DNA of 64,000 nucleotides, taken from NCBI GenBank assembly GCA_019638285.1, contig JAHBUB010000014.1, positions 1 to 64,000 of the forward strand, read 5' to 3'. Shown here one piece after another: positions 1-64,000 of the stretch (the stretch's first letter is position 1; each line of letters starts with the position of its first letter). The stretch comes from Cyclobacteriaceae bacterium. GTDB lineage: Bacteria; Bacteroidota; Bacteroidia; Cytophagales; Cyclobacteriaceae. The notes under the pieces are model-generated. The model had not been told where the DNA came from. It ran no database searches and saw only the letters and a program-made list of their open reading frames with translations. The position numbers were made by a program, and so were the translations under genes.

Positions 1-3000
1 TTGGGTTAGTTGGGTTTTGTGTCTACCGCTTTCTAAAAGAACCGCTCTCTTGGTGGATCTATCATAAAGGTTTGGGGCAAGAAGAAAGCGCACAAATGAT
101 TGGTTCACACTTCCCTGCCATTAAAGATCGGTTGCTCAACGTAATTCAACTTTCGGCCATTAAGCACGAGAGCGCATTGCTGGATGCCGGCATCCTTCAA
201 AAGTCTAGACAATTTGAAAACATAACTTTTGAAAGTGCCATTGATCTAAGCGCCAACAAAAAGTACTTGAAATACTTTTTGTTTCCGTTTGGCATTATGC
301 TCATTCTACTCTTTGTCAATAATGGAATTTTCACACAAAGCACGCAACGTATTGTTCAGTTCAATAGAGAGTTTTCCCCGCAGGCACCTTTCACTTTTGT
401 AGTGCAAAACCAAAGCCTGAATGCTTTTATCAATGAAGACTTTACATTAAATCTTCATCTCGAAGGCCAGGCTCTGCCAAAAGCAGTTTATATCCAGTCG
501 GGTAGTCAGCGGTTTAAAATGGAGATGCTTTCAAACTCCTCTTACACTTACACTTTTGAAAAACTTCAAAACGAAATTCCTTTTCAATTTGAGGCTTCCG
601 GTTTCTACTCCGATGCACACACAATTCATTTGATCAATCGGCCAGAGCTTACTCAATTGAAAGTAACACTTACCTATCCCCGCTATCTTTCAAAACAAAG
701 GGAGGTCTTGTTGAATACAGGGAACCTGGAAATTCCTGAGGGCACAAATGTAAACTGGCAAATAGGAGCCGCCAATACAGTTAAAGCCATAATCGGTTTC
801 AATTCTTCAAATGAAGAAAATCCAATGCAACTATCTGATGATCAACAGTTTAATTACAATAAAAATTTCAATCATTCTGAAGGATATTGGATCGCACTAG
901 AAAATGATCATTCAAAAAATAAAGATCAGATCTCCTATTCAATAAATGTGATCAAAGATCAACCCCCTCAAATAGTCGTAGACCATCTTCGCGATTCTAT
1001 CCTTTATAAAACTATTTTACTCGGAGGCAGCATCTCTGATGATTATGGAATAAGCGCCCTCACATTGAATTATCAAAAAGTGACAAAGGATGCTACCGGA
1101 CCCAATAAAACTATTTCAATCCCAGTTCACAAAAATCAATTAAAGCAAAGCTTCTTTCATCAATGGGTGCTAGACTCACTTCAATTACAACCCGGAGAAC
1201 GCATAAATTATTTTCTAGAAGTCTGGGACAATGACGGAGTGAATGGTCACAAGTCAACCCGATCTTCTTCTTATGTTTTCGCTCTCCCCAGTAAAGAAGA
1301 AATGAAAGCAGACATCAGCAAGTCACAGGAAAACACGAAAGACAAAATTGATGAAAGCTTGAAAAAAGCGAAAGACCTGAAAGAATCTATTGATGAGGCC
1401 CAGCAAAAACTAAGAGGGAAAAAAGTGATGGAGTGGCAAGATCAAAAAATGCTGGAAGATCTTATTAAACAAAAAGAAAGTTTAGACCAGTTGATTGATG
1501 AGCTCAAAAAGCAAAACAATATGCTGAATGAAAAGAAAGAGGGGCTTTCAGAAATGGACCAAAAGATGAGGGAGAAATCTGAACAGCTGCAAAAGTTGAT
1601 GAATGAGCTGCTCGATGAAGAAACCAAAAAGCTTTTTGAGGAGCTTGAAAAATTAATGCGAGAGAATTCTGACATCTCAGAAATTCAAAAACAGTTGAAT
1701 AAGATGGATCGGAAAGAGATCAATCTTGAAAAAGAACTGGAGCGTACCCTCGAATTATTTAAACAGCTTCAGTTTGACTACAAGTTGGATCAGGCCATTC
1801 AGGAAATAAAAACTCAAACTAAAAAGCAGGAAGCGCTGCTGGAAAAAACAAAAGAGGCCGCTGGCGAAAAGACGAGCGACAAAGGAGACAAGTCGAAAGA
1901 GGGGAATCAATCGGATAGTAAGGAGAACAAAGATTCAAAACCAGGAGATAAAACCGAAAATGATAAATCAGCCGATACTAGTAAAGACAACAAAAATTTA
2001 GCTGGAGAACAGGAGGCATTATCGAAAGAATTTGAGCAATTCGAAAAAACACTAAAAGAGCTGAACAAGATTGGGGAGGAGATAAAAAAACAAGCCAACA
2101 CTCCTTCTGAAGAGGAAGTGGAGGATGTAAAGAATTCGCAACAGCAAAGTAAAGAATCACTAGAACAGGGAGAGCCCAAGAAGGCTACAGAAGAGCAAAA
2201 GAAATCGGCTGAGAAGATGAAGCAAATGCAACAGCAACTGGAGGGAATGCAAAACACCATGGAAATGGAGATTAACATGCAAAACCTGGAATCCTTGAGA
2301 CAGGTACTCCATGGGCTGATCAAATTATCATACGATCAGGAATCACTCATGAAGTCTTTTGCTCAAATTCAGCAGACGGATCCTAAGTATGTGCAATTGA
2401 GTCAACAGCAATTAAAGATCAAGGATGACTTTAAAGTACTGGAAGACAGCCTATTAGCTCTCGCAAAACGAGATCCATTCATGGGTTCAATAGTTACTAG
2501 AGAAGTGGGAGATCTAAATGATCACGTAGATAAGGCGGTTGAAAACATTCGCGAAAGAAGAAAGGGGAATGCCGGATCCGAAATGCAGCTATCCATGACC
2601 AGCATTAATAATCTGGCGCTCATGCTCAACGATCATTTTGACATGATGATGGATATGATGGCCAATGCCATGCCTTCGAAGGGAAAGGGGAAAGCAAAGG
2701 GAAAAGAAAGCCTTGGCGAACTTCAACAACAGTTGAATGAACAAATCGAGCAACTGAAAAACAGTGGTAAATCTGGTAGGCAGCTATCCGAAGAATTGGC
2801 AAAAATGGCGGCAGAACAGGAAAGAATCAGAAGGGCCCTTCAGGAAATGCAGGAGAAACTAGAACAACAGGGGGGCAAGGCTCCCGGGGGCGATATTCCT
2901 GGTAAAATGGAGCAAACTGAAATGGATCTTGTCAACAAGCGCCTGACAGAGCAAACCATAAGAAGACAAAGAGATATACTCACCAGACTATTGGAAACAG

Positions 3001-3209
3001 AGAAATCCATGCGAGAGCAAAACATGGATGAGGAACGCAAGGCAGAAACAGCCAAAGACTATCAGAATCAGATTCCTAAAGCATTCGAAGAATATTTAAG
3101 ATTAAAGGAAAAAGAGGTAGAATTGTTGAAAACTGTACCCCCCAAATTGTACCCCTATTACAAAAAAGAGGTGAGTGACTATTTTAAGCGCATCGAAAAC
3201 TTTCAATAA
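1..3209 (+). CDS. DUF4175 family large membrane protein (5' end outside window)
   Basis: The reading frame is open from base 3, so the gene begins before the window; 1068 residues are visible. The TTG at 72 is not the start, because the residues before it (LVGFCVYRFLKEP) continue the protein in the same frame. A hydrophobic segment (YFLFPFGIMLILLFV) lies about 90 residues in. Beta-rich, Ig-like sequence follows, and from about base 1290 to the end the protein is a very long, Lys/Glu/Gln-rich coiled coil with low-complexity stretches. This architecture is that of the DUF4175 proteins of Bacteroidota, whose biochemical role is unknown. A membrane-anchored periplasmic coiled coil is the most that can be said. 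It is the first gene of the run leading to ybeY and mnmG, 45 bp before the next start. Confidence 0.85.
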   Translation, partial: GLVGFCVYRFLKEPLSWWIYHKGLGQEESAQMIGSHFPAIKDRLLNVIQLSAIKHESALLDAGILQKSRQFENITFESAIDLSANKKYLKYFLFPFGIMLILLFVNNGIFTQSTQRIVQFNREFSPQAPFTFVVQNQSLNAFINEDFTLNLHLEGQALPKAVYIQSGSQRFKMEMLSNSSYTYTFEKLQNEIPFQFEASGFYSDAHTIHLINRPELTQLKVTLTYPRYLSKQREVLLNTGNLEIPEGTNVNWQIGAANTVKAIIGFNSSNEENPMQLSDDQQFNYNKNFNHSEGYWIALENDHSKNKDQISYSINVIKDQPPQIVVDHLRDSILYKTILLGGSISDDYGISALTLNYQKVTKDATGPNKTISIPVHKNQLKQSFFHQWVLDSLQLQPGERINYFLEVWDNDGVNGHKSTRSSSYVFALPSKEEMKADISKSQENTKDKIDESLKKAKDLKESIDEAQQKLRGKKVMEWQDQKMLEDLIKQKESLDQLIDELKKQNNMLNEKKEGLSEMDQKMREKSEQLQKLMNELLDEETKKLFEELEKLMRENSDISEIQKQLNKMDRKEINLEKELERTLELFKQLQFDYKLDQAIQEIKTQTKKQEALLEKTKEAAGEKTSDKGDKSKEGNQSDSKENKDSKPGDKTENDKSADTSKDNKNLAGEQEALSKEFEQFEKTLKELNKIGEEIKKQANTPSEEEVEDVKNSQQQSKESLEQGEPKKATEEQKKSAEKMKQMQQQLEGMQNTMEMEINMQNLESLRQVLHGLIKLSYDQESLMKSFAQIQQTDPKYVQLSQQQLKIKDDFKVLEDSLLALAKRDPFMGSIVTREVGDLNDHVDKAVENIRERRKGNAGSEMQLSMTSINNLALMLNDHFDMMMDMMANAMPSKGKGKAKGKESLGELQQQLNEQIEQLKNSGKSGRQLSEELAKMAAEQERIRRALQEMQEKLEQQGGKAPGGDIPGKMEQTEMDLVNKRLTEQTIRRQRDILTRLLETEKSMREQNMDEERKAETAKDYQNQIPKAFEEYLRLKEKEVELLKTVPPKLYPYYKKEVSDYFKRIENFQ

Positions 3210-3254
3210 CCGTATTTATAAGTAAAGGAGCATTTAAACTGGATAATAGCTGAT

Positions 3255-3659
3255 ATGAATAACTTTCGCGTTGAAATCCCCTCCCTTTCCGAAAATATAA
3301 GGATGATTGAAAGCTTTATTGACAACGCAAAAGAAAAATTCCATCTCAATGATGATATCTACGGTAATATTATGATTGCTGTAACAGAAGCTGTCAATAA
3401 CGCAATCAAACATGGCAATAAAGGCGATTCTACCCGAAATGTAGACCTCACCCTTTCTCTGGAAGATGGCTTGATCAAGTTTAGAATCGAGGATGAAGGG
3501 CGCGGCTTTGACTATCAAAACCTACCAGATCCTACAGCTCCAGAAAATGTTGAAAAGCCGGGTGGCAGGGGTATCTTTCTAATGAAACATCTCTCTGATG
3601 AGGTTAATTTCTTAGAGAACGGCAAAGTGGTAGAGCTTAGTTTTTATATCAATAATTAA
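3255..3659 (+). CDS. RsbW-like ATP-binding protein (HATPase_c_2, anti-sigma-factor type)
   Basis: This is a compact 134-residue GHKL ATPase domain with no sensor or dimerisation domain. The N-box is at residues 45-55 (EAVNNAIKHGN), the G1 box at 80-85 (DEGRGF) and the glycine-rich G2 lid at 103-110 (GGRGIFLM). This is the layout of the RsbW/SpoIIAB serine kinases that bind and inhibit sigma factors or phosphorylate STAS antagonists. No sigma factor, STAS protein or PP2C phosphatase is encoded nearby, so its partner is unknown. Its stop codon overlaps the ybeY start (TAATG), so the two are probably translationally coupled. The family is secure; the specific target is not. Confidence 0.88.
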   Translation: MNNFRVEIPSLSENIRMIESFIDNAKEKFHLNDDIYGNIMIAVTEAVNNAIKHGNKGDSTRNVDLTLSLEDGLIKFRIEDEGRGFDYQNLPDPTAPENVEKPGGRGIFLMKHLSDEVNFLENGKVVELSFYINN

Positions 3660-4078
3660 TGGCCGTTCGGTTCTTCTCAGAGGAAATCACTTTTAAAATA
3701 GCTCACCCCAGAAAAACCACTTCCTGGATCAAAGAAGTCATTAAAAAGGAGAAGGGTCAACTCGATGAGCTGAACTACATCTTTTGTTCGGACAAATACT
3801 TACTCTCCATTAATCAGCAATACCTCAAACATAATACCCTAACGGATATCATCACCTTTAGCAACGCTAAAAAGGGTCAACCTATTTCTGGAGATATCTA
3901 TATCAGCATTGAAAGGGTGAAGGAAAATGCTAAACAGTTCAAAACTTCCTTTGACGAAGAGCTTCATCGGGTAATTATTCATGGGATACTCCACTTGTTA
4001 GGCTACAAGGACAAAAAACCTGACGATAAGGCCCTTATGCGTAAAAAAGAAGAAGCTTACCTATCTTTGCGTAAATAA
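3659..4078 (+). CDS. ybeY: Endoribonuclease YbeY, rRNA maturation factor
   Basis: YbeY is a single-domain metallo-RNase needed for 16S rRNA 3'-end maturation and ribosome quality control. The 139-residue length is normal for the Bacteroidota form. The metal site is the HGILHLLGYKD motif: His108 and His112 are present, but the third ligand position (118) is Asp rather than the His of the textbook H-x3-H-x5-H motif. I recall the same change from other Bacteroidota homologues, so I do not read it as inactivation. The gene overlaps the preceding ATPase gene by one base. Its 3' end carries a possible promoter element for mnmG. Confidence 0.93.
   Translation: MAVRFFSEEITFKIAHPRKTTSWIKEVIKKEKGQLDELNYIFCSDKYLLSINQQYLKHNTLTDIITFSNAKKGQPISGDIYISIERVKENAKQFKTSFDEELHRVIIHGILHLLGYKDKKPDDKALMRKKEEAYLSLRK
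4062..4069 (+). promoter_or_regulatory. Possible Bacteroidota -7 element before mnmG
   Basis: TATCTTTG matches the TAnnTTTG -7 consensus of the Bacteroidota primary sigma factor. It lies inside the last codons of ybeY, about 100 bp before the mnmG start. No clear TTG/TTTG -33 element stands at the expected distance, so this could be a chance match. If real, the transcript would begin just before the two parS-like sites. Confidence 0.3.
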
Positions 4079-4082
4079 TAAT

Positions 4083-4098
4083 TGTTTCACGTGGAACA
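4083..4098 (+). promoter_or_regulatory. parS-like centromere site 1
   Basis: TGTTTCACGTGGAACA differs at one position from the perfect palindrome TGTTTCACGTGAAACA, which is the ParB/Spo0J binding site conserved across bacterial phyla. It lies in the ybeY-mnmG gap, about 4.6 kb from the proposed replication origin, where parS sites are usually found. parA and parB themselves are not in the window. Confidence 0.72.
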
Positions 4099-4138
4099 TA
4101 ATAAAATCATCTGGCCTCAGCTGGCAGAATTCTAGTTA

Positions 4139-4154
4139 GGTTCCACGTGAAACA
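4139..4154 (-). promoter_or_regulatory. parS-like centromere site 2 (opposite orientation)
   Basis: GGTTCCACGTGAAACA is, on the other strand, TGTTTCACGTGGAACC. It therefore repeats the first 15 bases of the parS-like site at 4083 in inverted orientation. It ends 12 bp before the mnmG ATG. The 15-bp complementarity over a 41-base spacer could also form a hairpin in an mnmG leader RNA, but the match to the ParB consensus in both copies favours a centromere role. Confidence 0.7.
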
Positions 4155-4166
4155 TTAAATAATAGT

Positions 4167-6029
4167 ATGTTTCAAGAATACGATGTAATTGTGGTAGGGG
4201 GAGGACATGCAGGATGCGAGGCTGCAGCGGCCGCAGCCAATATGGGCTCCAAAGTGCTATTGGTCACTATGAACATGACCACTATTGGTCAGATGTCCTG
4301 TAATCCTGCAATGGGCGGGGTCGCTAAGGGACAAATAGTGAGAGAAATAGATGCTTTGGGTGGTTACTCCGGAATTGTTTCTGATCGATCTATGATACAA
4401 TTCCGTATGCTCAACAGATCAAAAGGGCCCGCTATGTGGAGTCCCAGGACGCAAAACGATAGAATGAGGTTTGCAGAAGAGTGGAGGAGTGTATTAGAGA
4501 AAATACCAAATGTAGATTTCTGGCAAGAAATGGTCTCTGGTTTACTCATCAAAGATAAAAAGGTAATAGGGGTGAAAACTTCACTAGGGCTTGAGATAAA
4601 ATCAAAAGCGGTGGTACTTACCAATGGCACCTTCCTCAATGGATTAATTCATATTGGGGAAAAAAACTTTGGTGGCGGACGTACAGGAGAAAAAGCAGCA
4701 ACAGGGTTAACTGAGCAACTCGTGCAGCTCGGGTTTGAATCAGGTAGGATGAAAACAGGTACACCGCCTAGAGTAGATGGTCGTTCATTAGACTATACTA
4801 AAATGGAGGAACAGCCAGGAGATGAGCGACCCGGTAAGTTTTCATTTTCCAACACCCTGCCACTGACTAAACAAATGAGCTGTTGGATGACCTATACGAA
4901 TGAACAGGTGCATCAGGAACTAGCCAAGGGATTTGATAAATCCCCCATGTTTCAGGGAAGAATTCAGGGAATAGGTCCACGTTATTGCCCATCCATTGAA
5001 GACAAGATCAATCGATTTGCAGACAAAGATCGTCATCAGATATTTGTAGAACCTGAAGGATGGAATACGGTGGAAATATATGTGAATGGATTTTCGACTT
5101 CACTTCCTGAAGATATTCAGTATCAGGCACTTATAAAAATTCCTGGTTTCGAAAGGGCCAAAATGTTCCGTCCAGGATACGCAATAGAATACGACTATTT
5201 TCCCCCTACCCAGTTAAAATGGTCGCTGGAGACACAACTAATTGATAATCTGTTCTTTGCAGGTCAAATTAATGGTACAACTGGTTATGAGGAAGCCGCC
5301 TGCCAAGGACTAATGGCAGGGATCAACGCACATCATAAAATCAACGAAAAAGAGGCGCTGGTACTTAAACGATCAGAAGCTTATATCGGAGTATTAATAG
5401 ATGATCTGGTGGGCAAAGGTACCCTCGAGCCCTATCGCATGTTTACATCAAGGGCTGAGTATAGAATTCTACTTCGACAAGACAATGCAGACTTGCGTCT
5501 CACTGAAATAGGACACAAGATAGGGTTAGCGGACGATCAACGTTTACAAAGGGTATTAGAGAAAAAAGAAAAAGTAACCGAGCTTATTCAAGAGCTTGAA
5601 ATGCTAAAGCTAGATCCCGGTTCCGTTAATGAAAACCTGACAGAATTAAAATCAGCTATAATAAGAGAAAGAGTACCAGTTGTCAACTTTTTAAAGCGCC
5701 CAGAAATTGGAATACAAGAATTAAAAAAGGTGCATGCCACAATCAACGATTATGTGTCAACCTTTACACCCGAAATTCAGGAGCAGGTAGAAATTCAGGT
5801 GAAGTACATCACCTACATTGACAGAGAAGAAAAACTTGCATTAAAAATAGAAGGCCTCGAGGATTACAAAATAAAATCAGATTTTGATTTTGATCGCGTA
5901 AAGGCACTCTCTAACGAGGCCAGAGAAAAGTTAAAAAAAATTAAGCCGGAAACTTTAGGCCAGGCATCTAGGATAAGTGGGGTCTCTCCTTCAGATATTT
6001 CTGTCTTAACCATATATCTGGGCAAGTAA
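4167..6029 (+). CDS. mnmG: tRNA uridine-5-carboxymethylaminomethyl modification enzyme MnmG (GidA)
   Basis: MnmG, with MnmE, installs the carboxymethylaminomethyl group at U34 of certain tRNAs, using FAD, NADH and methylene-tetrahydrofolate. The 620-residue length is typical. The FAD-binding [10 protein letters not shown] motif is at residues 11-20, the conserved SCNPAMGG motif follows near residue 44, and [10 protein letters not shown] and the C-terminal GYEEAACQG region are intact. MnmE is not in the window. gidA genes are classical neighbours of chromosome origins, which fits the parS-like pair directly upstream and the DnaA-box region 2.6 kb downstream. The gap to the next gene is 3 bp, suggesting co-transcription. 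Confidence 0.97.
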
Positions 6030-6032
6030 TCC

Positions 6033-6935
6033 ATGCAAACAGAGTTAGTAAAAGTTTGCCCGGTATGTAATGGCACTTCTTTCAAAAACGAAATCCAATG
6101 TGAGGATTACACTTATCGCCACCAGCAATTTACCATTCAGCAATGCATGACCTGTCAACTCTTGTTGACAAACCCACGGCCTGACCAGAACACTATTGGT
6201 GATTACTATAAATCGGAAGAATACATTTCACACACTGGGAAAACAAACACTTTATTCGACTGGATCTATCTCAAGGCAAGAAGATATACCGTGCAGTGGA
6301 AATATAATTTAATCAACTCTAGAAAGGAAAAAGGAGCAATCCTTGATTATGGTTGTGGCACAGGAGCGTTCATCCATCACATGGCTAAAAAAAATTGGGA
6401 AGCAGTCGGTATAGAACCATCTGATACCGCCAGAACTAGGGCAGAACAACTACCAGCCAAAAAAACCTTGTTGTTATACAAAAAATTAGGAGACATCCCT
6501 GAGAAAAAATTTGACGTCATCACGCTTTGGCATGTATTAGAACACGTTCCAAATCCTGACCAACTTATTGGCTCGCTGAAACAAAAGCTCAATAAGAATG
6601 GATTAATTTTTGTAGCTGTCCCCAACCATAAATCGCATGATGCGCAACACTACAGGAACCACTGGGCTGCCTACGATGTTCCCCGTCACTTTTGGCATTT
6701 TTCGCAATCAAATATTAGAAAATTATTTGATCACAATAAACTCAACCTTAAGGAAGTATTACCCATGGAGCTGGATGCATATTATGTTTCATTACTTAGT
6801 GAAAAGTATAAGAATAAGGGAACCCATAATTTGGTCACTCCCATCAAAGCACTACTGACAGGGTATAGATCAAATGCAAAAGCTAAAAAAACATCTAATT
6901 ATTCCAGCCTTATATATATTGCGGGTCATGCGTAA
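6033..6935 (+). CDS. Class I SAM-dependent methyltransferase with N-terminal zinc ribbon
   Basis: The 300-residue protein begins with a probable zinc-binding ribbon (CPVCNG at 9-14 and CMTC near 41). A Rossmann methyltransferase fold follows, with motif I ILDYGCGTGAF around residue 107 and a downstream acidic residue in GIEPS. The WHVLEHVPNPD segment and the PRHFWHFS motif are typical of methyltransferases in surface-polysaccharide or lipid modification. The substrate cannot be read from the sequence. It starts 3 bp after mnmG and overlaps the next gene by 8 bp. Confidence 0.85.
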   Translation: MQTELVKVCPVCNGTSFKNEIQCEDYTYRHQQFTIQQCMTCQLLLTNPRPDQNTIGDYYKSEEYISHTGKTNTLFDWIYLKARRYTVQWKYNLINSRKEKGAILDYGCGTGAFIHHMAKKNWEAVGIEPSDTARTRAEQLPAKKTLLLYKKLGDIPEKKFDVITLWHVLEHVPNPDQLIGSLKQKLNKNGLIFVAVPNHKSHDAQHYRNHWAAYDVPRHFWHFSQSNIRKLFDHNKLNLKEVLPMELDAYYVSLLSEKYKNKGTHNLVTPIKALLTGYRSNAKAKKTSNYSSLIYIAGHA

Positions 6936-8646
6936 ATGGTGCCTATCATTATCTGGTTGCTTTCTCAGCTTTTTACTATGGAATTGCGCCAATCAAACTA
7001 CCCCCATGGGAGGCCCTAAGGATGAAACGCCACCCAGGCTTTTAAAATCTTCACCATCACATAAGCAGAAAAATTTTAAGGGAAAAGATATCGAGCTTGT
7101 CTTCGATGAAGCTGTAAATCTCAATAATCCAAAAGATGAGATATTGATCTCACCTGCTTCAAAACAAGAAATAACTTTCAAAGTCAAAAGAAACACAATA
7201 ACACTATCACCAAAAGAAGGATGGAAAGAAAACACCACCTACTCCATCTCTTTCAGAGAAGGTATACGTGATATTACAGAAAACAATGCACCCCAGAATC
7301 TAAAGCTTGCATTTAGCACCGGCCCAATGATTGATTCAATGTTGGTAAAGGGAAGAGTCAAAATGGCATTGAACACAAAAATTCCTGAAAAAATAACGGT
7401 AGCACTTTACGAATCAGATACCTTCAACATATTTGAACACACCCCCAGCTACTTCACCCTGATCGACAAGAAAGCAACTTATAGTTTAGAAAATATTAAA
7501 AGTGGAAAATATTATATCTACGCTTTTCAGGATAACAACAAAAACTTGAAAGTAGAGAGCCGAACTGAAAAATTCGCCTTTCTAGCAAATCCAATCGATC
7601 TCACAAGTCCTATTGATTCCCTGATATTGCCTCTCATTAGTTTGGATATGAGACCGCTCTCAATGAATAGCATTAGAAATACCGCAATGCTAACCAAGCT
7701 TAAATTCAACAAAAGCATCATTGATTATAAAATCAAAACAGAGGGTAATCTTAACCTAATCAATTCATTTGGAGATGATCAAACTGAGATCGCTATCTAT
7801 AATCCAGAACAAATTAAAGATAGTTTAAAAGTCTCTATCCACTCCCTTGATAGCATTGGGTCAAGCATAGACTCCGTTTTCTATATAAAACAGATAAAAG
7901 ATAATTCAATACCGACAACTTTTTCGGTTACTTCCAATTCTATTGAGTACAACTTAAAAACCAATCAGGTGATTCAAGAGTTTAAATTCACAAAGCCATT
8001 GAAGCACATCAATTTTGACAGTGTATTCATTAAACTAGACTCGCTTAATAAAATACCCATTACAGAAAAAGATATCTATTACGACCCGATCTACAAAAAG
8101 TTAAACATTAAAAAGTCCATACATTTTGATTCACTTTTCAAAAAACCAGTAACAATCGATCTTTCGAGCAACAAAATTGACGGCAGCAAAGAAGTCAAAA
8201 GTAACATACCTATTAGAAAGACAGCGCCATCCGCGCAGACGCAACCAGAATTAATTCTTGCTAAAGGCACGTTCATAAGCCAAGAATCCGATACGCTAAA
8301 ACCATTAAAGTTTCCAATAACAGAAACAAATAAAGCATCTACAGGTACACTTCTTGTAGAAGTCACAACCGATCAACCCAATTACATTATCCAATTAATT
8401 ACCACAGAAGGTAAAGTTATAGAACAGGTGGCCAACGTAAAAAAGTACGCATTTGAATACTTGTCTCCACGCAATTATAAAATAATGGTAATCATCGATA
8501 AAAACAATAATGGAAAATGGGACCCAGGAAATTACTTTAATCGGGTAGAACCCGAGCCCACATGGTTCTATAAAACACAAGACAAGAAGTACGATTTTCC
8601 AATAAGGGCGAATTGGGAGCTAGGACCAATAATGTTGATATTCTAA
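6928..8646 (+). CDS. Ig-like domain lipoprotein of the PMGGPKDE family
   Basis: I chose the ATG at 6928, 8 bp inside the methyltransferase gene, because it gives a clean lipoprotein signal: MRK, a hydrophobic core, then a cysteine at LLWNC. The in-frame ATG at 6874 would add 18 residues and bury the signal. The mature N-terminus reads TTPMGGPKDETPP, a signature of a widespread Bacteroidota lipoprotein family. A bacterial Ig-like (Big_5-type) domain follows (residues about 35-130), then beta-rich repeats and a C-terminal DKNNNGKWDPGNY segment resembling a calcium-binding Asx turn. It is probably anchored at the outer membrane; function unknown. The encoded region is clearly C-richer than G on this strand, unlike the gene after the next gap. 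Confidence 0.82.
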   Translation: MRKWCLSLSGCFLSFLLWNCANQTTPMGGPKDETPPRLLKSSPSHKQKNFKGKDIELVFDEAVNLNNPKDEILISPASKQEITFKVKRNTITLSPKEGWKENTTYSISFREGIRDITENNAPQNLKLAFSTGPMIDSMLVKGRVKMALNTKIPEKITVALYESDTFNIFEHTPSYFTLIDKKATYSLENIKSGKYYIYAFQDNNKNLKVESRTEKFAFLANPIDLTSPIDSLILPLISLDMRPLSMNSIRNTAMLTKLKFNKSIIDYKIKTEGNLNLINSFGDDQTEIAIYNPEQIKDSLKVSIHSLDSIGSSIDSVFYIKQIKDNSIPTTFSVTSNSIEYNLKTNQVIQEFKFTKPLKHINFDSVFIKLDSLNKIPITEKDIYYDPIYKKLNIKKSIHFDSLFKKPVTIDLSSNKIDGSKEVKSNIPIRKTAPSAQTQPELILAKGTFISQESDTLKPLKFPITETNKASTGTLLVEVTTDQPNYIIQLITTEGKVIEQVANVKKYAFEYLSPRNYKIMVIIDKNNNGKWDPGNYFNRVEPEPTWFYKTQDKKYDFPIRANWELGPIMLIF

Positions 8647-8909
8647 AAATATTGTGGAAATCTCACTAGAAAGTAAGTTAAGTAGCCAGAAATAAATAAA
8701 TCCTTTTAAAATTGATTTTTCTCGTTGATAACTCTGATCAAACTATATTTATACACACTGCGTTAATTTGTGAATAACCAGAATTAACAATAAATAAAAC
8801 TGTGGATATAAAACCAAAAACAAATAGAAAAGAGTAATCAACAACTATTCCATACACCACATATCCACAAATTAAACACCGACAAACTTCTTCAAATAGT
8901 TATCCACAA
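8647..8909. other. Candidate chromosomal replication origin (oriC)
   Basis: This 263-bp gap is strongly AT-rich. A perfect DnaA box TTATCCACA is at 8900-8908. Single-mismatch boxes are at 8861-8869 (ATATCCACA, + strand), 8801-8809 (the same box on the - strand) and 8769-8777 (TTATTCACA on the - strand). A two-mismatch copy is at 8653-8661 on the - strand. The long A/T runs between 8685 and 8800 could serve as the unwinding element. In sampled 60-base lines, C exceeds G on the + strand before the gap (66 to 34 in four lines between 7201 and 8280) and G exceeds C after it (81 to 49 in five lines between 9841 and 11580), although the genes on both sides point the same way. The parS-like sites are 4.6 kb away. 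dnaA is not in the window. Confidence 0.72.
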
Positions 8910-10814
8910 ATGCACAGCCCTTATAATACTTATTTAAAATATATATTTAATAGTATAACATTAGTCTGTCTACTTTGTGTACTACCTACCATTCATTCTT
9001 TTGCACAAAACACTGATGAGATTCAAATTGCGAAAGAATATGCGCTAAAAGGCGAAAAAGAAAAAGCAATAAAAGTTTACGAAGACTTGGCGCGAAATTT
9101 TGTCAACATTCCATTAATACATAATGATTACCTCAACCTAATGTTAGACCTTGGCAAGTATAAAGATGCCGAAAATTATGTGGATAGACTTATTCGAAAG
9201 CAAGATGACCGCTTTACTTATCGCCTCGATCTTGGTTTGGTTTACATTAGGGCAGGAGATGTTCAAAAAGCAGAAAAACAATTCAAGAGTGTTATCAAAT
9301 CGAATGCGAATGACATTTATCGGATTAAATCCATTTCTGATTACTTGGCTTCACAGCGCCTTACGGATTATGCGGTTATGGCTATGCAGGAAGCACGACA
9401 GGTCCATTCCAACAATTCACTTTTTACCCTTGAGTTGGCCAACCTATACCGTTTGCAGGGAAACCGAGATGCAATGGTGGGAGAGTACCTCAACTATGTT
9501 ACCCAAACACCGGGAAATATTAATTATGTAAAAAACCTTTTACAAATTTTGCTTACCAAACCAGAAGAGATGGAAGCACTTGAGCGATTGCTCTATGACG
9601 AGGCGCAAAAAAATCCTAACTCAGAAGTGTATGCCGATCTTTTAATTTGGGTTAACCTGCAGCAAAAAAATTTTTATGGAGCCTTTATTCAGGCAAGAGC
9701 TTACGATAAACGTTTTAAAAATGAATTTTCAAAAACGTTGGAGATCGCAAACATAGCGCTGAGCAATGAGGATTTTGAAAATGCAGACAGGGGCTTTTCA
9801 TATGTGGTTAAAGAATATAGCAATACCGATAATTATTTGCCGGCACGGCTCGGCCAAATAAGGGCGAGGGAGGCGAAAGTGAAAAGGAGTTATCCCATCA
9901 AAAAAGACTCCGTCCGATATCTGATAGGCGAGTATCAATCTTTTATAGAAAGCTATCCGGAGAATCCTAACGCTTATGAAGCCATTTTAAATCAGGCCTT
10001 ACTCTACGGGTATCAGTTGGATGAAAAAGATGCAGCTATTGACAAACTAAATGTACTTATTGAAAATCCACGAGTAGCGCCTTATGTCAAAGCAAAAGCA
10101 AAATTGGAGATGGGTGATATTTATATGCTTAAGGAAGAACCTTGGGAATCCACTTTGTTGTATTCGCAGGTAGAACGATCACAACGCGAAACTCCAATAG
10201 GGTATGAGGCAAAGCTGCGAAACGCAAAATTATCTTACTATAAGGGAGAGTTTGCATTGGCACAAGAGCACTTGGATATTCTGAAAGAGGCAACTACAAG
10301 GGAAATTGCTAATGATGCAATGGATCTCAGTATCAGAATAAAGGAGAACACAGCCTTTGATAGTACGGGCACAGCGCTTAAAGAATATGCAGCCATCGAA
10401 TTATTACTGCACCAAAATAAAGTAGACTCAGCATTGATGCGGATAACTGATTTGAAAAAAGGGATACTTCCTACAAAACATCCGGCAGACAGTACCCTAT
10501 CGAAATTTTCAAATGCAACGATATTGGATGATGTGTACTGGCTCGAAGCCCAGATACGATTAAAGCAAGGGGAGTTTGATCAGGCCTATGCGTTGTTACA
10601 AAAAATACTTGACGAATATGGAGAAGACATCCTGGCAGATGACGCTCTCTTTACGCAAGGGGATATTCTGGAGAATTATAAAAATGAAAAAACAGCAGCC
10701 ATGGAAATCTATCGTGAATTTTTAAACCGATTTCCGGGAAGTGTATATGCTGCTGAAGCAAGAAAGCGGTACAGAAACCTCCGAGGAGATTTCGACCCCA
10801 AACCCAATCAATAA
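8910..10814 (+). CDS. Secreted tetratricopeptide-repeat protein
   Basis: The 634-residue protein has an N-terminal signal peptide (hydrophobic core TLVCLLCVLP, cleavage probably after HSFAQ). Tandem TPR helices cover most of its length; good examples are AKEYALKGEKEKAIKVYEDLA near residue 40 and FDQAYALLQKILDEYG near residue 560. A likely periplasmic or outer-membrane scaffold, although no partner is evident. The ATG follows a perfect DnaA box by one base, so its promoter must lie inside the proposed origin region. DnaA binding could influence it. No Shine-Dalgarno is visible, which is normal here. Confidence 0.85.
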   Translation: MHSPYNTYLKYIFNSITLVCLLCVLPTIHSFAQNTDEIQIAKEYALKGEKEKAIKVYEDLARNFVNIPLIHNDYLNLMLDLGKYKDAENYVDRLIRKQDDRFTYRLDLGLVYIRAGDVQKAEKQFKSVIKSNANDIYRIKSISDYLASQRLTDYAVMAMQEARQVHSNNSLFTLELANLYRLQGNRDAMVGEYLNYVTQTPGNINYVKNLLQILLTKPEEMEALERLLYDEAQKNPNSEVYADLLIWVNLQQKNFYGAFIQARAYDKRFKNEFSKTLEIANIALSNEDFENADRGFSYVVKEYSNTDNYLPARLGQIRAREAKVKRSYPIKKDSVRYLIGEYQSFIESYPENPNAYEAILNQALLYGYQLDEKDAAIDKLNVLIENPRVAPYVKAKAKLEMGDIYMLKEEPWESTLLYSQVERSQRETPIGYEAKLRNAKLSYYKGEFALAQEHLDILKEATTREIANDAMDLSIRIKENTAFDSTGTALKEYAAIELLLHQNKVDSALMRITDLKKGILPTKHPADSTLSKFSNATILDDVYWLEAQIRLKQGEFDQAYALLQKILDEYGEDILADDALFTQGDILENYKNEKTAAMEIYREFLNRFPGSVYAAEARKRYRNLRGDFDPKPNQ

Positions 10815-10957
10815 CCAAAATATCGTTGCTGCTTGTTGGTAAAAATTTTAAGTGAGGCTTTCAAAAACGGAAACGAAAAGGCCAAATTATTTTTCTAATA
10901 AGAATTTCTCATCTTAGTAAGCTTGATGTCGATATGAATGCCAAAAATTTCAAATAG

Positions 10958-12397
10958 ATGAAAAAATTTTTTCTGCTCATTTTATTTCTTTTAATTGGTT
11001 TAGTAGCCGTACTTCTTATTAATACGCTTCGATTAAAATCGAAGCAACTTGTAATCACAGAAATCCCATCGCCAAAAATATCGAACGATGCATTAGAAAA
11101 CTTTAAAAAGGCCATTCGCATTAAGACCGTTTCGTATGGTGACAGCATTCCATTAGATACCGCTAAATTTCTGGAATTCCATAGATTCTTAGAATCAACA
11201 TATCCACTCGTTCACGAAAAATTGCAACGTGAAAAAGTGAAAGGCTATAGCTTGTTATACAAATGGGAAGGAAAAGATGTCAGACCTAATCCTATAATAT
11301 TAATGGCCCATATGGATGTGGTACCCATAGAACCGGGAACGGAATCTTTATGGTCTGTTGGTCCTTTTGAGGGGGTAATTAAAAATGATACGATTTGGGG
11401 AAGAGGCGCAACAGATGATAAAATGAATCTGATTGCGATCATGGAAGCCATTGAAAATTTATTGAAAGAAAATTTTGTGCCAGAACGAACTATCTATTTG
11501 GCGTTTGGGCATGATGAAGAAATTGGAGGAAAGGGCGCAATAGCGATTGCCAAACTACTTGAGACACGAAATATTAAAGCGGATTTGGTTTTGGATGAGG
11601 GAGGAATAATAACAATGGATAAAGTTCCTGGTATTACTCAGCCAGTAGCATTAATAGGAACCTCAGAAAAGGGATATTTATCGCTCCAGCTTTCTGTAGC
11701 GCTTAACGGTGGACATTCATCAATGCCCGAACCGGAAACTGCAATTGATATTTTAATTAATGCCATTGTGAGACTTCGTGCCAACCCATTTGAAGCCGAC
11801 TTCTCACAGTCAACAAAAGACTTTATAGCGTTCATTGGTCCTGAACAACCGTTCTTTCAAAAAATAGTATTTGCCAATCAATGGCTCTTTAAGAATACTA
11901 TCGTGGGAATATATGAGCAAAGTGCGGCCGGCAATGCCATGGTACGAACTACCATAGCACCTACTGTAATTAATGCCGGAGTGAAGGACAATGTAATCCC
12001 AACGTTGGCCAACGCAACGATCAATTTCCGTTTATTACCAGGAGACACTCAGGAATCAGTGACGGACCATGTTACTTCGGTAATATCAGATCCACGAGTG
12101 AAAATATCCAAGCTCAGTTTCGGTAACGATCCTTCTGCGGTTACCCCTGTTAATGGCTTTGGTTTTAAAACCGTAGAAGCGGCCACAAAAAAAACTTTTG
12201 GTCATGTAATAGTGGCTCCATTTCTAATGATAGGAGCAACAGACTCGCGTCATTTTGGTGGCGTTTCCGATCAGATTATAAAATTTAGCCCAATGAATGA
12301 CCCCATCGGGTTTCATGGAATAAATGAACGCATAAGTGTAAAGGGGTATCAGGATGGAATCTGGTTTTTTGAACAATTAATTAGATCAATAGAATAA
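10958..12397 (+). CDS. M20 family metallopeptidase (PM20D1/carboxypeptidase S-like)
   Basis: The 479-residue protein has an N-terminal membrane anchor or signal (MKKFFLLILFLLIGLVAVLL). A zinc peptidase domain follows with the first metal motif AHMDVVP (His118, Asp120), then GRGATDDK for the bridging Asp, and HDEEIGG for the catalytic Glu and metal ligand. The dimerisation domain occupies roughly residues 225-370. The overall pattern is closest to PM20D1/Cps1-like N-acyl-amino-acid or dipeptide hydrolases, acting outside the cytoplasm. The last base overlaps the next gene's ATG (TAATG). Confidence 0.9.
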   Translation: MKKFFLLILFLLIGLVAVLLINTLRLKSKQLVITEIPSPKISNDALENFKKAIRIKTVSYGDSIPLDTAKFLEFHRFLESTYPLVHEKLQREKVKGYSLLYKWEGKDVRPNPIILMAHMDVVPIEPGTESLWSVGPFEGVIKNDTIWGRGATDDKMNLIAIMEAIENLLKENFVPERTIYLAFGHDEEIGGKGAIAIAKLLETRNIKADLVLDEGGIITMDKVPGITQPVALIGTSEKGYLSLQLSVALNGGHSSMPEPETAIDILINAIVRLRANPFEADFSQSTKDFIAFIGPEQPFFQKIVFANQWLFKNTIVGIYEQSAAGNAMVRTTIAPTVINAGVKDNVIPTLANATINFRLLPGDTQESVTDHVTSVISDPRVKISKLSFGNDPSAVTPVNGFGFKTVEAATKKTFGHVIVAPFLMIGATDSRHFGGVSDQIIKFSPMNDPIGFHGINERISVKGYQDGIWFFEQLIRSIE

Positions 12398-12795
12398 TGG
12401 AAGAAACAGTAATGAATTTCCACACCCGCAAATGGGTAAAGCCGGAAGACCTCAATCCCAATCAAACTTTGTTTGGAGGAAGGCTTTTGCAATGGATAGA
12501 CGAGGAGGCAGCGCTTTACACGATCATTCAATTGGAGAATACGCACATCGTCACCAAGTTTATTTCTGAGATCAACTTTATCTCAGCGCCAAAACAAGGG
12601 GATATTATAGAAATAGGAATTGTAGCAACCGAATTCGGACGATCATCCATTACGCTTCGATGTGAAGTGAGAAACAAAATGACGCGCGACCCCATTCTAT
12701 CCATAGAAAAATTAATTTTTGTAAACCTGGATGAAAATGGAAAGCCGAAACCCCATGGGAAGACCGGTGTCACCTATGCGAAGGATCGAATTTAG
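12397..12795 (+). CDS. Acyl-CoA thioesterase, hotdog fold (YciA/BFIT type)
   Basis: The 132-residue single hotdog domain carries the family signature NPNQTLFGGRLLQWIDEEAA (residues 20-39), whose Asp/Glu pair serves catalysis in the hexameric acyl-CoA thioesterases. ISFISAPKQGD-like strand sequence and the closing KLIFVNLDENGKPKPHGK motif also fit. It would hydrolyse acyl-CoA to free acid and CoA in the cytoplasm. A second possible start is Met6. It is translationally coupled to the M20 peptidase gene, with no obvious shared pathway. Confidence 0.9.
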   Translation: MEETVMNFHTRKWVKPEDLNPNQTLFGGRLLQWIDEEAALYTIIQLENTHIVTKFISEINFISAPKQGDIIEIGIVATEFGRSSITLRCEVRNKMTRDPILSIEKLIFVNLDENGKPKPHGKTGVTYAKDRI

Positions 12796-12870
12796 ATGAA
12801 CTTAAAGAGCGGTTAGTTAGTAACGGAATAAAATCAATTCAAACCAGCCGCTACCAAATACTTAATTTAC

Positions 12871-15567
12871 CTACTCACTCCTCAGCGCATCAATCGGATT
12901 AGAGCTGGCAGCCTTTATAGACTGAAAGCCCATGGTGAGCCATGCAATAATAAAGGAGGCCAAGCCTGCAAGCAAGTAAACCAGAACTCCCACCTCTACT
13001 TTATACATGTAGCTTTCCAGCCACCAATTGACGGCATACCATGCAATAGGTACGGATAATATAAAGGCGATAATTATGAGTTTACCAAATTCTCTGGAGA
13101 GCAACAGGACAATGCTACTTACCGAAGCGCCCAATACTTTACGTATTCCAATTTCTTTATTGCGCTGTTCGGCCGTGAACGAAGTAAGAGCGAACAAACC
13201 AAGGCTGGCAACGAGAATGGCCAGTCCGGCAAAGACGGCAAATATTTTACCCAGCCGCTGTTCTGAATCATACATTTTTCCAAACGCCTGATCCAGGAAT
13301 GTATACTGAAAAGGTTGACCAGGCGCCATTTTTGTCCAAGTGTTTTGTATGGCATTAATTACATCCTGCGTATTGGTTGCCTGGAAACGAAAAGAGATTC
13401 GCGAGGTGCTTTTGCGAAGAAACAAGGCCACCGGAGTAATGCTTTGCTTTAGGGATTCAAAGTGAAAATCCTTCAACGATCCTATAACCTGAAAGCTTAC
13501 GAAATTTGGTTTTCCGTCAGCACCCTGGCCACCACCAAACGTAGCGATTTTCTTACCTATGGGATCTTCCGTGAAGTTAAACATTTTTAAAGCCGCCTCA
13601 TTCATAATAACGGCACCGGAATCAGAAGGGAAGTCACGGGAGAAATTTCGACCTTCAATTATTTCCATTCCCAAAGTAGGTACATAATCCTGATCGACTG
13701 ACCATACCTGTAAGCTCACCATATTGTCTTGCGAGGGGTCAGTTCCTTCCGGCCAATAGACATTGTCATTTCTGCTGGTACCTGCCACCGGGAGAAAGCC
13801 CGAAATAGAACCATTGGTAATGAAAGAGTTTTTTAACACTTCATCTTTGAATGATTGTAACTGACCACCCATGGCGTATGCATCCTGTATTACGATCACC
13901 TGATCTTTGTTAAAACCAATTTTCTTATGTTGGATGTAGGAGAGCTGTTGTTGCACAGTGAATGTGCCAATGATGAGGATGATCGAAATTGAGAACTGAA
14001 AGACAACAAGCCCACTTCGTATCAAACCACTTTTCATTCCAAGTGCCATATTGCCTTTGAGCACGTTGATTGGTCGAAAAGCAGATAAGAAGAATGCAGG
14101 ATAAGTGCCGGCAAAAATTCCTATAAGAACAGAAACCCCAAAAACGATTAAAACGAAGGCTGGGTTGGTCCACGGTATTGAAATTTGTCGGCCAGAGAGA
14201 TCATTGAAGAAAGGCATGGCGAGGTAAGCCAAAAGCAGAGCGATCACAAAAGAAAAAATGCTTAATAGAATGGACTCCATTAAGAATTGATTGACAAGGT
14301 GCAGCCTCAATGAACCCATTACTTTTCTCATACCCACTTCTTTTGCTCTGTTGGCAGAGCGCGCGGTTGAAAGATTCATGAAGTTGATACATGCAATTAG
14401 CAGAATAAATAGGGCAACAGCTCCAAAGAGGTACACATAGGTAATGTTGCTGTTGGGCTCAAACTCACCGGATAGATCAGAATGCAAATGGATATCAAGC
14501 AAAGGACGCAGGGTATAGTCAAGCTTGTTTCCGGCTTTGAAGAAAGCATCCATGTCCACCTCTGGCCCAAGCATTTGTTTTAACAACGGAGTAACATGAA
14601 TATCAACAAGCTTTGGAAACTTGGCTTCCAACTCCTGGGCGCTGGCTCCATCACGAAGCAATAAATAGGTAACAAAGTTGTGGCTTAGCCACTCATCGTT
14701 TTTACTGTCTTTGAGGCTCTCCATGGAAAGCATCATACTAAAATGAAAATGACTCTCCCGAGGTATGTCTTTGTATACGCCCGTGATCTTATAGTTGTGC
14801 AAGTTATCCAGAATGAGTGTTTGGCCTATAGGATCTTCATTGTTAGGAAAAAGTTTAGCGGCTGTGCTTTCACTTAACACCAGAGTGTTGGGTTCAACGA
14901 GTGCGGTTTTGGAATTTCCGCTCGTAAGAGGAATAGTAAAAACATTAAAAATGGTGCTATCGGTATAGACCACATTTGTTTCGCGAATATTATCGACCGA
15001 TCGCTTGACCAGCATTGTTCCCTCCTGGCGAATGCGTGCCATGTCTTCCACTTCCGGGTAAACCTCTTTCATGGCAGGCCCCATAGGTGCAGAAGCGGTC
15101 ACCATATGGAGATGATTTCCATTAAAAAGTATTTCAGAATCAATGCGATAAATTCGGTCCGCCTTCGCATTGTATTTATCGTAACTCAACTCATTGAATA
15201 TGTACAACACAATCACCAGGCAAGAGGCGATGCCTACCGCCAAACCTGTGATGTTGATAACAGAGTAGAAGCTTTGCTTACGAAGATTACGAAAGGCAAT
15301 GGTGAAATAATTTTTTAACATGGCTTTAAAAATTGAATTTTCAGAATGAATAGTTTGATGCTGTGTTTCGCGAAGCCCTTTGGTATGGCCAAATGATTTC
15401 AAAACTTCTTGATAGGCATCTATAAAAATTTTTCCCTGTTCCATTTCATTTTCTACACTGGAACAAATGTGATCTACCAACTCGTCTTGCAAGGGCTCAT
15501 AGACCAGACCTCGGTAGTGGAGGTCTTTGATAATATAATTAATATGTTCGCTGGTCAGCTGAGGCAT
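12871..15567 (-). CDS. FtsX/MacB-like ABC transporter permease with N-terminal prefix domain
   Basis: The 898-residue protein consists of a cytosolic prefix of about 85 residues (the domain found on permeases encoded beside PadR regulators), then two FtsX/MacB permease units. Each unit has one N-terminal membrane helix, a large periplasmic domain and three C-terminal helices. The two conserved permease turns, AKEVGMRKVMGS and NKEIGIRKVLGAS, are both present. No ATPase is encoded beside it, as is common for these Bacteroidota proteins, so it must use a subunit encoded elsewhere or act otherwise. It starts 3 bp after the PadR gene. Likely role: export of lipid- or peptide-like molecules or an envelope stress response. 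Confidence 0.92.
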   Translation of the reverse strand: MPQLTSEHINYIIKDLHYRGLVYEPLQDELVDHICSSVENEMEQGKIFIDAYQEVLKSFGHTKGLRETQHQTIHSENSIFKAMLKNYFTIAFRNLRKQSFYSVINITGLAVGIASCLVIVLYIFNELSYDKYNAKADRIYRIDSEILFNGNHLHMVTASAPMGPAMKEVYPEVEDMARIRQEGTMLVKRSVDNIRETNVVYTDSTIFNVFTIPLTSGNSKTALVEPNTLVLSESTAAKLFPNNEDPIGQTLILDNLHNYKITGVYKDIPRESHFHFSMMLSMESLKDSKNDEWLSHNFVTYLLLRDGASAQELEAKFPKLVDIHVTPLLKQMLGPEVDMDAFFKAGNKLDYTLRPLLDIHLHSDLSGEFEPNSNITYVYLFGAVALFILLIACINFMNLSTARSANRAKEVGMRKVMGSLRLHLVNQFLMESILLSIFSFVIALLLAYLAMPFFNDLSGRQISIPWTNPAFVLIVFGVSVLIGIFAGTYPAFFLSAFRPINVLKGNMALGMKSGLIRSGLVVFQFSISIILIIGTFTVQQQLSYIQHKKIGFNKDQVIVIQDAYAMGGQLQSFKDEVLKNSFITNGSISGFLPVAGTSRNDNVYWPEGTDPSQDNMVSLQVWSVDQDYVPTLGMEIIEGRNFSRDFPSDSGAVIMNEAALKMFNFTEDPIGKKIATFGGGQGADGKPNFVSFQVIGSLKDFHFESLKQSITPVALFLRKSTSRISFRFQATNTQDVINAIQNTWTKMAPGQPFQYTFLDQAFGKMYDSEQRLGKIFAVFAGLAILVASLGLFALTSFTAEQRNKEIGIRKVLGASVSSIVLLLSREFGKLIIIAFILSVPIAWYAVNWWLESYMYKVEVGVLVYLLAGLASFIIAWLTMGFQSIKAASSNPIDALRSE

Positions 15568-15570
15568 GAT

Positions 15571-15903
15571 CTAGACAATTTGTACTTGCAGTACGGCAGA
15601 CATGGTTTTGATAAAATCTTTGAATTCCATTATCCTCTCTTTCACCAGGCTTTTTCCTGTTACTGTAATCGTATAGTATTTGCGCACGCGTTTTCCTATA
15701 AGCACGGTCTCGGTTTGCAATAAGCCGTCTGCTTCTAGTTTATGAAGCGCGGGATAGAGAGCCCCCTCTGTGAGAAGGATTCTTCCTACGGAGAGCTCTT
15801 TCACTTTTTGTGTGATTTCATAACCGTACATTTTGCCATTGCCTTGGAGCACTTTCAGCAAGATGGTTTGTAGGGTTCCTTTTAATAGTTCTGGGGAATG
15901 CAT
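15571..15903 (-). CDS. PadR family transcriptional regulator
   Basis: I place the start at the ATG at 15903 (110 residues, MHSPELLKGTLQTIL...), the usual beginning of this family. A longer open frame extends upstream to 16002, but it would run through the promoter palindrome. The winged helix is clear: GYEITQKVKELS, then LTEGALYPALHKLEADGLL, and the wing RKYYTITVTGK. Small PadR proteins of this type bind as dimers and repress their own operon, releasing DNA on binding a small molecule. The linked permease carries the prefix domain typical of PadR partners, so this gene almost certainly controls it. Confidence 0.93.
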   Translation of the reverse strand: MHSPELLKGTLQTILLKVLQGNGKMYGYEITQKVKELSVGRILLTEGALYPALHKLEADGLLQTETVLIGKRVRKYYTITVTGKSLVKERIMEFKDFIKTMSAVLQVQIV

Positions 15904-15912
15904 AATGGGGCG

Positions 15913-15933
15913 ATACATAAGAGAATTATGTAT
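15913..15933. promoter_or_regulatory. PadR-operon palindrome (probable operator)
   Basis: ATACATAA and TTATGTAT form perfect 8-bp arms around a 5-bp spacer, starting 10 bp upstream of the chosen PadR start. The ACAT/ATGT halves recall PadR operators, although their order is inverted relative to the classical ATGT-N8-ACAT box. The position fits autoregulation of the PadR-permease operon. Confidence 0.55.
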
Positions 15934-16049
15934 ATAAGACGCACAATCGTTCAGTTGGTTGCATATTTCCATGGAGATAATGAAGAGATGTTCATTTTTC
16001 AACTGTTTTGCTATACTTTCCCTTCGTAAAGCATTAAATTCACCTTTCT

Positions 16050-16829
16050 ATGAAGAAGACGGTCGTTTTGGCTTTGGTGTTGTTTGTGGTGTGGTGTGTG
16101 GTTTGCGCCATATGGTATGTTTTTTCCGTCAAGGGCTTAACCACGGATCCGTCAACTTTTAATGCGGCCAGCAATACAGTAGCAATCATTGAAATTCTGT
16201 TCATGACCTTGGGCGCGTTCTTGATTGGCTTTTTAGCCGCTTATTATTTGCAAGAGGAACCGATCAAAAAATGGAAAATTGCCTATTTCACAGAAGAGCA
16301 TGAAAAGAAAGAATTTCAGTTTTCAGCGCACTCATTAAAGGCAGAGAGGCAAAATTTACTGAATGAGAAAACCCATCTGGAGTTTCAATATAAAAAGGAG
16401 TTGGCCGAAAAGAACCAGCTCACCCAACAACTCAAAACAAAAGTAGAGCAAACTTCTAAGGAATTGGAAATACAAAAAGAGCAGGAAGATTTGTTGCGAA
16501 ATGAATTGAATGAGCTCCGACCTAAAACGGAACAGTTAGGGGCAGAGATTTCACATCTTCGATTTAAAGTAAAGCAACTGGAATTTGAAAATCAAAGCAA
16601 ATCAGAGTTGCGGGTTCCAAAAGAAGATGAGATCAGTGACCTTACCCTGATTCAAGGTATTGGACCCGCCATCTCTCGTAAGCTGTATGCCATGGGGATA
16701 TATTCTTTTAAACAAATCAGTCAGTTCGATCAGAACATGATCAGTCAGGTAGGCAAAGCCCTAAAGTATTTTCCAGATCGCATTCTTCGCGATGATTGGG
16801 TAGGGCAGGCGCGAAAGCTAAGTAATTAA
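16050..16829 (+). CDS. Membrane-anchored coiled-coil protein with C-terminal helix-hairpin-helix domain
   Basis: The 259-residue protein has two N-terminal membrane helices (about residues 5-25 and 45-68). A Lys/Glu/Gln-rich coiled coil covers roughly 90-185, and a C-terminal HhH domain holds the motif LIQGIGPAISRKLYAMGI. The HhH belongs to the group seen in ribosomal-protein-L21-like and 'predicted flap endonuclease-1-like' proteins, where it may bind nucleic acid or simply mediate contacts. No experimentally defined function is known to me. It is divergent from the PadR gene and monocistronic. Confidence 0.72.
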   Translation: MKKTVVLALVLFVVWCVVCAIWYVFSVKGLTTDPSTFNAASNTVAIIEILFMTLGAFLIGFLAAYYLQEEPIKKWKIAYFTEEHEKKEFQFSAHSLKAERQNLLNEKTHLEFQYKKELAEKNQLTQQLKTKVEQTSKELEIQKEQEDLLRNELNELRPKTEQLGAEISHLRFKVKQLEFENQSKSELRVPKEDEISDLTLIQGIGPAISRKLYAMGIYSFKQISQFDQNMISQVGKALKYFPDRILRDDWVGQARKLSN

Positions 16830-16947
16830 ATGTTGGCAGAAGTCTAACAATTGATAAAAATCATAATCTGTCTTTGTGGGTTATGATTGCGCTCATTTAT
16901 CACATGAAAGAAGTTGTTTAAGATTGTGTCTTTATTTGAGGAGGGGA

Positions 16948-17433
16948 ATGAAGATGGAGTCAGCTGCTAAAGACATAAACAAGATAAAGGTCAGGCAATT
17001 GCTAATCCCGCAATTGGAGGAGGAGCTTCGTGATCATCACAAGTTTATTAAAGAAACGGTACCCCTGATAAAAGAATTGCTCAGGTTGTTAACCATAAAC
17101 CACGGGCAAATTAACCCTGAGTTGATATGTATCAATGAAAAATTTTCTGTACTGGTCAATGAACTTTTTCTACAGATAAAAAAAGACGAAGATGAGGTGT
17201 TTCCGATTTTGAAACACCGCAACTCTAAGGGAACACTCAAGCATATTAAAGTAATGACAAGGCATGAACAGGCATTTTTAAAAGCACTTTTCAGGGACAT
17301 TAGGACGCTAAGCAATGATTACAATCTTCCTACGGGAGCCTGTAAAGTGTTTGCCCTTACCTACAAAAGGTTGCAAGCTTTCGATAGGAAACTGACTTTG
17401 TATTTGGATATAGAAAGCTGTTTTCATATCTAA
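16948..17433 (+). CDS. RIC/YtfE-like hemerythrin-domain protein with missing iron ligands
   Basis: The 161-residue helical protein follows the layout of the RIC/YtfE di-iron repair proteins: a DHHKFIKETVPLIKEL helix (His30, His31), NHGQINPEL (His52), DEDEVFPIL and RHEQAFLKALFRDI, ending with PTGACKVFALTYKRL. Several positions that are His in RIC are changed: the HPEL His is Asn, the His before the acidic stretch is Gln, and the final DLHxHIHLEN segment reads KLTLYLDIES. The di-iron centre is therefore probably incomplete. A purine-rich GAGGAGGGG at 16938-16946 is an unusually strong Shine-Dalgarno for this genome. It is better spaced for the second ATG at 16954, so either ATG may be used. It has no N-terminal ScdA domain. 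Confidence 0.65.
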   Translation: MKMESAAKDINKIKVRQLLIPQLEEELRDHHKFIKETVPLIKELLRLLTINHGQINPELICINEKFSVLVNELFLQIKKDEDEVFPILKHRNSKGTLKHIKVMTRHEQAFLKALFRDIRTLSNDYNLPTGACKVFALTYKRLQAFDRKLTLYLDIESCFHI

Positions 17434-17763
17434 AAGATAGATTGGCGATTAAGCATAAATCCATTTTAAAACGGGAGCATTAATGATGCAAGGATGAAAG
17501 AAGAAGATTTCAATAGAGATTTACCTGAATGAAGTAATTTGAAATCCATGTCTTCAAGGAACGCTATACTATAAATACAATACAAGTGAGTGTCTTACGA
17601 GACCCTAAAGGATTATATCCCACGGTCAGGGTTCACAACGCAGCGTATGTTACAAGTTTATTAATGAAAGCGTTGACAAGCTGCCAATAGCCAGAAAGCC
17701 TTCCAAAATAATAGCATCAGTTCCATGCCTCTATAAATCACCCTTACTGTTACCTTTACTCCA
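17434..17763. other. 330-bp gap without a gene
   Basis: No open frame longer than about a dozen codons with a sensible start, no tRNA-like structure and no strong hairpin was seen. TACCTTTA at 17751-17758 resembles the -7 promoter element TAnnTTTG and lies only 6 bp before the next ATG, so it would imply a nearly leaderless transcript. It has no convincing -33 partner. Confidence 0.4.
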
Positions 17764-18372
17764 ATGAGTAACCTGCAATATATTTTTGAATTATTAGGCA
17801 CTTTGCTTTTTGCCATCAGTGGGGCGCTGGCGGTACGCGATCACGATGCTGATCTCTTTGGGGCCACGTTTACGGGTTTTGTGACTGCCATTGGCGGGGG
17901 TACGTTACGAGACATCATGCTGGGTAGCTACCCGCTTACATGGATATCCGACATTCGCTTTCTCTATGCGATTATGCTGGGGGCGTTAGTGTCCTACTTG
18001 TTTTTCAAATCTTTGGTGCGACTGAGCCGCACGTTTTTATTTTTTGATGCGTTGGGGATTTCTCTTTTTACTATTCTGGGAGTGGAAAAAGCATTATCAC
18101 TAGGGGTGCGCCCCGAAATAGCGGCTATCATGGGTATGTTTTCTGCCGTGATGGGTGGCGTGATCCGTGATACTTTGATTAACGAAACGCCGGTATTGTT
18201 TCGTAAAGAGATTTACGCCACTGCCTGTCTGAGTGGGGCGGTGTTATATCTGGTACTCAATCGTTTTGAGGTAGACCGAGATGTTAACCTGATTGTTTCA
18301 AGTGCATTAATTTTTGTGGTGAGGATGGTGGCACTAAGATTTAAGCTAACCCTTCCCAATTTCAAGCGATAG
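17764..18372 (+). CDS. Trimeric intracellular cation channel family protein (YicG/UPF0126)
   Basis: The 202-residue membrane protein has about seven helices arranged as two repeated glycine-rich units. The signature turns are AIGGGTLRDIMLG in the first half and VMGGVIRDTLINE in the second, marking the inverted repeat of prokaryotic TRIC channels. These form homotrimers in the cytoplasmic membrane, each subunit with its own cation pore. Some homologues have been linked to glycine uptake, which the sequence alone cannot decide. It stands alone with no operon partner. Confidence 0.92.
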   Translation: MSNLQYIFELLGTLLFAISGALAVRDHDADLFGATFTGFVTAIGGGTLRDIMLGSYPLTWISDIRFLYAIMLGALVSYLFFKSLVRLSRTFLFFDALGISLFTILGVEKALSLGVRPEIAAIMGMFSAVMGGVIRDTLINETPVLFRKEIYATACLSGAVLYLVLNRFEVDRDVNLIVSSALIFVVRMVALRFKLTLPNFKR

Positions 18373-18488
18373 TTTTCTTTTTAACTAAGATAGAACGAGC
18401 ATGACAAATCAAAAAATTTATAACCCTTTGAAATACTGAAAGTAAGATTTTTGATAAATTAGCGAAACCAATCAATCCCCTTACTTCG

Positions 18489-19463
18489 ATGAAAAAAGCC
18501 ATTAAGTACCTAGGCTACTTGGTAGCTATTTTGATTTTGGGCATAGCTACTCTTTTGCTATACGTACAAATGGCCCTACCCAATGTGCCTATTAAAGATC
18601 TTAAGATAGAATACACCAAAGCACGGATTGATCGTGGAGAATACCTGGCGAACTCAGTGACCGTGTGCATGGACTGTCACTCTAAACGCAACTGGAGTAA
18701 ATTTTCCGGACCCCCTACACCTGGTACGCTGGGCATGGGCGGTGAACGGTTTGATCAATTGATGGGCTTCCCTGGCGTTTTTTATTCTAAAAATATAACC
18801 CCGATGGGCATTAGTCGCTATACCGATGGCGAATTGTACCGGGTGATTACATCTGGTGTGAATAAAGAGGGAAAAGCTATGTTTCCGGTAATGCCTTATC
18901 TCTACTATGGTAAAATGGATAAAGAAGATATTTACAGCATCATTGCTTACCTGCGCTCATTAAAATCTCTTGATAATGAAGTGCCAGACTCAGAACCGGA
19001 TTTTCCCATGAATTTTATTTTGAATACCCTGCCCTCGCTTGCGAATCCTCAAACTATACCGGCAGCAAGGGATCAGCTGGCCTATGGGGCCTATCTTACG
19101 AATGCATCGGGCTGTATGGAATGCCATACCAATGCGGACAAAGGGCAGATCATTCCTGAGCTGGCGTTCAGCGGAGGCCGTGAATTTATTTTTCCGAATG
19201 GCTCGGTGTTGCGCTCCTCCAATATTACTCCGGACGATACGGGCATAGGTGCCTGGACTCAAGAGAGGTTTATAGCAAGGTTTAAAATATTTGCTGATTC
19301 ATCGTACGCACTTCCCAGTGTGGTACCGGGAGAATTTAATACCATCATGCCCTGGACGATGTATGGTAAGATGAAAAGGGAAGACCTGGCAGCTATTTAT
19401 GCTTATTTACGGACAGTGAAACCAATAGAAAATAGGGTAGAGAAATTTACCCCGCCCCATTAA
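18489..19463 (+). CDS. Membrane-anchored dihaem cytochrome c
   Basis: The 324-residue protein has an N-terminal membrane anchor (residues about 8-28) and two cytochrome c domains. The haem-attachment motifs are CMDCH (60-64) and CMECH (209-213). Likely axial methionines occur in the MFPVMPYLYYGKM and TIMPWTMYGKM segments, which repeat the same domain pattern. The proteins it most resembles are cytochrome subunits of periplasmic dehydrogenases, but no dehydrogenase subunit lies beside it. It probably carries electrons to a terminal oxidase or an unlinked enzyme. Confidence 0.9.
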   Translation: MKKAIKYLGYLVAILILGIATLLLYVQMALPNVPIKDLKIEYTKARIDRGEYLANSVTVCMDCHSKRNWSKFSGPPTPGTLGMGGERFDQLMGFPGVFYSKNITPMGISRYTDGELYRVITSGVNKEGKAMFPVMPYLYYGKMDKEDIYSIIAYLRSLKSLDNEVPDSEPDFPMNFILNTLPSLANPQTIPAARDQLAYGAYLTNASGCMECHTNADKGQIIPELAFSGGREFIFPNGSVLRSSNITPDDTGIGAWTQERFIARFKIFADSSYALPSVVPGEFNTIMPWTMYGKMKREDLAAIYAYLRTVKPIENRVEKFTPPH

Positions 19464-19476
19464 TACCTGCTCGAGA

Positions 19477-19509
19477 TCAGTTCATTACAGGCATTAGTCA
19501 GTTCATTAC
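19477..19509 (+). repeat. Two 12-bp direct repeats at 21-bp spacing
   Basis: TCAGTTCATTAC occurs at 19477-19488 and again at 19498-19509. The period of 21 bp is two helical turns, so both copies present the same DNA face. This is the geometry of direct-repeat binding sites for dimeric regulators such as LytTR-type response regulators. The repeats lie about 100 bp before the permease start, between the cytochrome and permease genes. Confidence 0.5.
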
Positions 19510-19528
19510 GCAACAGTTGATTGTTGCG
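19509..19528. promoter_or_regulatory. Inverted repeat before FtsX permease gene
   Basis: CGCAACA and TGTTGCG form perfect 7-bp arms around GTTGAT, beginning on the last base of the second direct repeat. It has no T-run after it, so an operator is more likely than a terminator of the cytochrome gene. Confidence 0.4.
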
Positions 19529-19610
19529 AAAAGTTGATGGATTTTAAATAATTAAAGATTTCCGGTAACCATTGGGTTGTGGGAGAGTAAACATTTGAAA
19601 AGCATTGATC

Positions 19611-22022
19611 ATGATCAGAAACTACTTCGTCTCGGTATGGCGGTATATTTCCCGCAATAGTGTTTTCACTGCCATCAACGTATTGGGCCTGGTCATTGGT
19701 ATGACGGCTTTTTTGCTGATTGTGCAATACAGTGAGCATGAGTTGACCTACGATCAGTTCTGGTCCAACAAGGAAAATGTGTATCGGGTACAACTCGACA
19801 GGTACAATAAGGGGGAGCGCTCCACCCGATGGGCGGCCGGTGCACTGGGGATTGGCCCTGACTTAAAAAAGAATTTTCCTGAGGTGAAGTATTATACCCG
19901 CATGGCAAAAAGCAATTCGATGCTTTCTCATGGAGATACTTTTTTCAATGAGGAATTTGTGTATTACACCAGTGAAGATTTTTTCAAGGTGTTCGGGATG
20001 CAGCTGGCTGAGGGAGTGGATAGCACCGCACTAAAGGGCCCCAATAAGATTGTGCTCTCCCGCTCGATGGCTAAAAAATATTTTGGAGATGAACCTGCAC
20101 TTGGAAAGTCCATGCGCAACAACGGAAGAACTGAATATATTGTGACCGGAGTGTACGAAGATATCTCTGAGCACTCACACATGAAGGTGGATGCCATGCT
20201 TTCATTTGCTACCTATGCCAATTTGGTAGGAATCCCCGAGGAGGACATGAACAGCTGGATGTGGGATGGGTTTCTTACTTATATTTTGTTGGATGAAAAG
20301 ACCACACCGCAATCTTTGGAAAGTAAACTTCCTGACTTTGTAACCAGACAGGCAGGAGAGGAGCTGGATCAGTATAATTCAGGCATGGTTTTTAACCTTC
20401 AGGCCGTTTCAGATATCCATCTTGATTCGGATTTTATCATGGAGTTTAAAGCCAATGGCGATCGGGACACCGCTGGCTTTTTATTAGTAGTTGCTATCCT
20501 GATCATCCTTATTGCCTGGATTAATTATATCAATTTGTCTACAGCCAAATCGATAGAACGTGCACGCGAGGTAGGAGTGAGAAAGGTGATGGGCAGTCAG
20601 CGCTGGCAATTGATGCAACAGTTTTTAGTAGAGTCACTGTTGCTCAACACGGTGGCAGTGGGTTTTGCTATTGGATTGGTGCTGGTGCTCACTCCTTATT
20701 TTGCAGATCTTACCGGAAGACCATTGGGGTATGAGTTGTTTACACAACAATTATTTTGGTTGGGCTGCGCAGGCTTGATTGTGGGTGGCGCAGTACTTTC
20801 AGGTATTTATCCAGCGATGGTATTGTCTTCATACAAACCAGTCGAAGTGTTGAAAGGCAGATTTAAAAACACCCAACAGGGAGTAGCGTTTCGTAAGGGA
20901 ATGGTGGTGCTACAGTTTGTTGCTTCCATCGTGCTGATAGTGGGCACTTACACAGTGTACAAACAAATCAACTTTATGCGCAATCAAAAGTTGGGCGTGA
21001 ACATCAATCAGACGGTGGTGATCAAGGCACCCAACGTAACTGACTCAACATATGCCAGTACATTTCAGGTTTTAAAGAATAGGATTCTGCAATACCCGGA
21101 AGTAAATCATATGACAGCTTCCAACGATGTACCTGGTGCATCACCGAATTGGAATGCAGGTGGAGTAAGAAGATTAAGTCAGAGGGAGGAAGAAGGCAAT
21201 CAATACAGGGTATTGGAGGTGGATGCAGACTTTATCCCATCGTATGGTTTGGAGGTGATAGCAGGCAGAGGCTTTTCGAATGAAGTAGTGGGTGAAGAGA
21301 GTAGTATAATGTTAAATGAATCAGCAGTACGTACCATGGGTTTTGAAAACCCTGAAGAAGCCATCAATGATAAGATAGTTTTTTGGGGTGATACTTTTCG
21401 AATTGTAGGGGTATTGAAAAATTATAGACAAGAATCATTAAAAAAGGATTTTGAACAATTGTTGTTTCGTTATAGCAAAGCTCCTGATGGATATTACTCC
21501 GTTCAGCTCAATACGACCAATGTGAAAGAGTCTTTGGCAAGTTTTGAGCAGGAGTGGAAAACTTTATTCCCTGGCAATCCTTTTAATTTCTTTTTCCTGG
21601 ATGAGCATTATGCTAAACAATACAAAGCAGACCAGCAGTTTGGTAAAGTGTTTGGCGTTTTTTCAGCCTTGGCAATTTTGATTGCTTGTCTTGGTTTGTT
21701 TGGCTTGTCTTCGCTAACGGCTTTGCAGCGCACCAAAGAGATTGGGGTGAGGAAAGTACTGGGTGCAAGCATTCAAGGTATTTTGGCCCTGGTAAGCAAA
21801 GACTATTTGTTGTTGTTGGGCATCGCCATCTTTGCAGCCGTTCCTTTAAGTTGGTGGGTCATGAACAACTGGCTTCAGTCTTTTGCCAATCGCATTGATC
21901 TTTCGTGGTGGATTTTCGCTTTGCCCAGTTTGGTGGTGATTTTGATAGCGATGTTTACGGTGGGCTTCCATACGCTCAAGGCAGCGAGGACTAATCCTGC
22001 CAGATCATTAAGGGTGGAGTAA
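19611..22022 (+). CDS. FtsX/MacB-like ABC transporter permease
   Basis: The chosen start is the ATG at 19611 (803 residues, MIRNYFVSVWRYI). A TTG two codons earlier is less likely. It has two permease units, each with one N-terminal and three later membrane helices and a periplasmic domain between. The cytosolic turns AREVGVRKVMGSQ and TKEIGVRKVLGAS are intact. Unlike the PadR-linked copy it has no prefix domain, and it has no ATPase gene beside it. It is one of four such permeases in the window. The direct repeats and palindrome upstream suggest its own regulator, not encoded here. Confidence 0.92.
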   Translation: MIRNYFVSVWRYISRNSVFTAINVLGLVIGMTAFLLIVQYSEHELTYDQFWSNKENVYRVQLDRYNKGERSTRWAAGALGIGPDLKKNFPEVKYYTRMAKSNSMLSHGDTFFNEEFVYYTSEDFFKVFGMQLAEGVDSTALKGPNKIVLSRSMAKKYFGDEPALGKSMRNNGRTEYIVTGVYEDISEHSHMKVDAMLSFATYANLVGIPEEDMNSWMWDGFLTYILLDEKTTPQSLESKLPDFVTRQAGEELDQYNSGMVFNLQAVSDIHLDSDFIMEFKANGDRDTAGFLLVVAILIILIAWINYINLSTAKSIERAREVGVRKVMGSQRWQLMQQFLVESLLLNTVAVGFAIGLVLVLTPYFADLTGRPLGYELFTQQLFWLGCAGLIVGGAVLSGIYPAMVLSSYKPVEVLKGRFKNTQQGVAFRKGMVVLQFVASIVLIVGTYTVYKQINFMRNQKLGVNINQTVVIKAPNVTDSTYASTFQVLKNRILQYPEVNHMTASNDVPGASPNWNAGGVRRLSQREEEGNQYRVLEVDADFIPSYGLEVIAGRGFSNEVVGEESSIMLNESAVRTMGFENPEEAINDKIVFWGDTFRIVGVLKNYRQESLKKDFEQLLFRYSKAPDGYYSVQLNTTNVKESLASFEQEWKTLFPGNPFNFFFLDEHYAKQYKADQQFGKVFGVFSALAILIACLGLFGLSSLTALQRTKEIGVRKVLGASIQGILALVSKDYLLLLGIAIFAAVPLSWWVMNNWLQSFANRIDLSWWIFALPSLVVILIAMFTVGFHTLKAARTNPARSLRVE

Positions 22023-22223
22023 AGTGAAGGTCAGTCTTGGTTTAGTTATAAACTTGAATCCATTTCATTTTCCTTCAATTCAGACTATTTAATAGCCCAT
22101 ATGTATGTGCGTTCCGCAGATGAGTAGAATATGCTCAGCTAATAAGCCAAATTGACGAAGGATTTGGAGCCAATGCGCTTGACAAATGAAAAAGGGCTCA
22201 GCAAATATTATACTAAGTGGTAT

Positions 22224-22239
22224 TATACCTAAAGGTATA
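22224..22239. promoter_or_regulatory. Upstream palindrome of the MarR/fad promoter region
   Basis: TATACCT and AGGTATA form 7-bp arms with a 2-bp centre. It lies 37 bp before the larger palindrome and has a different sequence, so it may bind another regulator. Confidence 0.4.
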
Positions 22240-22276
22240 GAATTTCCCATTTGTAGTTTTAACAAAATATTTGTGC

Positions 22277-22300
22277 AATTAGTATGCGTGCATACTAATT
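22277..22300. promoter_or_regulatory. Perfect 24-bp palindrome, probable MarR operator
   Basis: The left arm AATTAGTATGC (22277-22287) and the right arm GCATACTAATT (22290-22300) are exact complements around GT. Size and symmetry suit a MarR-type dimer. The site lies 54 bp before the MarR start and directly in front of the near-consensus -7 element, so occupancy would block transcription. Confidence 0.65.
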
Positions 22301-22354
22301 TTTCCTATATTCGGCTTCCCAGACTGATTTATTTCTTCAAGAATAGTTTACAAA

Positions 22355-22807
22355 ATGAAAAAGGAAGAAACATTAGACCACCATATAAAGGCTACCTGGC
22401 ATGCTATTTCACGCATGTACAATCAACAGGCTGCAAAATATGGAGGTACCCAATCGGTAGGGTATGTTCTTCTTAATATAAGCACTGAAAATGGAGCATC
22501 CGCCACTAAGATTGCTCCGCAAATGGGTCTTGAGGCCAGAAGCCTTACCCGAATTTTGAAATCCATGGAGGAAAAAGGCTTGATTTATAGAACGCCAGAC
22601 CCGAACGACAAACGAGGAGTTTTGGTTTTCCTAACAGACACAGGAATAGCAATGAAAAACCGTGCACGAGAAACGGTGTTGCGGTTCAACGAAGTAATAG
22701 CGGAAAGTATTCCACCATCAAAACTAAATGTGTTTTTTGAGGTGTTACAAAGTGTAAATAGAATTATTGAAAAGAATAATATATATGAGACAGTTGTGAA
22801 ACATTAG
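22355..22807 (+). CDS. MarR family transcriptional regulator of the beta-oxidation operon
   Basis: The 150-residue winged-helix protein has the recognition helix in ATKIAPQMGLEARSLTRILKSM, followed by the MarR wing DPNDKRGVLVFLT. Helices at both ends would form the dimer interface. It heads the fatty-acid oxidation operon, 49 bp before the FadJ-like gene. A role as repressor of that operon released by acyl-CoA or fatty acid is a reasonable inference from position. The 24-bp palindrome upstream is the likely operator. Confidence 0.9.
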   Translation: MKKEETLDHHIKATWHAISRMYNQQAAKYGGTQSVGYVLLNISTENGASATKIAPQMGLEARSLTRILKSMEEKGLIYRTPDPNDKRGVLVFLTDTGIAMKNRARETVLRFNEVIAESIPPSKLNVFFEVLQSVNRIIEKNNIYETVVKH

Positions 22808-22856
22808 TAATTGAAACCACCAATGACTAACAATTATGGACTAACTATTAATAGAG

Positions 22857-25256
22857 ATGAATCGAAACATTAAAAAAGTTGCCGTACTGGGATCAGGAGT
22901 GATGGGGTCTGCCATCGCATGTCATTTTGCCAATATTGGTTGTGCTGTTTTATTACTGGATATCGCCCCTCGGGAATTGAGTGAGGAGGAGAAGTCAAAG
23001 GGACTTTCGTTGGATGATATGCGCGTGAAGAATCGCATTGTACAATCCTCATTTGATCGCAGCATCAAATCTAGTCCGGGGCCGCTTTTTAGCAAAAAAT
23101 TTGCCTCACGTATTTCCTTGGGCAACTTTACTGATGACATGCCTAAGATCAAAGACTACGACTGGATCATTGAGGTGGTGGTAGAGAATCTGGATATTAA
23201 AAAGAAAGTGTATACTGAAGTAGAGAAATATAGAACGCCAGGTACCTTAGTTACTTCCAATACATCGGGGATTCCCATTCACTTGATGGCAGAAGACAGA
23301 AGTGAAAATTTTAAAAAGAATTTCTGTGGCACACACTTTTTTAATCCACCGCGTTACTTAAAATTATTTGAGGTAATTCCTACGCCCTTTACCGATCCGG
23401 AAGTGACTCAATTTTTACTTCACTATGGTGATTTGTATTTGGGTAAAACAACCGTGCTTTGTAAAGACACACCCGCATTTATTGGAAATAGGGTAGGCGT
23501 ATGGGGATTACTCAAAGTGATCGACTCAATGCAGAAGTTTGGATTGAATGTAGATGAGATTGATAAACTTACCGGACCGGTAATAGGAAGACCCAAATCG
23601 GCTACATTCAGAACATCTGACTTAGTAGGATTGGATACTTTGGTGAAAGTGGCCAACAACCTGTATGCAGGATTGCCGGATGATGAAGGGCGGGATATGT
23701 TTAAACTGCCTGAAGTGGTGGCAAAACTGGAAGAGAAAAAATGGTTGGGAGATAAAACAGGACAAGGCTTTTATAAAAAGAGTAAGGATGCTAAAGGTAA
23801 AACGGAAATTCTTACCCTAGATCTCAACACATTAGAGTACAAACAAAAAACAAAGCCAAAGTTTGCCACACTAGAGACTACCAAGACGATCGATAACCTA
23901 AAAGACCGCTTCAAAGTGTTGTTGGCGGGCAAAGACAAAGCGGGTGACTTTTACCGGGATGCATTTTATGGGTTGTTTCAATATGCCAGCAATCGCATTC
24001 CGGAAATCAGCGATGAATTATTCAGAATTGATGATGCCGTATGCGCAGGCTTTGGATGGGAGCTTGGTCCGTTCCAAACCTGGGACGCAGTGGGCGTAGA
24101 GAAATCGCTCAAAGTAATGGAAGAGGGCGGATACAAACCTGCCCAATGGGTGTATGACATGGTAAGCGCTGGCAATACTTCTTTTTATAAAGTAGAGAAG
24201 GGTCAGAATACGTATTATGATATTCCCTCCAAATCGTATAAACAAATTCCAGGAGCGCAAGACTTCATTATTCTTGAAAACCTCAGCGATAAAATTATCT
24301 GGAAGAATGCAGATTCTAAAATCACTGATATTGGTGATGGAGTTATTAATTTCTCGTGGCATAGCAAGAGCTACACACTCGGTAGTGCTGTTGTTGAGGG
24401 GATGAATTATGCAATCGGTCTAGCGGAAAGAGACCATCGCGGCCTGGTGATTGGCCACCAGGGGGCTGATTTTTCGTTAGGTGCCAATTTGGGACTGGTG
24501 TTTATGTATGCCATTGAGCAAGACTATGATGAGCTGGACTTTATGGTGCGTGCTTTCCAAAACACGGTGATGCGGATTAGGTATTCATCTGTTCCTGTTG
24601 CGGTAGCACCACATGGAAGAACCTTGGGTGGAGGCTGTGAGATGACCATGCATGCGGATATTGCACAAGCTGCCGCTGAAACTTATATAGGGCTGGTAGA
24701 GGTTGGTGTTGGTCTGATTCCAGGGGGAGGAGGAACGAAAGAATTTACCAAACGCGTGAGTGACTTACTACAAGAAGGAGATGTGGAGTTGAATGCACTT
24801 CAAAACGCATTTATGAATATTGCTACCGCAAAAGTGGCATTATCGGCTGAGGAAGCACGTGAGATGGGAGTGTTGCGATCGATCGATCGTATCAGCATGA
24901 ACAAAGACAGGCAAATCGCAGATGCTAAAGCGGCAGTATTGGAATTAGCAGATGCGGGTTATACAATGCCAGTGAAGGCGACCAACATTAAAGTTCAGGG
25001 AAAAACTGGAATGGCATTATTTGCAGCAGGAGTATATGGTATGAAAATGGGCCACTATATTTCTGATCACGACATGAAGATTGCAATGAAGATTGCTAAC
25101 GTAATGTGCGGTGGTGAGTTGAGTTATCCTCAGGAAGTAAGCGAACAATATTTGTTGGATCTGGAGCGCGAAGCTTTTGTGTCGTTGTGTGGAGAGAAGA
25201 AAACGCTGGAGCGGATTCAGAGTATTTTGACTGGAGGAAAACCCTTGAGAAATTAG
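22857..25256 (+). CDS. 3-hydroxyacyl-CoA dehydrogenase/enoyl-CoA hydratase fusion (FadJ/FadB-like)
   Basis: The fused enzyme carries out the hydration and NAD-dependent dehydrogenation steps of beta-oxidation. The dehydrogenase comes first: NAD motif GSGVMGSA at residues 12-19 and GTHFFNPPRYLKLFE with the catalytic His. A crotonase domain at about residues 490-720 follows, with the paired glutamates at Glu595 (GGGCEMTMHAD) and Glu615 (IGLVEVGVG) and an oxyanion-forming GANLGLV segment. This domain order is the reverse of E. coli FadB but common in Bacteroidota. The 799-residue length is normal. It is followed by an inverted-repeat unit that separates it from the thiolase gene. Confidence 0.95.
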   Translation: MNRNIKKVAVLGSGVMGSAIACHFANIGCAVLLLDIAPRELSEEEKSKGLSLDDMRVKNRIVQSSFDRSIKSSPGPLFSKKFASRISLGNFTDDMPKIKDYDWIIEVVVENLDIKKKVYTEVEKYRTPGTLVTSNTSGIPIHLMAEDRSENFKKNFCGTHFFNPPRYLKLFEVIPTPFTDPEVTQFLLHYGDLYLGKTTVLCKDTPAFIGNRVGVWGLLKVIDSMQKFGLNVDEIDKLTGPVIGRPKSATFRTSDLVGLDTLVKVANNLYAGLPDDEGRDMFKLPEVVAKLEEKKWLGDKTGQGFYKKSKDAKGKTEILTLDLNTLEYKQKTKPKFATLETTKTIDNLKDRFKVLLAGKDKAGDFYRDAFYGLFQYASNRIPEISDELFRIDDAVCAGFGWELGPFQTWDAVGVEKSLKVMEEGGYKPAQWVYDMVSAGNTSFYKVEKGQNTYYDIPSKSYKQIPGAQDFIILENLSDKIIWKNADSKITDIGDGVINFSWHSKSYTLGSAVVEGMNYAIGLAERDHRGLVIGHQGADFSLGANLGLVFMYAIEQDYDELDFMVRAFQNTVMRIRYSSVPVAVAPHGRTLGGGCEMTMHADIAQAAAETYIGLVEVGVGLIPGGGGTKEFTKRVSDLLQEGDVELNALQNAFMNIATAKVALSAEEAREMGVLRSIDRISMNKDRQIADAKAAVLELADAGYTMPVKATNIKVQGKTGMALFAAGVYGMKMGHYISDHDMKIAMKIANVMCGGELSYPQEVSEQYLLDLEREAFVSLCGEKKTLERIQSILTGGKPLRN

Positions 25257-25279
25257 TATTGAGTATTTAGTCCTTAGTC
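25253..25279 (+). repeat. Left arm of 27-bp inverted repeat around the four-helix-bundle gene
   Basis: This arm begins at the last codons of the FadJ-like gene and supplies its TAG stop. Its reverse complement matches 25649-25675 at 25 of 27 positions. It contains TAGTATTGAGT, which also occurs at 26870-26880. Confidence 0.8.
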
Positions 25280-25298
25280 TTGAGTTAATGGATTTGAT

Positions 25299-25661
25299 AT
25301 GAATAATTATAAAAGCTTAAAGTTATGGCAGAAGTCTGTCGACTTGGCTGTGGAGATTTATAAAGTTACGAGTTCTTTTCCAAAGGAAGAGATGTATGGC
25401 TTGACTTCTCAAATTAAGAGAAGCGCGGTCTCAATTCCTTCAAATATTGCTGAGGGAGCGGGAAGAAACACAAAAAAGGATTTTAATAATTTTCTAGGTA
25501 TTTCTATTGGCTCATCTAGTGAGTTAGATACTCAATTAATAATTGCAAGTAGAATTGGATTCATTAATGAATCTTTATTGCAGACTTTGCAGAAACAAAT
25601 AGAGGAAATTCAAAAAATGAACTGGGCACTTAAACGCTCACTCAAATTGACTAATGACTAA
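25299..25661 (+). CDS. Four-helix-bundle protein (23S rRNA intervening-sequence/S23 family)
   Basis: The 120-residue protein carries the family signature SIPSNIAEGAGR at residues 45-56, preceded by LWQKSVDLAVEIYK and followed by helical sequence. These proteins are best known from intervening sequences inside 23S rRNA genes of some bacteria, where the insert is bounded by complementary arms. They also occur free in many Bacteroidota genomes; their function is unknown. Here the gene sits between two steps of the beta-oxidation pathway. It is flanked by 27-bp inverted repeats, one of which overlaps its own stop codon. It is almost certainly an inserted unit rather than part of the pathway. Confidence 0.85.
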   Translation: MNNYKSLKLWQKSVDLAVEIYKVTSSFPKEEMYGLTSQIKRSAVSIPSNIAEGAGRNTKKDFNNFLGISIGSSSELDTQLIIASRIGFINESLLQTLQKQIEEIQKMNWALKRSLKLTND

Positions 25662-25675
25662 ATACTCAAGACTAA
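25649..25675 (-). repeat. Right arm of 27-bp inverted repeat around the four-helix-bundle gene
   Basis: It is complementary to 25253-25279 at 25 of 27 positions and overlaps the last four codons plus stop of the four-helix-bundle gene. It contains ACTAATGACTAA, repeated exactly at 26931-26942. Confidence 0.8.
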
Positions 25676-25692
25676 TTACTAAAGACTAAAAT

Positions 25693-26868
25693 ATGGACGC
25701 TTATATAGTAGCAGGATACAGAACAGCAGTAGGGAAAGCTAAGAAGGGCGGCTTCCGCTTCACACGGCCCGATGATTTGGCTTCCGATGTGATTAAGCAT
25801 TTGGTGAAGTCTGTTCCAGGATTGGAAAATAAAATGGTCGATGACCTTTTCGTTGGAAATGCGGTGCCGGAAGCGGAGCAAGGCATGCAAATGGGAAGGA
25901 TGATTTCGTTGCTGTCGTTGGGTATTGAGATACCGGGGATGATAGTGAACCGATATTGCGGCTCGGGAATTGAAACAATTGCCATAGCCAGTCAACGTAT
26001 TCATGCCGGACAGGCAGATGTAATCATTGCAGGAGGAACAGAGTCGATGTCCTTGGTTCCAGTAATGGGATTCAAAACAGCATTGAACTACAAGATTGCT
26101 AAGGATCACCCGACCTACTATACCAGCATGGGTCTCACAGCAGAGGAGATATCCAAACAGTTTAATATTTCGCGAGAGGCACAAGATCAGTTTTCTTATG
26201 AATCGCACATGAAAGCAGAAGCAGCATGGCAAGCCGGAAAGTTTAAGGACGAGGTGGTGCCTATTACTGTGAAAGAAACTTATGTGGATGAAAACATGAA
26301 GAAGAAAACCCGTGAATACGTGGTGGAAAAGGATGAGGGCATTCGTCCAGAGACCACGCCTGAGGGATTAGCAAAACTGAAACCGGTATTTGCTGTAGGA
26401 GGAAGTGTAACAGCAGGAAATTCTTCTCAAACCTCTGATGGGGCTGCTTTTGTGGTGGTGATGTCAGAGAGGATGGTGAAGCAATTGAATCTTAAACCTA
26501 TCGCCAGGCTGGTAAGCTATGCCACAGCAGGAGTGGATCCGCGGATCATGGGAATAGGTCCGGTGGCCGCTGTTCCGAAAGCATTAAAGATTGCGGGAAT
26601 GAAACTAGATGACATGGATTTGATTGAATTGAATGAAGCCTTTGCCGCACAGTCATTAGCAGTAGTTCATGAACTAGGAATCGACCGTAGTAAATTGAAT
26701 GTAAATGGAGGCGCCATAGCAGTAGGGCATCCGCTCGGGTCCACAGGGGCCAGGTTGTCGATTCAATTATTTAATGAAATGCGCAGGCAGAAAAAGAAAT
26801 ATGGTATGGTGACAGCTTGTGTGGGCGGAGGACAGGGAGTGGCGGGAGTTTATGAGTTTTTAAATTAA
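25693..26868 (+). CDS. Acetyl-CoA C-acyltransferase (thiolase)
   Basis: The 391-residue thiolase catalyses the last, CoA-dependent cleavage step of beta-oxidation. The nucleophilic Cys is Cys89 (NRYCGSG), His346 lies in GHPLGSTGAR, and the second active-site Cys376 in TACVGGG. IELNEAFAAQ is also intact, so all catalytic elements are present. It is separated from the FadJ-like gene only by the four-helix-bundle unit, so the ancestral order was probably FadJ-thiolase-dehydrogenase. Confidence 0.95.
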   Translation: MDAYIVAGYRTAVGKAKKGGFRFTRPDDLASDVIKHLVKSVPGLENKMVDDLFVGNAVPEAEQGMQMGRMISLLSLGIEIPGMIVNRYCGSGIETIAIASQRIHAGQADVIIAGGTESMSLVPVMGFKTALNYKIAKDHPTYYTSMGLTAEEISKQFNISREAQDQFSYESHMKAEAAWQAGKFKDEVVPITVKETYVDENMKKKTREYVVEKDEGIRPETTPEGLAKLKPVFAVGGSVTAGNSSQTSDGAAFVVVMSERMVKQLNLKPIARLVSYATAGVDPRIMGIGPVAAVPKALKIAGMKLDDMDLIELNEAFAAQSLAVVHELGIDRSKLNVNGGAIAVGHPLGSTGARLSIQLFNEMRRQKKKYGMVTACVGGGQGVAGVYEFLN

Positions 26869-26869
26869 G

Positions 26870-26951
26870 TAGTATTGAGTCGTGAGTCTTTCGTCCTGAG
26901 ACTCAAAGCAGAACAAACTAAGGACTATTTACTAATGACTAATTAACTAAA
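26870..26951. repeat. Gene-less relative of the inverted-repeat unit
   Basis: The 85-bp gap between thiolase and acyl-CoA dehydrogenase starts with the same 11-mer (TAGTATTGAGT, 26870-26880) as the left arm at 25254. Near its end it carries the same 12-mer (ACTAATGACTAA, 26931-26942) as the right arm at 25650. The two halves are imperfectly complementary to each other, and no gene lies between them. A shorter sequence with similar words lies before the FadJ-like gene (about 22820-22850). Confidence 0.6.
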
Positions 26952-26953
26952 AC

Positions 26954-28756
26954 ATGAACACAGCAGAAGAAACAAAAGCAATAAAAGGAGGCGAGTTCTT
27001 AATCAGGGAAACGCCAGCTAATGAAATTTTTATTCCTGAAGAGTGGACAGAAGAGCAACTCATGATTGGTAAAACCTGTGATGATTTTTTGGAGCAGGAA
27101 GTGTACCCAAAATTAGATGCGATTGATGACATTAAAAACAACCCGAAGCTCATGCCGGAGATTTTGGACAAAGCAGGAGAACTGGGATTGTTGGGAACAT
27201 CAGTACCCCAAGAGTATGGAGGGTTTGGAATGGACTTTAACACTACCATGCTAGTGGCAGAAAAAATTGGGGCAGGACATTCCGTGGCCGTAGCACTTTC
27301 TGCACATACGGGAATAGGAACGTTACCCATACTCTATTATGGAAATGAAGAACAAAAGAAAAAATACTTGCCCAAATTAGCCACGGGTGAGTGGAAGGCT
27401 GCCTACTGTCTGACAGAACCGGATTCCGGATCGGATGCTAACTCAGGGAAAACCAAGGCGGTATTGACAAGTGATAAAAAACATTACTTGATCAACGGGC
27501 AGAAAATGTGGATCACCAATGGTGGCTTTGCGCATGTATATATTGTGTTTGCAAAAATTGATGATGATAAGAACCTGAGCGCCTTTATCGTAGAGAAATC
27601 ATTCGGGGGTATTACCATGAACGAAGAGGAGCGTAAGATGGGAATCAAGGGGTCCTCCACTCGTCAGATCTTTTTCAATGATTGCAAAGTGCCTGTTGAG
27701 AACTTGCTGAGTGAGCGAGAAAATGGATTTAAAATTGCAGTAAACATTCTGAATATTGGAAGGATTAAGCTAGGCGTTGCTGCAGTAGGTGGATCCAAGA
27801 TGGCAATTTCAAAGGCCGTGAATTATTCTAAAGAGCGCAAGCAATTCGGAACGACCATATCCAACTTTGGAGCGATCAAACACAAAATTGCGGAAGTGGT
27901 TACACACATATTTGCATCAGAATCTGCACATTATCGTGCAGGGCAAAACATTGATGATTCTTATGCTGCGATGGTGGCTGGGGGTATGGATGCCGCTAAA
28001 GCAAAATTGAAATCAACAGAGGAGTTTGCTATTGAATGTGCCATTCTCAAAGTACACGGATCTGAAGTACTGGATTTTTCTGTAGATGAGGGCGTGCAGA
28101 TTTATGGAGGAATGGGATTTTCTGCCGAAGGCCCTATGGACAGGGCTTATCGCGATGCACGCATAAACAGAATATTTGAAGGAACGAATGAGATCAACCG
28201 TATGCTTACGATTGATATGCTGTTGAAGCGTGCTATGAAAGGCCACATTGACCTGATGACACCTGTGATGGCAGTGCAAAAGGAATTGGTTTCTATTCCC
28301 GATTTTAGTGCGGCAGAAGAGGAGGGGCTTTTCGCGAAAGAAAAGAAAGCCTTGATGAATTTAAAGAAAGCAGGACTGATGGTAGCAGGAGCAGCTGTTC
28401 AGAAGTACGTGCAAAAGCTTTCTGATGAGCAGGAGATATTGATGAACCTGGCAGACATGTTGATCGAAGGCTATGTAGCGGAGTCAACCCTGCTGCGTGT
28501 GGAAAAATTGATTGGCATGAGAGGAGAGGCCGCATGTGAAATCCAGAAGGAGATGGCAGTCATTTATTTACACCATGCCATTGAGAAGGCTGCCTCAGCC
28601 GGTAGGCAGGCTATTTATGCTTTCGCAGAAGGAGATGAGCAAAAGCTGATGTTGTTGGGCTTGAAAAGATTTTCCAAAGTGGACCCCTACAACTTAAAAA
28701 ATGCCAGAAGAAAAGTAGCAGATTATGTGATTGAAAAGGGAGCTTATCCATTTTAG
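26954..28756 (+). CDS. Acyl-CoA dehydrogenase, long (VLCAD-like) form
   Basis: This FAD enzyme catalyses the first oxidation of beta-oxidation. YCLTEPDSGSDANSGKT marks the FAD/substrate region, and the catalytic base is probably Glu409 in RIFEGTNEINR, the position typical of this family. At 600 residues it is longer than short-chain dehydrogenases. The C-terminal helical extension (about 430-600) resembles that of the very-long-chain enzymes, which suggests longer substrates. Electron-transfer flavoprotein genes are not in the window. A strong terminator follows 27 bp after the stop, closing the operon. Confidence 0.95.
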   Translation: MNTAEETKAIKGGEFLIRETPANEIFIPEEWTEEQLMIGKTCDDFLEQEVYPKLDAIDDIKNNPKLMPEILDKAGELGLLGTSVPQEYGGFGMDFNTTMLVAEKIGAGHSVAVALSAHTGIGTLPILYYGNEEQKKKYLPKLATGEWKAAYCLTEPDSGSDANSGKTKAVLTSDKKHYLINGQKMWITNGGFAHVYIVFAKIDDDKNLSAFIVEKSFGGITMNEEERKMGIKGSSTRQIFFNDCKVPVENLLSERENGFKIAVNILNIGRIKLGVAAVGGSKMAISKAVNYSKERKQFGTTISNFGAIKHKIAEVVTHIFASESAHYRAGQNIDDSYAAMVAGGMDAAKAKLKSTEEFAIECAILKVHGSEVLDFSVDEGVQIYGGMGFSAEGPMDRAYRDARINRIFEGTNEINRMLTIDMLLKRAMKGHIDLMTPVMAVQKELVSIPDFSAAEEEGLFAKEKKALMNLKKAGLMVAGAAVQKYVQKLSDEQEILMNLADMLIEGYVAESTLLRVEKLIGMRGEAACEIQKEMAVIYLHHAIEKAASAGRQAIYAFAEGDEQKLMLLGLKRFSKVDPYNLKNARRKVADYVIEKGAYPF

Positions 28757-28782
28757 GCATTGATAGTAGATTAAAGAAATAG

Positions 28783-28812
28783 AAAAGGCCGCTTTTAGAG
28801 GCCTTTTTTATT
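28783..28812 (+). terminator. Rho-independent terminator of the fad operon
   Basis: AAAAGGCC (28783-28790) pairs with GGCCTTTT (28800-28807) over a 9-base loop and runs into a T-stretch. It lies between the acyl-CoA dehydrogenase and the TetR gene, separating two operons in the same direction. Confidence 0.85.
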
Positions 28813-28912
28813 TGCCAGAAACCTTCTTCCTGAGCTCTATTAACGATTTTTTGAAGTTTTATATAAGAAGATAAACCAAAACCCAATCCAATCCGTACTT
28901 TAGCATAATTGT

Positions 28913-28928
28913 TTAACAAAATTGTTAA
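28913..28928. promoter_or_regulatory. Palindrome directly before the TetR start (probable autoregulatory operator)
   Basis: TTAACAAAATTGTTAA is a perfect 7+2+7 palindrome ending one base before the ATG of the TetR gene. A TetR dimer bound here would block transcription or translation of the whole export operon. Confidence 0.6.
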
Positions 28929-28929
28929 C

Positions 28930-29550
28930 ATGGCAAAAACAGATTCAAAGCCGAGTGAGGAACTCATTCTCAATGCAGCGGTAAAGGTGTTTACCCGCAA
29001 GGGATATTCAGGAGCACGTATGGAGGAGATTGCCAAAGAAGCCGGAATCAACAGGGCGTTGCTTCATTATTATTTTAGGGATAAGGAGACAATGTTCAAC
29101 ATCATTTTTGAGACGAAATTCAAAGAGTTCTTTACAGGAATTTTTGGGGCTTTCCAATCGGATGTTCCATTTTTAGAAAAAATCAAAAGTATCGTTGATC
29201 ATGAAATCACTGTATTGACTAAACATCCGGGCTTGGCCAGGTTCGTCATCATGGAAATAGCACAGCAGCCAGACCGACTCATTCAGTTTGGTCAAAAGTT
29301 GGGGCTCAATCCGAGAACGATGCTGAAACATTTCCAAAAGGAAGTCCAACAAAATGTACAGCAAGGAGAAATCAGGCCCATTGACGGCAGACAGTTATTA
29401 ATGAACATCATCTCGATTTGTATTTATCCCTTCGTGGCAAAGCCAATCATTAAAACTATGATGCAGATGGATGAAAACACATTTATGGATCTTATGGAGA
29501 AAAGAAAAAATGACGCTTACGAATTTATCATCAACGCTATAAGACCTTAG
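28930..29550 (+). CDS. TetR family transcriptional regulator of the export operon
   Basis: The ATG at 28930 is chosen (206 residues, MAKTDSKPSEELIL). A TTG 21 bp upstream would place the palindrome inside the coding region. The N-terminal HTH is typical of TetR: AAVKVFTRKGYSGARMEEIA, then AGINRALLHYYFRDKETMF. The C-terminal helices form the ligand and dimer domain. It is the first gene of a TolC-HlyD-ABC operon, 4 bp before the TolC gene, and resembles in setting CecR, the TetR regulator of E. coli ybhGFSR. Confidence 0.92.
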   Translation: MAKTDSKPSEELILNAAVKVFTRKGYSGARMEEIAKEAGINRALLHYYFRDKETMFNIIFETKFKEFFTGIFGAFQSDVPFLEKIKSIVDHEITVLTKHPGLARFVIMEIAQQPDRLIQFGQKLGLNPRTMLKHFQKEVQQNVQQGEIRPIDGRQLLMNIISICIYPFVAKPIIKTMMQMDENTFMDLMEKRKNDAYEFIINAIRP

Positions 29551-29554
29551 TGAT

Positions 29555-30817
29555 ATGAGGATGTATATATTTTTATTGTTGCTTGTTTCTGTATGTGTAA
29601 ATGCACAAGCACAGAGCCCATTGACTATTGAAAAATGTTACGAGCGGGCTCACAACAATTACCCATTAATCAAACAAAAGCAACTGATTGAACAAAGCAA
29701 GGAATATTCAATTGCCAATGTTCGGTCAGGCTACTTGCCCCAAATTTCTATTAATGCCCAGGCCACTTACCAATCGGATGTTACACAAGTTCCTATTGCT
29801 GCGCCAGGTTTTGACATTGAACCCCTATCCAAAGATCAGTACAAATTTTATGGAGAGATTAGCCAATCATTATATGATGGGGGTGCTATCAAAGGACAAA
29901 AATTGTTAATGGAGACAAATGCACGAATTGATGATCAAAAGTTGGAAGTGGAGTTGTATAAGATCAAAGAGCGTATCAATCAATTATTTTTTGGAATACT
30001 GCTGGTAGATGAGCAAACCGCACAAATCAGATTGTTGCAAAATGATCTGGAAAGAAATATTACACGCGTAGAGTCAGCGGTGAGAAATGGAATAGCTTAT
30101 AAGATGAGTATTGATCTTTTGCGGGCAGAATACCTTAAGGCAACGCAACGCATTATAGAGACGCAATCCATGCGGCAAGCATATGTCACCATGCTTGGAT
30201 ATTTTATTAATCTGCCACTGGATGATAACACAGTATTTGAAAAGCCGGTAGTGCTATCATTTGAGGATCAGCCCATCTTGACCAGACCCGAATTAACTTT
30301 ATTTAATTATCAAAGCGAATTGTTAGGCGCTCAATATGAGTTAGGCAAGACAAAGACATTGCCTCGTGTTGGTTTGTTTTTACAAGGCGGTTACGGAAAA
30401 CCTGCATTAAATATGTTGAAAAATGAATTCGACACCTACTATCTGGGAGGAGTTCGTTTGAATTGGTCTCTTTCGGGATTTTATAATACCAAGAGAGATG
30501 AACAAATACGAGATCTTAATCTTCAACAAGTAAATGCGCAAATGGAAACATTCGAGTTCAATACCACATTACTCACGACACAACAGAAACAGGAATTGAA
30601 CAAGTTGAACAAATTGATTGAAGTAGATGATAAAATTATTGCGCTGAGAACAAGTATTAAAACAATGGCAGAAGCGCAACAAGAAAATGGTGTAATTACC
30701 ACGAACGACTATTTACGCGAATTGAACGCAGAGGATCAGGCTAAGCAAAATCGGTTGCTTCACGAAATGCAATTACTGATGGCGCTGTATGCCTATCAAA
30801 ATACAATTGGAAATTAA
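29555..30817 (+). CDS. TolC family outer membrane efflux channel
   Basis: The 420-residue protein has a signal peptide (MRMYIFLLLLVSVCVNAQAQ). The all-helical and beta-barrel repeat of the OEP family follows, beginning with SPLTIEKCYERAHNNYPLIKQ and ending in a long coiled-coil helix pair near residues 330-415. It would form the trimeric exit duct for the ABC exporter encoded downstream. A dedicated TolC inside the operon contrasts with E. coli YbhGFSR, which has none beside it. Confidence 0.92.
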   Translation: MRMYIFLLLLVSVCVNAQAQSPLTIEKCYERAHNNYPLIKQKQLIEQSKEYSIANVRSGYLPQISINAQATYQSDVTQVPIAAPGFDIEPLSKDQYKFYGEISQSLYDGGAIKGQKLLMETNARIDDQKLEVELYKIKERINQLFFGILLVDEQTAQIRLLQNDLERNITRVESAVRNGIAYKMSIDLLRAEYLKATQRIIETQSMRQAYVTMLGYFINLPLDDNTVFEKPVVLSFEDQPILTRPELTLFNYQSELLGAQYELGKTKTLPRVGLFLQGGYGKPALNMLKNEFDTYYLGGVRLNWSLSGFYNTKRDEQIRDLNLQQVNAQMETFEFNTTLLTTQQKQELNKLNKLIEVDDKIIALRTSIKTMAEAQQENGVITTNDYLRELNAEDQAKQNRLLHEMQLLMALYAYQNTIGN

Positions 30818-30829
30818 AACGCAAAAAGT

Positions 30830-31726
30830 ATGGGACTTAAGTCATACACTTTACTCTTGGCCTGCTTTACCCTGTTAGGGGCATGTAGCAGTGGAAAAAA
30901 TGAATTCGATGCCACAGGAAATTTCGAAGCAGACGAGGTGGTTGTTTCTTCAGAAGCAGCAGGAAAAATTTTGCAGTTGAATATTGAGGAAGGTCAAACC
31001 TTAAAGCAAGGGGAGCAGATAGGATATATTGACACACTTCAGCTCTATTTGAAAAAGAAACAATTGCAGTATTCCATCAAGGCGGTGTTGGCGAAGCAAC
31101 CGGATGTAGCCACGCAGCTTGCTACCATTCAGGAGCAAATTGAAACTGCCAAGAAAGAGAAGACACGCTTTGAAAACTTGCTTAAAGATGATGCAGCCAC
31201 CCAAAAGCAAGTAGATGATCTGAATGCGCAATTAGCACTGTTACAAAAACAATATCATGCCCTTCAATCATCATTGAGCACAACCACACAATCATTGAAA
31301 AGTGAGGTGGTTCCTCTATCTATTCAAATCGAACAGATCAATGATCAAATCGAAAAATCAATAATTACCAATCCGGTAAAAGGTACAGTGTTGGTAAAAT
31401 ACGCGGAGGAGAAAGAGGTGACTGGCCCAGGCAAGGCCTTGTACAAAATTGCGGACATTTCATCAATTACATTACGAGCCTACATTTCCGGAGACCAATT
31501 ATCCGCGTTAAAGCTAGGACAAAAGGTAACAGTGATGGTGGATGATCTAAAGACAACATCAAAAAAGTATGAAGGTGAAATTACCTGGATAGCAAGCAAG
31601 GCAGAGTTTACTCCCAAAACAATTCAAACAAAGGAAGAACGCGCGAACCTGGTGTATGCACTTAAAGTGAAAGTAAAAAACGATGGCTTTTTAAAAATCG
31701 GTATGTATGGTGAGTTGATTTTTTAA
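30830..31726 (+). CDS. HlyD/YbhG-like membrane fusion lipoprotein
   Basis: The 298-residue adaptor has a lipobox (LLGAC near residue 20). A biotinyl-lipoyl-like half motif follows (VVVSSEAAGKILQLNIEEGQ), then a coiled-coil hairpin at about residues 95-175, and a second lipoyl half with the conserved ITNPVKGTVLVKYAEEKEV. It bridges the inner-membrane ABC transporter to TolC. The lipid anchor replaces the usual N-terminal membrane helix. The gene lies 2 bp before the first ATPase gene. Confidence 0.9.
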   Translation: MGLKSYTLLLACFTLLGACSSGKNEFDATGNFEADEVVVSSEAAGKILQLNIEEGQTLKQGEQIGYIDTLQLYLKKKQLQYSIKAVLAKQPDVATQLATIQEQIETAKKEKTRFENLLKDDAATQKQVDDLNAQLALLQKQYHALQSSLSTTTQSLKSEVVPLSIQIEQINDQIEKSIITNPVKGTVLVKYAEEKEVTGPGKALYKIADISSITLRAYISGDQLSALKLGQKVTVMVDDLKTTSKKYEGEITWIASKAEFTPKTIQTKEERANLVYALKVKVKNDGFLKIGMYGELIF

Positions 31727-31728
31727 TC

Positions 31729-32652
31729 ATGGAAGCATCGGTAAGAGCGCAAAATATATTTAAGAGTTTTCAATCGGGCAAAACGAAAGTCGAAGCGCTC
31801 AATGACATTTCATTTGAAGTAGAGAAAGGGGAGTTATTTGGGTTGATTGGTCCAGACGGGGCAGGCAAAACGACATTGTTTAGAATTTTTACTACACTGA
31901 TGATCGCCAACAAAGGCAATGCCTGGGTGGATGGGCTGAAAGTGGTGAGCCAATACAGGGAGATTAGGAAAAGGGTGGGATATATGCCTGGTCGTTTTTC
32001 ACTCTATCAGGACCTGACCGTGGAGGAAAACCTATCCTTCTTTGCCACTCTTTTTGACACAACGCTTGAGGAGAATTACGATTTAGTAAAAGACATTTAT
32101 ATTCAGATAGAACCTTTTAAAAAAAGAAGAGCCGGAGCGTTGTCGGGAGGAATGAAGCAGAAGTTGGCATTGAGCTGCGCTTTGATTCATAAACCAAGTG
32201 TTTTGTTTCTGGATGAACCAACCACTGGTGTGGACGCGGTGTCCCGCCAGGAGTTTTGGGAGTTGCTGAGAAATTTACAACTGCAGGGAATTACTATAGT
32301 GGTGTCCACGCCTTATATGGACGAAGCCAGTTTGTGTGATCGTGTGGCTTTAATGCAAGCTGGTAAAATTTTGGATCTAGACACCCCCAGTGGAATTACT
32401 CGCAAATTTTCAAAAACACTGTGGTCGGCAAGCTCAAATGATATGTACCAACTGATGAATGATCTGAAGGCAGATGAGAGAGTCAATACCTGTTATCCTT
32501 TTGGCCAATACCATCATATTACTTTTAAAGGACTAAATCAGGAAATACAAAGTATAGAAAAGATGCTTGCGGAAAAGGGACATGTGGATTTGACAATTCA
32601 AAAAACCGAGCCTACGATTGAGGATTGCTTTATGGAATTAATGAACCAATGA
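31729..32652 (+). CDS. ABC transporter ATP-binding protein 1 (YbhF N-half-like)
   Basis: The 307-residue ATPase is complete: Walker A GPDGAGKTT, signature LSGGMKQKLAL, Walker B VLFLDEPTTGVD. A C-terminal tail of about 80 residues is typical of ABC-2-type exporters. Together with the next gene it corresponds to the two halves of the fused E. coli YbhF. Its stop overlaps the next start (ATGA). Confidence 0.93.
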   Translation: MEASVRAQNIFKSFQSGKTKVEALNDISFEVEKGELFGLIGPDGAGKTTLFRIFTTLMIANKGNAWVDGLKVVSQYREIRKRVGYMPGRFSLYQDLTVEENLSFFATLFDTTLEENYDLVKDIYIQIEPFKKRRAGALSGGMKQKLALSCALIHKPSVLFLDEPTTGVDAVSRQEFWELLRNLQLQGITIVVSTPYMDEASLCDRVALMQAGKILDLDTPSGITRKFSKTLWSASSNDMYQLMNDLKADERVNTCYPFGQYHHITFKGLNQEIQSIEKMLAEKGHVDLTIQKTEPTIEDCFMELMNQ

Positions 32653-33395
32653 GCATGGAGGCCGCCATATCTGTTTCGGATTTGACCAAACGCTTTGGAG
32701 ACTTCACTGCTGTGGATGGTATCACCTTTGATGTAAAGAAAGGGGAAATCTTTGGTTTTTTAGGAGCCAATGGAGCAGGAAAAACGACTGCTATGCGCAT
32801 GTTATGTGGTCTTTCACTTCCCACCAGTGGCCAAGCGAATGTAGCGGGGTTTGATCTTTACAAAGAGCCAGAAAAAATCAAGAAAAATATTGGATACATG
32901 AGCCAAAAATTTTCTCTCTATGGAGACCTCACCATCAGAGAAAACAACAGATTTTATGGAGGGATTTACGGATTGACGGATCAACAGATTAAAGAGAAAA
33001 CGCAATTTATGCTGGAGCATCTTCACCTGGAGGACCAGGCAGATACTTTGGTTAGGGCATTGCCACTGGGGTGGAAACAAAAGCTTTCGTTTTCGGTGTC
33101 TATGATACATGACCCAAAAATTGTGTTTTTGGATGAGCCTACCGGTGGTGTTGATCCTATAACACGCAGGGAATTTTGGTCAATGATATATGAAGCAGCG
33201 CACAGTGGCACCACCGTTTTTGTAACCACTCACTATATGGACGAGGCAGAGTACTGCGACCGGGTGTCTATTATGGTAGACGGTAAAATTGAAGCGATGG
33301 ATAGCCCATCCGCATTATCAAAACAATACAATGCAAAAGGAATGGAAGAAGTATTTGTGCAATTGGCAAGGAAAGCCATACGATCAGACAATTAG
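32649..33395 (+). CDS. ABC transporter ATP-binding protein 2, degenerate signature motif
   Basis: The start is the ATG at 32649, overlapping the upstream stop as ATGA (248 residues). A TTG at 32625 is less plausible. Walker A is intact (GANGAGKTT), as is Walker B (IVFLDEPTGGVD), but the signature motif reads LPLGWKQKLSF instead of LSGGQ. This asymmetry is also known for the second half of YbhF-like pairs. It implies that one composite ATP site of the heterodimer is non-canonical. Confidence 0.92.
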   Translation: MSMEAAISVSDLTKRFGDFTAVDGITFDVKKGEIFGFLGANGAGKTTAMRMLCGLSLPTSGQANVAGFDLYKEPEKIKKNIGYMSQKFSLYGDLTIRENNRFYGGIYGLTDQQIKEKTQFMLEHLHLEDQADTLVRALPLGWKQKLSFSVSMIHDPKIVFLDEPTGGVDPITRREFWSMIYEAAHSGTTVFVTTHYMDEAEYCDRVSIMVDGKIEAMDSPSALSKQYNAKGMEEVFVQLARKAIRSDN

Positions 33396-33399
33396 TTAT

Positions 33400-33442
33400 C
33401 TGTTAATGGTTGTTAGTTAATAGCTAAGACAACCGATAACAG
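33400..33442. repeat. Imperfect inverted repeat between ATPase and permease genes
   Basis: CTGTTAATGGTTGTTAG (33400-33416) pairs imperfectly with 33424-33442 over a short loop. It lies inside the operon, directly after the second ATPase stop and 21 bp before the first permease start. It may stabilise or attenuate the transcript; no T-run follows, so it is not a clear terminator. Confidence 0.45.
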
Positions 33443-33463
33443 AAAACGACCAACTAAAATGAC

Positions 33464-34570
33464 GTGAAACAGTTTTTATATTTTATAAGAAAGGAATTTT
33501 ACCACTTGTTGCGCGACAGGCGAACGTTGTTTATTCTTTTTGGTATGCCGATGGCGCAGATTCTAATTTTTGGATTTGCATTGACCAATGAAGTTAAGAA
33601 TTCCCGCATTGCTATTCTAGACAATTCAAAAGATGAAGTCACATTATCTATCATACACCGGCTTGAGGCAAGCCGTTACTTTACTATTGCAGAAAACTTA
33701 AATTCTTATGCAGAACTAGAACCTGTATTTCAGGAGGGCAAAATTAGACTGGCCGTGGTATTTCCTGAGCAATTTCAAAATAGTTTGCTCCACACCAATG
33801 AAGCACCCATACAATTAATTGCTGATGCTACCGATCCCAACGTAGCCAATACATTGATTAATTATGCTTCGGCCATCATCATGGATTATCAAAATAGCAT
33901 GAAGGAGACCAAAGAGTTCCCTTATGTTATCAAAACAGAGCTGCGCATGTTATATAACCCGCAACTGAAGGGGTCTTATAATTTTGTGCCGGGTGTAATG
34001 GCCATGATACTCATGCTGGTAGGCGCAATGATGACCTCAATCTCAATAGTGAGAGAAACAGAATTAGGTACCATGGAGGTTATATTGGTTTCCCCCATTA
34101 TTCCAATCCGAATAATTCTTGCCAAGATGATTCCCTATCTCTTACTATCAATGGTCAACATTGCTAGCATATTGATAATAAGCGTTTACATATTGGAGGT
34201 GCCAATCAATGGAAGCTTGTCATTGCTGTTGTTTGAATGCTTTTTGTTTACGCTTACCGCCTTGGCCCTCGGGCTTCTAATTTCCTCTATTTCAAGTTCA
34301 CAACAAGTGGCTATGTTAATTTCATTGATGGGGCTTTTTCTTCCTACGGTTATGTTCAGTGGATTTATGTTTCCTATTGAAAACATGCCAATGCCACTCC
34401 AGCTATTATCCAATCTTATTCCGGCCAAATGGTTTTACTACATCGTGAAGGATGTGATGATTAAAGGAACAGGATTAGAAACTGTCTGGAAGGAAACACT
34501 CATCCTGATAGGGATGTTGGTGGTTTTGTTAACGATAAGCATAAAAAAATTTAAAGTGCGATTGGAATGA
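33464..34570 (+). CDS. ABC-2 type transporter permease (YbhR/YbhS-like) 1
   Basis: The 368-residue permease begins with GTG: the ATG five bases upstream is out of frame and closes after two codons. One membrane helix near residues 22-40 is followed by a large extracytoplasmic domain to about 170, and then five helices. The ABC-2 conserved loop RETELGTMEVILVSPI is intact. It pairs with the next gene product to form the membrane pore of the exporter. The final four bases overlap the next ATG (ATGA). Confidence 0.92.
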   Translation: MKQFLYFIRKEFYHLLRDRRTLFILFGMPMAQILIFGFALTNEVKNSRIAILDNSKDEVTLSIIHRLEASRYFTIAENLNSYAELEPVFQEGKIRLAVVFPEQFQNSLLHTNEAPIQLIADATDPNVANTLINYASAIIMDYQNSMKETKEFPYVIKTELRMLYNPQLKGSYNFVPGVMAMILMLVGAMMTSISIVRETELGTMEVILVSPIIPIRIILAKMIPYLLLSMVNIASILIISVYILEVPINGSLSLLLFECFLFTLTALALGLLISSISSSQQVAMLISLMGLFLPTVMFSGFMFPIENMPMPLQLLSNLIPAKWFYYIVKDVMIKGTGLETVWKETLILIGMLVVLLTISIKKFKVRLE

Positions 34571-35685
34571 GGACACTTCGAATTTTATTGGAGAAAGAAT
34601 TCAGGCAGATCTTTCGCGATCCTGCCATACTCCGGCTAATTTTTATAATGCCAATAATACAATTACTGGTTCTTCCGCTAGCAGCAGACTATGAAGTGAA
34701 GGATATTAATATTGCCATTGTTGACCAGGACCACTCTTCTTATTCTCGCCAGCTTACCGACAAGATTTCTGCTTCCACTTATTTTAATCTTGTCATTTAC
34801 ACCCATTCTTATAATGAGGCCATCCGCGGTGTTGAAAAAGACATGGCAGATGTGGTGTTGCAAATACCTCCTTCATTTGAAAAAAAATTAATAAAAGAGA
34901 ATGAAGCAAAACTATTTATGGCGTTAAATGCTATCAATGGAGTAAAAGCAAATTTGGGGGGAGTTTATCTGCGCAGCATTATTAATGATTTTAATGGCGA
35001 GGTGAGATTGGATTGGCTCCAGTTTCCACGATTTAATCCCCAACCATTGATAAGGATATCTTCCATTAATTGGTTCAATCCTTTGTTGAACTATCAGTTT
35101 TTTATGGTGCCCGGTATACTGGTGATATTGGTTACACTGGTGGGGTCTTTTCTTGCTGCTTTGAATATTGTAAAGGAAAAGGAGATTGGAACGATAGAAC
35201 AGATTAATGTGACACCTATTCGCAAGCATCAATTTATTCTGGGAAAGTTAATTCCATTTTGGATCTTAGGATTGTTGGTGCTTTCCATCGGATTGCTTTT
35301 GGCAAGAATCTTTTATGGAATTATTCCAGCGGGCAGTCTATTAACTGTTTACTTGTTTGCTGCAGTATATCTTCTTGCCGTTCTGGGGTTAGGGTTGTTG
35401 ATTTCCACGTACACGGAAACGCAACAACAAGCAATGCTTATCTCATTTTTTTTGATGATGGTGTTTATTTTATTGGGAGGATTATACACTTCCATTGACA
35501 GCATGCCAAAATGGGCGCAAATCTTTACAATGTTCAACCCAGTAACCTACTTTATTGAAGTGATGCGTATGGTGGTCTTGAAGGGGAGCAATCTATATGA
35601 CATTCGCTATCACCTGTTGATTGTTAGCGGCTTCGGAGTTTTCCTCAACAGTTGGGCTATTATTAATTATAAGAAAAGGAGCTGA
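34567..35685 (+). CDS. ABC-2 type transporter permease (YbhR/YbhS-like) 2
   Basis: The 372-residue permease has the same topology as the preceding one. Its conserved loop reads KEKEIGTIEQINVTPI before the C-terminal helices. Tight coupling (ATGA overlap) suggests a heterodimer. It is the last gene of the TetR-TolC-HlyD-ATPase-ATPase-permease-permease operon. The cargo is not predictable; related systems export drugs or cationic compounds. The stop codon lies inside the left arm of an inverted repeat. Confidence 0.92.
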   Translation: MRTLRILLEKEFRQIFRDPAILRLIFIMPIIQLLVLPLAADYEVKDINIAIVDQDHSSYSRQLTDKISASTYFNLVIYTHSYNEAIRGVEKDMADVVLQIPPSFEKKLIKENEAKLFMALNAINGVKANLGGVYLRSIINDFNGEVRLDWLQFPRFNPQPLIRISSINWFNPLLNYQFFMVPGILVILVTLVGSFLAALNIVKEKEIGTIEQINVTPIRKHQFILGKLIPFWILGLLVLSIGLLLARIFYGIIPAGSLLTVYLFAAVYLLAVLGLGLLISTYTETQQQAMLISFFLMMVFILLGGLYTSIDSMPKWAQIFTMFNPVTYFIEVMRMVVLKGSNLYDIRYHLLIVSGFGVFLNSWAIINYKKRS

Positions 35686-35733
35686 AACTGTTCATTTCTG
35701 TACGGACTTAGTGTTCGTTTTTCAACAGTTTCA
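35683..35733. repeat. Inverted repeat spanning the stop of the last export gene
   Basis: TGAAACTGTT (35683-35692), which includes the TGA stop, is exactly complementary to AACAGTTTCA (35724-35733). Two copies of ACGGACT (35702-35708 and 35743-35749) lie in and after the 31-base loop. It could form an mRNA 3'-end hairpin but has no T-run. Confidence 0.45.
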
Positions 35734-35828
35734 AACAGTAGCACGGACTAAATATTTGATTTTGACCGCTGTGGCTAAATTTTGATTTAGTGAACGATTT
35801 TTGTGAGAGTCAGGGAAACCAAAATCTG

Positions 35829-36158
35829 ATGAAAGGATCTACCCTCATTCTCGCTCTAATTGTATTGTTTACATTTCCTGTTTGGATTGGCATGATAGCC
35901 GGAGGCTTCGGCTTAATTATAGGGATAATAGGTGCTATTGTTGGCGGGGTGTTTGGTCTTATTGGTGCTGTTTTTGGAGCTATCGGAGGAATATTTGGAG
36001 CCGTCTTTAACGGTGTATTTGGGTGGGGAGACCATTGTAACTTTATATCCTTTCCTCATTTTCACCTCAATGGATTTAGTATAGCGGCTGTAATTATAAT
36101 TGCAGCCCTGGTATTGGGTAGACGAAAATCAATAAGAGAGAAAGATGTAAATGATTAG
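35829..36158 (+). CDS. Small glycine-zipper membrane protein
   Basis: I chose the ATG at 35829 (109 residues); a GTG at 35790 would add 13 polar residues. A first hydrophobic helix is followed by a long Gly/Ile/Phe-rich segment with regular small residues (GGFGLIIGIIGAIVGG, then GLIGAVFGAIGGIFGA). A short His/Phe-rich stretch, a final helix and a basic tail (GRRKSIREKD) complete it. The glycine pattern suits tightly packed or oligomeric membrane helices. I recognise no characterised family. A stretch resembling a promoter (TAAATTTTG) lies about 50 bp upstream. Confidence 0.6.
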   Translation: MKGSTLILALIVLFTFPVWIGMIAGGFGLIIGIIGAIVGGVFGLIGAVFGAIGGIFGAVFNGVFGWGDHCNFISFPHFHLNGFSIAAVIIIAALVLGRRKSIREKDVND

Positions 36159-36159
36159 G

Positions 36160-37143
36160 CTATGGAATTTTTAATTCTGCCTTAAATCCTTTGATATGAT
36201 TGCGCAGCGCCTCCTGCCATGTTACATCCGCATCCCACTTGGTACCTAAGAATACGTTGCCGGAAGCAAGATGCTTAAAATAAAATTTATACACTGGTGC
36301 TTCTGCGGAAATTGTTTTTAATTGCAATGATCCGTTGGGGTAGGTAACAGACGTAAGAGCACTTTCCTTAGACGTATTAGGATATCCGAGTATCTCACGA
36401 GCAATTGTACCCTCGGTGTGCACATACAAAAGCAAATAATGAAAACCATTTTTGCGAAGTTCATTGGGGTCAATGCCTGGCGCTGTCATTCCATAACTAA
36501 AGGGATAGTTCTCTTTAAAAAATTGGGCAAGGGCACTATCCGCAACAGCATTTTTAAACCAGGGAACAGCCAGACGATCTACCTTTAAATCAATAGCAAA
36601 AAAATCAGATCGCCTCCCATTAATGATGCTGATAGGAAAATTCTTTTCAGGATAGCTGTTAATTAATAAGTTTTTTATTGGTTGACTACTCACAGTGGAC
36701 CGATAGATAGATTGCAAGGCCTCGTTTAAATCTGTATTTTGAACTTCCCACCCCGGCTGGCCATTGATTACGAATTCCTTATTGTTGAATGAAGTGAAAA
36801 TGAATGAATAAGCATCCTCCTTTTTGGAGATAAGCACAATAAAAGCAATCTCTCGGCTGTCTAAAAATTCTACAATCTTTTGAGTAACATCCGTTCCTGC
36901 GAAGACCAAAGCAGATTTAAAATAAGCGACTGCATCTATACCTGTTTTTTGAAATCCGCTTTGAATAGTTTCCAGCTCCTTTTCAGTAAAGGTAGAGGCA
37001 TAAAACACACACGATTTTTTTGATAGTAGATCGTTAGGCACACGATCCGTTATTTCCAGCTTTGCAGGAATTGGATTAACCATCTCCTGAGCGTAGGCTG
37101 CAATTGCGGGAATAGACAAACAGATAAACCAAAAAAACCTCAT
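36160..37143 (-). CDS. Secreted protein of unknown function
   Basis: The 327-residue protein has a signal peptide ending near AYAQ (residue 19). The mature part alternates predicted strands and helices without any motif I can assign; the N-terminal half (SCVFYASTFTEKELETIQSG, then FLDSREIAFIVLISKK) could be a Rossmann-like fold. It converges on the small glycine-zipper gene with only 1 bp between the stops. Function unknown; probably periplasmic. Confidence 0.7.
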   Translation of the reverse strand: MRFFWFICLSIPAIAAYAQEMVNPIPAKLEITDRVPNDLLSKKSCVFYASTFTEKELETIQSGFQKTGIDAVAYFKSALVFAGTDVTQKIVEFLDSREIAFIVLISKKEDAYSFIFTSFNNKEFVINGQPGWEVQNTDLNEALQSIYRSTVSSQPIKNLLINSYPEKNFPISIINGRRSDFFAIDLKVDRLAVPWFKNAVADSALAQFFKENYPFSYGMTAPGIDPNELRKNGFHYLLLYVHTEGTIAREILGYPNTSKESALTSVTYPNGSLQLKTISAEAPVYKFYFKHLASGNVFLGTKWDADVTWQEALRNHIKGFKAELKIP

Positions 37144-37194
37144 CGAATTGATAAAACTAACGGATTTGCGAAGATAGTATTGTAATGTGAATGT

Positions 37195-37515
37195 CTATAG
37201 CCCAATATAAAAACCGGTTTCGTCCTTTTTAATAGGATAAGTTTCCAAATCTCGGGAGCGTTCCCCTGATTCACGACCTGTCTTTAATTGGAAGCGATAC
37301 CCGTGCCACGGGCAAACCACCTCCCCCAGATAATTGATTCTGCCTTTACTCAGTGGCTCACCATTATGCGAGCATTTGTCCTCTATTGCAAAGAAATCAT
37401 CATTGACTCTGGCCAAGCAGATTCTCGTTTGATGAACAATCAACAGTTGAGTGCTTCCTGGTTTGACTTTGTTGAAAGCATCTTCAGGATTTGAAAATAT
37501 CTTTATCCACTGCAT
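37195..37515 (-). CDS. Rieske [2Fe-2S] ferredoxin-type protein
   Basis: The 106-residue soluble domain carries the two Rieske boxes, CSH (Cys48, His50) and CPWH (Cys68, His71), with the usual 17-residue spacing. No signal peptide is present, so it is cytoplasmic. It resembles the small ferredoxin components of nitrite reductases (NirD) or ring-hydroxylating dioxygenases, but no such catalytic subunit is encoded nearby. Its electron partner is unknown. Confidence 0.92.
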   Translation of the reverse strand: MQWIKIFSNPEDAFNKVKPGSTQLLIVHQTRICLARVNDDFFAIEDKCSHNGEPLSKGRINYLGEVVCPWHGYRFQLKTGRESGERSRDLETYPIKKDETGFYIGL

Positions 37516-37573
37516 GAATCAAGCTTTTCTGGAATCGAGTTTTTCATAACTTGGTATAAAATTACCCATACCC

Positions 37574-38902
37574 ATGAAGAAAATCTATTTTATACTCTTA
37601 CTGGTGTTAAGCTTTACTTTGACTTTTGCTCAAAACACAAAGCAACAGGCCAAGCTGGATCAAAAGGCAAAAGAAATGGAAGCCAAAGTGATAGAATGGC
37701 GCAGGCACTTTCACCAGTACCCGGAGCTATCTAATCGCGAATTTAAAACAGGTAAAATGATTGCAGATCATTTGAAATCCTTGGGTCTGGAGGTGAGGTA
37801 TCCGGTGGCAAAAACAGGAGCAGTAGGTATTTTGCGAACAGGTAAACCCGGACCTACAATTGCACTTCGCGCGGACATTGATGGATTACCCGTAGTAGAA
37901 AGAAACAGCTTACCCTTTGCCTCAAAAGAAAAATCGACTTATCTCGGTCAGGAGGTGGGGGTAATGCATGCGTGTGGCCATGATACACACATTGCCATAT
38001 TAATGGCGGCAGCACAAATATTATCAGAAATGAAATCGGAGCTGAAGGGCACCATCGTGTTTATGTTTCAACCCGCTGAAGAAGGCGCTCCTGAAGGAGA
38101 AGAAGGGGGGGCTGCCTTAATGATCAAAGAAGGGGTTTTAGATGACCCAAAAGTAGACGTGGCTTTTGGGTTGCACATCAGTTCACAAACCCCTGTAGGG
38201 ACATTGACTTTTAAACCGGAAGGATTATTGGCAGCGGCTGACATGTTAAAAATAAAAGTAAAAGGTGTGCAGGCGCACGGTTCTGCCCCATGGTCAGGCA
38301 TTGATCCGATAGTTGTTTCCGCACAAATTATCAACGGACTACAAACCATAGTAAGCAGGCAACTTGATTTAACACAGGCTGGCGCTGCGCTGACCATTGC
38401 TACCATTCACGGTGGAGTAAGAAACAACATTATTCCTGAAGAAGTTGAAATGACGGGAACCATTCGCACGTTGGACAACACCATGCAGGAAGAGATGCAC
38501 AGAAGAATTAAGAGAACGGCAGAAAAAATTGCGGAAAGCATGGGCGCGACTGCTGAAGTTGAAATCATCAGAGGATATCCGGTTACTTACAATTCTCCTG
38601 AGTTGACCAACTGGGCACAGCCTGTGATGGAAAGGGTAGCGGGGAAAGACAAGGCGGTTGTCATCAAAGCAGTGACGGGAGCGGAGGATTTTTCCTTCTT
38701 CTCTCAAAAAGTACCGGGTTTCTTTTTCTTTGTGGGAGGAATGCCATTGGAAGTTGACCCAACAAAAGTTCCATCTCACCACACGCCTGATTTTTTTATT
38801 GATGAAAGCGGAATGATCACAGGTCTTCGCGCCATGCTAAACCTGACAGTAGATTATATGAATAATCCGATGAAGGGGACAAACACAGGAATGAGGAAGT
38901 AA
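37574..38902 (+). CDS. Secreted M20 amidohydrolase (IAA-amino-acid hydrolase/hippurate hydrolase type)
   Basis: The 442-residue enzyme has a signal peptide ending near FAQ (residue 20). The M20D metal motif is HACGHDTH, followed by QPAEEGAPEG with the catalytic Glu, a dimerisation domain, and TGAEDFSFF near the C-terminus. It would cleave N-acyl amino acids in the periplasm. It is the first of a run of secreted hydrolases with the second M20 and two S9 peptidases, which fits scavenging of peptide degradation products. Confidence 0.93.
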   Translation: MKKIYFILLLVLSFTLTFAQNTKQQAKLDQKAKEMEAKVIEWRRHFHQYPELSNREFKTGKMIADHLKSLGLEVRYPVAKTGAVGILRTGKPGPTIALRADIDGLPVVERNSLPFASKEKSTYLGQEVGVMHACGHDTHIAILMAAAQILSEMKSELKGTIVFMFQPAEEGAPEGEEGGAALMIKEGVLDDPKVDVAFGLHISSQTPVGTLTFKPEGLLAAADMLKIKVKGVQAHGSAPWSGIDPIVVSAQIINGLQTIVSRQLDLTQAGAALTIATIHGGVRNNIIPEEVEMTGTIRTLDNTMQEEMHRRIKRTAEKIAESMGATAEVEIIRGYPVTYNSPELTNWAQPVMERVAGKDKAVVIKAVTGAEDFSFFSQKVPGFFFFVGGMPLEVDPTKVPSHHTPDFFIDESGMITGLRAMLNLTVDYMNNPMKGTNTGMRK

Positions 38903-38914
38903 TGAGATTTAGGT

Positions 38915-38942
38915 GAAAGGCCCTTCAGTTAGCGGGCTTTTC
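38915..38942. terminator. Weak bidirectional terminator between convergent genes
   Basis: AAAGGCCC and GGGCTTTT can pair with one bulged base, followed by TTTT on the + side. It lies just after the M20 gene and overlaps the end of the convergent lipoprotein gene. Confidence 0.4.
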
Positions 38943-39287
38943 GCATTCCGAAATACAGGTAATAAAAACGATGGAACCCGCCATGCAGATACTGGCAAGG
39001 CCTTTTGACTCCACCCAATCAATTTTTACTGTCTGGCCAACTTTTAGATTAAAATGATATAACGGATCCTCTGTAAGGGACGGAGCCTTTACATAAACCC
39101 TGCGTTCTGGTTCCATCAATGTTCCATCTGCCAGTTCAAACATCAGCCCACAACCGTCTAAGCCTATTTTGTCCACTACAGTAGCATGCGTTGAGCAGGA
39201 ACTGCTTTCGCAAGGTAGCTCATTCGAGTTTTTACTACACTGCGAAAAGCTTATTACAAATAAAGAGAAAATGACCAGCTCTTTCAT
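38925..39287 (-). CDS. Small cysteine-containing lipoprotein of unknown function
   Basis: The ATG at 39287 is chosen (120 residues) because MKELVIFSLFVISFSQC is a proper lipoprotein signal; a frame extending to 39311 adds eight polar residues. After the lipid Cys the mature protein contains seven further cysteines, in PCESSSCSTH, GCGL, ICMAG and ITCISECE, so disulphides or metal binding are possible. A single beta-rich domain is likely. I do not recognise the family. Confidence 0.6.
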   Translation of the reverse strand: MKELVIFSLFVISFSQCSKNSNELPCESSSCSTHATVVDKIGLDGCGLMFELADGTLMEPERRVYVKAPSLTEDPLYHFNLKVGQTVKIDWVESKGLASICMAGSIVFITCISECEKPAN

Positions 39288-39373
39288 ATATCCATTTTTA
39301 TGATCAAACACATCTCGATTGGTTGGAAATAGATTAAATTGAAGACGCTAAGACATTCAAATAATTTTACAAT

Positions 39374-40822
39374 ATGAAAAAAATATTTCTTTTCCTTAGC
39401 CTGTTAGCAATGTTAGGAAATGCACTGGCACAGAAGAAATCCACCCAGAAAGTAAGTGCCAATAAACAAGCCGTCATTAAATCGGTAGACAGCAAAAAGA
39501 AAGCACTCACTGCGTTGAGTGATGAAATATGGGCCTACGCAGAGGTGGCATTTCAGGAAACAAAATCATCTAAAGCTTTGGCCGATTATGCAGAATCGAA
39601 GGGCTTCAAGGTGGAGAGAGGAGTTGCAGAAATACCAACGGCCTTTGTAGCAACTTATGGATCGGGGAAACCCGTTATTGGTGTATTAGGAGAATTTGAT
39701 GCATTGCCAGGGATATCGCAAAAAACGCAACCTACAAAGGAAGCCTTTCAAGGAGGAGGGGCGGGACACGGATGTGGGCACAATCTTTTTGGTGTGGGTA
39801 GCTTGGCTGCAGCTATTTCAATAAAGGAATTGATTGAACAGGGAAAGTTGAAGGGGACTATTAAGTTTTATGGTACTCCCGCAGAAGAATCAGGAAACGG
39901 GAAAGTATATATGGCCAGAGCAGGTTTGTTCAATGATCTGGATCTTTGTTTTGATTGGCACCCTGGAACAATGACTGAAGCAGCAACACAAAGTTCGACA
40001 GCACTGGTTGAATACAACATAGAGTTTTTTGGAAAAGCTGCTCATGCTGCAGGGGATCCCTGGAATGGAAGGAGTGCCCTGGATGGGCTGGAGTTGTTTA
40101 CAGACGGAATCAATATGTTAAGGGAACATATTAAACCCACCTCTCGTATGCACTATGTAATTGTGAATGGAGGAGACATTCCAAACGTGGTTCCTGAATA
40201 TGCAAAGGTGTGGATATGGATTCGGGATTCTAAAAGAGAGGAGATGGATAAGCTGGTTGAACGCATGAAGGACATCGCAAAGGGAGGCGCTTTAATGACT
40301 GGTGTAGATGCGAAGGCAAGCTTGTTGAGTGGCACCTATGAAATTTTAGTGAACAGGACAGGGGCAGAATACATGCATAAAAACCTGGAGCTTCTAGGGC
40401 CCATTAAATTCACTGAAGCAGAGCAAGACTATGCAAAGGCCATTCAAAAAGCAACGGACGTAGATCAGGTAGGGTTGATTGGAGAAATTGGCCCTCTTCG
40501 AGAAACATCTGAAAACACAGGAGGTGGCTCCACGGATACAGGAGACGTAAGCTGGATTGTACCTACTATTAGAATGAGTGCCACTACCGGTGCAATAGGT
40601 GCCCCTTGGCACTCTTGGGCGGAAGTGGCCTGCTCTGGCATGTCCATTGGACATAAAGGAATGATGCATGCCGCCAAAGCCATTGGTATGACCATCGTGG
40701 ATGCTTTTGAAAATGAGCAGCTCCGAATAAATGCCAAAGCAGAATTTGACAAAAGAAGAAAAGGGCATGTTTATAAAGCTTATCTATCTGACGGCCCACC
40801 ACCTATAAAATCTGATCAATGA
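39374..40822 (+). CDS. Secreted M20 amidohydrolase (AbgB-like)
   Basis: The 482-residue enzyme has a signal peptide (cleavage near NALAQ). Its metal-binding HGCGHNLFG, PAEESGNGKV with the catalytic Glu, and the internal dimerisation domain are those of the p-aminobenzoyl-glutamate hydrolase (AbgB) branch of M20. That branch hydrolyses N-aroyl or N-acyl amino acids. Its last four bases overlap the following peptidase start, so the genes are co-translated. Confidence 0.92.
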   Translation: MKKIFLFLSLLAMLGNALAQKKSTQKVSANKQAVIKSVDSKKKALTALSDEIWAYAEVAFQETKSSKALADYAESKGFKVERGVAEIPTAFVATYGSGKPVIGVLGEFDALPGISQKTQPTKEAFQGGGAGHGCGHNLFGVGSLAAAISIKELIEQGKLKGTIKFYGTPAEESGNGKVYMARAGLFNDLDLCFDWHPGTMTEAATQSSTALVEYNIEFFGKAAHAAGDPWNGRSALDGLELFTDGINMLREHIKPTSRMHYVIVNGGDIPNVVPEYAKVWIWIRDSKREEMDKLVERMKDIAKGGALMTGVDAKASLLSGTYEILVNRTGAEYMHKNLELLGPIKFTEAEQDYAKAIQKATDVDQVGLIGEIGPLRETSENTGGGSTDTGDVSWIVPTIRMSATTGAIGAPWHSWAEVACSGMSIGHKGMMHAAKAIGMTIVDAFENEQLRINAKAEFDKRRKGHVYKAYLSDGPPPIKSDQ

Positions 40823-42888
40823 AATACTTGTTAACAATTCCAGCAATATTGGTCTTTGTACTTTGTGCCAAAGGCCAGCAAAAAGACCCTTCCTTTGAAG
40901 AAGTCATTTCCCTTCGCAGCGTGGGAAGCCCGATAATATCTGCGGATGGAAAAACAGTAGCTTTTACTGTGCGCTCCGCGGATTGGAACCAGAACGAGTT
41001 TGATGATGAAATCTGGATTTCAAAAAATGGAGGATTAGCATTTCAGGCAACCTATGCTACCAAAGGGTCAAGCGAGTCACCAACATTTTCTCCAGATGGA
41101 AAATGGCTGGCCTTCCTCTCTGATCGCATGGGAAAGAATCAGATTTTTGTCATGCGGTTGGAAGGAGGAGAAGCGTTCGCTATCACCGATGAAAAGGAAA
41201 GCATTTCAGATTTGGAATGGGGTCCTTCCGGCAGGAAAATATTTTTTATCAAGCAGGAAAAGGAGGACAAAAAGAAAAAAGATGAAGAGAAGAGATATGG
41301 AGGTTTTGCAGCAGACGATTCTGAGTTTACATTATCCCATCTGTGGCAGATGGATTTTAATCCTTTGTTGAGAAACCCAGTAGAGCTTCCTTGCTACCAA
41401 TCTGTGGATTCCTTAAAAGCAAAAGCAGGTTGTTTGGAGTTGGCCAAACCTGATCGATTGACAGAAGGAATGTTTACGGTCACATCATTCAAAATTTCCC
41501 CTGATGGATCAAAATTGGCGGTCAATCATCAACCTAATCCACTCATTAATTCTTCTATCAAATCTGACATATCGCTGATAGATTTAGCAACCAAGGAAAT
41601 AAAGCCACTAATAATAAACGCAGGTAGTGATGCTTTGGCGGATTGGTCGCCCGATTCAAAAGAGTTGCTGTACACCACTAGTGAAAACGACACGACTTCG
41701 AACTTTTATAAAAACTCTAAATTATTTGCGGTAAATATAAATGACGGAAAATCCAGAAGGTTGGGAACTAAATTGGATGAGGACATTGGAGGCCAGTTGA
41801 CGTGGCGGGAAGATGGAATCTATTTTTCTTTGTGGAATAAAACACAAAGACCAATTTATAAGATCAATTCCAAGACGGGCGATTATTCTGTTTTTCTAAA
41901 CTCACCTGACCAGATTTTTGGAACATCATTTTCAAAGTCGGGCTACTTTGCGATAAATGCAAAAGCATCAGATCAGTTAAATGAAATATACATTTCTCCT
42001 ATGACTTCCCCCAAACTTCAAAAGATTACAGCAATCAACGATCAGATCAAAAACTGGAGTGTGGCAAAGAGCGAAGTAATCTCATGGAAAAGTAAAGATG
42101 GTGCTACCATTGAGGGTATATTGCACAAACCACAGGATTACGATCCTTCTAAAGAATATCCACTACTTGTTGTCATTCATGGTGGTCCAACTGGAATTGA
42201 TTATCCAACACCTGTTCCAGCTTATGTTTACCCCATTGTTCAGTGGTTGAACAAAGGGAGCCTTGTGCTCCGGGTAAATTATCGCGGGTCTGCCGGATAT
42301 GGCGAGGCTTTTCGATCATTGAATGTAAAAAACCTGGGTGTGGGAGATGCCTGGGATGTAATATCAGGAGTAGAATACCTGGATTCTAAAGGCTTAATAG
42401 ACAAGAACAGAATGGGATGTATGGGATGGAGTCAGGGGGGGTATATTTCTGCATTTCTTACCACGACCACAGATATTTTTAAGGCTATTTCAGTAGGAGC
42501 GGGAATTTCTGACTGGGCTACCTACTATGTAAATACTGACATCCATCCATTTACCCGTCAATACCTGAAAGGCACGCCCTGGAGTGATCCTGAAATCTAT
42601 AGAAAAACATCTCCAATAACCTATATCAACCAGGCCCAGACACCTACGCTTATTCAGCATGGCGAGTTTGACAAGCGAGTGCCAATACCCAATGCTTACG
42701 AGCTGCTGCAAGGCCTTCGCGATCATGGTGTGAAAAGCGAATTGATCGTGTACAAGGGGTTTGGACATGGCATCACCAAACCCAAAGAACGATTGGCCGC
42801 CAATTGGCACAACTGGCAGTGGTTTAATAAATATATTTGGGGAGAGGAAATTAAATTACCAATTACAGAGACAACCGATAATAAATAA
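40819..42888 (+). CDS. S9 family prolyl-oligopeptidase-like serine peptidase 1
   Basis: The 689-residue enzyme has a signal peptide (cleavage near CAKG), an N-terminal beta-propeller of WD40-like repeats (PTFSPDGKWLAFLSDR is one blade) and a C-terminal alpha/beta-hydrolase. The catalytic triad can be read as Ser538 (GWSQGG), Asp618 (GEFDKRVP) and His650 (GFGHGI). A secreted acylaminoacyl- or dipeptidyl-peptidase role is likely. It overlaps the AbgB-like gene and lies 2 bp before the second S9 gene. Confidence 0.93.
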   Translation: MKYLLTIPAILVFVLCAKGQQKDPSFEEVISLRSVGSPIISADGKTVAFTVRSADWNQNEFDDEIWISKNGGLAFQATYATKGSSESPTFSPDGKWLAFLSDRMGKNQIFVMRLEGGEAFAITDEKESISDLEWGPSGRKIFFIKQEKEDKKKKDEEKRYGGFAADDSEFTLSHLWQMDFNPLLRNPVELPCYQSVDSLKAKAGCLELAKPDRLTEGMFTVTSFKISPDGSKLAVNHQPNPLINSSIKSDISLIDLATKEIKPLIINAGSDALADWSPDSKELLYTTSENDTTSNFYKNSKLFAVNINDGKSRRLGTKLDEDIGGQLTWREDGIYFSLWNKTQRPIYKINSKTGDYSVFLNSPDQIFGTSFSKSGYFAINAKASDQLNEIYISPMTSPKLQKITAINDQIKNWSVAKSEVISWKSKDGATIEGILHKPQDYDPSKEYPLLVVIHGGPTGIDYPTPVPAYVYPIVQWLNKGSLVLRVNYRGSAGYGEAFRSLNVKNLGVGDAWDVISGVEYLDSKGLIDKNRMGCMGWSQGGYISAFLTTTTDIFKAISVGAGISDWATYYVNTDIHPFTRQYLKGTPWSDPEIYRKTSPITYINQAQTPTLIQHGEFDKRVPIPNAYELLQGLRDHGVKSELIVYKGFGHGITKPKERLAANWHNWQWFNKYIWGEEIKLPITETTDNK

Positions 42889-42890
42889 CC

Positions 42891-45074
42891 ATGAAGACAT
42901 TTTTAAAAATCCTGCTTTTACTTTTTGCTGTTCCTGCTTTTGCGCAAAACGGTACCAAACCTATTGTCACAACAGATGTATTGAAACTGACAACAGCCGA
43001 TCAAATCCAAATCTCTCCGGATGGATCGAAGGCAGTAATGGTAGTTACAAAAAAGGCCGTTAAAAAAGAGTCCGACTATTATTACACACGCCATTTATAT
43101 ATGGTCAATTTGAATGGAGGTGATCCCATTCAACTCACATTCGGGGAGCGCAGTGATGGGCAGCCCGTCTGGTCGCCAGATGGAAAGCAACTTGCTTTTG
43201 TGAGACGCGATGGTGACGCTTCTCAGATATGGATTTTGCCACTGAGCGGAGGTGAGGCATATCCACTTACCAAAGTGAAAACGGGAGCCTCCCAGCCAAT
43301 GTGGTCACCGGATGGAAAGAAAATTTTGTTTAGCTCCAGCATTCCGTTTCATGACATTTCAGGAAGCCCCGGGTGGGAAAATGAAAGACCGGGTAGGGGA
43401 TACAATGACGAACCCAACTGGTTGGGAATGAAGGAGGAAGAAAAGAAGAGTATAAAGGCGTCCCCCGATGGGTCTATTGAAGAAATCAGAGCTTGGATGG
43501 CTAAAAATGCCAGTGAAAAGAACCCAAGAGTAATTACTCGGCTTCAGTTTCAAGGCGAAAATGATTTGCAACCAGAACGAAGATTTTCCCACTTGTTTGT
43601 TGTCTCGGCTACTGGCGGAGAAGCCACTCAGATCACAAATGGGTTTCAAAGTTTTCGCCAGGCCAGTTGGTCTCCGGACGGGTCTAAAATTATTTGTACT
43701 TCTGAATTACCTACTGTGGAGCCTGACGGAAACAGGAAGTCTTCCATTTGGCAAATGAATGCTGACGGCAAGGAGTTGAAGGAGTTTTTATCATTCAAGG
43801 AGTATCCGGCATTGGGGGCTGTGTATTCTCCGGATGGCAAGTCTATACTCTTTCTTTCCAGGAGTGGTGAAGACTTTTTGAGAGGACAACTAGAGCTCGG
43901 GGTAATGAATGCCAACGGAACGAATCCTAAGGTATTGACAGAAAGCTTTGACAGGGATGTCTCTTCTCCTATCTGGTCGCAGGACGGAAAGACAATTTAT
44001 TTTACTGCCTCTGTTGATGGTGATGTTCCTCTTTACAGTATTTCTGTTAAAGGAGGTAAGCCAGTGGTGGTAATTGGCAACGATAAAGGGGTAATGGATT
44101 ATGATCTGAAAGGAGATAGAATTGTGTATGGCCAAACAGAAATCATTAATCCGTGGGATGTGTATCAGATGACCATTAAGGACAAGAAAACAACACAGCT
44201 CACCAAATTGAATGAATCATGGCTTAAGGATAAGAAGGTGATACTTCCTAAAGAATATTGGATTACTCGCCCAGATGGCGTAAAGGTGCAATATTGGGTG
44301 ATGGAGCCCATGAATAAAAAGGATGGAACAAAGTATCCTACAATTTTAAGTATCCATGGAGGGCCAACTGCCATGTGGGGCCCCTCAGGATTTTCTATGT
44401 GGCATGAATTTCAAATGCAGGTTGGATGGGGATACGGAATAGTCTTTTGTAACCCAAGAGGCAGTGGAGGATATGGAGAGGATTTTAAAAGAGGAAATTA
44501 TCAAGACTGGGGAGTTAGTCCTGCCAATGATATTTTGGCAACATTGGATGAGGCAGCAAAGAATAATTCGTGGATAGACAAAGATCAATATTTTGTAACA
44601 GGTGGAAGCTATGCCGGTTATATGGTGGCCTGGTTGGTAAGTCAAGATCAACGATTCAAAGCGGCAAATGCACAACGCGGAGTGTATGACCTTACCACTT
44701 TTATGGGAGAAGGAAATGCATGGAGACTTGTACCAGATTATTTTGGCTATCCCTGGGAGAAAGGCATTCAAAAATTACTGGATGAGAATTCGCCTTATGC
44801 CTATGTAGATAAGATAAATACCCCACTTCTAATTATGCACAGTGATAAAGATTTGAGAACAGGGGTTATACAATCAGAAATGCTTTATAAGAGTTTGAAA
44901 ATTTTAGGTAAACCTGTAGAATATATTCGCTATCCTGATGAAGGGCATGAGCTGTCCCGAAGCGGTAATCCTCTTCGGATGATGGACAGACTGATAAGAA
45001 TTGTTGAGTTCTTTGAGCGATATGCCAAACATCCCGAGACGCCTCCGGCTGTTTTAAATGGAGCGGGGAATTAA
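42891..45074 (+). CDS. S9 family prolyl-oligopeptidase-like serine peptidase 2
   Basis: The 727-residue enzyme has the same architecture as its neighbour: signal peptide ending near AFAQ, propeller blades such as PVWSPDGKQLAFVRRDGD, and a peptidase domain. The triad is Ser573 (GGSYAGY), Asp654 (HSDKDLRTG) and His686 (DEGHELSRSG). GGSYAGY marks the acylaminoacyl-peptidase/DPP-like branch. Two different S9 enzymes in tandem suggest complementary specificity in degrading extracellular peptides. A strong terminator follows 51 bp downstream. Confidence 0.93.
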   Translation: MKTFLKILLLLFAVPAFAQNGTKPIVTTDVLKLTTADQIQISPDGSKAVMVVTKKAVKKESDYYYTRHLYMVNLNGGDPIQLTFGERSDGQPVWSPDGKQLAFVRRDGDASQIWILPLSGGEAYPLTKVKTGASQPMWSPDGKKILFSSSIPFHDISGSPGWENERPGRGYNDEPNWLGMKEEEKKSIKASPDGSIEEIRAWMAKNASEKNPRVITRLQFQGENDLQPERRFSHLFVVSATGGEATQITNGFQSFRQASWSPDGSKIICTSELPTVEPDGNRKSSIWQMNADGKELKEFLSFKEYPALGAVYSPDGKSILFLSRSGEDFLRGQLELGVMNANGTNPKVLTESFDRDVSSPIWSQDGKTIYFTASVDGDVPLYSISVKGGKPVVVIGNDKGVMDYDLKGDRIVYGQTEIINPWDVYQMTIKDKKTTQLTKLNESWLKDKKVILPKEYWITRPDGVKVQYWVMEPMNKKDGTKYPTILSIHGGPTAMWGPSGFSMWHEFQMQVGWGYGIVFCNPRGSGGYGEDFKRGNYQDWGVSPANDILATLDEAAKNNSWIDKDQYFVTGGSYAGYMVAWLVSQDQRFKAANAQRGVYDLTTFMGEGNAWRLVPDYFGYPWEKGIQKLLDENSPYAYVDKINTPLLIMHSDKDLRTGVIQSEMLYKSLKILGKPVEYIRYPDEGHELSRSGNPLRMMDRLIRIVEFFERYAKHPETPPAVLNGAGN

Positions 45075-45386
45075 TTTGACAAGACAAAGAAACGTTTTAC
45101 GAAAGCGATTTAAATAAATTAAAGAAAGGGCCATTGTACTTATACAATGGCCCTTTATGTACCACCCAGAGAAGTTCATGCGGATATGCCCATGCATGAT
45201 TTTTGGGAAACCAGGAATAAAGTCTCATTATGAATCCCTCGGAGGTAAGAAGTAAGAGGAAAGGCCAAAGATGAATCATGGCATGAATGGCTTCTTTCCT
45301 TTCTTACGTACCAAAGCTGGCTTGAATGTTTATAAATAAACTCCATGTTTAATTAACTTGGCAATCTAAATAACCCAATTGAGGGG
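45075..45386. other. 312-bp gap holding a strong terminator
   Basis: Apart from the hairpin at 45125-45156 no gene or other clear structure was seen. A short open frame on the - strand between 45097 and 45279 runs over the hairpin and resembles nothing. The promoter of the TPR sensor kinase should lie in the final 100 bp but has no clear -7 match. Confidence 0.4.
45125..45156. terminator. Perfect 14-bp hairpin terminator
   Basis: AAAGGGCCATTGTA (45125-45138) and TACAATGGCCCTTT (45143-45156) pair exactly over a 4-base loop. Flanking A- and T-rich ends make it usable in both directions. It closes the M20-M20-S9-S9 run. Confidence 0.8.
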
Positions 45387-47324
45387 ATGAGACACAGGTT
45401 TACAATAACACTGGTCATTTTATCAATTCTTATAGGGGGAAAACTTCAGTCCTTCGGTCAATCACCTTATATCGATAGTTTAAAAACCTTGCTTAATACT
45501 GTCACTATTCATGACACGGTGAGGGTGTGGGCTCTTAATGAATTAAGCAGGGAACAAGTTTATGGGGCTCCCGACAAAGCTTTGCGGCTAGTGAGTCAAG
45601 CATTGGAATTGGCGCGTAAAACAGGCTACCAAAGGGGTGAAGCATATTCATATCGTGTGTTGGCATCAATTAGCGCCACGAGCGATCGCTATTCGTCTTA
45701 TTCGGAATATTTGCAAAAGGCAATCAGACTATTTATTAATCTGGAAGATTCAGTAGGTCTTGCCAATTGTTACATTACTGAAGCTGTTGTTTACAACAGG
45801 CAATTTAATTTTGAAAACTCAATTCATTCTTATCTAAAGGCCCTTCCTATCTTTAGAAAGGCGAATATGCAGGAGCGAATTGCGCTATGCTTAAGCAATA
45901 TGGGGTTCGTTTACTATCAGATGGAGAAATTTGAGGAGGCGAAGGAAAGTTTGGTGGAAGCCATTTCAATTAATGAATCCCGAAAAAATCTAACCGCCTT
46001 AATAAATAGCTATAACAATCTTGGCCTTGTGTTGCTGCGATTAGGAAGTCTGAATGAGGCAGAAAAATACTTTGAAAAGGTTTTACGATTACATGAAGAG
46101 TTGAAAGACAATTCCAATCCCGAGGCCTTTGTAGAAACCCTTATTGGCAAGGCACAAATTTATAAATTCAGAGGTCGCTTTAAAGAAGAGAAAAAATTAT
46201 TAGATGAGGCAAAAATTTATTCAAAGAAATTCAATTACCTGCGATTGCTAAAACAGACGAATCTACAATTAACAGATTACTATTTAAGAGCGGGTGAATA
46301 TGATAAGATGCAGCAGGTTTTAGGTGAATTCACCATTATTGATGATAGTATAACGAAACATTACAGAAGAAATGAAGCAACAATTATCGCCAGTGTAATA
46401 AGTGCCACCAAGCTTGAATCAGATTTTGAAAACGCGCAGGAAAGTATTGCAAAGCAGGGACTGGTGATTGCACAGCAAAGGAGAACGCTGATAGCGGCTA
46501 TTCTTGTAAGCACTTTGTTCTTTGTCCTTCTCATTCTTCTCATTCATTCGAACAGAACGAGGAGGCGCCTGAACAGAACGTTGGCTGCCCATCGTGAAGC
46601 GATTGACAATAAAAACATAGAACTTGAAAGAGTGAATCAAACAAAAGACAAATTTTTTTCTGTGGTAGCCCACGATTTGCGCAGTCCCCTCAATTCGTTA
46701 TTTGGCTTTTCTAATTTGCTGGTAAAACATGCTGAATCCATGTCTAAAGAAGAAATTCAGACGATGGGAGCAAAACTTAGAGAGTCCGTGTCAGATACGC
46801 TTAAGATGACAGAAAATCTAATAACCTGGGCACGCTCGCAAATGCATGAAGAGCAAACAAGGCCTGAAATTATTAAGGTAAGATCAGTTATTGATGAAAC
46901 CTTCAGAATGGCAAAGGAAGATGCTTCAAAAAAGGGAATTATGTTAAAAAATAATACGGATGCGCAAGCAAACGTTTATTCGGACAGAAATCATTTATTA
47001 TTAATCCTCAGGAATATAATTAATAACGCCATCAAGTATACTGAGGCAGACGATGAAATTTCAGTGACTACAGCTGAAGCAGATGGGCAGACTGAAATAG
47101 TAGTGGAAGACACAGGGATAGGAATGGATGATGAAATAAAGGAGAGACTCTTTTCATTGGAAGGAACCATTAGTCAGGTAGGAACTTCCGGTGAACGAGG
47201 CACAGGATTAGGCCTGGTATTGGTTAAGAATTTTGTAGAGAGAAACAATGGATCACTGAGTGTAAGCAGTGAAAAGAATAGAGGAACTAAATTCGTTGTG
47301 ATATTACCTTCCTCCCCTTCTTGA
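45387..47324 (+). CDS. TPR-containing sensor histidine kinase
   Basis: The 645-residue kinase has a signal peptide. Periplasmic TPR repeats cover about residues 60-310 (for example NNLGLVLLRLGSLNEAEKYFEKVL), and a membrane helix near 370-390 is followed by a short coiled coil. The kinase core has the H-box VVAHDLRSPLNS with His429, N-box NIINNAIKYT, G1 VEDTGIGM and G2 GERGTGLGL. No response regulator adjoins it, so the signal goes to an unlinked partner. Confidence 0.93.
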   Translation: MRHRFTITLVILSILIGGKLQSFGQSPYIDSLKTLLNTVTIHDTVRVWALNELSREQVYGAPDKALRLVSQALELARKTGYQRGEAYSYRVLASISATSDRYSSYSEYLQKAIRLFINLEDSVGLANCYITEAVVYNRQFNFENSIHSYLKALPIFRKANMQERIALCLSNMGFVYYQMEKFEEAKESLVEAISINESRKNLTALINSYNNLGLVLLRLGSLNEAEKYFEKVLRLHEELKDNSNPEAFVETLIGKAQIYKFRGRFKEEKKLLDEAKIYSKKFNYLRLLKQTNLQLTDYYLRAGEYDKMQQVLGEFTIIDDSITKHYRRNEATIIASVISATKLESDFENAQESIAKQGLVIAQQRRTLIAAILVSTLFFVLLILLIHSNRTRRRLNRTLAAHREAIDNKNIELERVNQTKDKFFSVVAHDLRSPLNSLFGFSNLLVKHAESMSKEEIQTMGAKLRESVSDTLKMTENLITWARSQMHEEQTRPEIIKVRSVIDETFRMAKEDASKKGIMLKNNTDAQANVYSDRNHLLLILRNIINNAIKYTEADDEISVTTAEADGQTEIVVEDTGIGMDDEIKERLFSLEGTISQVGTSGERGTGLGLVLVKNFVERNNGSLSVSSEKNRGTKFVVILPSSPS

Positions 47325-47352
47325 TTTCAACCCTTTTTCGTTTTTATATTTG
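47321..47352 (+). promoter_or_regulatory. Bacteroidota-type promoter of the YwqK-like gene
   Basis: TATATTTG (47345-47352) matches the TAnnTTTG -7 element exactly, and TTG at 47321-47323 sits 21 bp upstream as a possible -33 element. Transcription would begin about 25 bp before the ATG at 47384. Confidence 0.5.
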
Positions 47353-47383
47353 ACCCTGAGAAATCATTCAATCAAATCAAACT

Positions 47384-47965
47384 ATGAAATCCTTATTATT
47401 TCTGTTTTCAGTAGTATTGCTCTCATGTTCATCATCAGATTCTGGTAGTTCCACATCCCCTTCAAGTGTTGCTGAAGGGTTACCTACTGGTGCAATTAAG
47501 GAACAATTTGCAGACGCCCCTTCTCTTATCGGATTTACCGTGAAAGATGCCAGTGGAAACATTTCGCAATCCGGATTAGTGGAAGATGGGAAGCGTATAG
47601 GGAATTGGACCGAATATTCTCCCAATGGTATTGTTAAATCTGTAGTCTCCTATGTAAATGGTAAAAAAGAGGGATTGGCCCTTGAAATAAACAACAGCGG
47701 ACAGCTTGAAAAGCAGATGATGTACCACAGCGATCAACTGCATGGGATTTACAAAGAATATAAATACACTACTTTAAAAGAAGAGCGCAACTATCAGAAT
47801 GGAAAACTGGAAGGGATAGTAAAAGTCTATTACGACAATGGTAAAATAATGGAAGAGGGGGCCTATCAAAATGGAACCCGCCACGGAGTGTCCAAATGGT
47901 ACGATCAAGACGGAAATGTGACCATAGAATATGAGTACGATAACGGGAAATTGATAAAAAAATAG
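47384..47965 (+). CDS. YwqK/MORN-repeat lipoprotein
   Basis: The 193-residue protein has a lipobox (LLSCSS near residue 14), a Ser-rich linker and five or six MORN-like repeats with the pattern G-x-W-x-x-Y-x-x-NG (for example YYDNGKIMEEGAYQNG). Database entries often call this family 'toxin-antitoxin YwqK antitoxin', but no toxin is encoded nearby and it is a surface-anchored lipoprotein here. A structural or binding role at the envelope is more likely. Confidence 0.85.
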   Translation: MKSLLFLFSVVLLSCSSSDSGSSTSPSSVAEGLPTGAIKEQFADAPSLIGFTVKDASGNISQSGLVEDGKRIGNWTEYSPNGIVKSVVSYVNGKKEGLALEINNSGQLEKQMMYHSDQLHGIYKEYKYTTLKEERNYQNGKLEGIVKVYYDNGKIMEEGAYQNGTRHGVSKWYDQDGNVTIEYEYDNGKLIKK

Positions 47966-48138
47966 ACCGTTTTGAATCTAATTCCGAAGAATTTCGTATG
48001 TAAGGATTACCACCCAACAAAAAAGTGGAATGAGCGTTGAATAGAAGTGTACAAGGGGAAAATTAGTACCACGATTTAACTTGAGAGACTCCTTGCCTTC
48101 TAAAAATTGTTTAACTAAAATTTAAATTATTACGAGCT

Positions 48139-49629
48139 ATGAATAAGTTCTTTCAACTTGTGATTGCAGCTATCCTGGGAAGTGGCTTTACTATGGTAGC
48201 TAACCAATGGTACGGGAATGAAAATAAGAATGTTAGGATTGAGCATATTAATGGTGTGCCGGCCACCTCAGTGGCATATACGGTTAATGAAAATGGAGAG
48301 GCGATCCCCCTTGACTTTACGGGCACTGCAGACAAGGTGACGCCCGCAGTTGTTTACATTCGGTCTACACAGGAAAACCCAGTGTATAGAAATTCTCGCG
48401 ATCCATTAAGGGAATTTTTTAACGGCCCATCGCCCATGCAACGAGGACCTAGCCAAAGCTCGGGATCCGGGGTGATTATAAACAAGAATGGTTATATCGT
48501 CACAAATAATCATGTGGTGCAAGGCGCTGACATTGTGGAAGTAACAATGTCAGACAATAGCACCTATAAAGCGGAAGTGATAGGAACAGACCCTGACACA
48601 GACCTTGCTGTGATAAAAGTAAACCACACAGACTTACCTTATTTATCCTTTGCCAATTCTGATGAATCAAAAGTAGGACAGTGGGTTCTGGCAGTAGGGA
48701 ATCCGTTTAATCTCAACTCTACAGTTACTGCAGGAATAATTAGTGCAAAGGGAAGAAACATTAATATCATAAACTCAAACTCAAGAAATGAAACTGAGCA
48801 GTTGGGCAACACTGCCATTGAATCATTTATTCAAACGGATGCTGCCATCAATCCCGGAAATAGTGGAGGAGCATTGGTTTCATTAGATGGCAGTTTATTG
48901 GGAATAAATACGGCTATTGCTAGCCCCACTGGTGCTTACTCAGGATATGGTTTTGCGGTTCCCTCTAACATCGTAAGCAAAGTGACAGAAGACCTGATTG
49001 CCTATGGCGCAGTGCAGCGCGGATGGCTTGGTGTAACGGTACAAAATGTTACCAGCGATCTGGCCAAGCAAGAAATGCTGGATCGTAATGAGGGGGCCTT
49101 TATTGTGGATTTTGCTGAGAATAGTTCTGCTAAGGAAGCCGGCTTACAAAAAGGAGATGTAGTGATCCGAATGGACGAATCAGAGATTAAATCAAGTACA
49201 GCATTAATTGAATATGTAGGTCAGAAGAGACCCGGTGATAAAATTGAAATAACCGTTGATCGTAAAGGTAAAATTGTGGAGGTGCCGGTGACACTTAAAA
49301 ACAGAAATGGAGATGTGACTACTGTAAAGCGAGAAGAGAAAGATGCAGTAACTTCTCTTGGACTTTCTATGGAAAACATAGATCAGAAAATTTTGAATAG
49401 GCTGGACTTGAAAAATGGTGTTCGTGTAAGTAAGCTTGAGAATGGTAAAATTGCTCGATATACTGAGATGCGTGAAGGTTTTATCATTACCCATATAGAT
49501 GATCAGCCGGTAAAAACGGCCAAGGAGGTAAATGAGATACTAAAGAAGAAAAAGGAAGGTGACCTTGTTACATTTTCCGGTATCTATGAAGACTTCCCTC
49601 GGGAATATATTTATGCACTTAGAATGTAG
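48139..49629 (+). CDS. Periplasmic serine protease/chaperone of the DegP/DegQ (HtrA) family
   Basis: The 496-residue protease has an N-terminal signal or anchor helix, a chymotrypsin-like domain with triad His125 (TNNHVV), Asp155 (DTDLAVIKV) and Ser242 (GNSGGAL), and two PDZ domains at about residues 290-380 and 410-490. It degrades or refolds damaged envelope proteins, normally as trimers or cages. It stands alone; the upstream 170 bp have no clear promoter match, so an envelope-stress sigma factor could be involved. Confidence 0.95.
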   Translation: MNKFFQLVIAAILGSGFTMVANQWYGNENKNVRIEHINGVPATSVAYTVNENGEAIPLDFTGTADKVTPAVVYIRSTQENPVYRNSRDPLREFFNGPSPMQRGPSQSSGSGVIINKNGYIVTNNHVVQGADIVEVTMSDNSTYKAEVIGTDPDTDLAVIKVNHTDLPYLSFANSDESKVGQWVLAVGNPFNLNSTVTAGIISAKGRNINIINSNSRNETEQLGNTAIESFIQTDAAINPGNSGGALVSLDGSLLGINTAIASPTGAYSGYGFAVPSNIVSKVTEDLIAYGAVQRGWLGVTVQNVTSDLAKQEMLDRNEGAFIVDFAENSSAKEAGLQKGDVVIRMDESEIKSSTALIEYVGQKRPGDKIEITVDRKGKIVEVPVTLKNRNGDVTTVKREEKDAVTSLGLSMENIDQKILNRLDLKNGVRVSKLENGKIARYTEMREGFIITHIDDQPVKTAKEVNEILKKKKEGDLVTFSGIYEDFPREYIYALRM

Positions 49630-49646
49630 AACCTAAATGAAGAAGT

Positions 49647-49820
49647 ATGAGAAGACTGTTTAAAAAAGGCGAGCGCGTTCGTAGCCGGATTGATGGAAAG
49701 GTGATGGAGGTTTTGAAATATATAAAAAACAACCTTGTTGAGGTGAGGTGGTTTGATCTTGAAAAGAAGGAAATACGAGTCAATAAAATAAAGGAGGATA
49801 AACTCTCCAAAGCGGCCTAA
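49647..49820 (+). CDS. Small basic protein, DUF2158/YodC-like
   Basis: The 57-residue protein (MRRLFKKGERVRSRIDGKVM...) starts 17 bp after the protease stop. It begins with the FKKGERVRS turn and continues with VEVRWFDLEKKE, a pattern similar to the small DUF2158 proteins that form a single beta barrel. Function unknown. A strong terminator follows directly, so it is probably co-transcribed with the protease gene. Confidence 0.6.
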   Translation: MRRLFKKGERVRSRIDGKVMEVLKYIKNNLVEVRWFDLEKKEIRVNKIKEDKLSKAA

Positions 49821-49821
49821 G

Positions 49822-49855
49822 AAAAAGCCCCGATTTTAAAGACGGGGCTTTTTTT
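49822..49855. terminator. Bidirectional terminator between convergent genes
   Basis: AAAAAGCCCCG (49822-49832) pairs with CGGGGCTTTTT (49843-49853), with T-runs on both sides when read in either direction. It serves the small gene on the left and the permease operon on the right, whose last stop codon overlaps its end. Confidence 0.88.
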
Positions 49856-52226
49856 ATTCGGTTCTTAGTGATTCAATGGGGTTGGAAAGCCCTGCTTTGA
49901 TGCTGTGAATGCTTACAGTGACAAATGAAATAACAAGCGTGATGCCTCCTGAAACAACAAAAGTTATCCATCCAATATCAGTACGGAAAGCAAAACCTTC
50001 AAGCCATTGTGACATGGCATACCAGGCCAATGGCACCGCTATCACGATTGATATTAATACCATGATAGAGTATGACTTTGAAAACAACTGGACAATATCA
50101 GGCACAGAGGCACCTAAAACTTTTCTTATTGCTATTTCTTTTGTGCGCAACATAACAGTAAATGAGGCCAGTGCGTATAAGCCCAAACACGCCACGAAGA
50201 TTGCAAATAGCGTAGCGAAAGTGAGAATCTTGGTTAAATTATCCTCTGTCTTGTATAAGGCCTCCATTCTTTCTGCCGGGAAAAAATATTCGTATGCCTT
50301 ATCAAAGTTCATGGACCTCCAGGTTGTTGCTATTTGATCAAGTGTAACTTGATGGGAATTACCCTCAAGCTTAACAGAAATATATCGGTAGTTTCTTGCA
50401 CTGTCGCCACCATAGTAATGCACTATGGGCATGATGGGTTGTTTTAATGAGGCATAATTAAAATCCTCAACCACTCCTATTACTTCCAAAGGCCTGCGTG
50501 AGCTGGGATAAATCAAATGTTTGCCAATTGGATCTTCCCAACCAATGTCTCTAACGGCTGCCGCATTAAGAATGATGGAATTATTTTTGTCATTTTCAGA
50601 GTTGGGCAAAAAATTTCTGCCTGCAATTAATTTGATACGGTAGGTATTAAAATAATCCTCCTCTATAACAGCGGTCTGATAGTCAAGCGGACTCATGTCT
50701 TCTTTACCTTGCGGTAGAAAGAGGGAGAAACTACCTGGATAGTCTCCGGGAATGCCACTCGATGCAGTTACTAATTTTACTCCTGCTAATTGTTTGAGTT
50801 GTTCTTTGAAAGCAACCAACCTGGAAACAGCGGTGCTTCCGTCTTCAAAGTCGCGTATACCTACAGGTATTACCACGACATTGTCTCTGTCAAACTTTAC
50901 ATCATAGTTGCGCATATAATCAACTTGTTGATTAATGATCAATACGGCACTTAACAGAATAATGGCTAAAGTAAACTGAAGAATGACAAGTCCATTTCGC
51001 AACAGCATGCTTCCGCCTTTTGAGGGGGCCCCTTTCAATACTTCACTTGGAATAAAACTTGAAATAAAGAAGGAGGGATAGCTGCCACTAAGCATGCCGA
51101 TAACGATGCCAAGAAGAATAATAACTCCAACCATTAATGGATTGTCTATAAAATTTATAGGAATGTCGAGTCCAATAAGATCGCTAAAGAAGGGGAGTAA
51201 AAGTTCGGCCAATAGACCACCGAGCACCAAAGCAAAAAAAGTAAGTAAAATAGACTCGCTTAAGAATTGATAAATGAGCCCTTTCTTTGATGCGCCCATT
51301 ACCTTTCTCACACCCACCTCTGTGGTTCGCGTCAGCGATTGAGCTGTAGCCAGATTTGTAAAATTGATGGAGGCAATGAGTAATATGGCTATGGCTACTA
51401 TTAATAAAGTATACGCATATTTTCTCTGATCAGTAAATTCATTATTGTAGTCTTTCAGCGGAATAAAAAGCACATTTCCCCTTTCTGATTCATCTACATA
51501 TTTATCCATGATGAGATGGGCTTGCGTACGGAGCAAACCAATATCATTGGCTTGGTTAAGTTTAATGAACGAAGTGCAAAAGGAACTTCCCCAGAGATTG
51601 TCACCCAAAAATTGATGTGCGATTCGTTCATTGGCAGGGATTACTGTTTCAAATGTGAAAGATGAGTTACCAGGTATTTTACCAATAACCCCAGTAACGG
51701 TTCTGTCTGTGGAAAAGCCGAAATTGAGTACTTTGCCCAGTGCTTCTTCATTGCCAAAAAACTTTTTAGCTACCTCTTCGGAAATTACAACTGAGTTTGG
51801 ATCATTGAGGAAAGTGCTAGGGTCACCGGCTAAAATCGGGAATGTGAAAAAGGTAAAAAAAGCAGAATCTGCATAGAAGAGCTGTTGTTCAAAAAGCTTG
51901 TCACCATGTCTTACCCATGTTTGTCCTGCCGAGAAACCCCGGGTGAAACTTTGCACTCCTGCAAACTCATTCTTGGCGGCTTCTGCATAAGGAAACCAGG
52001 TATCATAAACGGGTATTCGCCCGGTTTCTGTTGCACGATCCCTATACATAAAAAATATGCGCGCTGAGTCCTTATGAAACTGATCGAAGGTGAGTACACT
52101 CATCGCATAGAAAGTAATTAATATGGTGATGGCCACACTGCCAGCGAGACCAATGATGTTAATAGCAGCATATGATTTATGCTTTAAAATGTTTCTAATG
52201 GCTACTTTGATGTAGTTAACTAGCAT
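49854..52226 (-). CDS. FtsX/MacB-like ABC transporter permease (second gene of the sigma-54 operon)
   Basis: The 790-residue double-unit permease has conserved turns TTEVGVRKVMGAS and TKEIAIRKVLGAS and no prefix domain. It follows the other permease gene by 38 bp on the same strand, so the two are probably co-transcribed from the sigma-54-type promoter at 54709-54724. A pair of permeases could act as a heterodimer with an ATPase encoded elsewhere. Confidence 0.92.
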   Translation of the reverse strand: MLVNYIKVAIRNILKHKSYAAINIIGLAGSVAITILITFYAMSVLTFDQFHKDSARIFFMYRDRATETGRIPVYDTWFPYAEAAKNEFAGVQSFTRGFSAGQTWVRHGDKLFEQQLFYADSAFFTFFTFPILAGDPSTFLNDPNSVVISEEVAKKFFGNEEALGKVLNFGFSTDRTVTGVIGKIPGNSSFTFETVIPANERIAHQFLGDNLWGSSFCTSFIKLNQANDIGLLRTQAHLIMDKYVDESERGNVLFIPLKDYNNEFTDQRKYAYTLLIVAIAILLIASINFTNLATAQSLTRTTEVGVRKVMGASKKGLIYQFLSESILLTFFALVLGGLLAELLLPFFSDLIGLDIPINFIDNPLMVGVIILLGIVIGMLSGSYPSFFISSFIPSEVLKGAPSKGGSMLLRNGLVILQFTLAIILLSAVLIINQQVDYMRNYDVKFDRDNVVVIPVGIRDFEDGSTAVSRLVAFKEQLKQLAGVKLVTASSGIPGDYPGSFSLFLPQGKEDMSPLDYQTAVIEEDYFNTYRIKLIAGRNFLPNSENDKNNSIILNAAAVRDIGWEDPIGKHLIYPSSRRPLEVIGVVEDFNYASLKQPIMPIVHYYGGDSARNYRYISVKLEGNSHQVTLDQIATTWRSMNFDKAYEYFFPAERMEALYKTEDNLTKILTFATLFAIFVACLGLYALASFTVMLRTKEIAIRKVLGASVPDIVQLFSKSYSIMVLISIVIAVPLAWYAMSQWLEGFAFRTDIGWITFVVSGGITLVISFVTVSIHSIKAGLSNPIESLRTE

Positions 52227-52264
52227 ATACTTGACTTTATTTCTCTTCGCTTAAACTCCTTTGT

Positions 52265-54685
52265 TTATTCTTCCTTTAAAGTATCAACAGGATTAAGAGA
52301 TGCAGTGTGAATTGTTAAGTAACCAATGGTGATCCAGGCAATTAGCAAAGTACCTAGTCCGGTCAGCAAAAAGATCCAAATGCTAATATCTATTTTGAAG
52401 ACAAAATTGTTGAGCCAATCACTCAATATCCACCAGGAAATTGGCACCGCAAGTAGGGTGGAAACAACTATAATTTTTGAATAGCCCATCACCAAACTCA
52501 TTAATAGGGATGCAGTAGGAGCACCAAGCACTTTTCTTATGCCTACTTCTTTCTTGCGCTGTGCAAAATTTAATGAAGCAAGGCCAAACAAACCCATGCA
52601 GGACAATACAATGGCAATGCCAGCGAATAGTGCAAAGACAACACCCATCGTATTTTCGAAAGTGTATTGCGCGTTGATATTATCTTCCAGAAATGAATAT
52701 TCGAACCCAAAATTGTTATCAAACTCTCCCCATATTGATTTAATCTGTGTTAAGGTCTTGGGTACATCTTCCGAATTTAATTTTATTAGCACGGTATTAT
52801 AAAGAGGTGACCTTTCCACAATCATCGGCCGAACAGGTTGATGCAGGGATTGGTAATTGAAATCTTTAATAACTCCCACAATGGTTCCTTTGGTTTTCTT
52901 CTCATCTTCTACCAATACAATTTCTTTTCCTATCGGATCAGTGAGTTGCAATTCCCGGGCTGCCGATTCATTCACGATGTAGGCATTTGTTGTATCCTTC
53001 GAAAAAGAACGATCAAATCCTCTTCCCTCCACCACCTCCAAACCCAATGTTTTTATCAAATCATAGTCCACATACATTTGCGAAGCTTCTACTTCATGCT
53101 GCGGATCATCTACACGATGTATACCGTTTTGATTGAATTGAGTACCCGGTACATTGGATGTGGCACCGACCTGTTCTACTCCGGGTACATTCTTTAGTTC
53201 ATTTTGTAGTGTTTCAAAATTGCGCCTCATTTCGCGATCTTGAATTGGGATAAGCAGTGTGGCATCTTTGCTGAAACCCAGATTTTTATTTTGAATGAAA
53301 TTCATTTGATCAAGAATGATAACCGTTCCTGAAATTAAAATGATGGCCATCGTAAATTGAAAAACCACTAAGAGCTGAGAAAAGTTGTTTCCACTTTTGC
53401 TGGTAACAAACTTTCCCTTGAGCACCTGTACTGGGTTAATGGATGAAAGAATGACAGAAGGATATAGGCCCGACAGTATACCTGTAACAATGCCAATGCC
53501 GAGGATGATTACTATAATAATTGGGTTATCCAGTAAATTAATACTCAGTTCTTTGCCACTCAGTAAATTGAAAAAGGGAAGAAATACTTCTACAGCCAAG
53601 CCGGCAAGGATCATTGAAAACAGAGCCACCAAAAGGGACTCTCCAATGAATTGAATAGACAATTGTTTTTTAACAGCACCCAGTGCTCTGCGTACGCCAA
53701 TCTCCTTGGCACGTTCGGCAGACTTGGCGGTAGTTAAATTTATAAAATTGATAACAGCAATGATGAGGATGAGAAAGGCAGCCGAAGCCATGATGTAAAC
53801 GTATTCAATATTGCCGTTGGGCTCAAGCTCCCATCTAAGGTGCGACTTGAGATGAATGTCTCTTATATTTTGAAGACGAAAGCCCTCCTTGTTTTGAATG
53901 ATTTTGCGAATGCCCTCGTCACTTACATTGATATACTGTGCGGCCCAAGGCAATAATTGACTTTCCAGTTTTTTAGGATCGGCATCGGGGCGGAGTTTAA
54001 TATAATTGAAGTGACCAAAATCGGCCCATGTATAGTAGGCACTCCCTGGGCTTTCAAATGCCTTCATGTGTACGTAACTGACTAAGGCCGAAGCATGAAA
54101 GTGAGACTGTCTTGGCATATCTTCATAGACACCTTCGATCTCTATCAGATTTTCATTCCCATTAAAAGCCAAAAATTTTCCTACTGGATCTTCATCCCCA
54201 AAATATTTGTAGGCCGCAGATTGGGAGAGCATTAATTTGCCAGGTGTTCGAAGTAATGTTTTTTTATTTCCTTTAAGAATTTTCAGGGGAAACACATTAA
54301 AAAAAGTACTGTCTACAGATAGGATATCTTTTTCGTTGTATTGAATGTCTTTTTCCAGATTGCGCACGGAAAAACTTTGCTTCGTTAAACCCGGACCCCA
54401 AATGGGCGAAAGTGTTACAGCGTTAACTACCTCGGGAAAATCTTTCACCATGGCTTGGGCCATGGGATGAGGTGTTCTGGTTTGAGGATCTCCAGACTGC
54501 CAGTATATGCGATAGATATTAGCTGTTTCCGGATCGTAGCGATCGTAGCCGACTTCATCCTGCACATAAAGAAGAATCAGGATTACGGATGCGATCCCAA
54601 CTGTAAGACCGACTACATTGATGAGCGTGTATACTCTGTTTTTGAGTAAGTTTCTTAGCGTAATGAGCAAGTAGCTTCGAAGCAT
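52265..54685 (-). CDS. FtsX/MacB-like ABC transporter permease (first gene of the sigma-54 operon)
   Basis: The 806-residue permease starts MLRSYLLITLRNLLKNR and has two membrane units with the turns AKEIGVRRALGAV and KKEVGIRKVLGAP. It is divergent from the response-regulator gene with a 154-bp gap. A -24/-12 element is correctly oriented 24 bp before the start, which would give a 5' leader of about 12 bases. Control by the neighbouring NtrC-type regulator is therefore likely. Confidence 0.92.
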   Translation of the reverse strand: MLRSYLLITLRNLLKNRVYTLINVVGLTVGIASVILILLYVQDEVGYDRYDPETANIYRIYWQSGDPQTRTPHPMAQAMVKDFPEVVNAVTLSPIWGPGLTKQSFSVRNLEKDIQYNEKDILSVDSTFFNVFPLKILKGNKKTLLRTPGKLMLSQSAAYKYFGDEDPVGKFLAFNGNENLIEIEGVYEDMPRQSHFHASALVSYVHMKAFESPGSAYYTWADFGHFNYIKLRPDADPKKLESQLLPWAAQYINVSDEGIRKIIQNKEGFRLQNIRDIHLKSHLRWELEPNGNIEYVYIMASAAFLILIIAVINFINLTTAKSAERAKEIGVRRALGAVKKQLSIQFIGESLLVALFSMILAGLAVEVFLPFFNLLSGKELSINLLDNPIIIVIILGIGIVTGILSGLYPSVILSSINPVQVLKGKFVTSKSGNNFSQLLVVFQFTMAIILISGTVIILDQMNFIQNKNLGFSKDATLLIPIQDREMRRNFETLQNELKNVPGVEQVGATSNVPGTQFNQNGIHRVDDPQHEVEASQMYVDYDLIKTLGLEVVEGRGFDRSFSKDTTNAYIVNESAARELQLTDPIGKEIVLVEDEKKTKGTIVGVIKDFNYQSLHQPVRPMIVERSPLYNTVLIKLNSEDVPKTLTQIKSIWGEFDNNFGFEYSFLEDNINAQYTFENTMGVVFALFAGIAIVLSCMGLFGLASLNFAQRKKEVGIRKVLGAPTASLLMSLVMGYSKIIVVSTLLAVPISWWILSDWLNNFVFKIDISIWIFLLTGLGTLLIAWITIGYLTIHTASLNPVDTLKEE

Positions 54686-54708
54686 ATGAGTGGATTTTGC
54701 ATTCCGAA

Positions 54709-54724
54709 TGCTACTAATATGCCA
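54709..54724 (-). promoter_or_regulatory. Sigma-54 (-24/-12) promoter of the permease operon
   Basis: Read on the - strand the sequence is TGGCATATTAGTAGCA: GG, ten bases, then GC. The flanks match the TGGCA-N-TTGCA consensus except at one base of the -12 box. It points towards the permease at 52265-54685 and lies beside a sigma-54-dependent activator gene. Confidence 0.7.
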
Positions 54725-54839
54725 ATAGTTTTAACTAATTGAAATACAGATAGATGCGAGGACTATAAAATTAAGCACTGATTCATAATGAAACAATCAA
54801 GTGTACCATAATGGAACGTTTTTGTATCTTTAATAAATA

Positions 54840-56201
54840 ATGAGAACCTCGGCCCATATTCTGGTGGTGGATGACGATCCGGACATTGTTCAGAGCGCCA
54901 GAGTGGTCCTGCGACAGCACTTTGAGCAAGTAAGCACGGAATCTAACCCGCAAAATTTATCATTTTTAATTAATGAAAACCATCCTGATGTGGTTTTGCT
55001 GGATATGAACTTTACTGCAGATGTAACAAAAGGAAGAGAGGGTCTTTTTTGGTTGCAAAAGATAGTAGAAGAACATCCCTCTCTTAGTGTGGTGATGGTA
55101 ACGGCTTTTGGTGACGTGAAATTAGCTGTGGAGGCCATGAAAATTGGGGCTGTGGATTTTGTGGTGAAGCCATGGGAAAACGAAAGGCTTGTTGCAACAG
55201 TGAACGCTGCATTTCAACTTTCGAAATCTAAACGTGAAGTAGCCAAGCTTAAGCTCCATCAAACCAGAATGGCAGAGGTTTATGCACAACCAGATTCTTC
55301 TATCATCGGTGAGTCAAAAGGCATTAGAAATGTCTTTTCAATGATTAAACGAGTAGCGATCACAGATGCCAATATTTTATTGCTAGGAGAAAACGGGACC
55401 GGAAAGGAACTCGTGGCAAAATCGATTCACTACCAATCTCACCGTTGTGATGGGCCATTTGTAAAAGTAGATGTAGGGGCTATACCTGATAGTTTGTTTG
55501 AATCGGAAATGTTTGGTCATGTAAAGGGTGCCTTTACGGATGCGAAACAAGATCGTATAGGAAGGCTTGAGTTGGCTTCAGGTGGCACTTTGTTTTTAGA
55601 TGAGATTGGGAACTTGCCTTTGGCACAGCAAAGTAAATTGCTCACTGTTTTACAAAATAGGATTATCACTCCAGTTGGGTCGAACAAACAAATTCCCATA
55701 GATATAAGATTGATATCTGCTACCAATGAGCACATTCGAGAATTGGTGGCTCAGGAAGAGTTTAGGGAAGATTTACTTTATCGAATTAATACAGTTGAGA
55801 TTATTGTTCCGCCCCTTAGAGAACGATTGGACGATATCCCATTATTGCTTAATCACTTCTGTTCTATTTACAATAAAAGGTATAGTAAATCACTTGGTAT
55901 AGATCCCCGGCTTATTCAAATATTAGAAAGCTATGCTTGGCCGGGCAATATCAGAGAATTTCAACATGCGGTTGAGCGGGCAGTGATTCTATGTGAAGGT
56001 AAAAACATTACCGCCATGGACTTTCAGTTTCCGGACCAACGAAGGGTTGATTTTAGTAACTTAACAAATCTCAGTGATGTTGAACGCAAGGCGATTGAAG
56101 ACACTATCCATAAAAACAAAGGTAATCTAAGCAAAGCGGCAAAGGAGCTCGGTCTGGGCAGAACCACACTATATCGAAAAATTGAGAAATATGGATTGTG
56201 A
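54840..56201 (+). CDS. Sigma-54-dependent NtrC-family response regulator
   Basis: The 453-residue activator has a receiver domain (phospho-acceptor Asp55 in VVLLDMN, acidic pocket DDD at 11-13), a AAA+ domain with Walker A GENGTGKE, and a C-terminal Fis-type HTH (GNLSKAAKELGLGRTTLYRKI). The loop that contacts sigma-54 reads GAFTDA instead of GAFTGA, a form I recall as common in Bacteroidota. Its kinase is the next gene, 18 bp downstream. The divergent permease operon with a -24/-12 promoter is its likely target. Confidence 0.95.
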   Translation: MRTSAHILVVDDDPDIVQSARVVLRQHFEQVSTESNPQNLSFLINENHPDVVLLDMNFTADVTKGREGLFWLQKIVEEHPSLSVVMVTAFGDVKLAVEAMKIGAVDFVVKPWENERLVATVNAAFQLSKSKREVAKLKLHQTRMAEVYAQPDSSIIGESKGIRNVFSMIKRVAITDANILLLGENGTGKELVAKSIHYQSHRCDGPFVKVDVGAIPDSLFESEMFGHVKGAFTDAKQDRIGRLELASGGTLFLDEIGNLPLAQQSKLLTVLQNRIITPVGSNKQIPIDIRLISATNEHIRELVAQEEFREDLLYRINTVEIIVPPLRERLDDIPLLLNHFCSIYNKRYSKSLGIDPRLIQILESYAWPGNIREFQHAVERAVILCEGKNITAMDFQFPDQRRVDFSNLTNLSDVERKAIEDTIHKNKGNLSKAAKELGLGRTTLYRKIEKYGL

Positions 56202-56219
56202 GATGTTAATTATTCGAAA

Positions 56220-57572
56220 TTGCTACTAAAAGAATTCAGATTGAATATTGTATTGAGGGTGGCGTTGATCATCGCCCTCGCAATATTGCTTTCGTATGTG
56301 TTGACCAACAAAGAATGGTTTTTCACGCCATTCACCCTTGTATTGTTATTGATTATTTCCATTTGGCGCCTGATACACTACATTGAAAAAACAAATAAAG
56401 ACCTTACCAATTTTATCCTTTCTATCAAGCAAGGCGGATTCACTTCTTCATTTCCTCAGGGGAAGAAGGGTGAAACTTTTAGGAGACTATCACGGGCATT
56501 TAATGATGTGATAGAAGAGTTTAGGAAGATAAACCTGCAGCGGGAGACTCACTACCAATATTTGCAAACATTAACAGAAAACATACAAGTAGGTATAATA
56601 AGTTTTGATCACTCAGGGAAGATAGAACTGGTCAATCCTGCCGCGCTACGATTGTTGGGAACACTCCGTTTAAAAAACATCATTGAAATAAAAAAGATTA
56701 ATTCAAAGCTATTTCAAGTAATGAATGATTTGGAACCGGGACAACGGCAAGTGTTCAAAACAATAATGGCAAAAAGTGAGATGCACCTGTCTGTTCAGGT
56801 AAAGGAGCTGAGCATGAATGAGACTTCATACAAAATTATGCTTATTCAGAATATTAATCAGGAGTTAGAGGACCAGGAAGTAGATGCATGGCAAAAATTA
56901 ATAAGAGTACTTACCCATGAAATAATGAATTCAGTCACCCCAATTGTGTCGTTGACAGAAGCAATGAATACAATGTTAGTAGCGTCAAGTGGGGAACGGA
57001 GGAAACTGGAGACCCTTGACACAGAAGACAAGGAAGATTTGTTTAGCAGCCTTCAAACAATTGAAAAAAGGTCGAGAGGACTTTTGCGATTCGTTAATGC
57101 GTATAAAGACTTTACAAAAGCGCCAGAGCTCATCCTGTCACAAGTGGATATTGGCGACTTGATCGAACAAGTTTTGAGTCTTCTAGGTCCTGATATGGAA
57201 AGAAATCGAATAACGCTGGAGAAAAGTGGCGTGAAGGATCATTTTATGGCAAAAGTGGATGCTTCGTGGCTGGAACAAGTGGTTATTAATGTAATTAGAA
57301 ATGCGATAGATGCCCTCGAGAATACCGCGGGTCCTGAAATAAAAATTGAGGCACTCCAAAAAGGGAGCAAAAATTACATTTCAGTAGTTGACAATGGGCA
57401 AGGAATGGACAAGGAAACACTGGACAAGATTTTTATTCCCTTCTTCACCACCAAGAAAAGTGGAACGGGCATTGGACTAAGCCTTTCGAGACAGATTATG
57501 AAGCTGCACAAGGGAAGTTTGACGGTAACAAGTGAACCGGACAAAGGTACAGTAGTGTTGATGGAGTGGTAG
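56220..57572 (+). CDS. Sensor histidine kinase, cognate of the NtrC-type regulator
   Basis: The frame has no ATG near its beginning and is closed by a stop 21 bp upstream, so TTG at 56220 is the likely start (450 residues). Two N-terminal membrane helices (about 9-25 and 35-52) are followed by a HAMP-like linker and a PAS domain (TENIQVGIISFDHSGKIELV). The kinase has His233 (VLTHEIMNS) and an ATPase domain with N-box NVIRNAIDAL and VVDNGQGM. The stimulus is probably envelope-related. Its only neighbour candidates for regulation are the permeases. Confidence 0.93.
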   Translation: MLLKEFRLNIVLRVALIIALAILLSYVLTNKEWFFTPFTLVLLLIISIWRLIHYIEKTNKDLTNFILSIKQGGFTSSFPQGKKGETFRRLSRAFNDVIEEFRKINLQRETHYQYLQTLTENIQVGIISFDHSGKIELVNPAALRLLGTLRLKNIIEIKKINSKLFQVMNDLEPGQRQVFKTIMAKSEMHLSVQVKELSMNETSYKIMLIQNINQELEDQEVDAWQKLIRVLTHEIMNSVTPIVSLTEAMNTMLVASSGERRKLETLDTEDKEDLFSSLQTIEKRSRGLLRFVNAYKDFTKAPELILSQVDIGDLIEQVLSLLGPDMERNRITLEKSGVKDHFMAKVDASWLEQVVINVIRNAIDALENTAGPEIKIEALQKGSKNYISVVDNGQGMDKETLDKIFIPFFTTKKSGTGIGLSLSRQIMKLHKGSLTVTSEPDKGTVVLMEW

Positions 57573-57598
57573 TTTCAACACGCATCAGTACGCAACTG

Positions 57599-57627
57599 TT
57601 GGGATAAGGCAATAACATTTACCTTTG
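57599..57627 (+). promoter_or_regulatory. Bacteroidota-type promoter of ispH
   Basis: TTG (57599-57601) and TACCTTTG (57620-57627) stand 18 bp apart and match the -33 TTG and -7 TAnnTTTG elements. They imply a leader of about 118 bases before ispH. Confidence 0.55.
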
Positions 57628-57751
57628 CAGAACAATTTGTTATCAGAGTCGGTTTTAATATTAGTTAAATTAAAGAGCCATCAAAAAGTTTGACATCCCC
57701 GCCTACTATAGATCATCCATTACAGGTAGAGTAAAGGAATCCAGAAAAAAT

Positions 57752-58897
57752 ATGGATATGCGAAAACAAGACTTTGCTCCGGCTCGCCTTGATTTTGGGC
57801 CAGTGGTATTTTATATCGCACGTCATTTTGGCTTTTGCTATGGTGTGGAGAATGCCATTGAGATTAGTTATAAAGCATTGGAGGAGAATCAGGATAAAAA
57901 TGTATTCCTTTTAAGTCAGATGATCCACAATCAGGAGGTAAACAATGACCTTCAAAGCAGGGGTGTTCGATTCATTATGGACACGGAGGGCACTCAATTA
58001 ATTCCCTGGGAAAGGTTAAGCAGCAAAGATGTAGTCATTATTCCTGCTTTTGGAACGACTATAGAAATTGAACACCGTTTGCTTGATATGGGAATTGAGG
58101 TGCAGAAATACAACACCACTTGTCCTTTCGTAGAAAAGGTATGGAACAGAGCCAGCAAACTGGGAAAGGATGATTACACAGTAATTATCCATGGTAAACC
58201 CAAGCACGAAGAAACAAGAGCGACCTTTTCTCACAGTGCACAAGGAGCTCCATCTGTAATTGTAAGGGACATGGAAGATGCTATTATATTAGGTGATTTT
58301 ATATCGGGAGAGAGAAGTCTGGCAGACTTTAAAAAAGTATTTGAAGGAAAATATTCAGAAGGATTTGATCCATCGATCCACCTGCAAAAAGTGGGAGTTG
58401 TTAACCAAACAACAATGCTTGCTACCGAAACGCAGGCAATAGCTGACTATTTTAAAAACCTGATGAGTGAAAAGTATGGTCTGAATCAAATTAGATCTCA
58501 CTTTGCAGACACACGCGATACGCTGTGCTATGCCACTAATGACAATCAGGACTCAACGTATGAATTACTAAAAACGGATGCTGACCTGGCTGTGGTGGTG
58601 GGTGGCTACAACAGCTCTAACACTTCACACATTGTAGAATTGTGCGAACGAAAATTCCCTACCTACTTTATCAATTCAGAGGATGAATTGAAGTCTAAAG
58701 AGGAGATCAGTCATTTCAACTATCACGAAAAGAGAAAGATGGTTACCAGCAACTATATCCCGGCTAAAAATCAAGTTAAAATTGTATTAACCAGTGGCGC
58801 TTCCTGCCCGGATACGTTGGTAGACAGGGTAATGCTCAGACTACTTGAATTTTTCCCTTCTCATAAGTCAGTGGAAGAAATTTTAGAAAAATTTTGA
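57752..58897 (+). CDS. ispH: 4-hydroxy-3-methylbut-2-enyl diphosphate reductase
   Basis: IspH is the last enzyme of the MEP isoprenoid pathway, reducing HMBPP to IPP and DMAPP with a [4Fe-4S] cluster. The three cluster cysteines are Cys29 (GFCYGV), Cys124 (TTCPFV) and Cys259 (TLCYAT). Substrate residues are visible in IIHGKPKHEET and VVGGYNSSNTSH. At 381 residues it is longer than the roughly 310-residue E. coli form because of an insertion near residues 185-215, as in other Bacteroidota. It is monocistronic. Confidence 0.96.
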   Translation: MDMRKQDFAPARLDFGPVVFYIARHFGFCYGVENAIEISYKALEENQDKNVFLLSQMIHNQEVNNDLQSRGVRFIMDTEGTQLIPWERLSSKDVVIIPAFGTTIEIEHRLLDMGIEVQKYNTTCPFVEKVWNRASKLGKDDYTVIIHGKPKHEETRATFSHSAQGAPSVIVRDMEDAIILGDFISGERSLADFKKVFEGKYSEGFDPSIHLQKVGVVNQTTMLATETQAIADYFKNLMSEKYGLNQIRSHFADTRDTLCYATNDNQDSTYELLKTDADLAVVVGGYNSSNTSHIVELCERKFPTYFINSEDELKSKEEISHFNYHEKRKMVTSNYIPAKNQVKIVLTSGASCPDTLVDRVMLRLLEFFPSHKSVEEILEKF

Positions 58898-58980
58898 AGC
58901 ATTGGCTGCTCCGGCAAACTTTTGATTAGTGAAGAACTAATATTGAATTTTGTAAAAAAGGCATAATACTAAAAAAGTAA

Positions 58981-60438
58981 TTACTTCACACTTTCCCCGA
59001 GACACTCGGTATTTATTTTACGATCACAGTGAAGAAGAAAATTTGCTTTTATCTTCGAAATGCAATTATCAGCATATTCCTCTTCAAAATGGTTGAGGCG
59101 TAATACCTGGTTGTGCAGAAGCGCATCTTCAAAAAGCTTGGTGTTCTGCGGAGGCATGAGGGGATCCAGGTCGTTGGTAATGATGAGTGTGGGGACAGGA
59201 ATATTTTTAAGTGTATTTTCTTCCTGGGATACCCTTCCATCATGCCACTGTACGAGTGCAGGAATAAATGCCTGAAACCACGCTACTCCTTCTGCTAATT
59301 CAGGGTTTGATTCCATAAATGCCTGGACATTTGCTGGTGTGCTTTCTGAAAATTCTTCATAGGCGGTAAAACTCAAAAATGTAGAATTGTTTGCCCCCTT
59401 AAGCATTCGAGCAGGAAAATCACCTAACTCTTCAACAACCGCAGTATCTCGTACATTTAGCGCATGAACAAATCGAGGAACAGTCTCAAAAGCATCTGCT
59501 TTAAAAAACAGATATCTAATGAAAAACACAGCATCTTGTGGATTAAGGGTAAAATCCCTATCCAATAATCTTACAGTGAATGGCTTATCTTTTAAAGACT
59601 GTATAGCCTCAATTGTTTCTGCTTTTAAATTTGGGTGTATCGCCCTACAGGTTGAATCATTGGCACACTCTTCGTAAAGTTTGTTAAAGGCCCTTACCAG
59701 GTGAGGGAAGCGTGCTTCAAGTGCAGTATTATTAAGGATAGTCGGTTGGTCAAGGACAGCGGCATTTATTTTTGAGGAAAAATACTTCATGGTCATAATC
59801 CCCAGTTTGGTCCCATAGTAAGCACCGTACAGGTTATACTTTTCGTATGGAAGGGCGTTCATTAAGGTCCCGAAATCTTTGGCGTTTTGTGTGGAGTTAT
59901 ATTTGGACAAATTGATGCCCATCGCCTTTATCTCCGCTACTTTGTCTTTCATTGCTTTCAGGGTTATTTCCTTTTCTTCCTCTGAGGAGGCGTCTGCGGC
60001 AATGATATCGATGAATGTTTCACTAATGTCGGGCAGAGGACTGGATAATCCTGTTCCTCGCTGTTCCACCACGATAAGGTCTCCGACTTGTCGAGATTCA
60101 TGGTTTTTCCAGTGATCAGGAGAGGAGAGTGACCGCCCCCCCAGGCCTCCGGCAAGATAAATTACAGGAATAGCATCTGCGTTTTTGTTCTTCGATTTGA
60201 AAATCGCAAAAGCGATCTTGATCGATTTGCCCATCGGCTTGGAATGATCTTCTGGGACGGTAAGGAATCCACACTTAACATCCTTTTCGTTATCCCAATT
60301 TTCCCATGTGGAACAATCGCAATAAGTAATAGGATCCACCTCTTTATCACAAGACCAGGAGAAGAACACAAAAAACAGGACTACAAGAGTCTTGATAAAG
60401 ATAGAATGGCCAACCATGTCTAAAATTTGAGTACTCAA
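58981..60438 (-). CDS. Alpha/beta-hydrolase lipoprotein with missing nucleophile (TAP-like)
   Basis: The 485-residue protein has a lipoprotein signal ending FSWSC and the fold of tripeptidyl aminopeptidases (VVEQRGTGLSSP near residue 130 and a TAP-like C-terminal part). The nucleophile elbow that should read G-x-S-Y-G is GAYYG at residues 205-209, with Tyr207 in place of Ser. The C-terminal Asp is present (TNDLDPLMPP) but the usual GHG histidine motif is replaced by NHFEE. It is probably a non-catalytic binding protein, or an enzyme using another mechanism. Met8 is an alternative start that gives a neater signal. Confidence 0.85.
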   Translation of the reverse strand: MSTQILDMVGHSIFIKTLVVLFFVFFSWSCDKEVDPITYCDCSTWENWDNEKDVKCGFLTVPEDHSKPMGKSIKIAFAIFKSKNKNADAIPVIYLAGGLGGRSLSSPDHWKNHESRQVGDLIVVEQRGTGLSSPLPDISETFIDIIAADASSEEEKEITLKAMKDKVAEIKAMGINLSKYNSTQNAKDFGTLMNALPYEKYNLYGAYYGTKLGIMTMKYFSSKINAAVLDQPTILNNTALEARFPHLVRAFNKLYEECANDSTCRAIHPNLKAETIEAIQSLKDKPFTVRLLDRDFTLNPQDAVFFIRYLFFKADAFETVPRFVHALNVRDTAVVEELGDFPARMLKGANNSTFLSFTAYEEFSESTPANVQAFMESNPELAEGVAWFQAFIPALVQWHDGRVSQEENTLKNIPVPTLIITNDLDPLMPPQNTKLFEDALLHNQVLRLNHFEEEYADNCISKIKANFLLHCDRKINTECLGESVK

Positions 60439-60602
60439 ACTACAGTATAAAAAACAGTTAATAGAAGCGTATTTTTTTGAACGGATTACCCAGTATGCCG
60501 ATAGCGTTTTTTAGCATAAACAGCGCAAAATTATTTTTTTCTCTGGTTTATTTCTATTCTGTAGCTATTTCTATTGCGGTTTTTTCTAAGAAAAACAGAA
60601 AT

Positions 60603-60629
60603 GGCTCCGAAAATCGGAGCCGTTTTTTT
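60603..60629 (+). terminator. Strong terminator with T-run on the + strand
   Basis: GGCTCCGA (60603-60610) and TCGGAGCC (60614-60621) pair exactly over AAA, followed by GTTTTTTT. The T-run is on the + strand although both neighbouring genes are on the - strand. On the - strand it would end the BNR-protein transcript with a weaker T-rich tail. Confidence 0.75.
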
Positions 60630-60649
60630 AATTAGTAAAGATTCTCTTC

Positions 60650-63600
60650 TTACATCCTAGGGTCTAACTTCACATAAGGCGTCATGATAGTGCTGAACCT
60701 ATTTTTAAGCTCATCGAATCGTTCGTAAGCATCTTTGCCTGGCCTTTGATCAGCCTGACTGAGCATGTATCTCAAATAACGAACTTGATCAATTAACATG
60801 GGGGTCATGTAAATACCCTCCGCAGTTACCAACTGATCTTGGATTTGTGCAAGTCGCTTATCCTCCTGTGTATATTGTTTTACTTTTTTCCCTGCTTTGA
60901 TTAAGCCCGCTAACTCTTTTCTTCTTGTTTTGATTTCTTCAGCCACTCTTTTGCTGGAATCTTCCAGTGCAACTATTTGTAAAGAGAGATTTTCCTGAGC
61001 GCGGATATCTTCAAGTCCGGTCTTGGTCATATCCAACTTTGGATCCACCTTTACTTCGAAGGATTCAGTGTGGGTTTCTCCATTTACGGTTAATCGCACC
61101 TGATACACACCCGGCCGCACCATGGGCCCTCCACGCAAACTTCTGGCAGGATCCTTATCCCAAGGTCCCTCGTGTAACAAATCCCAGTGGAACCGATGCG
61201 TGCCAGCTTCTTTACTTATATCTGCTTTTGATTTTTTAGTTTCAAACCCTGTAGCCATATCCACTCCTACTTTGGTAGTGTCTTTGGGGGGCGGAGAGCT
61301 TGTAAATGTTCTTATAACCCTATTGTCTGGATTAAGGATTTCTATTTTTATATCCTCCGTGGGTTTGGACTTTAATGTGTAGTCAATGGTAACACCCGCG
61401 CTTGGGTAATATGGCACATCATTTTTTCCGTTTCCACGGTAGCGCATTCTGAAAGCATCATTGGGATGGAAAAGATAGGCGGTCTTACTTGTCTTTGCTT
61501 TTGCTAATTCATGTAAGGGTGAGATGTCGTCAAGTATCCAAAACGAACGCCCCATCGTTGATAAAACTAAATTATTCCTAAACACCTTAATATCGGTAAC
61601 CGGTGTAATAGGAAGATTCTGTTGGAAAGGCTGCCAGGTTGTGCCATCATTAAATGAAATGAACAGTCCGTATTCCGTTCCTGCATAAAGTAATCCTTCC
61701 TGATCCGGATCTTCACGAACAGTTCTTGTTGGAAATCCTTCAGGAATGCCATTTGAACCCGTGGTTAACAAAATCCAGCTTTTGCCATAGTCAGTAGTTT
61801 TATAAATATAGGGCATCCAATCGCCCAACTGATAGCGTAATATGGCAGCATAGGCCTTTCCTTCTTTGTGAGGGGAAGGCTCAATGCAGTCCACGCGGCC
61901 GCCTGGAGGCAATTGCTTCGGGGTCACGTTTTCCCAGTTTTTACCTCCATCTTTTGTTACATGAATAGGACCATCATTAGCACCTGTCCAAATCAGCCCC
62001 TCCTTTATCCTAGATTCATTGATTTCGTAAAGTGTACTGTAGTATTCCTCACCGGTTACGTCTCGCGTAATAGGGGATCCGGAAACAACCTGCTTGTCAG
62101 GCTCATTGGCTGTTAAGTCAGGAGATATGGTCTCCCATTCAACACCATCATTGGTGGTCTTGTGTAGGAACTGTGAGCCATAATAAACGACATCCGGATT
62201 ATGAAATGAAACAAAAACAGGGGATACGCGCTGAAAACGATATTTTAGATCTTTGGGGTTATGGCCATAAATATTTGTTGCCCCCACATGGTATTGGCGC
62301 TCTTGCCCCGAGCGCTTATCGTAAACTCCGAAATTCCCCTTGCAATTGGAATAAACAATATTGGGATTGCCTGGTTTTGGCACTGCGGGCCCCGTTTCGC
62401 ATCCACCCACTGCCATCCAAAAAGCGCGAGGGCCTCCAGCTGCATCATAAGGGGGCAGGGAAGGGACTGCGATGGTAGAGTTGTCTTGCTGACCGGCATA
62501 AAGCCAGTAGGGGTATTGATCATCTACTTCTACCTGATACAATTCTGCAGTGGGTTGATTTTCCTGGGAGCTCCATGACTTACCACCATTGGTAGTAATG
62601 TTGGCTCCACCATCATTGGACTGAATAAACTGTAAGGTATCAGTAGGATTAATCCACATGTCGTGATTGTCGCCATGGGGAGGGTCAATTTCCTTCCATT
62701 TCTTTCCTCCGTCCACCGATTTATAAAAATTAGTGGCCATCACAAAAATGACATCAGCATTCAGTGGGTTGGCGTCTATGTTGCAATAATAGAATGGCCT
62801 GTCTGTCAATTCTTTTTTGTTGCTGATTAATTTAAATGATTCTCCCTGATCATCAGAACGATAGACACCACGCTCGTCTTTTGGTGCCTCTACTAACGCG
62901 TAAAGGCGATTGGGATCTGCCGGGGATACTGCAAAATCAATTTTTCCAATCAGGCCTTGAGGCAATCCTTTTGTTACCTTTTTCCAATTATCTCCTCCAT
63001 CTACAGATTTATAAATACCCCCAATCTTATTGGCACCACTGATTATTGTCCATGGCTTGCGCTGGTTGCGCCACATGGCCGCATAAATGATATTAGGATT
63101 ATTGGGTGCAAACTCAATGTCTACGGCACCAACACTGTCAGAGAGATAAAGTACATTTTCCCAACTCTTACCCCCATCCTTTGTTCTGTACACTCCTCTT
63201 TCTTTATTTGAATTAAAAGGTTGTCCTTGTGCTGCTACAAAAACCAGGTTGGGATTGGTTGGGTGAATTTCCACAGATCCGATTTGTCCCGCCTTGTCTA
63301 ACCCAATATGTGTCCATGTTTTTCCTGCATTCTCGGACTTATACATTCCGTCTCCCACAATTACATTGGAACGAATACCATCAGTACCTGTGCCCACATA
63401 AATAATTTTTGGATCTTCCTGATATACTTTAATAGCGCCTATGGATGGAGATTTGAAGAACCCATCAGAGACGTTGGCCCAGTTGATGCCATAGTCTTCG
63501 GTTTTCCAGACACCTCCACCCGTGGCACCCATATAGAAAGTACCGGGCTGTTTTACTACACCTTGCACGGTGGTAGATCGGCCGCCCCTTGTAGGGCCCA

Positions 63601-63721
63601 CGTTGCGGAATGTTAATACTTTGAAAAATAAGGAGTCAGAAGGGGGGGTCTGTGCCTCAACCTGTGTGACAACAGATAAGCACAATAAAAATGTCAGGAA
63701 CTTATAGATAGCAGATGTCAT
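60650..63721 (-). CDS. Large secreted BNR/VPS10-like beta-propeller protein
   Basis: I chose the ATG at 63721 (1023 residues), which gives a signal peptide ending QVEAQ; the frame is open to 63796 but the extra 25 residues are polar. At least a dozen BNR/Asp-box blades follow (for example SVDGGKKW, TKDGGKNW, SENAGKTW), as in sortilin/VPS10 propellers. A C-terminal FlgD-like/beta-sandwich and helical region then follows. Such proteins are often annotated as glycosyl hydrolases, but no catalytic residues can be assigned. Likely a secreted or surface propeller for binding. Confidence 0.88.
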   Translation of the reverse strand: MTSAIYKFLTFLLCLSVVTQVEAQTPPSDSLFFKVLTFRNVGPTRGGRSTTVQGVVKQPGTFYMGATGGGVWKTEDYGINWANVSDGFFKSPSIGAIKVYQEDPKIIYVGTGTDGIRSNVIVGDGMYKSENAGKTWTHIGLDKAGQIGSVEIHPTNPNLVFVAAQGQPFNSNKERGVYRTKDGGKSWENVLYLSDSVGAVDIEFAPNNPNIIYAAMWRNQRKPWTIISGANKIGGIYKSVDGGDNWKKVTKGLPQGLIGKIDFAVSPADPNRLYALVEAPKDERGVYRSDDQGESFKLISNKKELTDRPFYYCNIDANPLNADVIFVMATNFYKSVDGGKKWKEIDPPHGDNHDMWINPTDTLQFIQSNDGGANITTNGGKSWSSQENQPTAELYQVEVDDQYPYWLYAGQQDNSTIAVPSLPPYDAAGGPRAFWMAVGGCETGPAVPKPGNPNIVYSNCKGNFGVYDKRSGQERQYHVGATNIYGHNPKDLKYRFQRVSPVFVSFHNPDVVYYGSQFLHKTTNDGVEWETISPDLTANEPDKQVVSGSPITRDVTGEEYYSTLYEINESRIKEGLIWTGANDGPIHVTKDGGKNWENVTPKQLPPGGRVDCIEPSPHKEGKAYAAILRYQLGDWMPYIYKTTDYGKSWILLTTGSNGIPEGFPTRTVREDPDQEGLLYAGTEYGLFISFNDGTTWQPFQQNLPITPVTDIKVFRNNLVLSTMGRSFWILDDISPLHELAKAKTSKTAYLFHPNDAFRMRYRGNGKNDVPYYPSAGVTIDYTLKSKPTEDIKIEILNPDNRVIRTFTSSPPPKDTTKVGVDMATGFETKKSKADISKEAGTHRFHWDLLHEGPWDKDPARSLRGGPMVRPGVYQVRLTVNGETHTESFEVKVDPKLDMTKTGLEDIRAQENLSLQIVALEDSSKRVAEEIKTRRKELAGLIKAGKKVKQYTQEDKRLAQIQDQLVTAEGIYMTPMLIDQVRYLRYMLSQADQRPGKDAYERFDELKNRFSTIMTPYVKLDPRM

Positions 63722-63859
63722 ATATATGGGGAGAATTTTACATTTTGAGACATATTGAGGTTCTATAAAAATGCTTGATTTGGAGATATACTCCAATAAA
63801 GTTTTGCTAAACGCTCTGAAATGGTTTTGACAGGCTATTGATTAGAACAATCTGTTTAC

Positions 63860-64000
63860 TTACGAAAGTAAAAATAGAAAAATCAACGGAAAAATGATTC
63901 CTATCAGGGCGAGTTTTAGCCCACGGTTTTTAAAACTGTTTTTGCCTTTCTCTATAAACATGCCAGTAAATGCAATTACCAACATACCTATGGAGAAAAT
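63860..64000 (-). CDS. C-terminal end of a membrane protein (cut by window edge)
   Basis: The last 46 codons and the stop of a gene on the - strand are visible (IFSIGMLVIAFTGMF, then a basic loop EKGKNSFKNRG, then ALIGIIFPLIFLFLLS). Two hydrophobic helices with a basic loop between them are clear. The family cannot be named from this fragment. Confidence 0.65.
   Translation of the reverse strand: MFSIGMLVIAFTGMFIEKGKNSFKNRGLKLALIGIIFPLIFLFLLS

Follow-up and report, generated by a model that had tools for sequence, protein, structure and literature searches.

The window, that is, the whole analysed stretch of 64,000 nucleotides from a Cyclobacteriaceae bacterium (contig JAHBUB010000014.1, positions 1 to 64,000 of the forward strand), contains a run of beta-oxidation genes in which a small four-helix-bundle gene, enclosed by two complementary arms, lies between a FadJ-like gene and a thiolase gene (Table 1). 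The thiolase start is found 2 nt downstream of this element. The element is located between protein genes and outside 23S rRNA, since the region 24500-27500 yields no Rfam match up to E 1, and a PADLOC search for anti-phage systems gave no match.

Table 1. Features of the FadJ-like/thiolase junction and its downstream neighbours (positions in the window).
Feature	Position	Strand	Remarks
FadJ-like 3-hydroxyacyl-CoA dehydrogenase / enoyl-CoA hydratase gene	22857..25256	+	ORF; Pfam 3HCDH_N, 3HCDH, ECH_1
Left heptad array, five units TNAGTNN	25252..25286	+	encloses 27-nt arm 25253-25279
PF05635 / TIGR02436 four-helix-bundle gene (23S_rRNA_IVP, S23p), 120 aa	25299..25661	+	
Right heptad array, six units TNAGTNN	25649..25690	-	encloses 27-nt arm 25649-25675
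Thiolase gene	25693..26868	+	ORF; Thiolase_N, Thiolase_C
Thiolase / acyl-CoA dehydrogenase spacer, gene-less array pair	26869..26953	no strand	
Acyl-CoA dehydrogenase gene	26954..28756	+	ORF; Pfam acyl-CoA dehydrogenase domains

The gene and its arms

The left arm is identical to the reverse complement of the right one at 25 of 27 positions, compared with a best match of 18 in 60 first-order Markov simulations of both flanks. This confirms the earlier note, which described arms matching to this extent and touching both neighbouring stop codons: the TAG of the FadJ-like ORF (25254-25256) is supplied by the left arm, and the small gene ends inside the right one, whose array encodes its last residues. 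The same note spoke of 27-bp inverted repeats, of which the complementarity stands but not the fixed terminal repeat. The match extends to 36 nt (25244-25279 and 25649-25684, 89%), its left end reaching inside the FadJ-like gene, and the arms are imperfect 7-nt tandem arrays inverted about the PF05635 gene, with units ATTAGTA, TTGAGTA, TTTAGTC, CTTAGTC and TTGAGTT on the left and, as reverse complement, TTTAGTC, TTTAGTA, ATTAGTC, TTGAGTA, TTTAGTC and ATTAGTC on the right. They are the top lag-7 stretches of the window (0.75; four others exceed the threshold, at 0.64), and show the tandem 7-nt units of heptanucleotide STRR-type repeats. The spacer behind the thiolase gene harbors a gene-less pair of arrays (left about 26870-26902, right about 26918-26950, limits set by eye) of the same unit type, but more degenerate.

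The encoded protein belongs to PF05635 (23S_rRNA_IVP), scoring 140.5 bits for a curated cut-off of 33.8, and with 134.3 bits it also clears the cut-off of 24 for TIGR02436 (four helix bundle protein). Its predicted structure presents four helices (mean pLDDT 94.7) and resembles 2gsc (TM-score 0.82-0.86) and 2rld (0.78-0.85), each of which has five chains per crystal entry. The family is under purifying selection in the measured pairs, with dN/dS between 0.03 and 0.22 for the close pairs with unsaturated dS among those listed. The PF05635 gene is the only one of the element, which encodes no nuclease, integrase or reverse transcriptase, nor the Y1 HuH transposase typical of REP/RAYT systems.

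Arrays and unit types across genomes

PF05635 loci were collected from the window's order (set A, 121 elements) and from other groups (set B, 83 elements, 79 loci for the lag-7 analysis). Lag-7 identity is raised on both sides of the gene, with 0.380 (left) and 0.353 (right) in set A compared to 0.255 (ORF) and 0.239 (upstream), and 0.398 and 0.366 compared to 0.249 in set B. The threshold for two-sided arrays is passed by 91 of the 121 elements in A and 61 of the 83 in B. The common unit is roughly NNTNAGN, read inwards; models learnt separately in set B from left arms and from reverse-complemented right arms both yield NNTNAG(C/T), with G at position 6 in 95% and 92% of the units, respectively. 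Counted strictly, the units give medians of 4, 4, 4 and 5 with a range from 3 to 15, and although a looser counting method gives a mode of five in set B, we do not claim five fixed units per arm as a counterpart of a pentamer. The left array is separated from the start codon by a median of 11 nt in A and 15 nt in B, and elements lie co-directional with both neighbours far more often than opposite to both (99 vs 7, n=121; 61 vs 6, n=83). The window genome has six PF05635 copies, two of them with weak arm scores of 13 and 14.5, the 95th percentile of crossed pairs being 14.

Units of the two arms of one element resemble each other (0.629 compared with 0.423 for crossed pairs in set A, n=91; 0.680 and 0.463 in set B, n=61), and the excess remains positive after composition correction in 85/91 and 58/61 elements. 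Unit similarity also follows protein identity, with composition-corrected Mantel r values of 0.346 (A), 0.469 (B) and 0.455 for pairs from different phyla (0/1000 permutations each). Similar proteins at different sites have a unit similarity of 0.517 (70 pairs), whereas for dissimilar proteins sharing a site it does not rise above the background (0.420 in 39 and in 3315 pairs, respectively). Hence, the unit tracks the protein rather than the insertion site, across sites and phyla, one exception being a pair with 79% protein identity at different sites and a unit similarity of 0.40 (L128/L136). Elements of one genome are no less alike in their units than elements of different genomes (p 0.56).

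Arrays lacking the gene or one of the arms are frequent among the loci examined. In six representatives, words common to gene-less junction arrays and elements rank the pairing with the own genome's element 1 of 720, and in the window genome the arm unit occurs at no fewer than six places remote from any PF05635 match, so the refuting condition of the earlier note, an arm sequence found nowhere else, does not apply. A comparison asking whether gene-less TNAGT arrays are more numerous in genomes with a TNAGT-armed gene, as action in trans would imply, gave p 0.076, from rough counts in which hits in overlapping flanks are double-counted, leaving one genome at -1. Four genomes (G009, G017, G020 and G023) are rich in TNAGT without a TNAGT-armed gene, and a control pattern read backwards is also frequent in several genomes.

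Insertion sites and mobility

Occupancy of the FadJ-like/thiolase junction differs between close relatives, and the comparison with related genomes proposed at the outset answers the concern that all might carry the gene: four of them (G014, G016, G022 and G023) have the junction without the insert and without recognisable arrays. Concerning the history of these inserts, the protein tree implies 9 label changes among its 121 rows, but 41 of 118 forks are open and its starred branches, taken by themselves, are compatible with a single origin; the stronger argument for two origins is that the two protein groups at this junction are only 25-36% identical among the pairs listed. In an Azospirillum plasmid copy (L149) the element lies inside an Rfam LSU_rRNA_bacteria match (292-3354 of the locus) and heptad arms flank the gene on both sides within the 23S rRNA, which bears out the previous statement that the family also occurs with complementary arms in 23S rRNA genes. 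The presence of the same family and arms in operon junctions and in a 23S rRNA gene points to a wider element tolerating transcribed places.

Of the wider mobile or self-folding element that had been suggested, it is this tolerance that holds, while mobility is best seen in desulfobacterial relatives and not in the window genome. Judging from the sequences, these relatives look mobile, with discrete ends in several unrelated places: six loci have ORFs 87.8-96.5% identical (L200, L209 and L211 fall under one assembly prefix), a regular-expression search finds a conserved right end in 7 of 9 loci, and the right flanks give no blastn match to each other. In the window's group no recent copies are found, as 0 of 257 within-genome pairs reach 70% identity. 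Two such pairs reach 50% compared with 7.6 expected, from which we do not claim that copies exclude each other within genomes; the expectation is too high due to vertical inheritance between genomes. The last 15 nt of the upstream gene resemble the arrays in set A (9.43 compared with 8.82 in permutations, p 0.0002), in part because some arrays extend into the upstream reading frame; in set B the values are 8.70 and 8.58 for right arms (p 0.17), with p 0.015 for the left spacer. A reverse transcriptase was discarded as partner: 13 of 39 genomes have PF00078, and several PF05635-rich ones lack it (G001, G005, G011 and G018 among them); the window genome has a single match, on another contig (C79).

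A proposed explanation and its relation to known systems

Gene and arrays recur as a package in distantly related groups of bacteria, and the type of repeat agrees with that of the protein, which indicates that the two could belong together as halves of a single mobile element. Considering the two-sided arrays, the covariation of unit and protein, the units common to gene-less neighbours, codirectionality, purifying selection and the desulfobacterial signs of mobility, we slightly favour the view that a single gene and its two heptad arrays make up a small mobile element, whose arrays are recognised by its own ring-forming protein. Each end would typically comprise 3-6 tandem units NNTNAGN, read inwards, and the ring-shaped protein would most likely recognise the arrays of its own element with about one unit per subunit, so that the ends may be marked or paired, either in DNA or in the transcript. 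A moving enzyme, which the element itself does not encode, would act on it, gene-less hairpins with matching unit could be non-autonomous kin, and the element would settle where transcription of the host operon includes it and extra or cut RNA does little harm, either inside a 23S rRNA gene or behind the stop codon of a gene that is followed by another in the same direction. Several observations speak against this view: the missing G-U asymmetry of arm mismatches, the lack of recent copies within genomes of the window's group, the elements below the two-sided threshold, the two weakly armed copies of the window genome, the TNAGT-rich genomes without a TNAGT-armed gene, the frequency of the backwards control pattern, unit counts that are not fixed at five, the exceptional pair L128/L136, and the absence of a mobility enzyme from the element and of reverse transcriptase from many PF05635-rich genomes.

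An unlikely though worthwhile alternative is that the arms are kept for a long RNA stem cut by RNase III. In the manner of 23S intervening sequences, the cut would free the small-gene RNA and part the mRNAs of the operon from each other, and the protein would be incidental. The element RNA indeed folds with its arms paired at -120.6 kcal/mol (z -5.73, 0 of 100 shuffles folding as well), it is co-directional with the operon, and the Coxiella intervening sequence is cut out by RNase III, the available text of that report rating its RNA above S23p in importance (PMC4990558). To this extent the self-folding part of the initial suggestion stands, but it does not reach the window's gene-less hairpin, whose RNA folds no better than shuffles (z -0.84), nor is there the G-U asymmetry that selection on sense-RNA pairing would leave: G-U-compatible and A-C type mismatches between arms are equally frequent (229 vs 222 in 87 elements, 132 vs 147 in 68). 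Unit order is weakly in register (11/88 with p<0.05, though 36/88 with p<0.2), and both the purifying selection and the prediction of the unit by protein type speak against an incidental protein.

TRAP is a ring-shaped RNA-binding protein that reads NAG-type triplets at fixed spacing, and the PF05635 protein might similarly bind the NAG units that the 5' array presents in the mRNA of its own gene and of neighbouring ones and control translation, the units being operator sites and the gene a resident regulator. The short distance from array to start codon, the NAG core repeated every 7 nt (NNTNAGN, a sequence pattern only) and gene-less arrays of matching unit in other intergenic places are consistent with this. 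We regard it as rather improbable, since the 3' array is kept as well as the 5' one, yet there the mRNA shows the complementary strand, and since junction occupancy varies between close relatives and desulfobacterial copies have discrete ends at unrelated places. Passive repeats, produced by polymerase slippage and template switching and later settled by the gene, are already disfavoured and, in our opinion, very improbable; the abundance of gene-less and one-armed arrays and the over-representation of heptamers among bacterial simple repeats, as far as the available parts of PMC4692102 and PMC4679880 show, would suit them, but slippage leaves unexplained the match of unit and protein across sites and phyla, the common NNTNAGN core and the inversion about the gene.

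Returning to the mobile element, a broader version is possible, although we hold it only tentatively: PF05635 proteins may be pentameric ring readers of a heptad code, one unit per subunit, forming with mirrored arrays an unrecognised class of mobile elements in bacteria and archaea, of which 23S intervening sequences, the repeats of cyanobacteria, Beggiatoaceae and Geobacter, and operon-junction inserts would be gene-bearing or gene-less forms. The covariation would then constitute a natural, evolvable recognition code. PF05635 proteins go by names such as 'S23 ribosomal protein' or 'four helix bundle protein' without an assigned function, and reports on heptanucleotide repeats in bacteria have been scattered and offer no mechanism; given the covariation, both become one testable question. 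If the protein binds the repeat, it provides a sequence-recognition system with many natural specificities, accounts for the tolerated inserts in rRNA and operons, and gives a cause for a repeat class used in strain typing. Separate pieces are published, and our literature search found no report joining PF05635 genes with heptad arrays.

The closest known systems are intervening sequences of 23S rRNA that carry an S23p ORF, known from Coxiella and Leptospira among others, which likewise loop a PF05635 ORF between complementary arms and are of similar size, about 430-440 nt. The Coxiella one, according to the available text, has three tandem heptameric repeats GACAGAT upstream of the ORF (PMC4990558), whereas both arms of the window element, which lies between protein genes, consist of heptads, and among elements the unit varies following the protein. 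Heptad repeats of cyanobacteria, Beggiatoaceae and Nostoc trnL P6b share the 7-nt tandem units in intergenic places, but the reports, in their available parts, concern repeats without a PF05635 gene. The Nostoc Class II motif NNTGAGT fits NNTNAGN, while Class I (TDNGATT) departs from the NAG core (PMC4476775); Beggiatoaceae share TAACTGA repeats with cyanobacteria and five Bacteroidetes, 'no mechanism evident' being the comment made there, and the accessible text does not mention S23, intervening or four helix (PMC4679880). According to the available text of PMC2700814, 15 of 16 hairpins each contain the heptanucleotide MTYCTGA five times in tandem, which is TCAGRAK on the other strand; unlike the gene-bearing window element, they are gene-less and were proposed as regulator sites.

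Avd of diversity-generating retroelements shares the fold, chains of 4dwl and 8ub7 aligning to the model with TM-scores of about 0.76-0.80, but the window protein scores weakly, below both curated cut-offs (DivGenRetAVD, 26.2 vs 80; bAvd, 26.8 vs 40), and its gene has no adjoining reverse transcriptase. RAYT and MITE systems are built on a Y1 or DDE transposase and a fixed palindrome with short gene-less intergenic copies. The PF05635 protein is neither type of transposase and its arms are variable arrays, yet both kinds of system pair one coding relative with short palindromic copies that lack the gene and lie at many intergenic sites.

The window element and its operon junctions

The 120-aa protein encoded between the arms belongs to PF05635/TIGR02436 according to profile searches, and its predicted structure shows four helices (mean pLDDT 94.7), with 2gsc and 2rld as the nearest fold neighbours, followed by Avd of DGRs. 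Domain search identifies 3-hydroxyacyl-CoA dehydrogenase/enoyl-CoA hydratase, thiolase and acyl-CoA dehydrogenase as operon neighbours, together with genes of MarR type (upstream) and TetR type (downstream). The earlier note had described arms that match at 25 of 27 positions and touch the neighbouring stop codons, and both points hold: the left arm against the reverse complement of the right gives 25/27, where Markov simulations of the flanks (n=60) peak at 18, and the TAG of the FadJ-like gene lies inside the left arm, the stop of the 120-aa gene being covered by the right one. In a repeat search of the window the inverted match extends to 36 nt with 89% identity. Both arms are 7-nt tandem arrays (heptads; 5 units left, 6 right), and no other lag-7 stretch of the window is as strong.

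Coordinates of the window features and of the features mentioned in related loci
Feature	Sequence	Position	Remark
Insert	window	25253-25675	
Left arm	window	25253-25279	unit TNAGTNN
PF05635 gene	window	25299-25661 (+)	
Right arm	window	25649-25675	
Gene-less array pair	window	26869-26953	thiolase/acyl-CoA dehydrogenase spacer; the window's own gene-less junction
Weak lag-7 stretch	window	33395-33429	identity 0.64; GTTATCTGTTAATGGTTGTTAGTTAATAGCTAAGA; possibly a decayed array
Junction gene with in-frame TAA	G024:C1	2549399-2549698	FadJ-thiolase junction
Junction gene with in-frame TAA	G013:C111	9515-9781	FadJ-thiolase junction
Left flank, cyanobacterial locus	L147	1370-1495	L150, L153 and L166 similar
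Rfam LSU_rRNA_bacteria	L149	292-3354	Azospirillum plasmid copy inside 23S rRNA gene

Among 21 same-genus genomes, the gene occupies the FadJ-thiolase junction in 11 and the thiolase-dehydrogenase junction in 9 (both in 4, either in 16). Relatives do not all carry it at the same place without arms, the situation that would have spoken against the earlier note, since genomes G014, G016, G022 and G023 have plain short spacers at both junctions; G012 retains remnants only. Ten genomes that carry the gene in one junction show a gene-less array pair, or in G017 a single array, in the other. The words of these gene-less junctions are shared with the element of the same genome above permutation (p 0.00005, ten genomes), and for six representatives the own pairing ranks 1 of 720. 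Among the pairs listed, proteins at one junction form groups 25-36% identical with different units; the tree of this short protein alone does not force separate origins of the junction inserts. The in-frame TAA found in two junction genes (see table) indicates that the gene decays in place.

The arm unit also occurs elsewhere in the window's genome, as the earlier note required, six such places having been examined away from PF05635 matches. Three other genomes contributed fourteen further places; of the twenty, roughly half are two-armed by eye, the remainder being one-armed or unclear. The three-unit TNAGTNN pattern shows 27 matches in the window's genome vs 6 for a backwards-read control, counts that need care since the control equals or exceeds the pattern in several genomes (e.g. 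G010, G011, G013, G014). A genome of the same order with 15 PF05635 matches, G026, displays GCANTNG heptads, with 323 pattern matches vs 0 for the control.

Heptad arrays in the order and beyond

By eye, each of the six PF05635 copies of the window's genome is flanked left and right by a short repeated word of its own, the arm scores of two (13 and 14.5) being not clearly above crossed pairs. Set A comprises 121 elements with usable flanks, from at least 127 unique elements in loci of the window's genome and order; the genome-contig scan of set B, loci from other groups, took the best 80 of 539 relatives, 79 with enough flank. Lag-7 identity in set A is 0.380 left and 0.353 right (echoed at lags 14 and 21) vs 0.255 inside the gene and 0.239 at 490-600 nt upstream of it; in set B it is 0.398 and 0.366 vs 0.249 in the gene. 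The median inverted arm match is 19 for own arms vs 10 for crossed pairs in A, and 20 vs 9 in B. Own arms pass the crossed-pair 99th percentile in 53/121 elements of A (5/121 in direct orientation) and in only 19/79 of B, because many loci there share one unit type. Unit models learnt separately from left arms and reverse-complemented right arms of set B agree, both reading NNTNAG(C/T); the model is weaker in the window's own group.

Concerning taxonomic range, set B record titles include cyanobacteria, acidobacteria, planctomycetes, desulfobacteria, Chloroflexi-type bacteria, Nitrospirae, Bacteroidetes and ANME-type archaea, among others. The protein has 30 matching records in a plasmid collection, most often from Nostoc (9), Calothrix (4) and Riemerella (4), and heptads lie on both sides of the gene in 4/4 regions read (Nostoc, Pseudanabaena, Trichormus, Azospirillum). 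The 23S flanks of the Azospirillum copy matched no other locus among those compared. Ahead of the start codon, cyanobacterial left flanks seem to combine a complete gene-less hairpin with a second, long array. Low arm scores (8-9) make L172, L178, L206 and L220 candidate PF05635 copies with lost arrays. In L010 (genome G008) the right heptad array is translated as the C-terminal tail of the protein, showing that coding sequence can come to include arrays.

With regard to mobility, desulfobacterial relatives show a fixed right end, TTCTCCAACTAAATTGGAGAAGAACC or a near variant, after the heptads in 7/9 loci (regex); inspection by eye suggests a related left end. ORF identity among six loci is 87.8-96.5%; blastn found no match between right flanks, and among four left flanks compared one pair has 31 bp in common. 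L200, L209 and L211 carry one assembly prefix. In the window's group no copies as recent as these are seen, 0/257 within-genome pairs reaching 70% identity (maximum 0.62). The protein is kept by selection, as derived from dN/dS of 0.03-0.22 in close pairs with unsaturated dS, among the pairs listed. Outside the heptads, right of the gene, L184, L198, L203, L209, L211, L217, L222 and, by eye, L200 bear an additional conserved terminal hairpin whose outer boundary is sharp.

Array unit and protein covary

The array unit goes with the protein and is separable from the insertion site. By threshold, 91/121 elements of A and 61/83 of B (four of these plasmid loci) have two-sided arrays. Within an element, left-right unit similarity is 0.629 vs 0.423 crossed (A) and 0.680 vs 0.463 (B), with no such excess in direct orientation (0.394 and 0.463). 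Once base composition is corrected for, units are still more alike the more identical the proteins are (Mantel r 0.346 in A, 0.469 in B and 0.455 for pairs of different phyla), 0/1000 permutations reaching the observed value in each test; the cross-phylum excess is 0.185 at >=60% protein identity vs 0.033 at 40-50%. Similar proteins have unit similarities of 0.517 at different sites (70 pairs) and 0.549 at the same site (108), dissimilar ones 0.420 at both (39 pairs at the same site, 3315 at different sites), the pairs being non-independent and 'different site' including the operon's two neighbouring junctions. An exception is L128/L136, with proteins 79% identical and a unit similarity of just 0.40.

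Mechanism and known heptad repeats

The most likely explanation of these data is a mobile element whose own ring protein would recognise its arrays, the rivals being an RNase III hairpin, TRAP-like autoregulation and passive slippage repeats. A role in RNA fits the direction of the elements, co-directional with both neighbours in 99 vs opposite to both in 7 (n=121) and 61 vs 6 (n=83), counts resting on a simple ORF caller; it also fits the window element RNA, which folds with its arms paired (z -5.73), and the RNase III cutting of the Coxiella 23S insert described in PMC4990558. Against pairing as the selected feature, G-U-compatible vs A-C-type mismatches number 229 vs 222 and 132 vs 147, unit order between arms is weakly in register, and the gene-less hairpin lacks special stability. 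Hence the unit itself seems to matter more than perfect pairing, in keeping with its being read by a protein.

Solved relatives have five chains per entry, the X. campestris protein being described in PMC4990558 as a homopentameric toroid, and the median number of units per arm is 4 to 5 by strict counting. In the simplest picture, the ring protein would read one heptad unit per subunit. The element can be retained without a reverse transcriptase.

Among the papers listed in our searches of a library with only a minority of subscription papers and no bioRxiv preprints, none linked PF05635 with heptad arrays in general. Heptad repeats themselves have been described: heptamers in the Coxiella IVS (PMC4990558), Nostoc P6b repeats NNTGAGT/TDNGATT (PMC4476775), TAACTGA repeats (PMC4679880) and Geobacter hairpins built of five heptads (PMC2700814). 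The Xanthomonas GGGAATC and Nostoc GGGGAYT repeats (PMC4692102) differ in being devoid of the NAG core.
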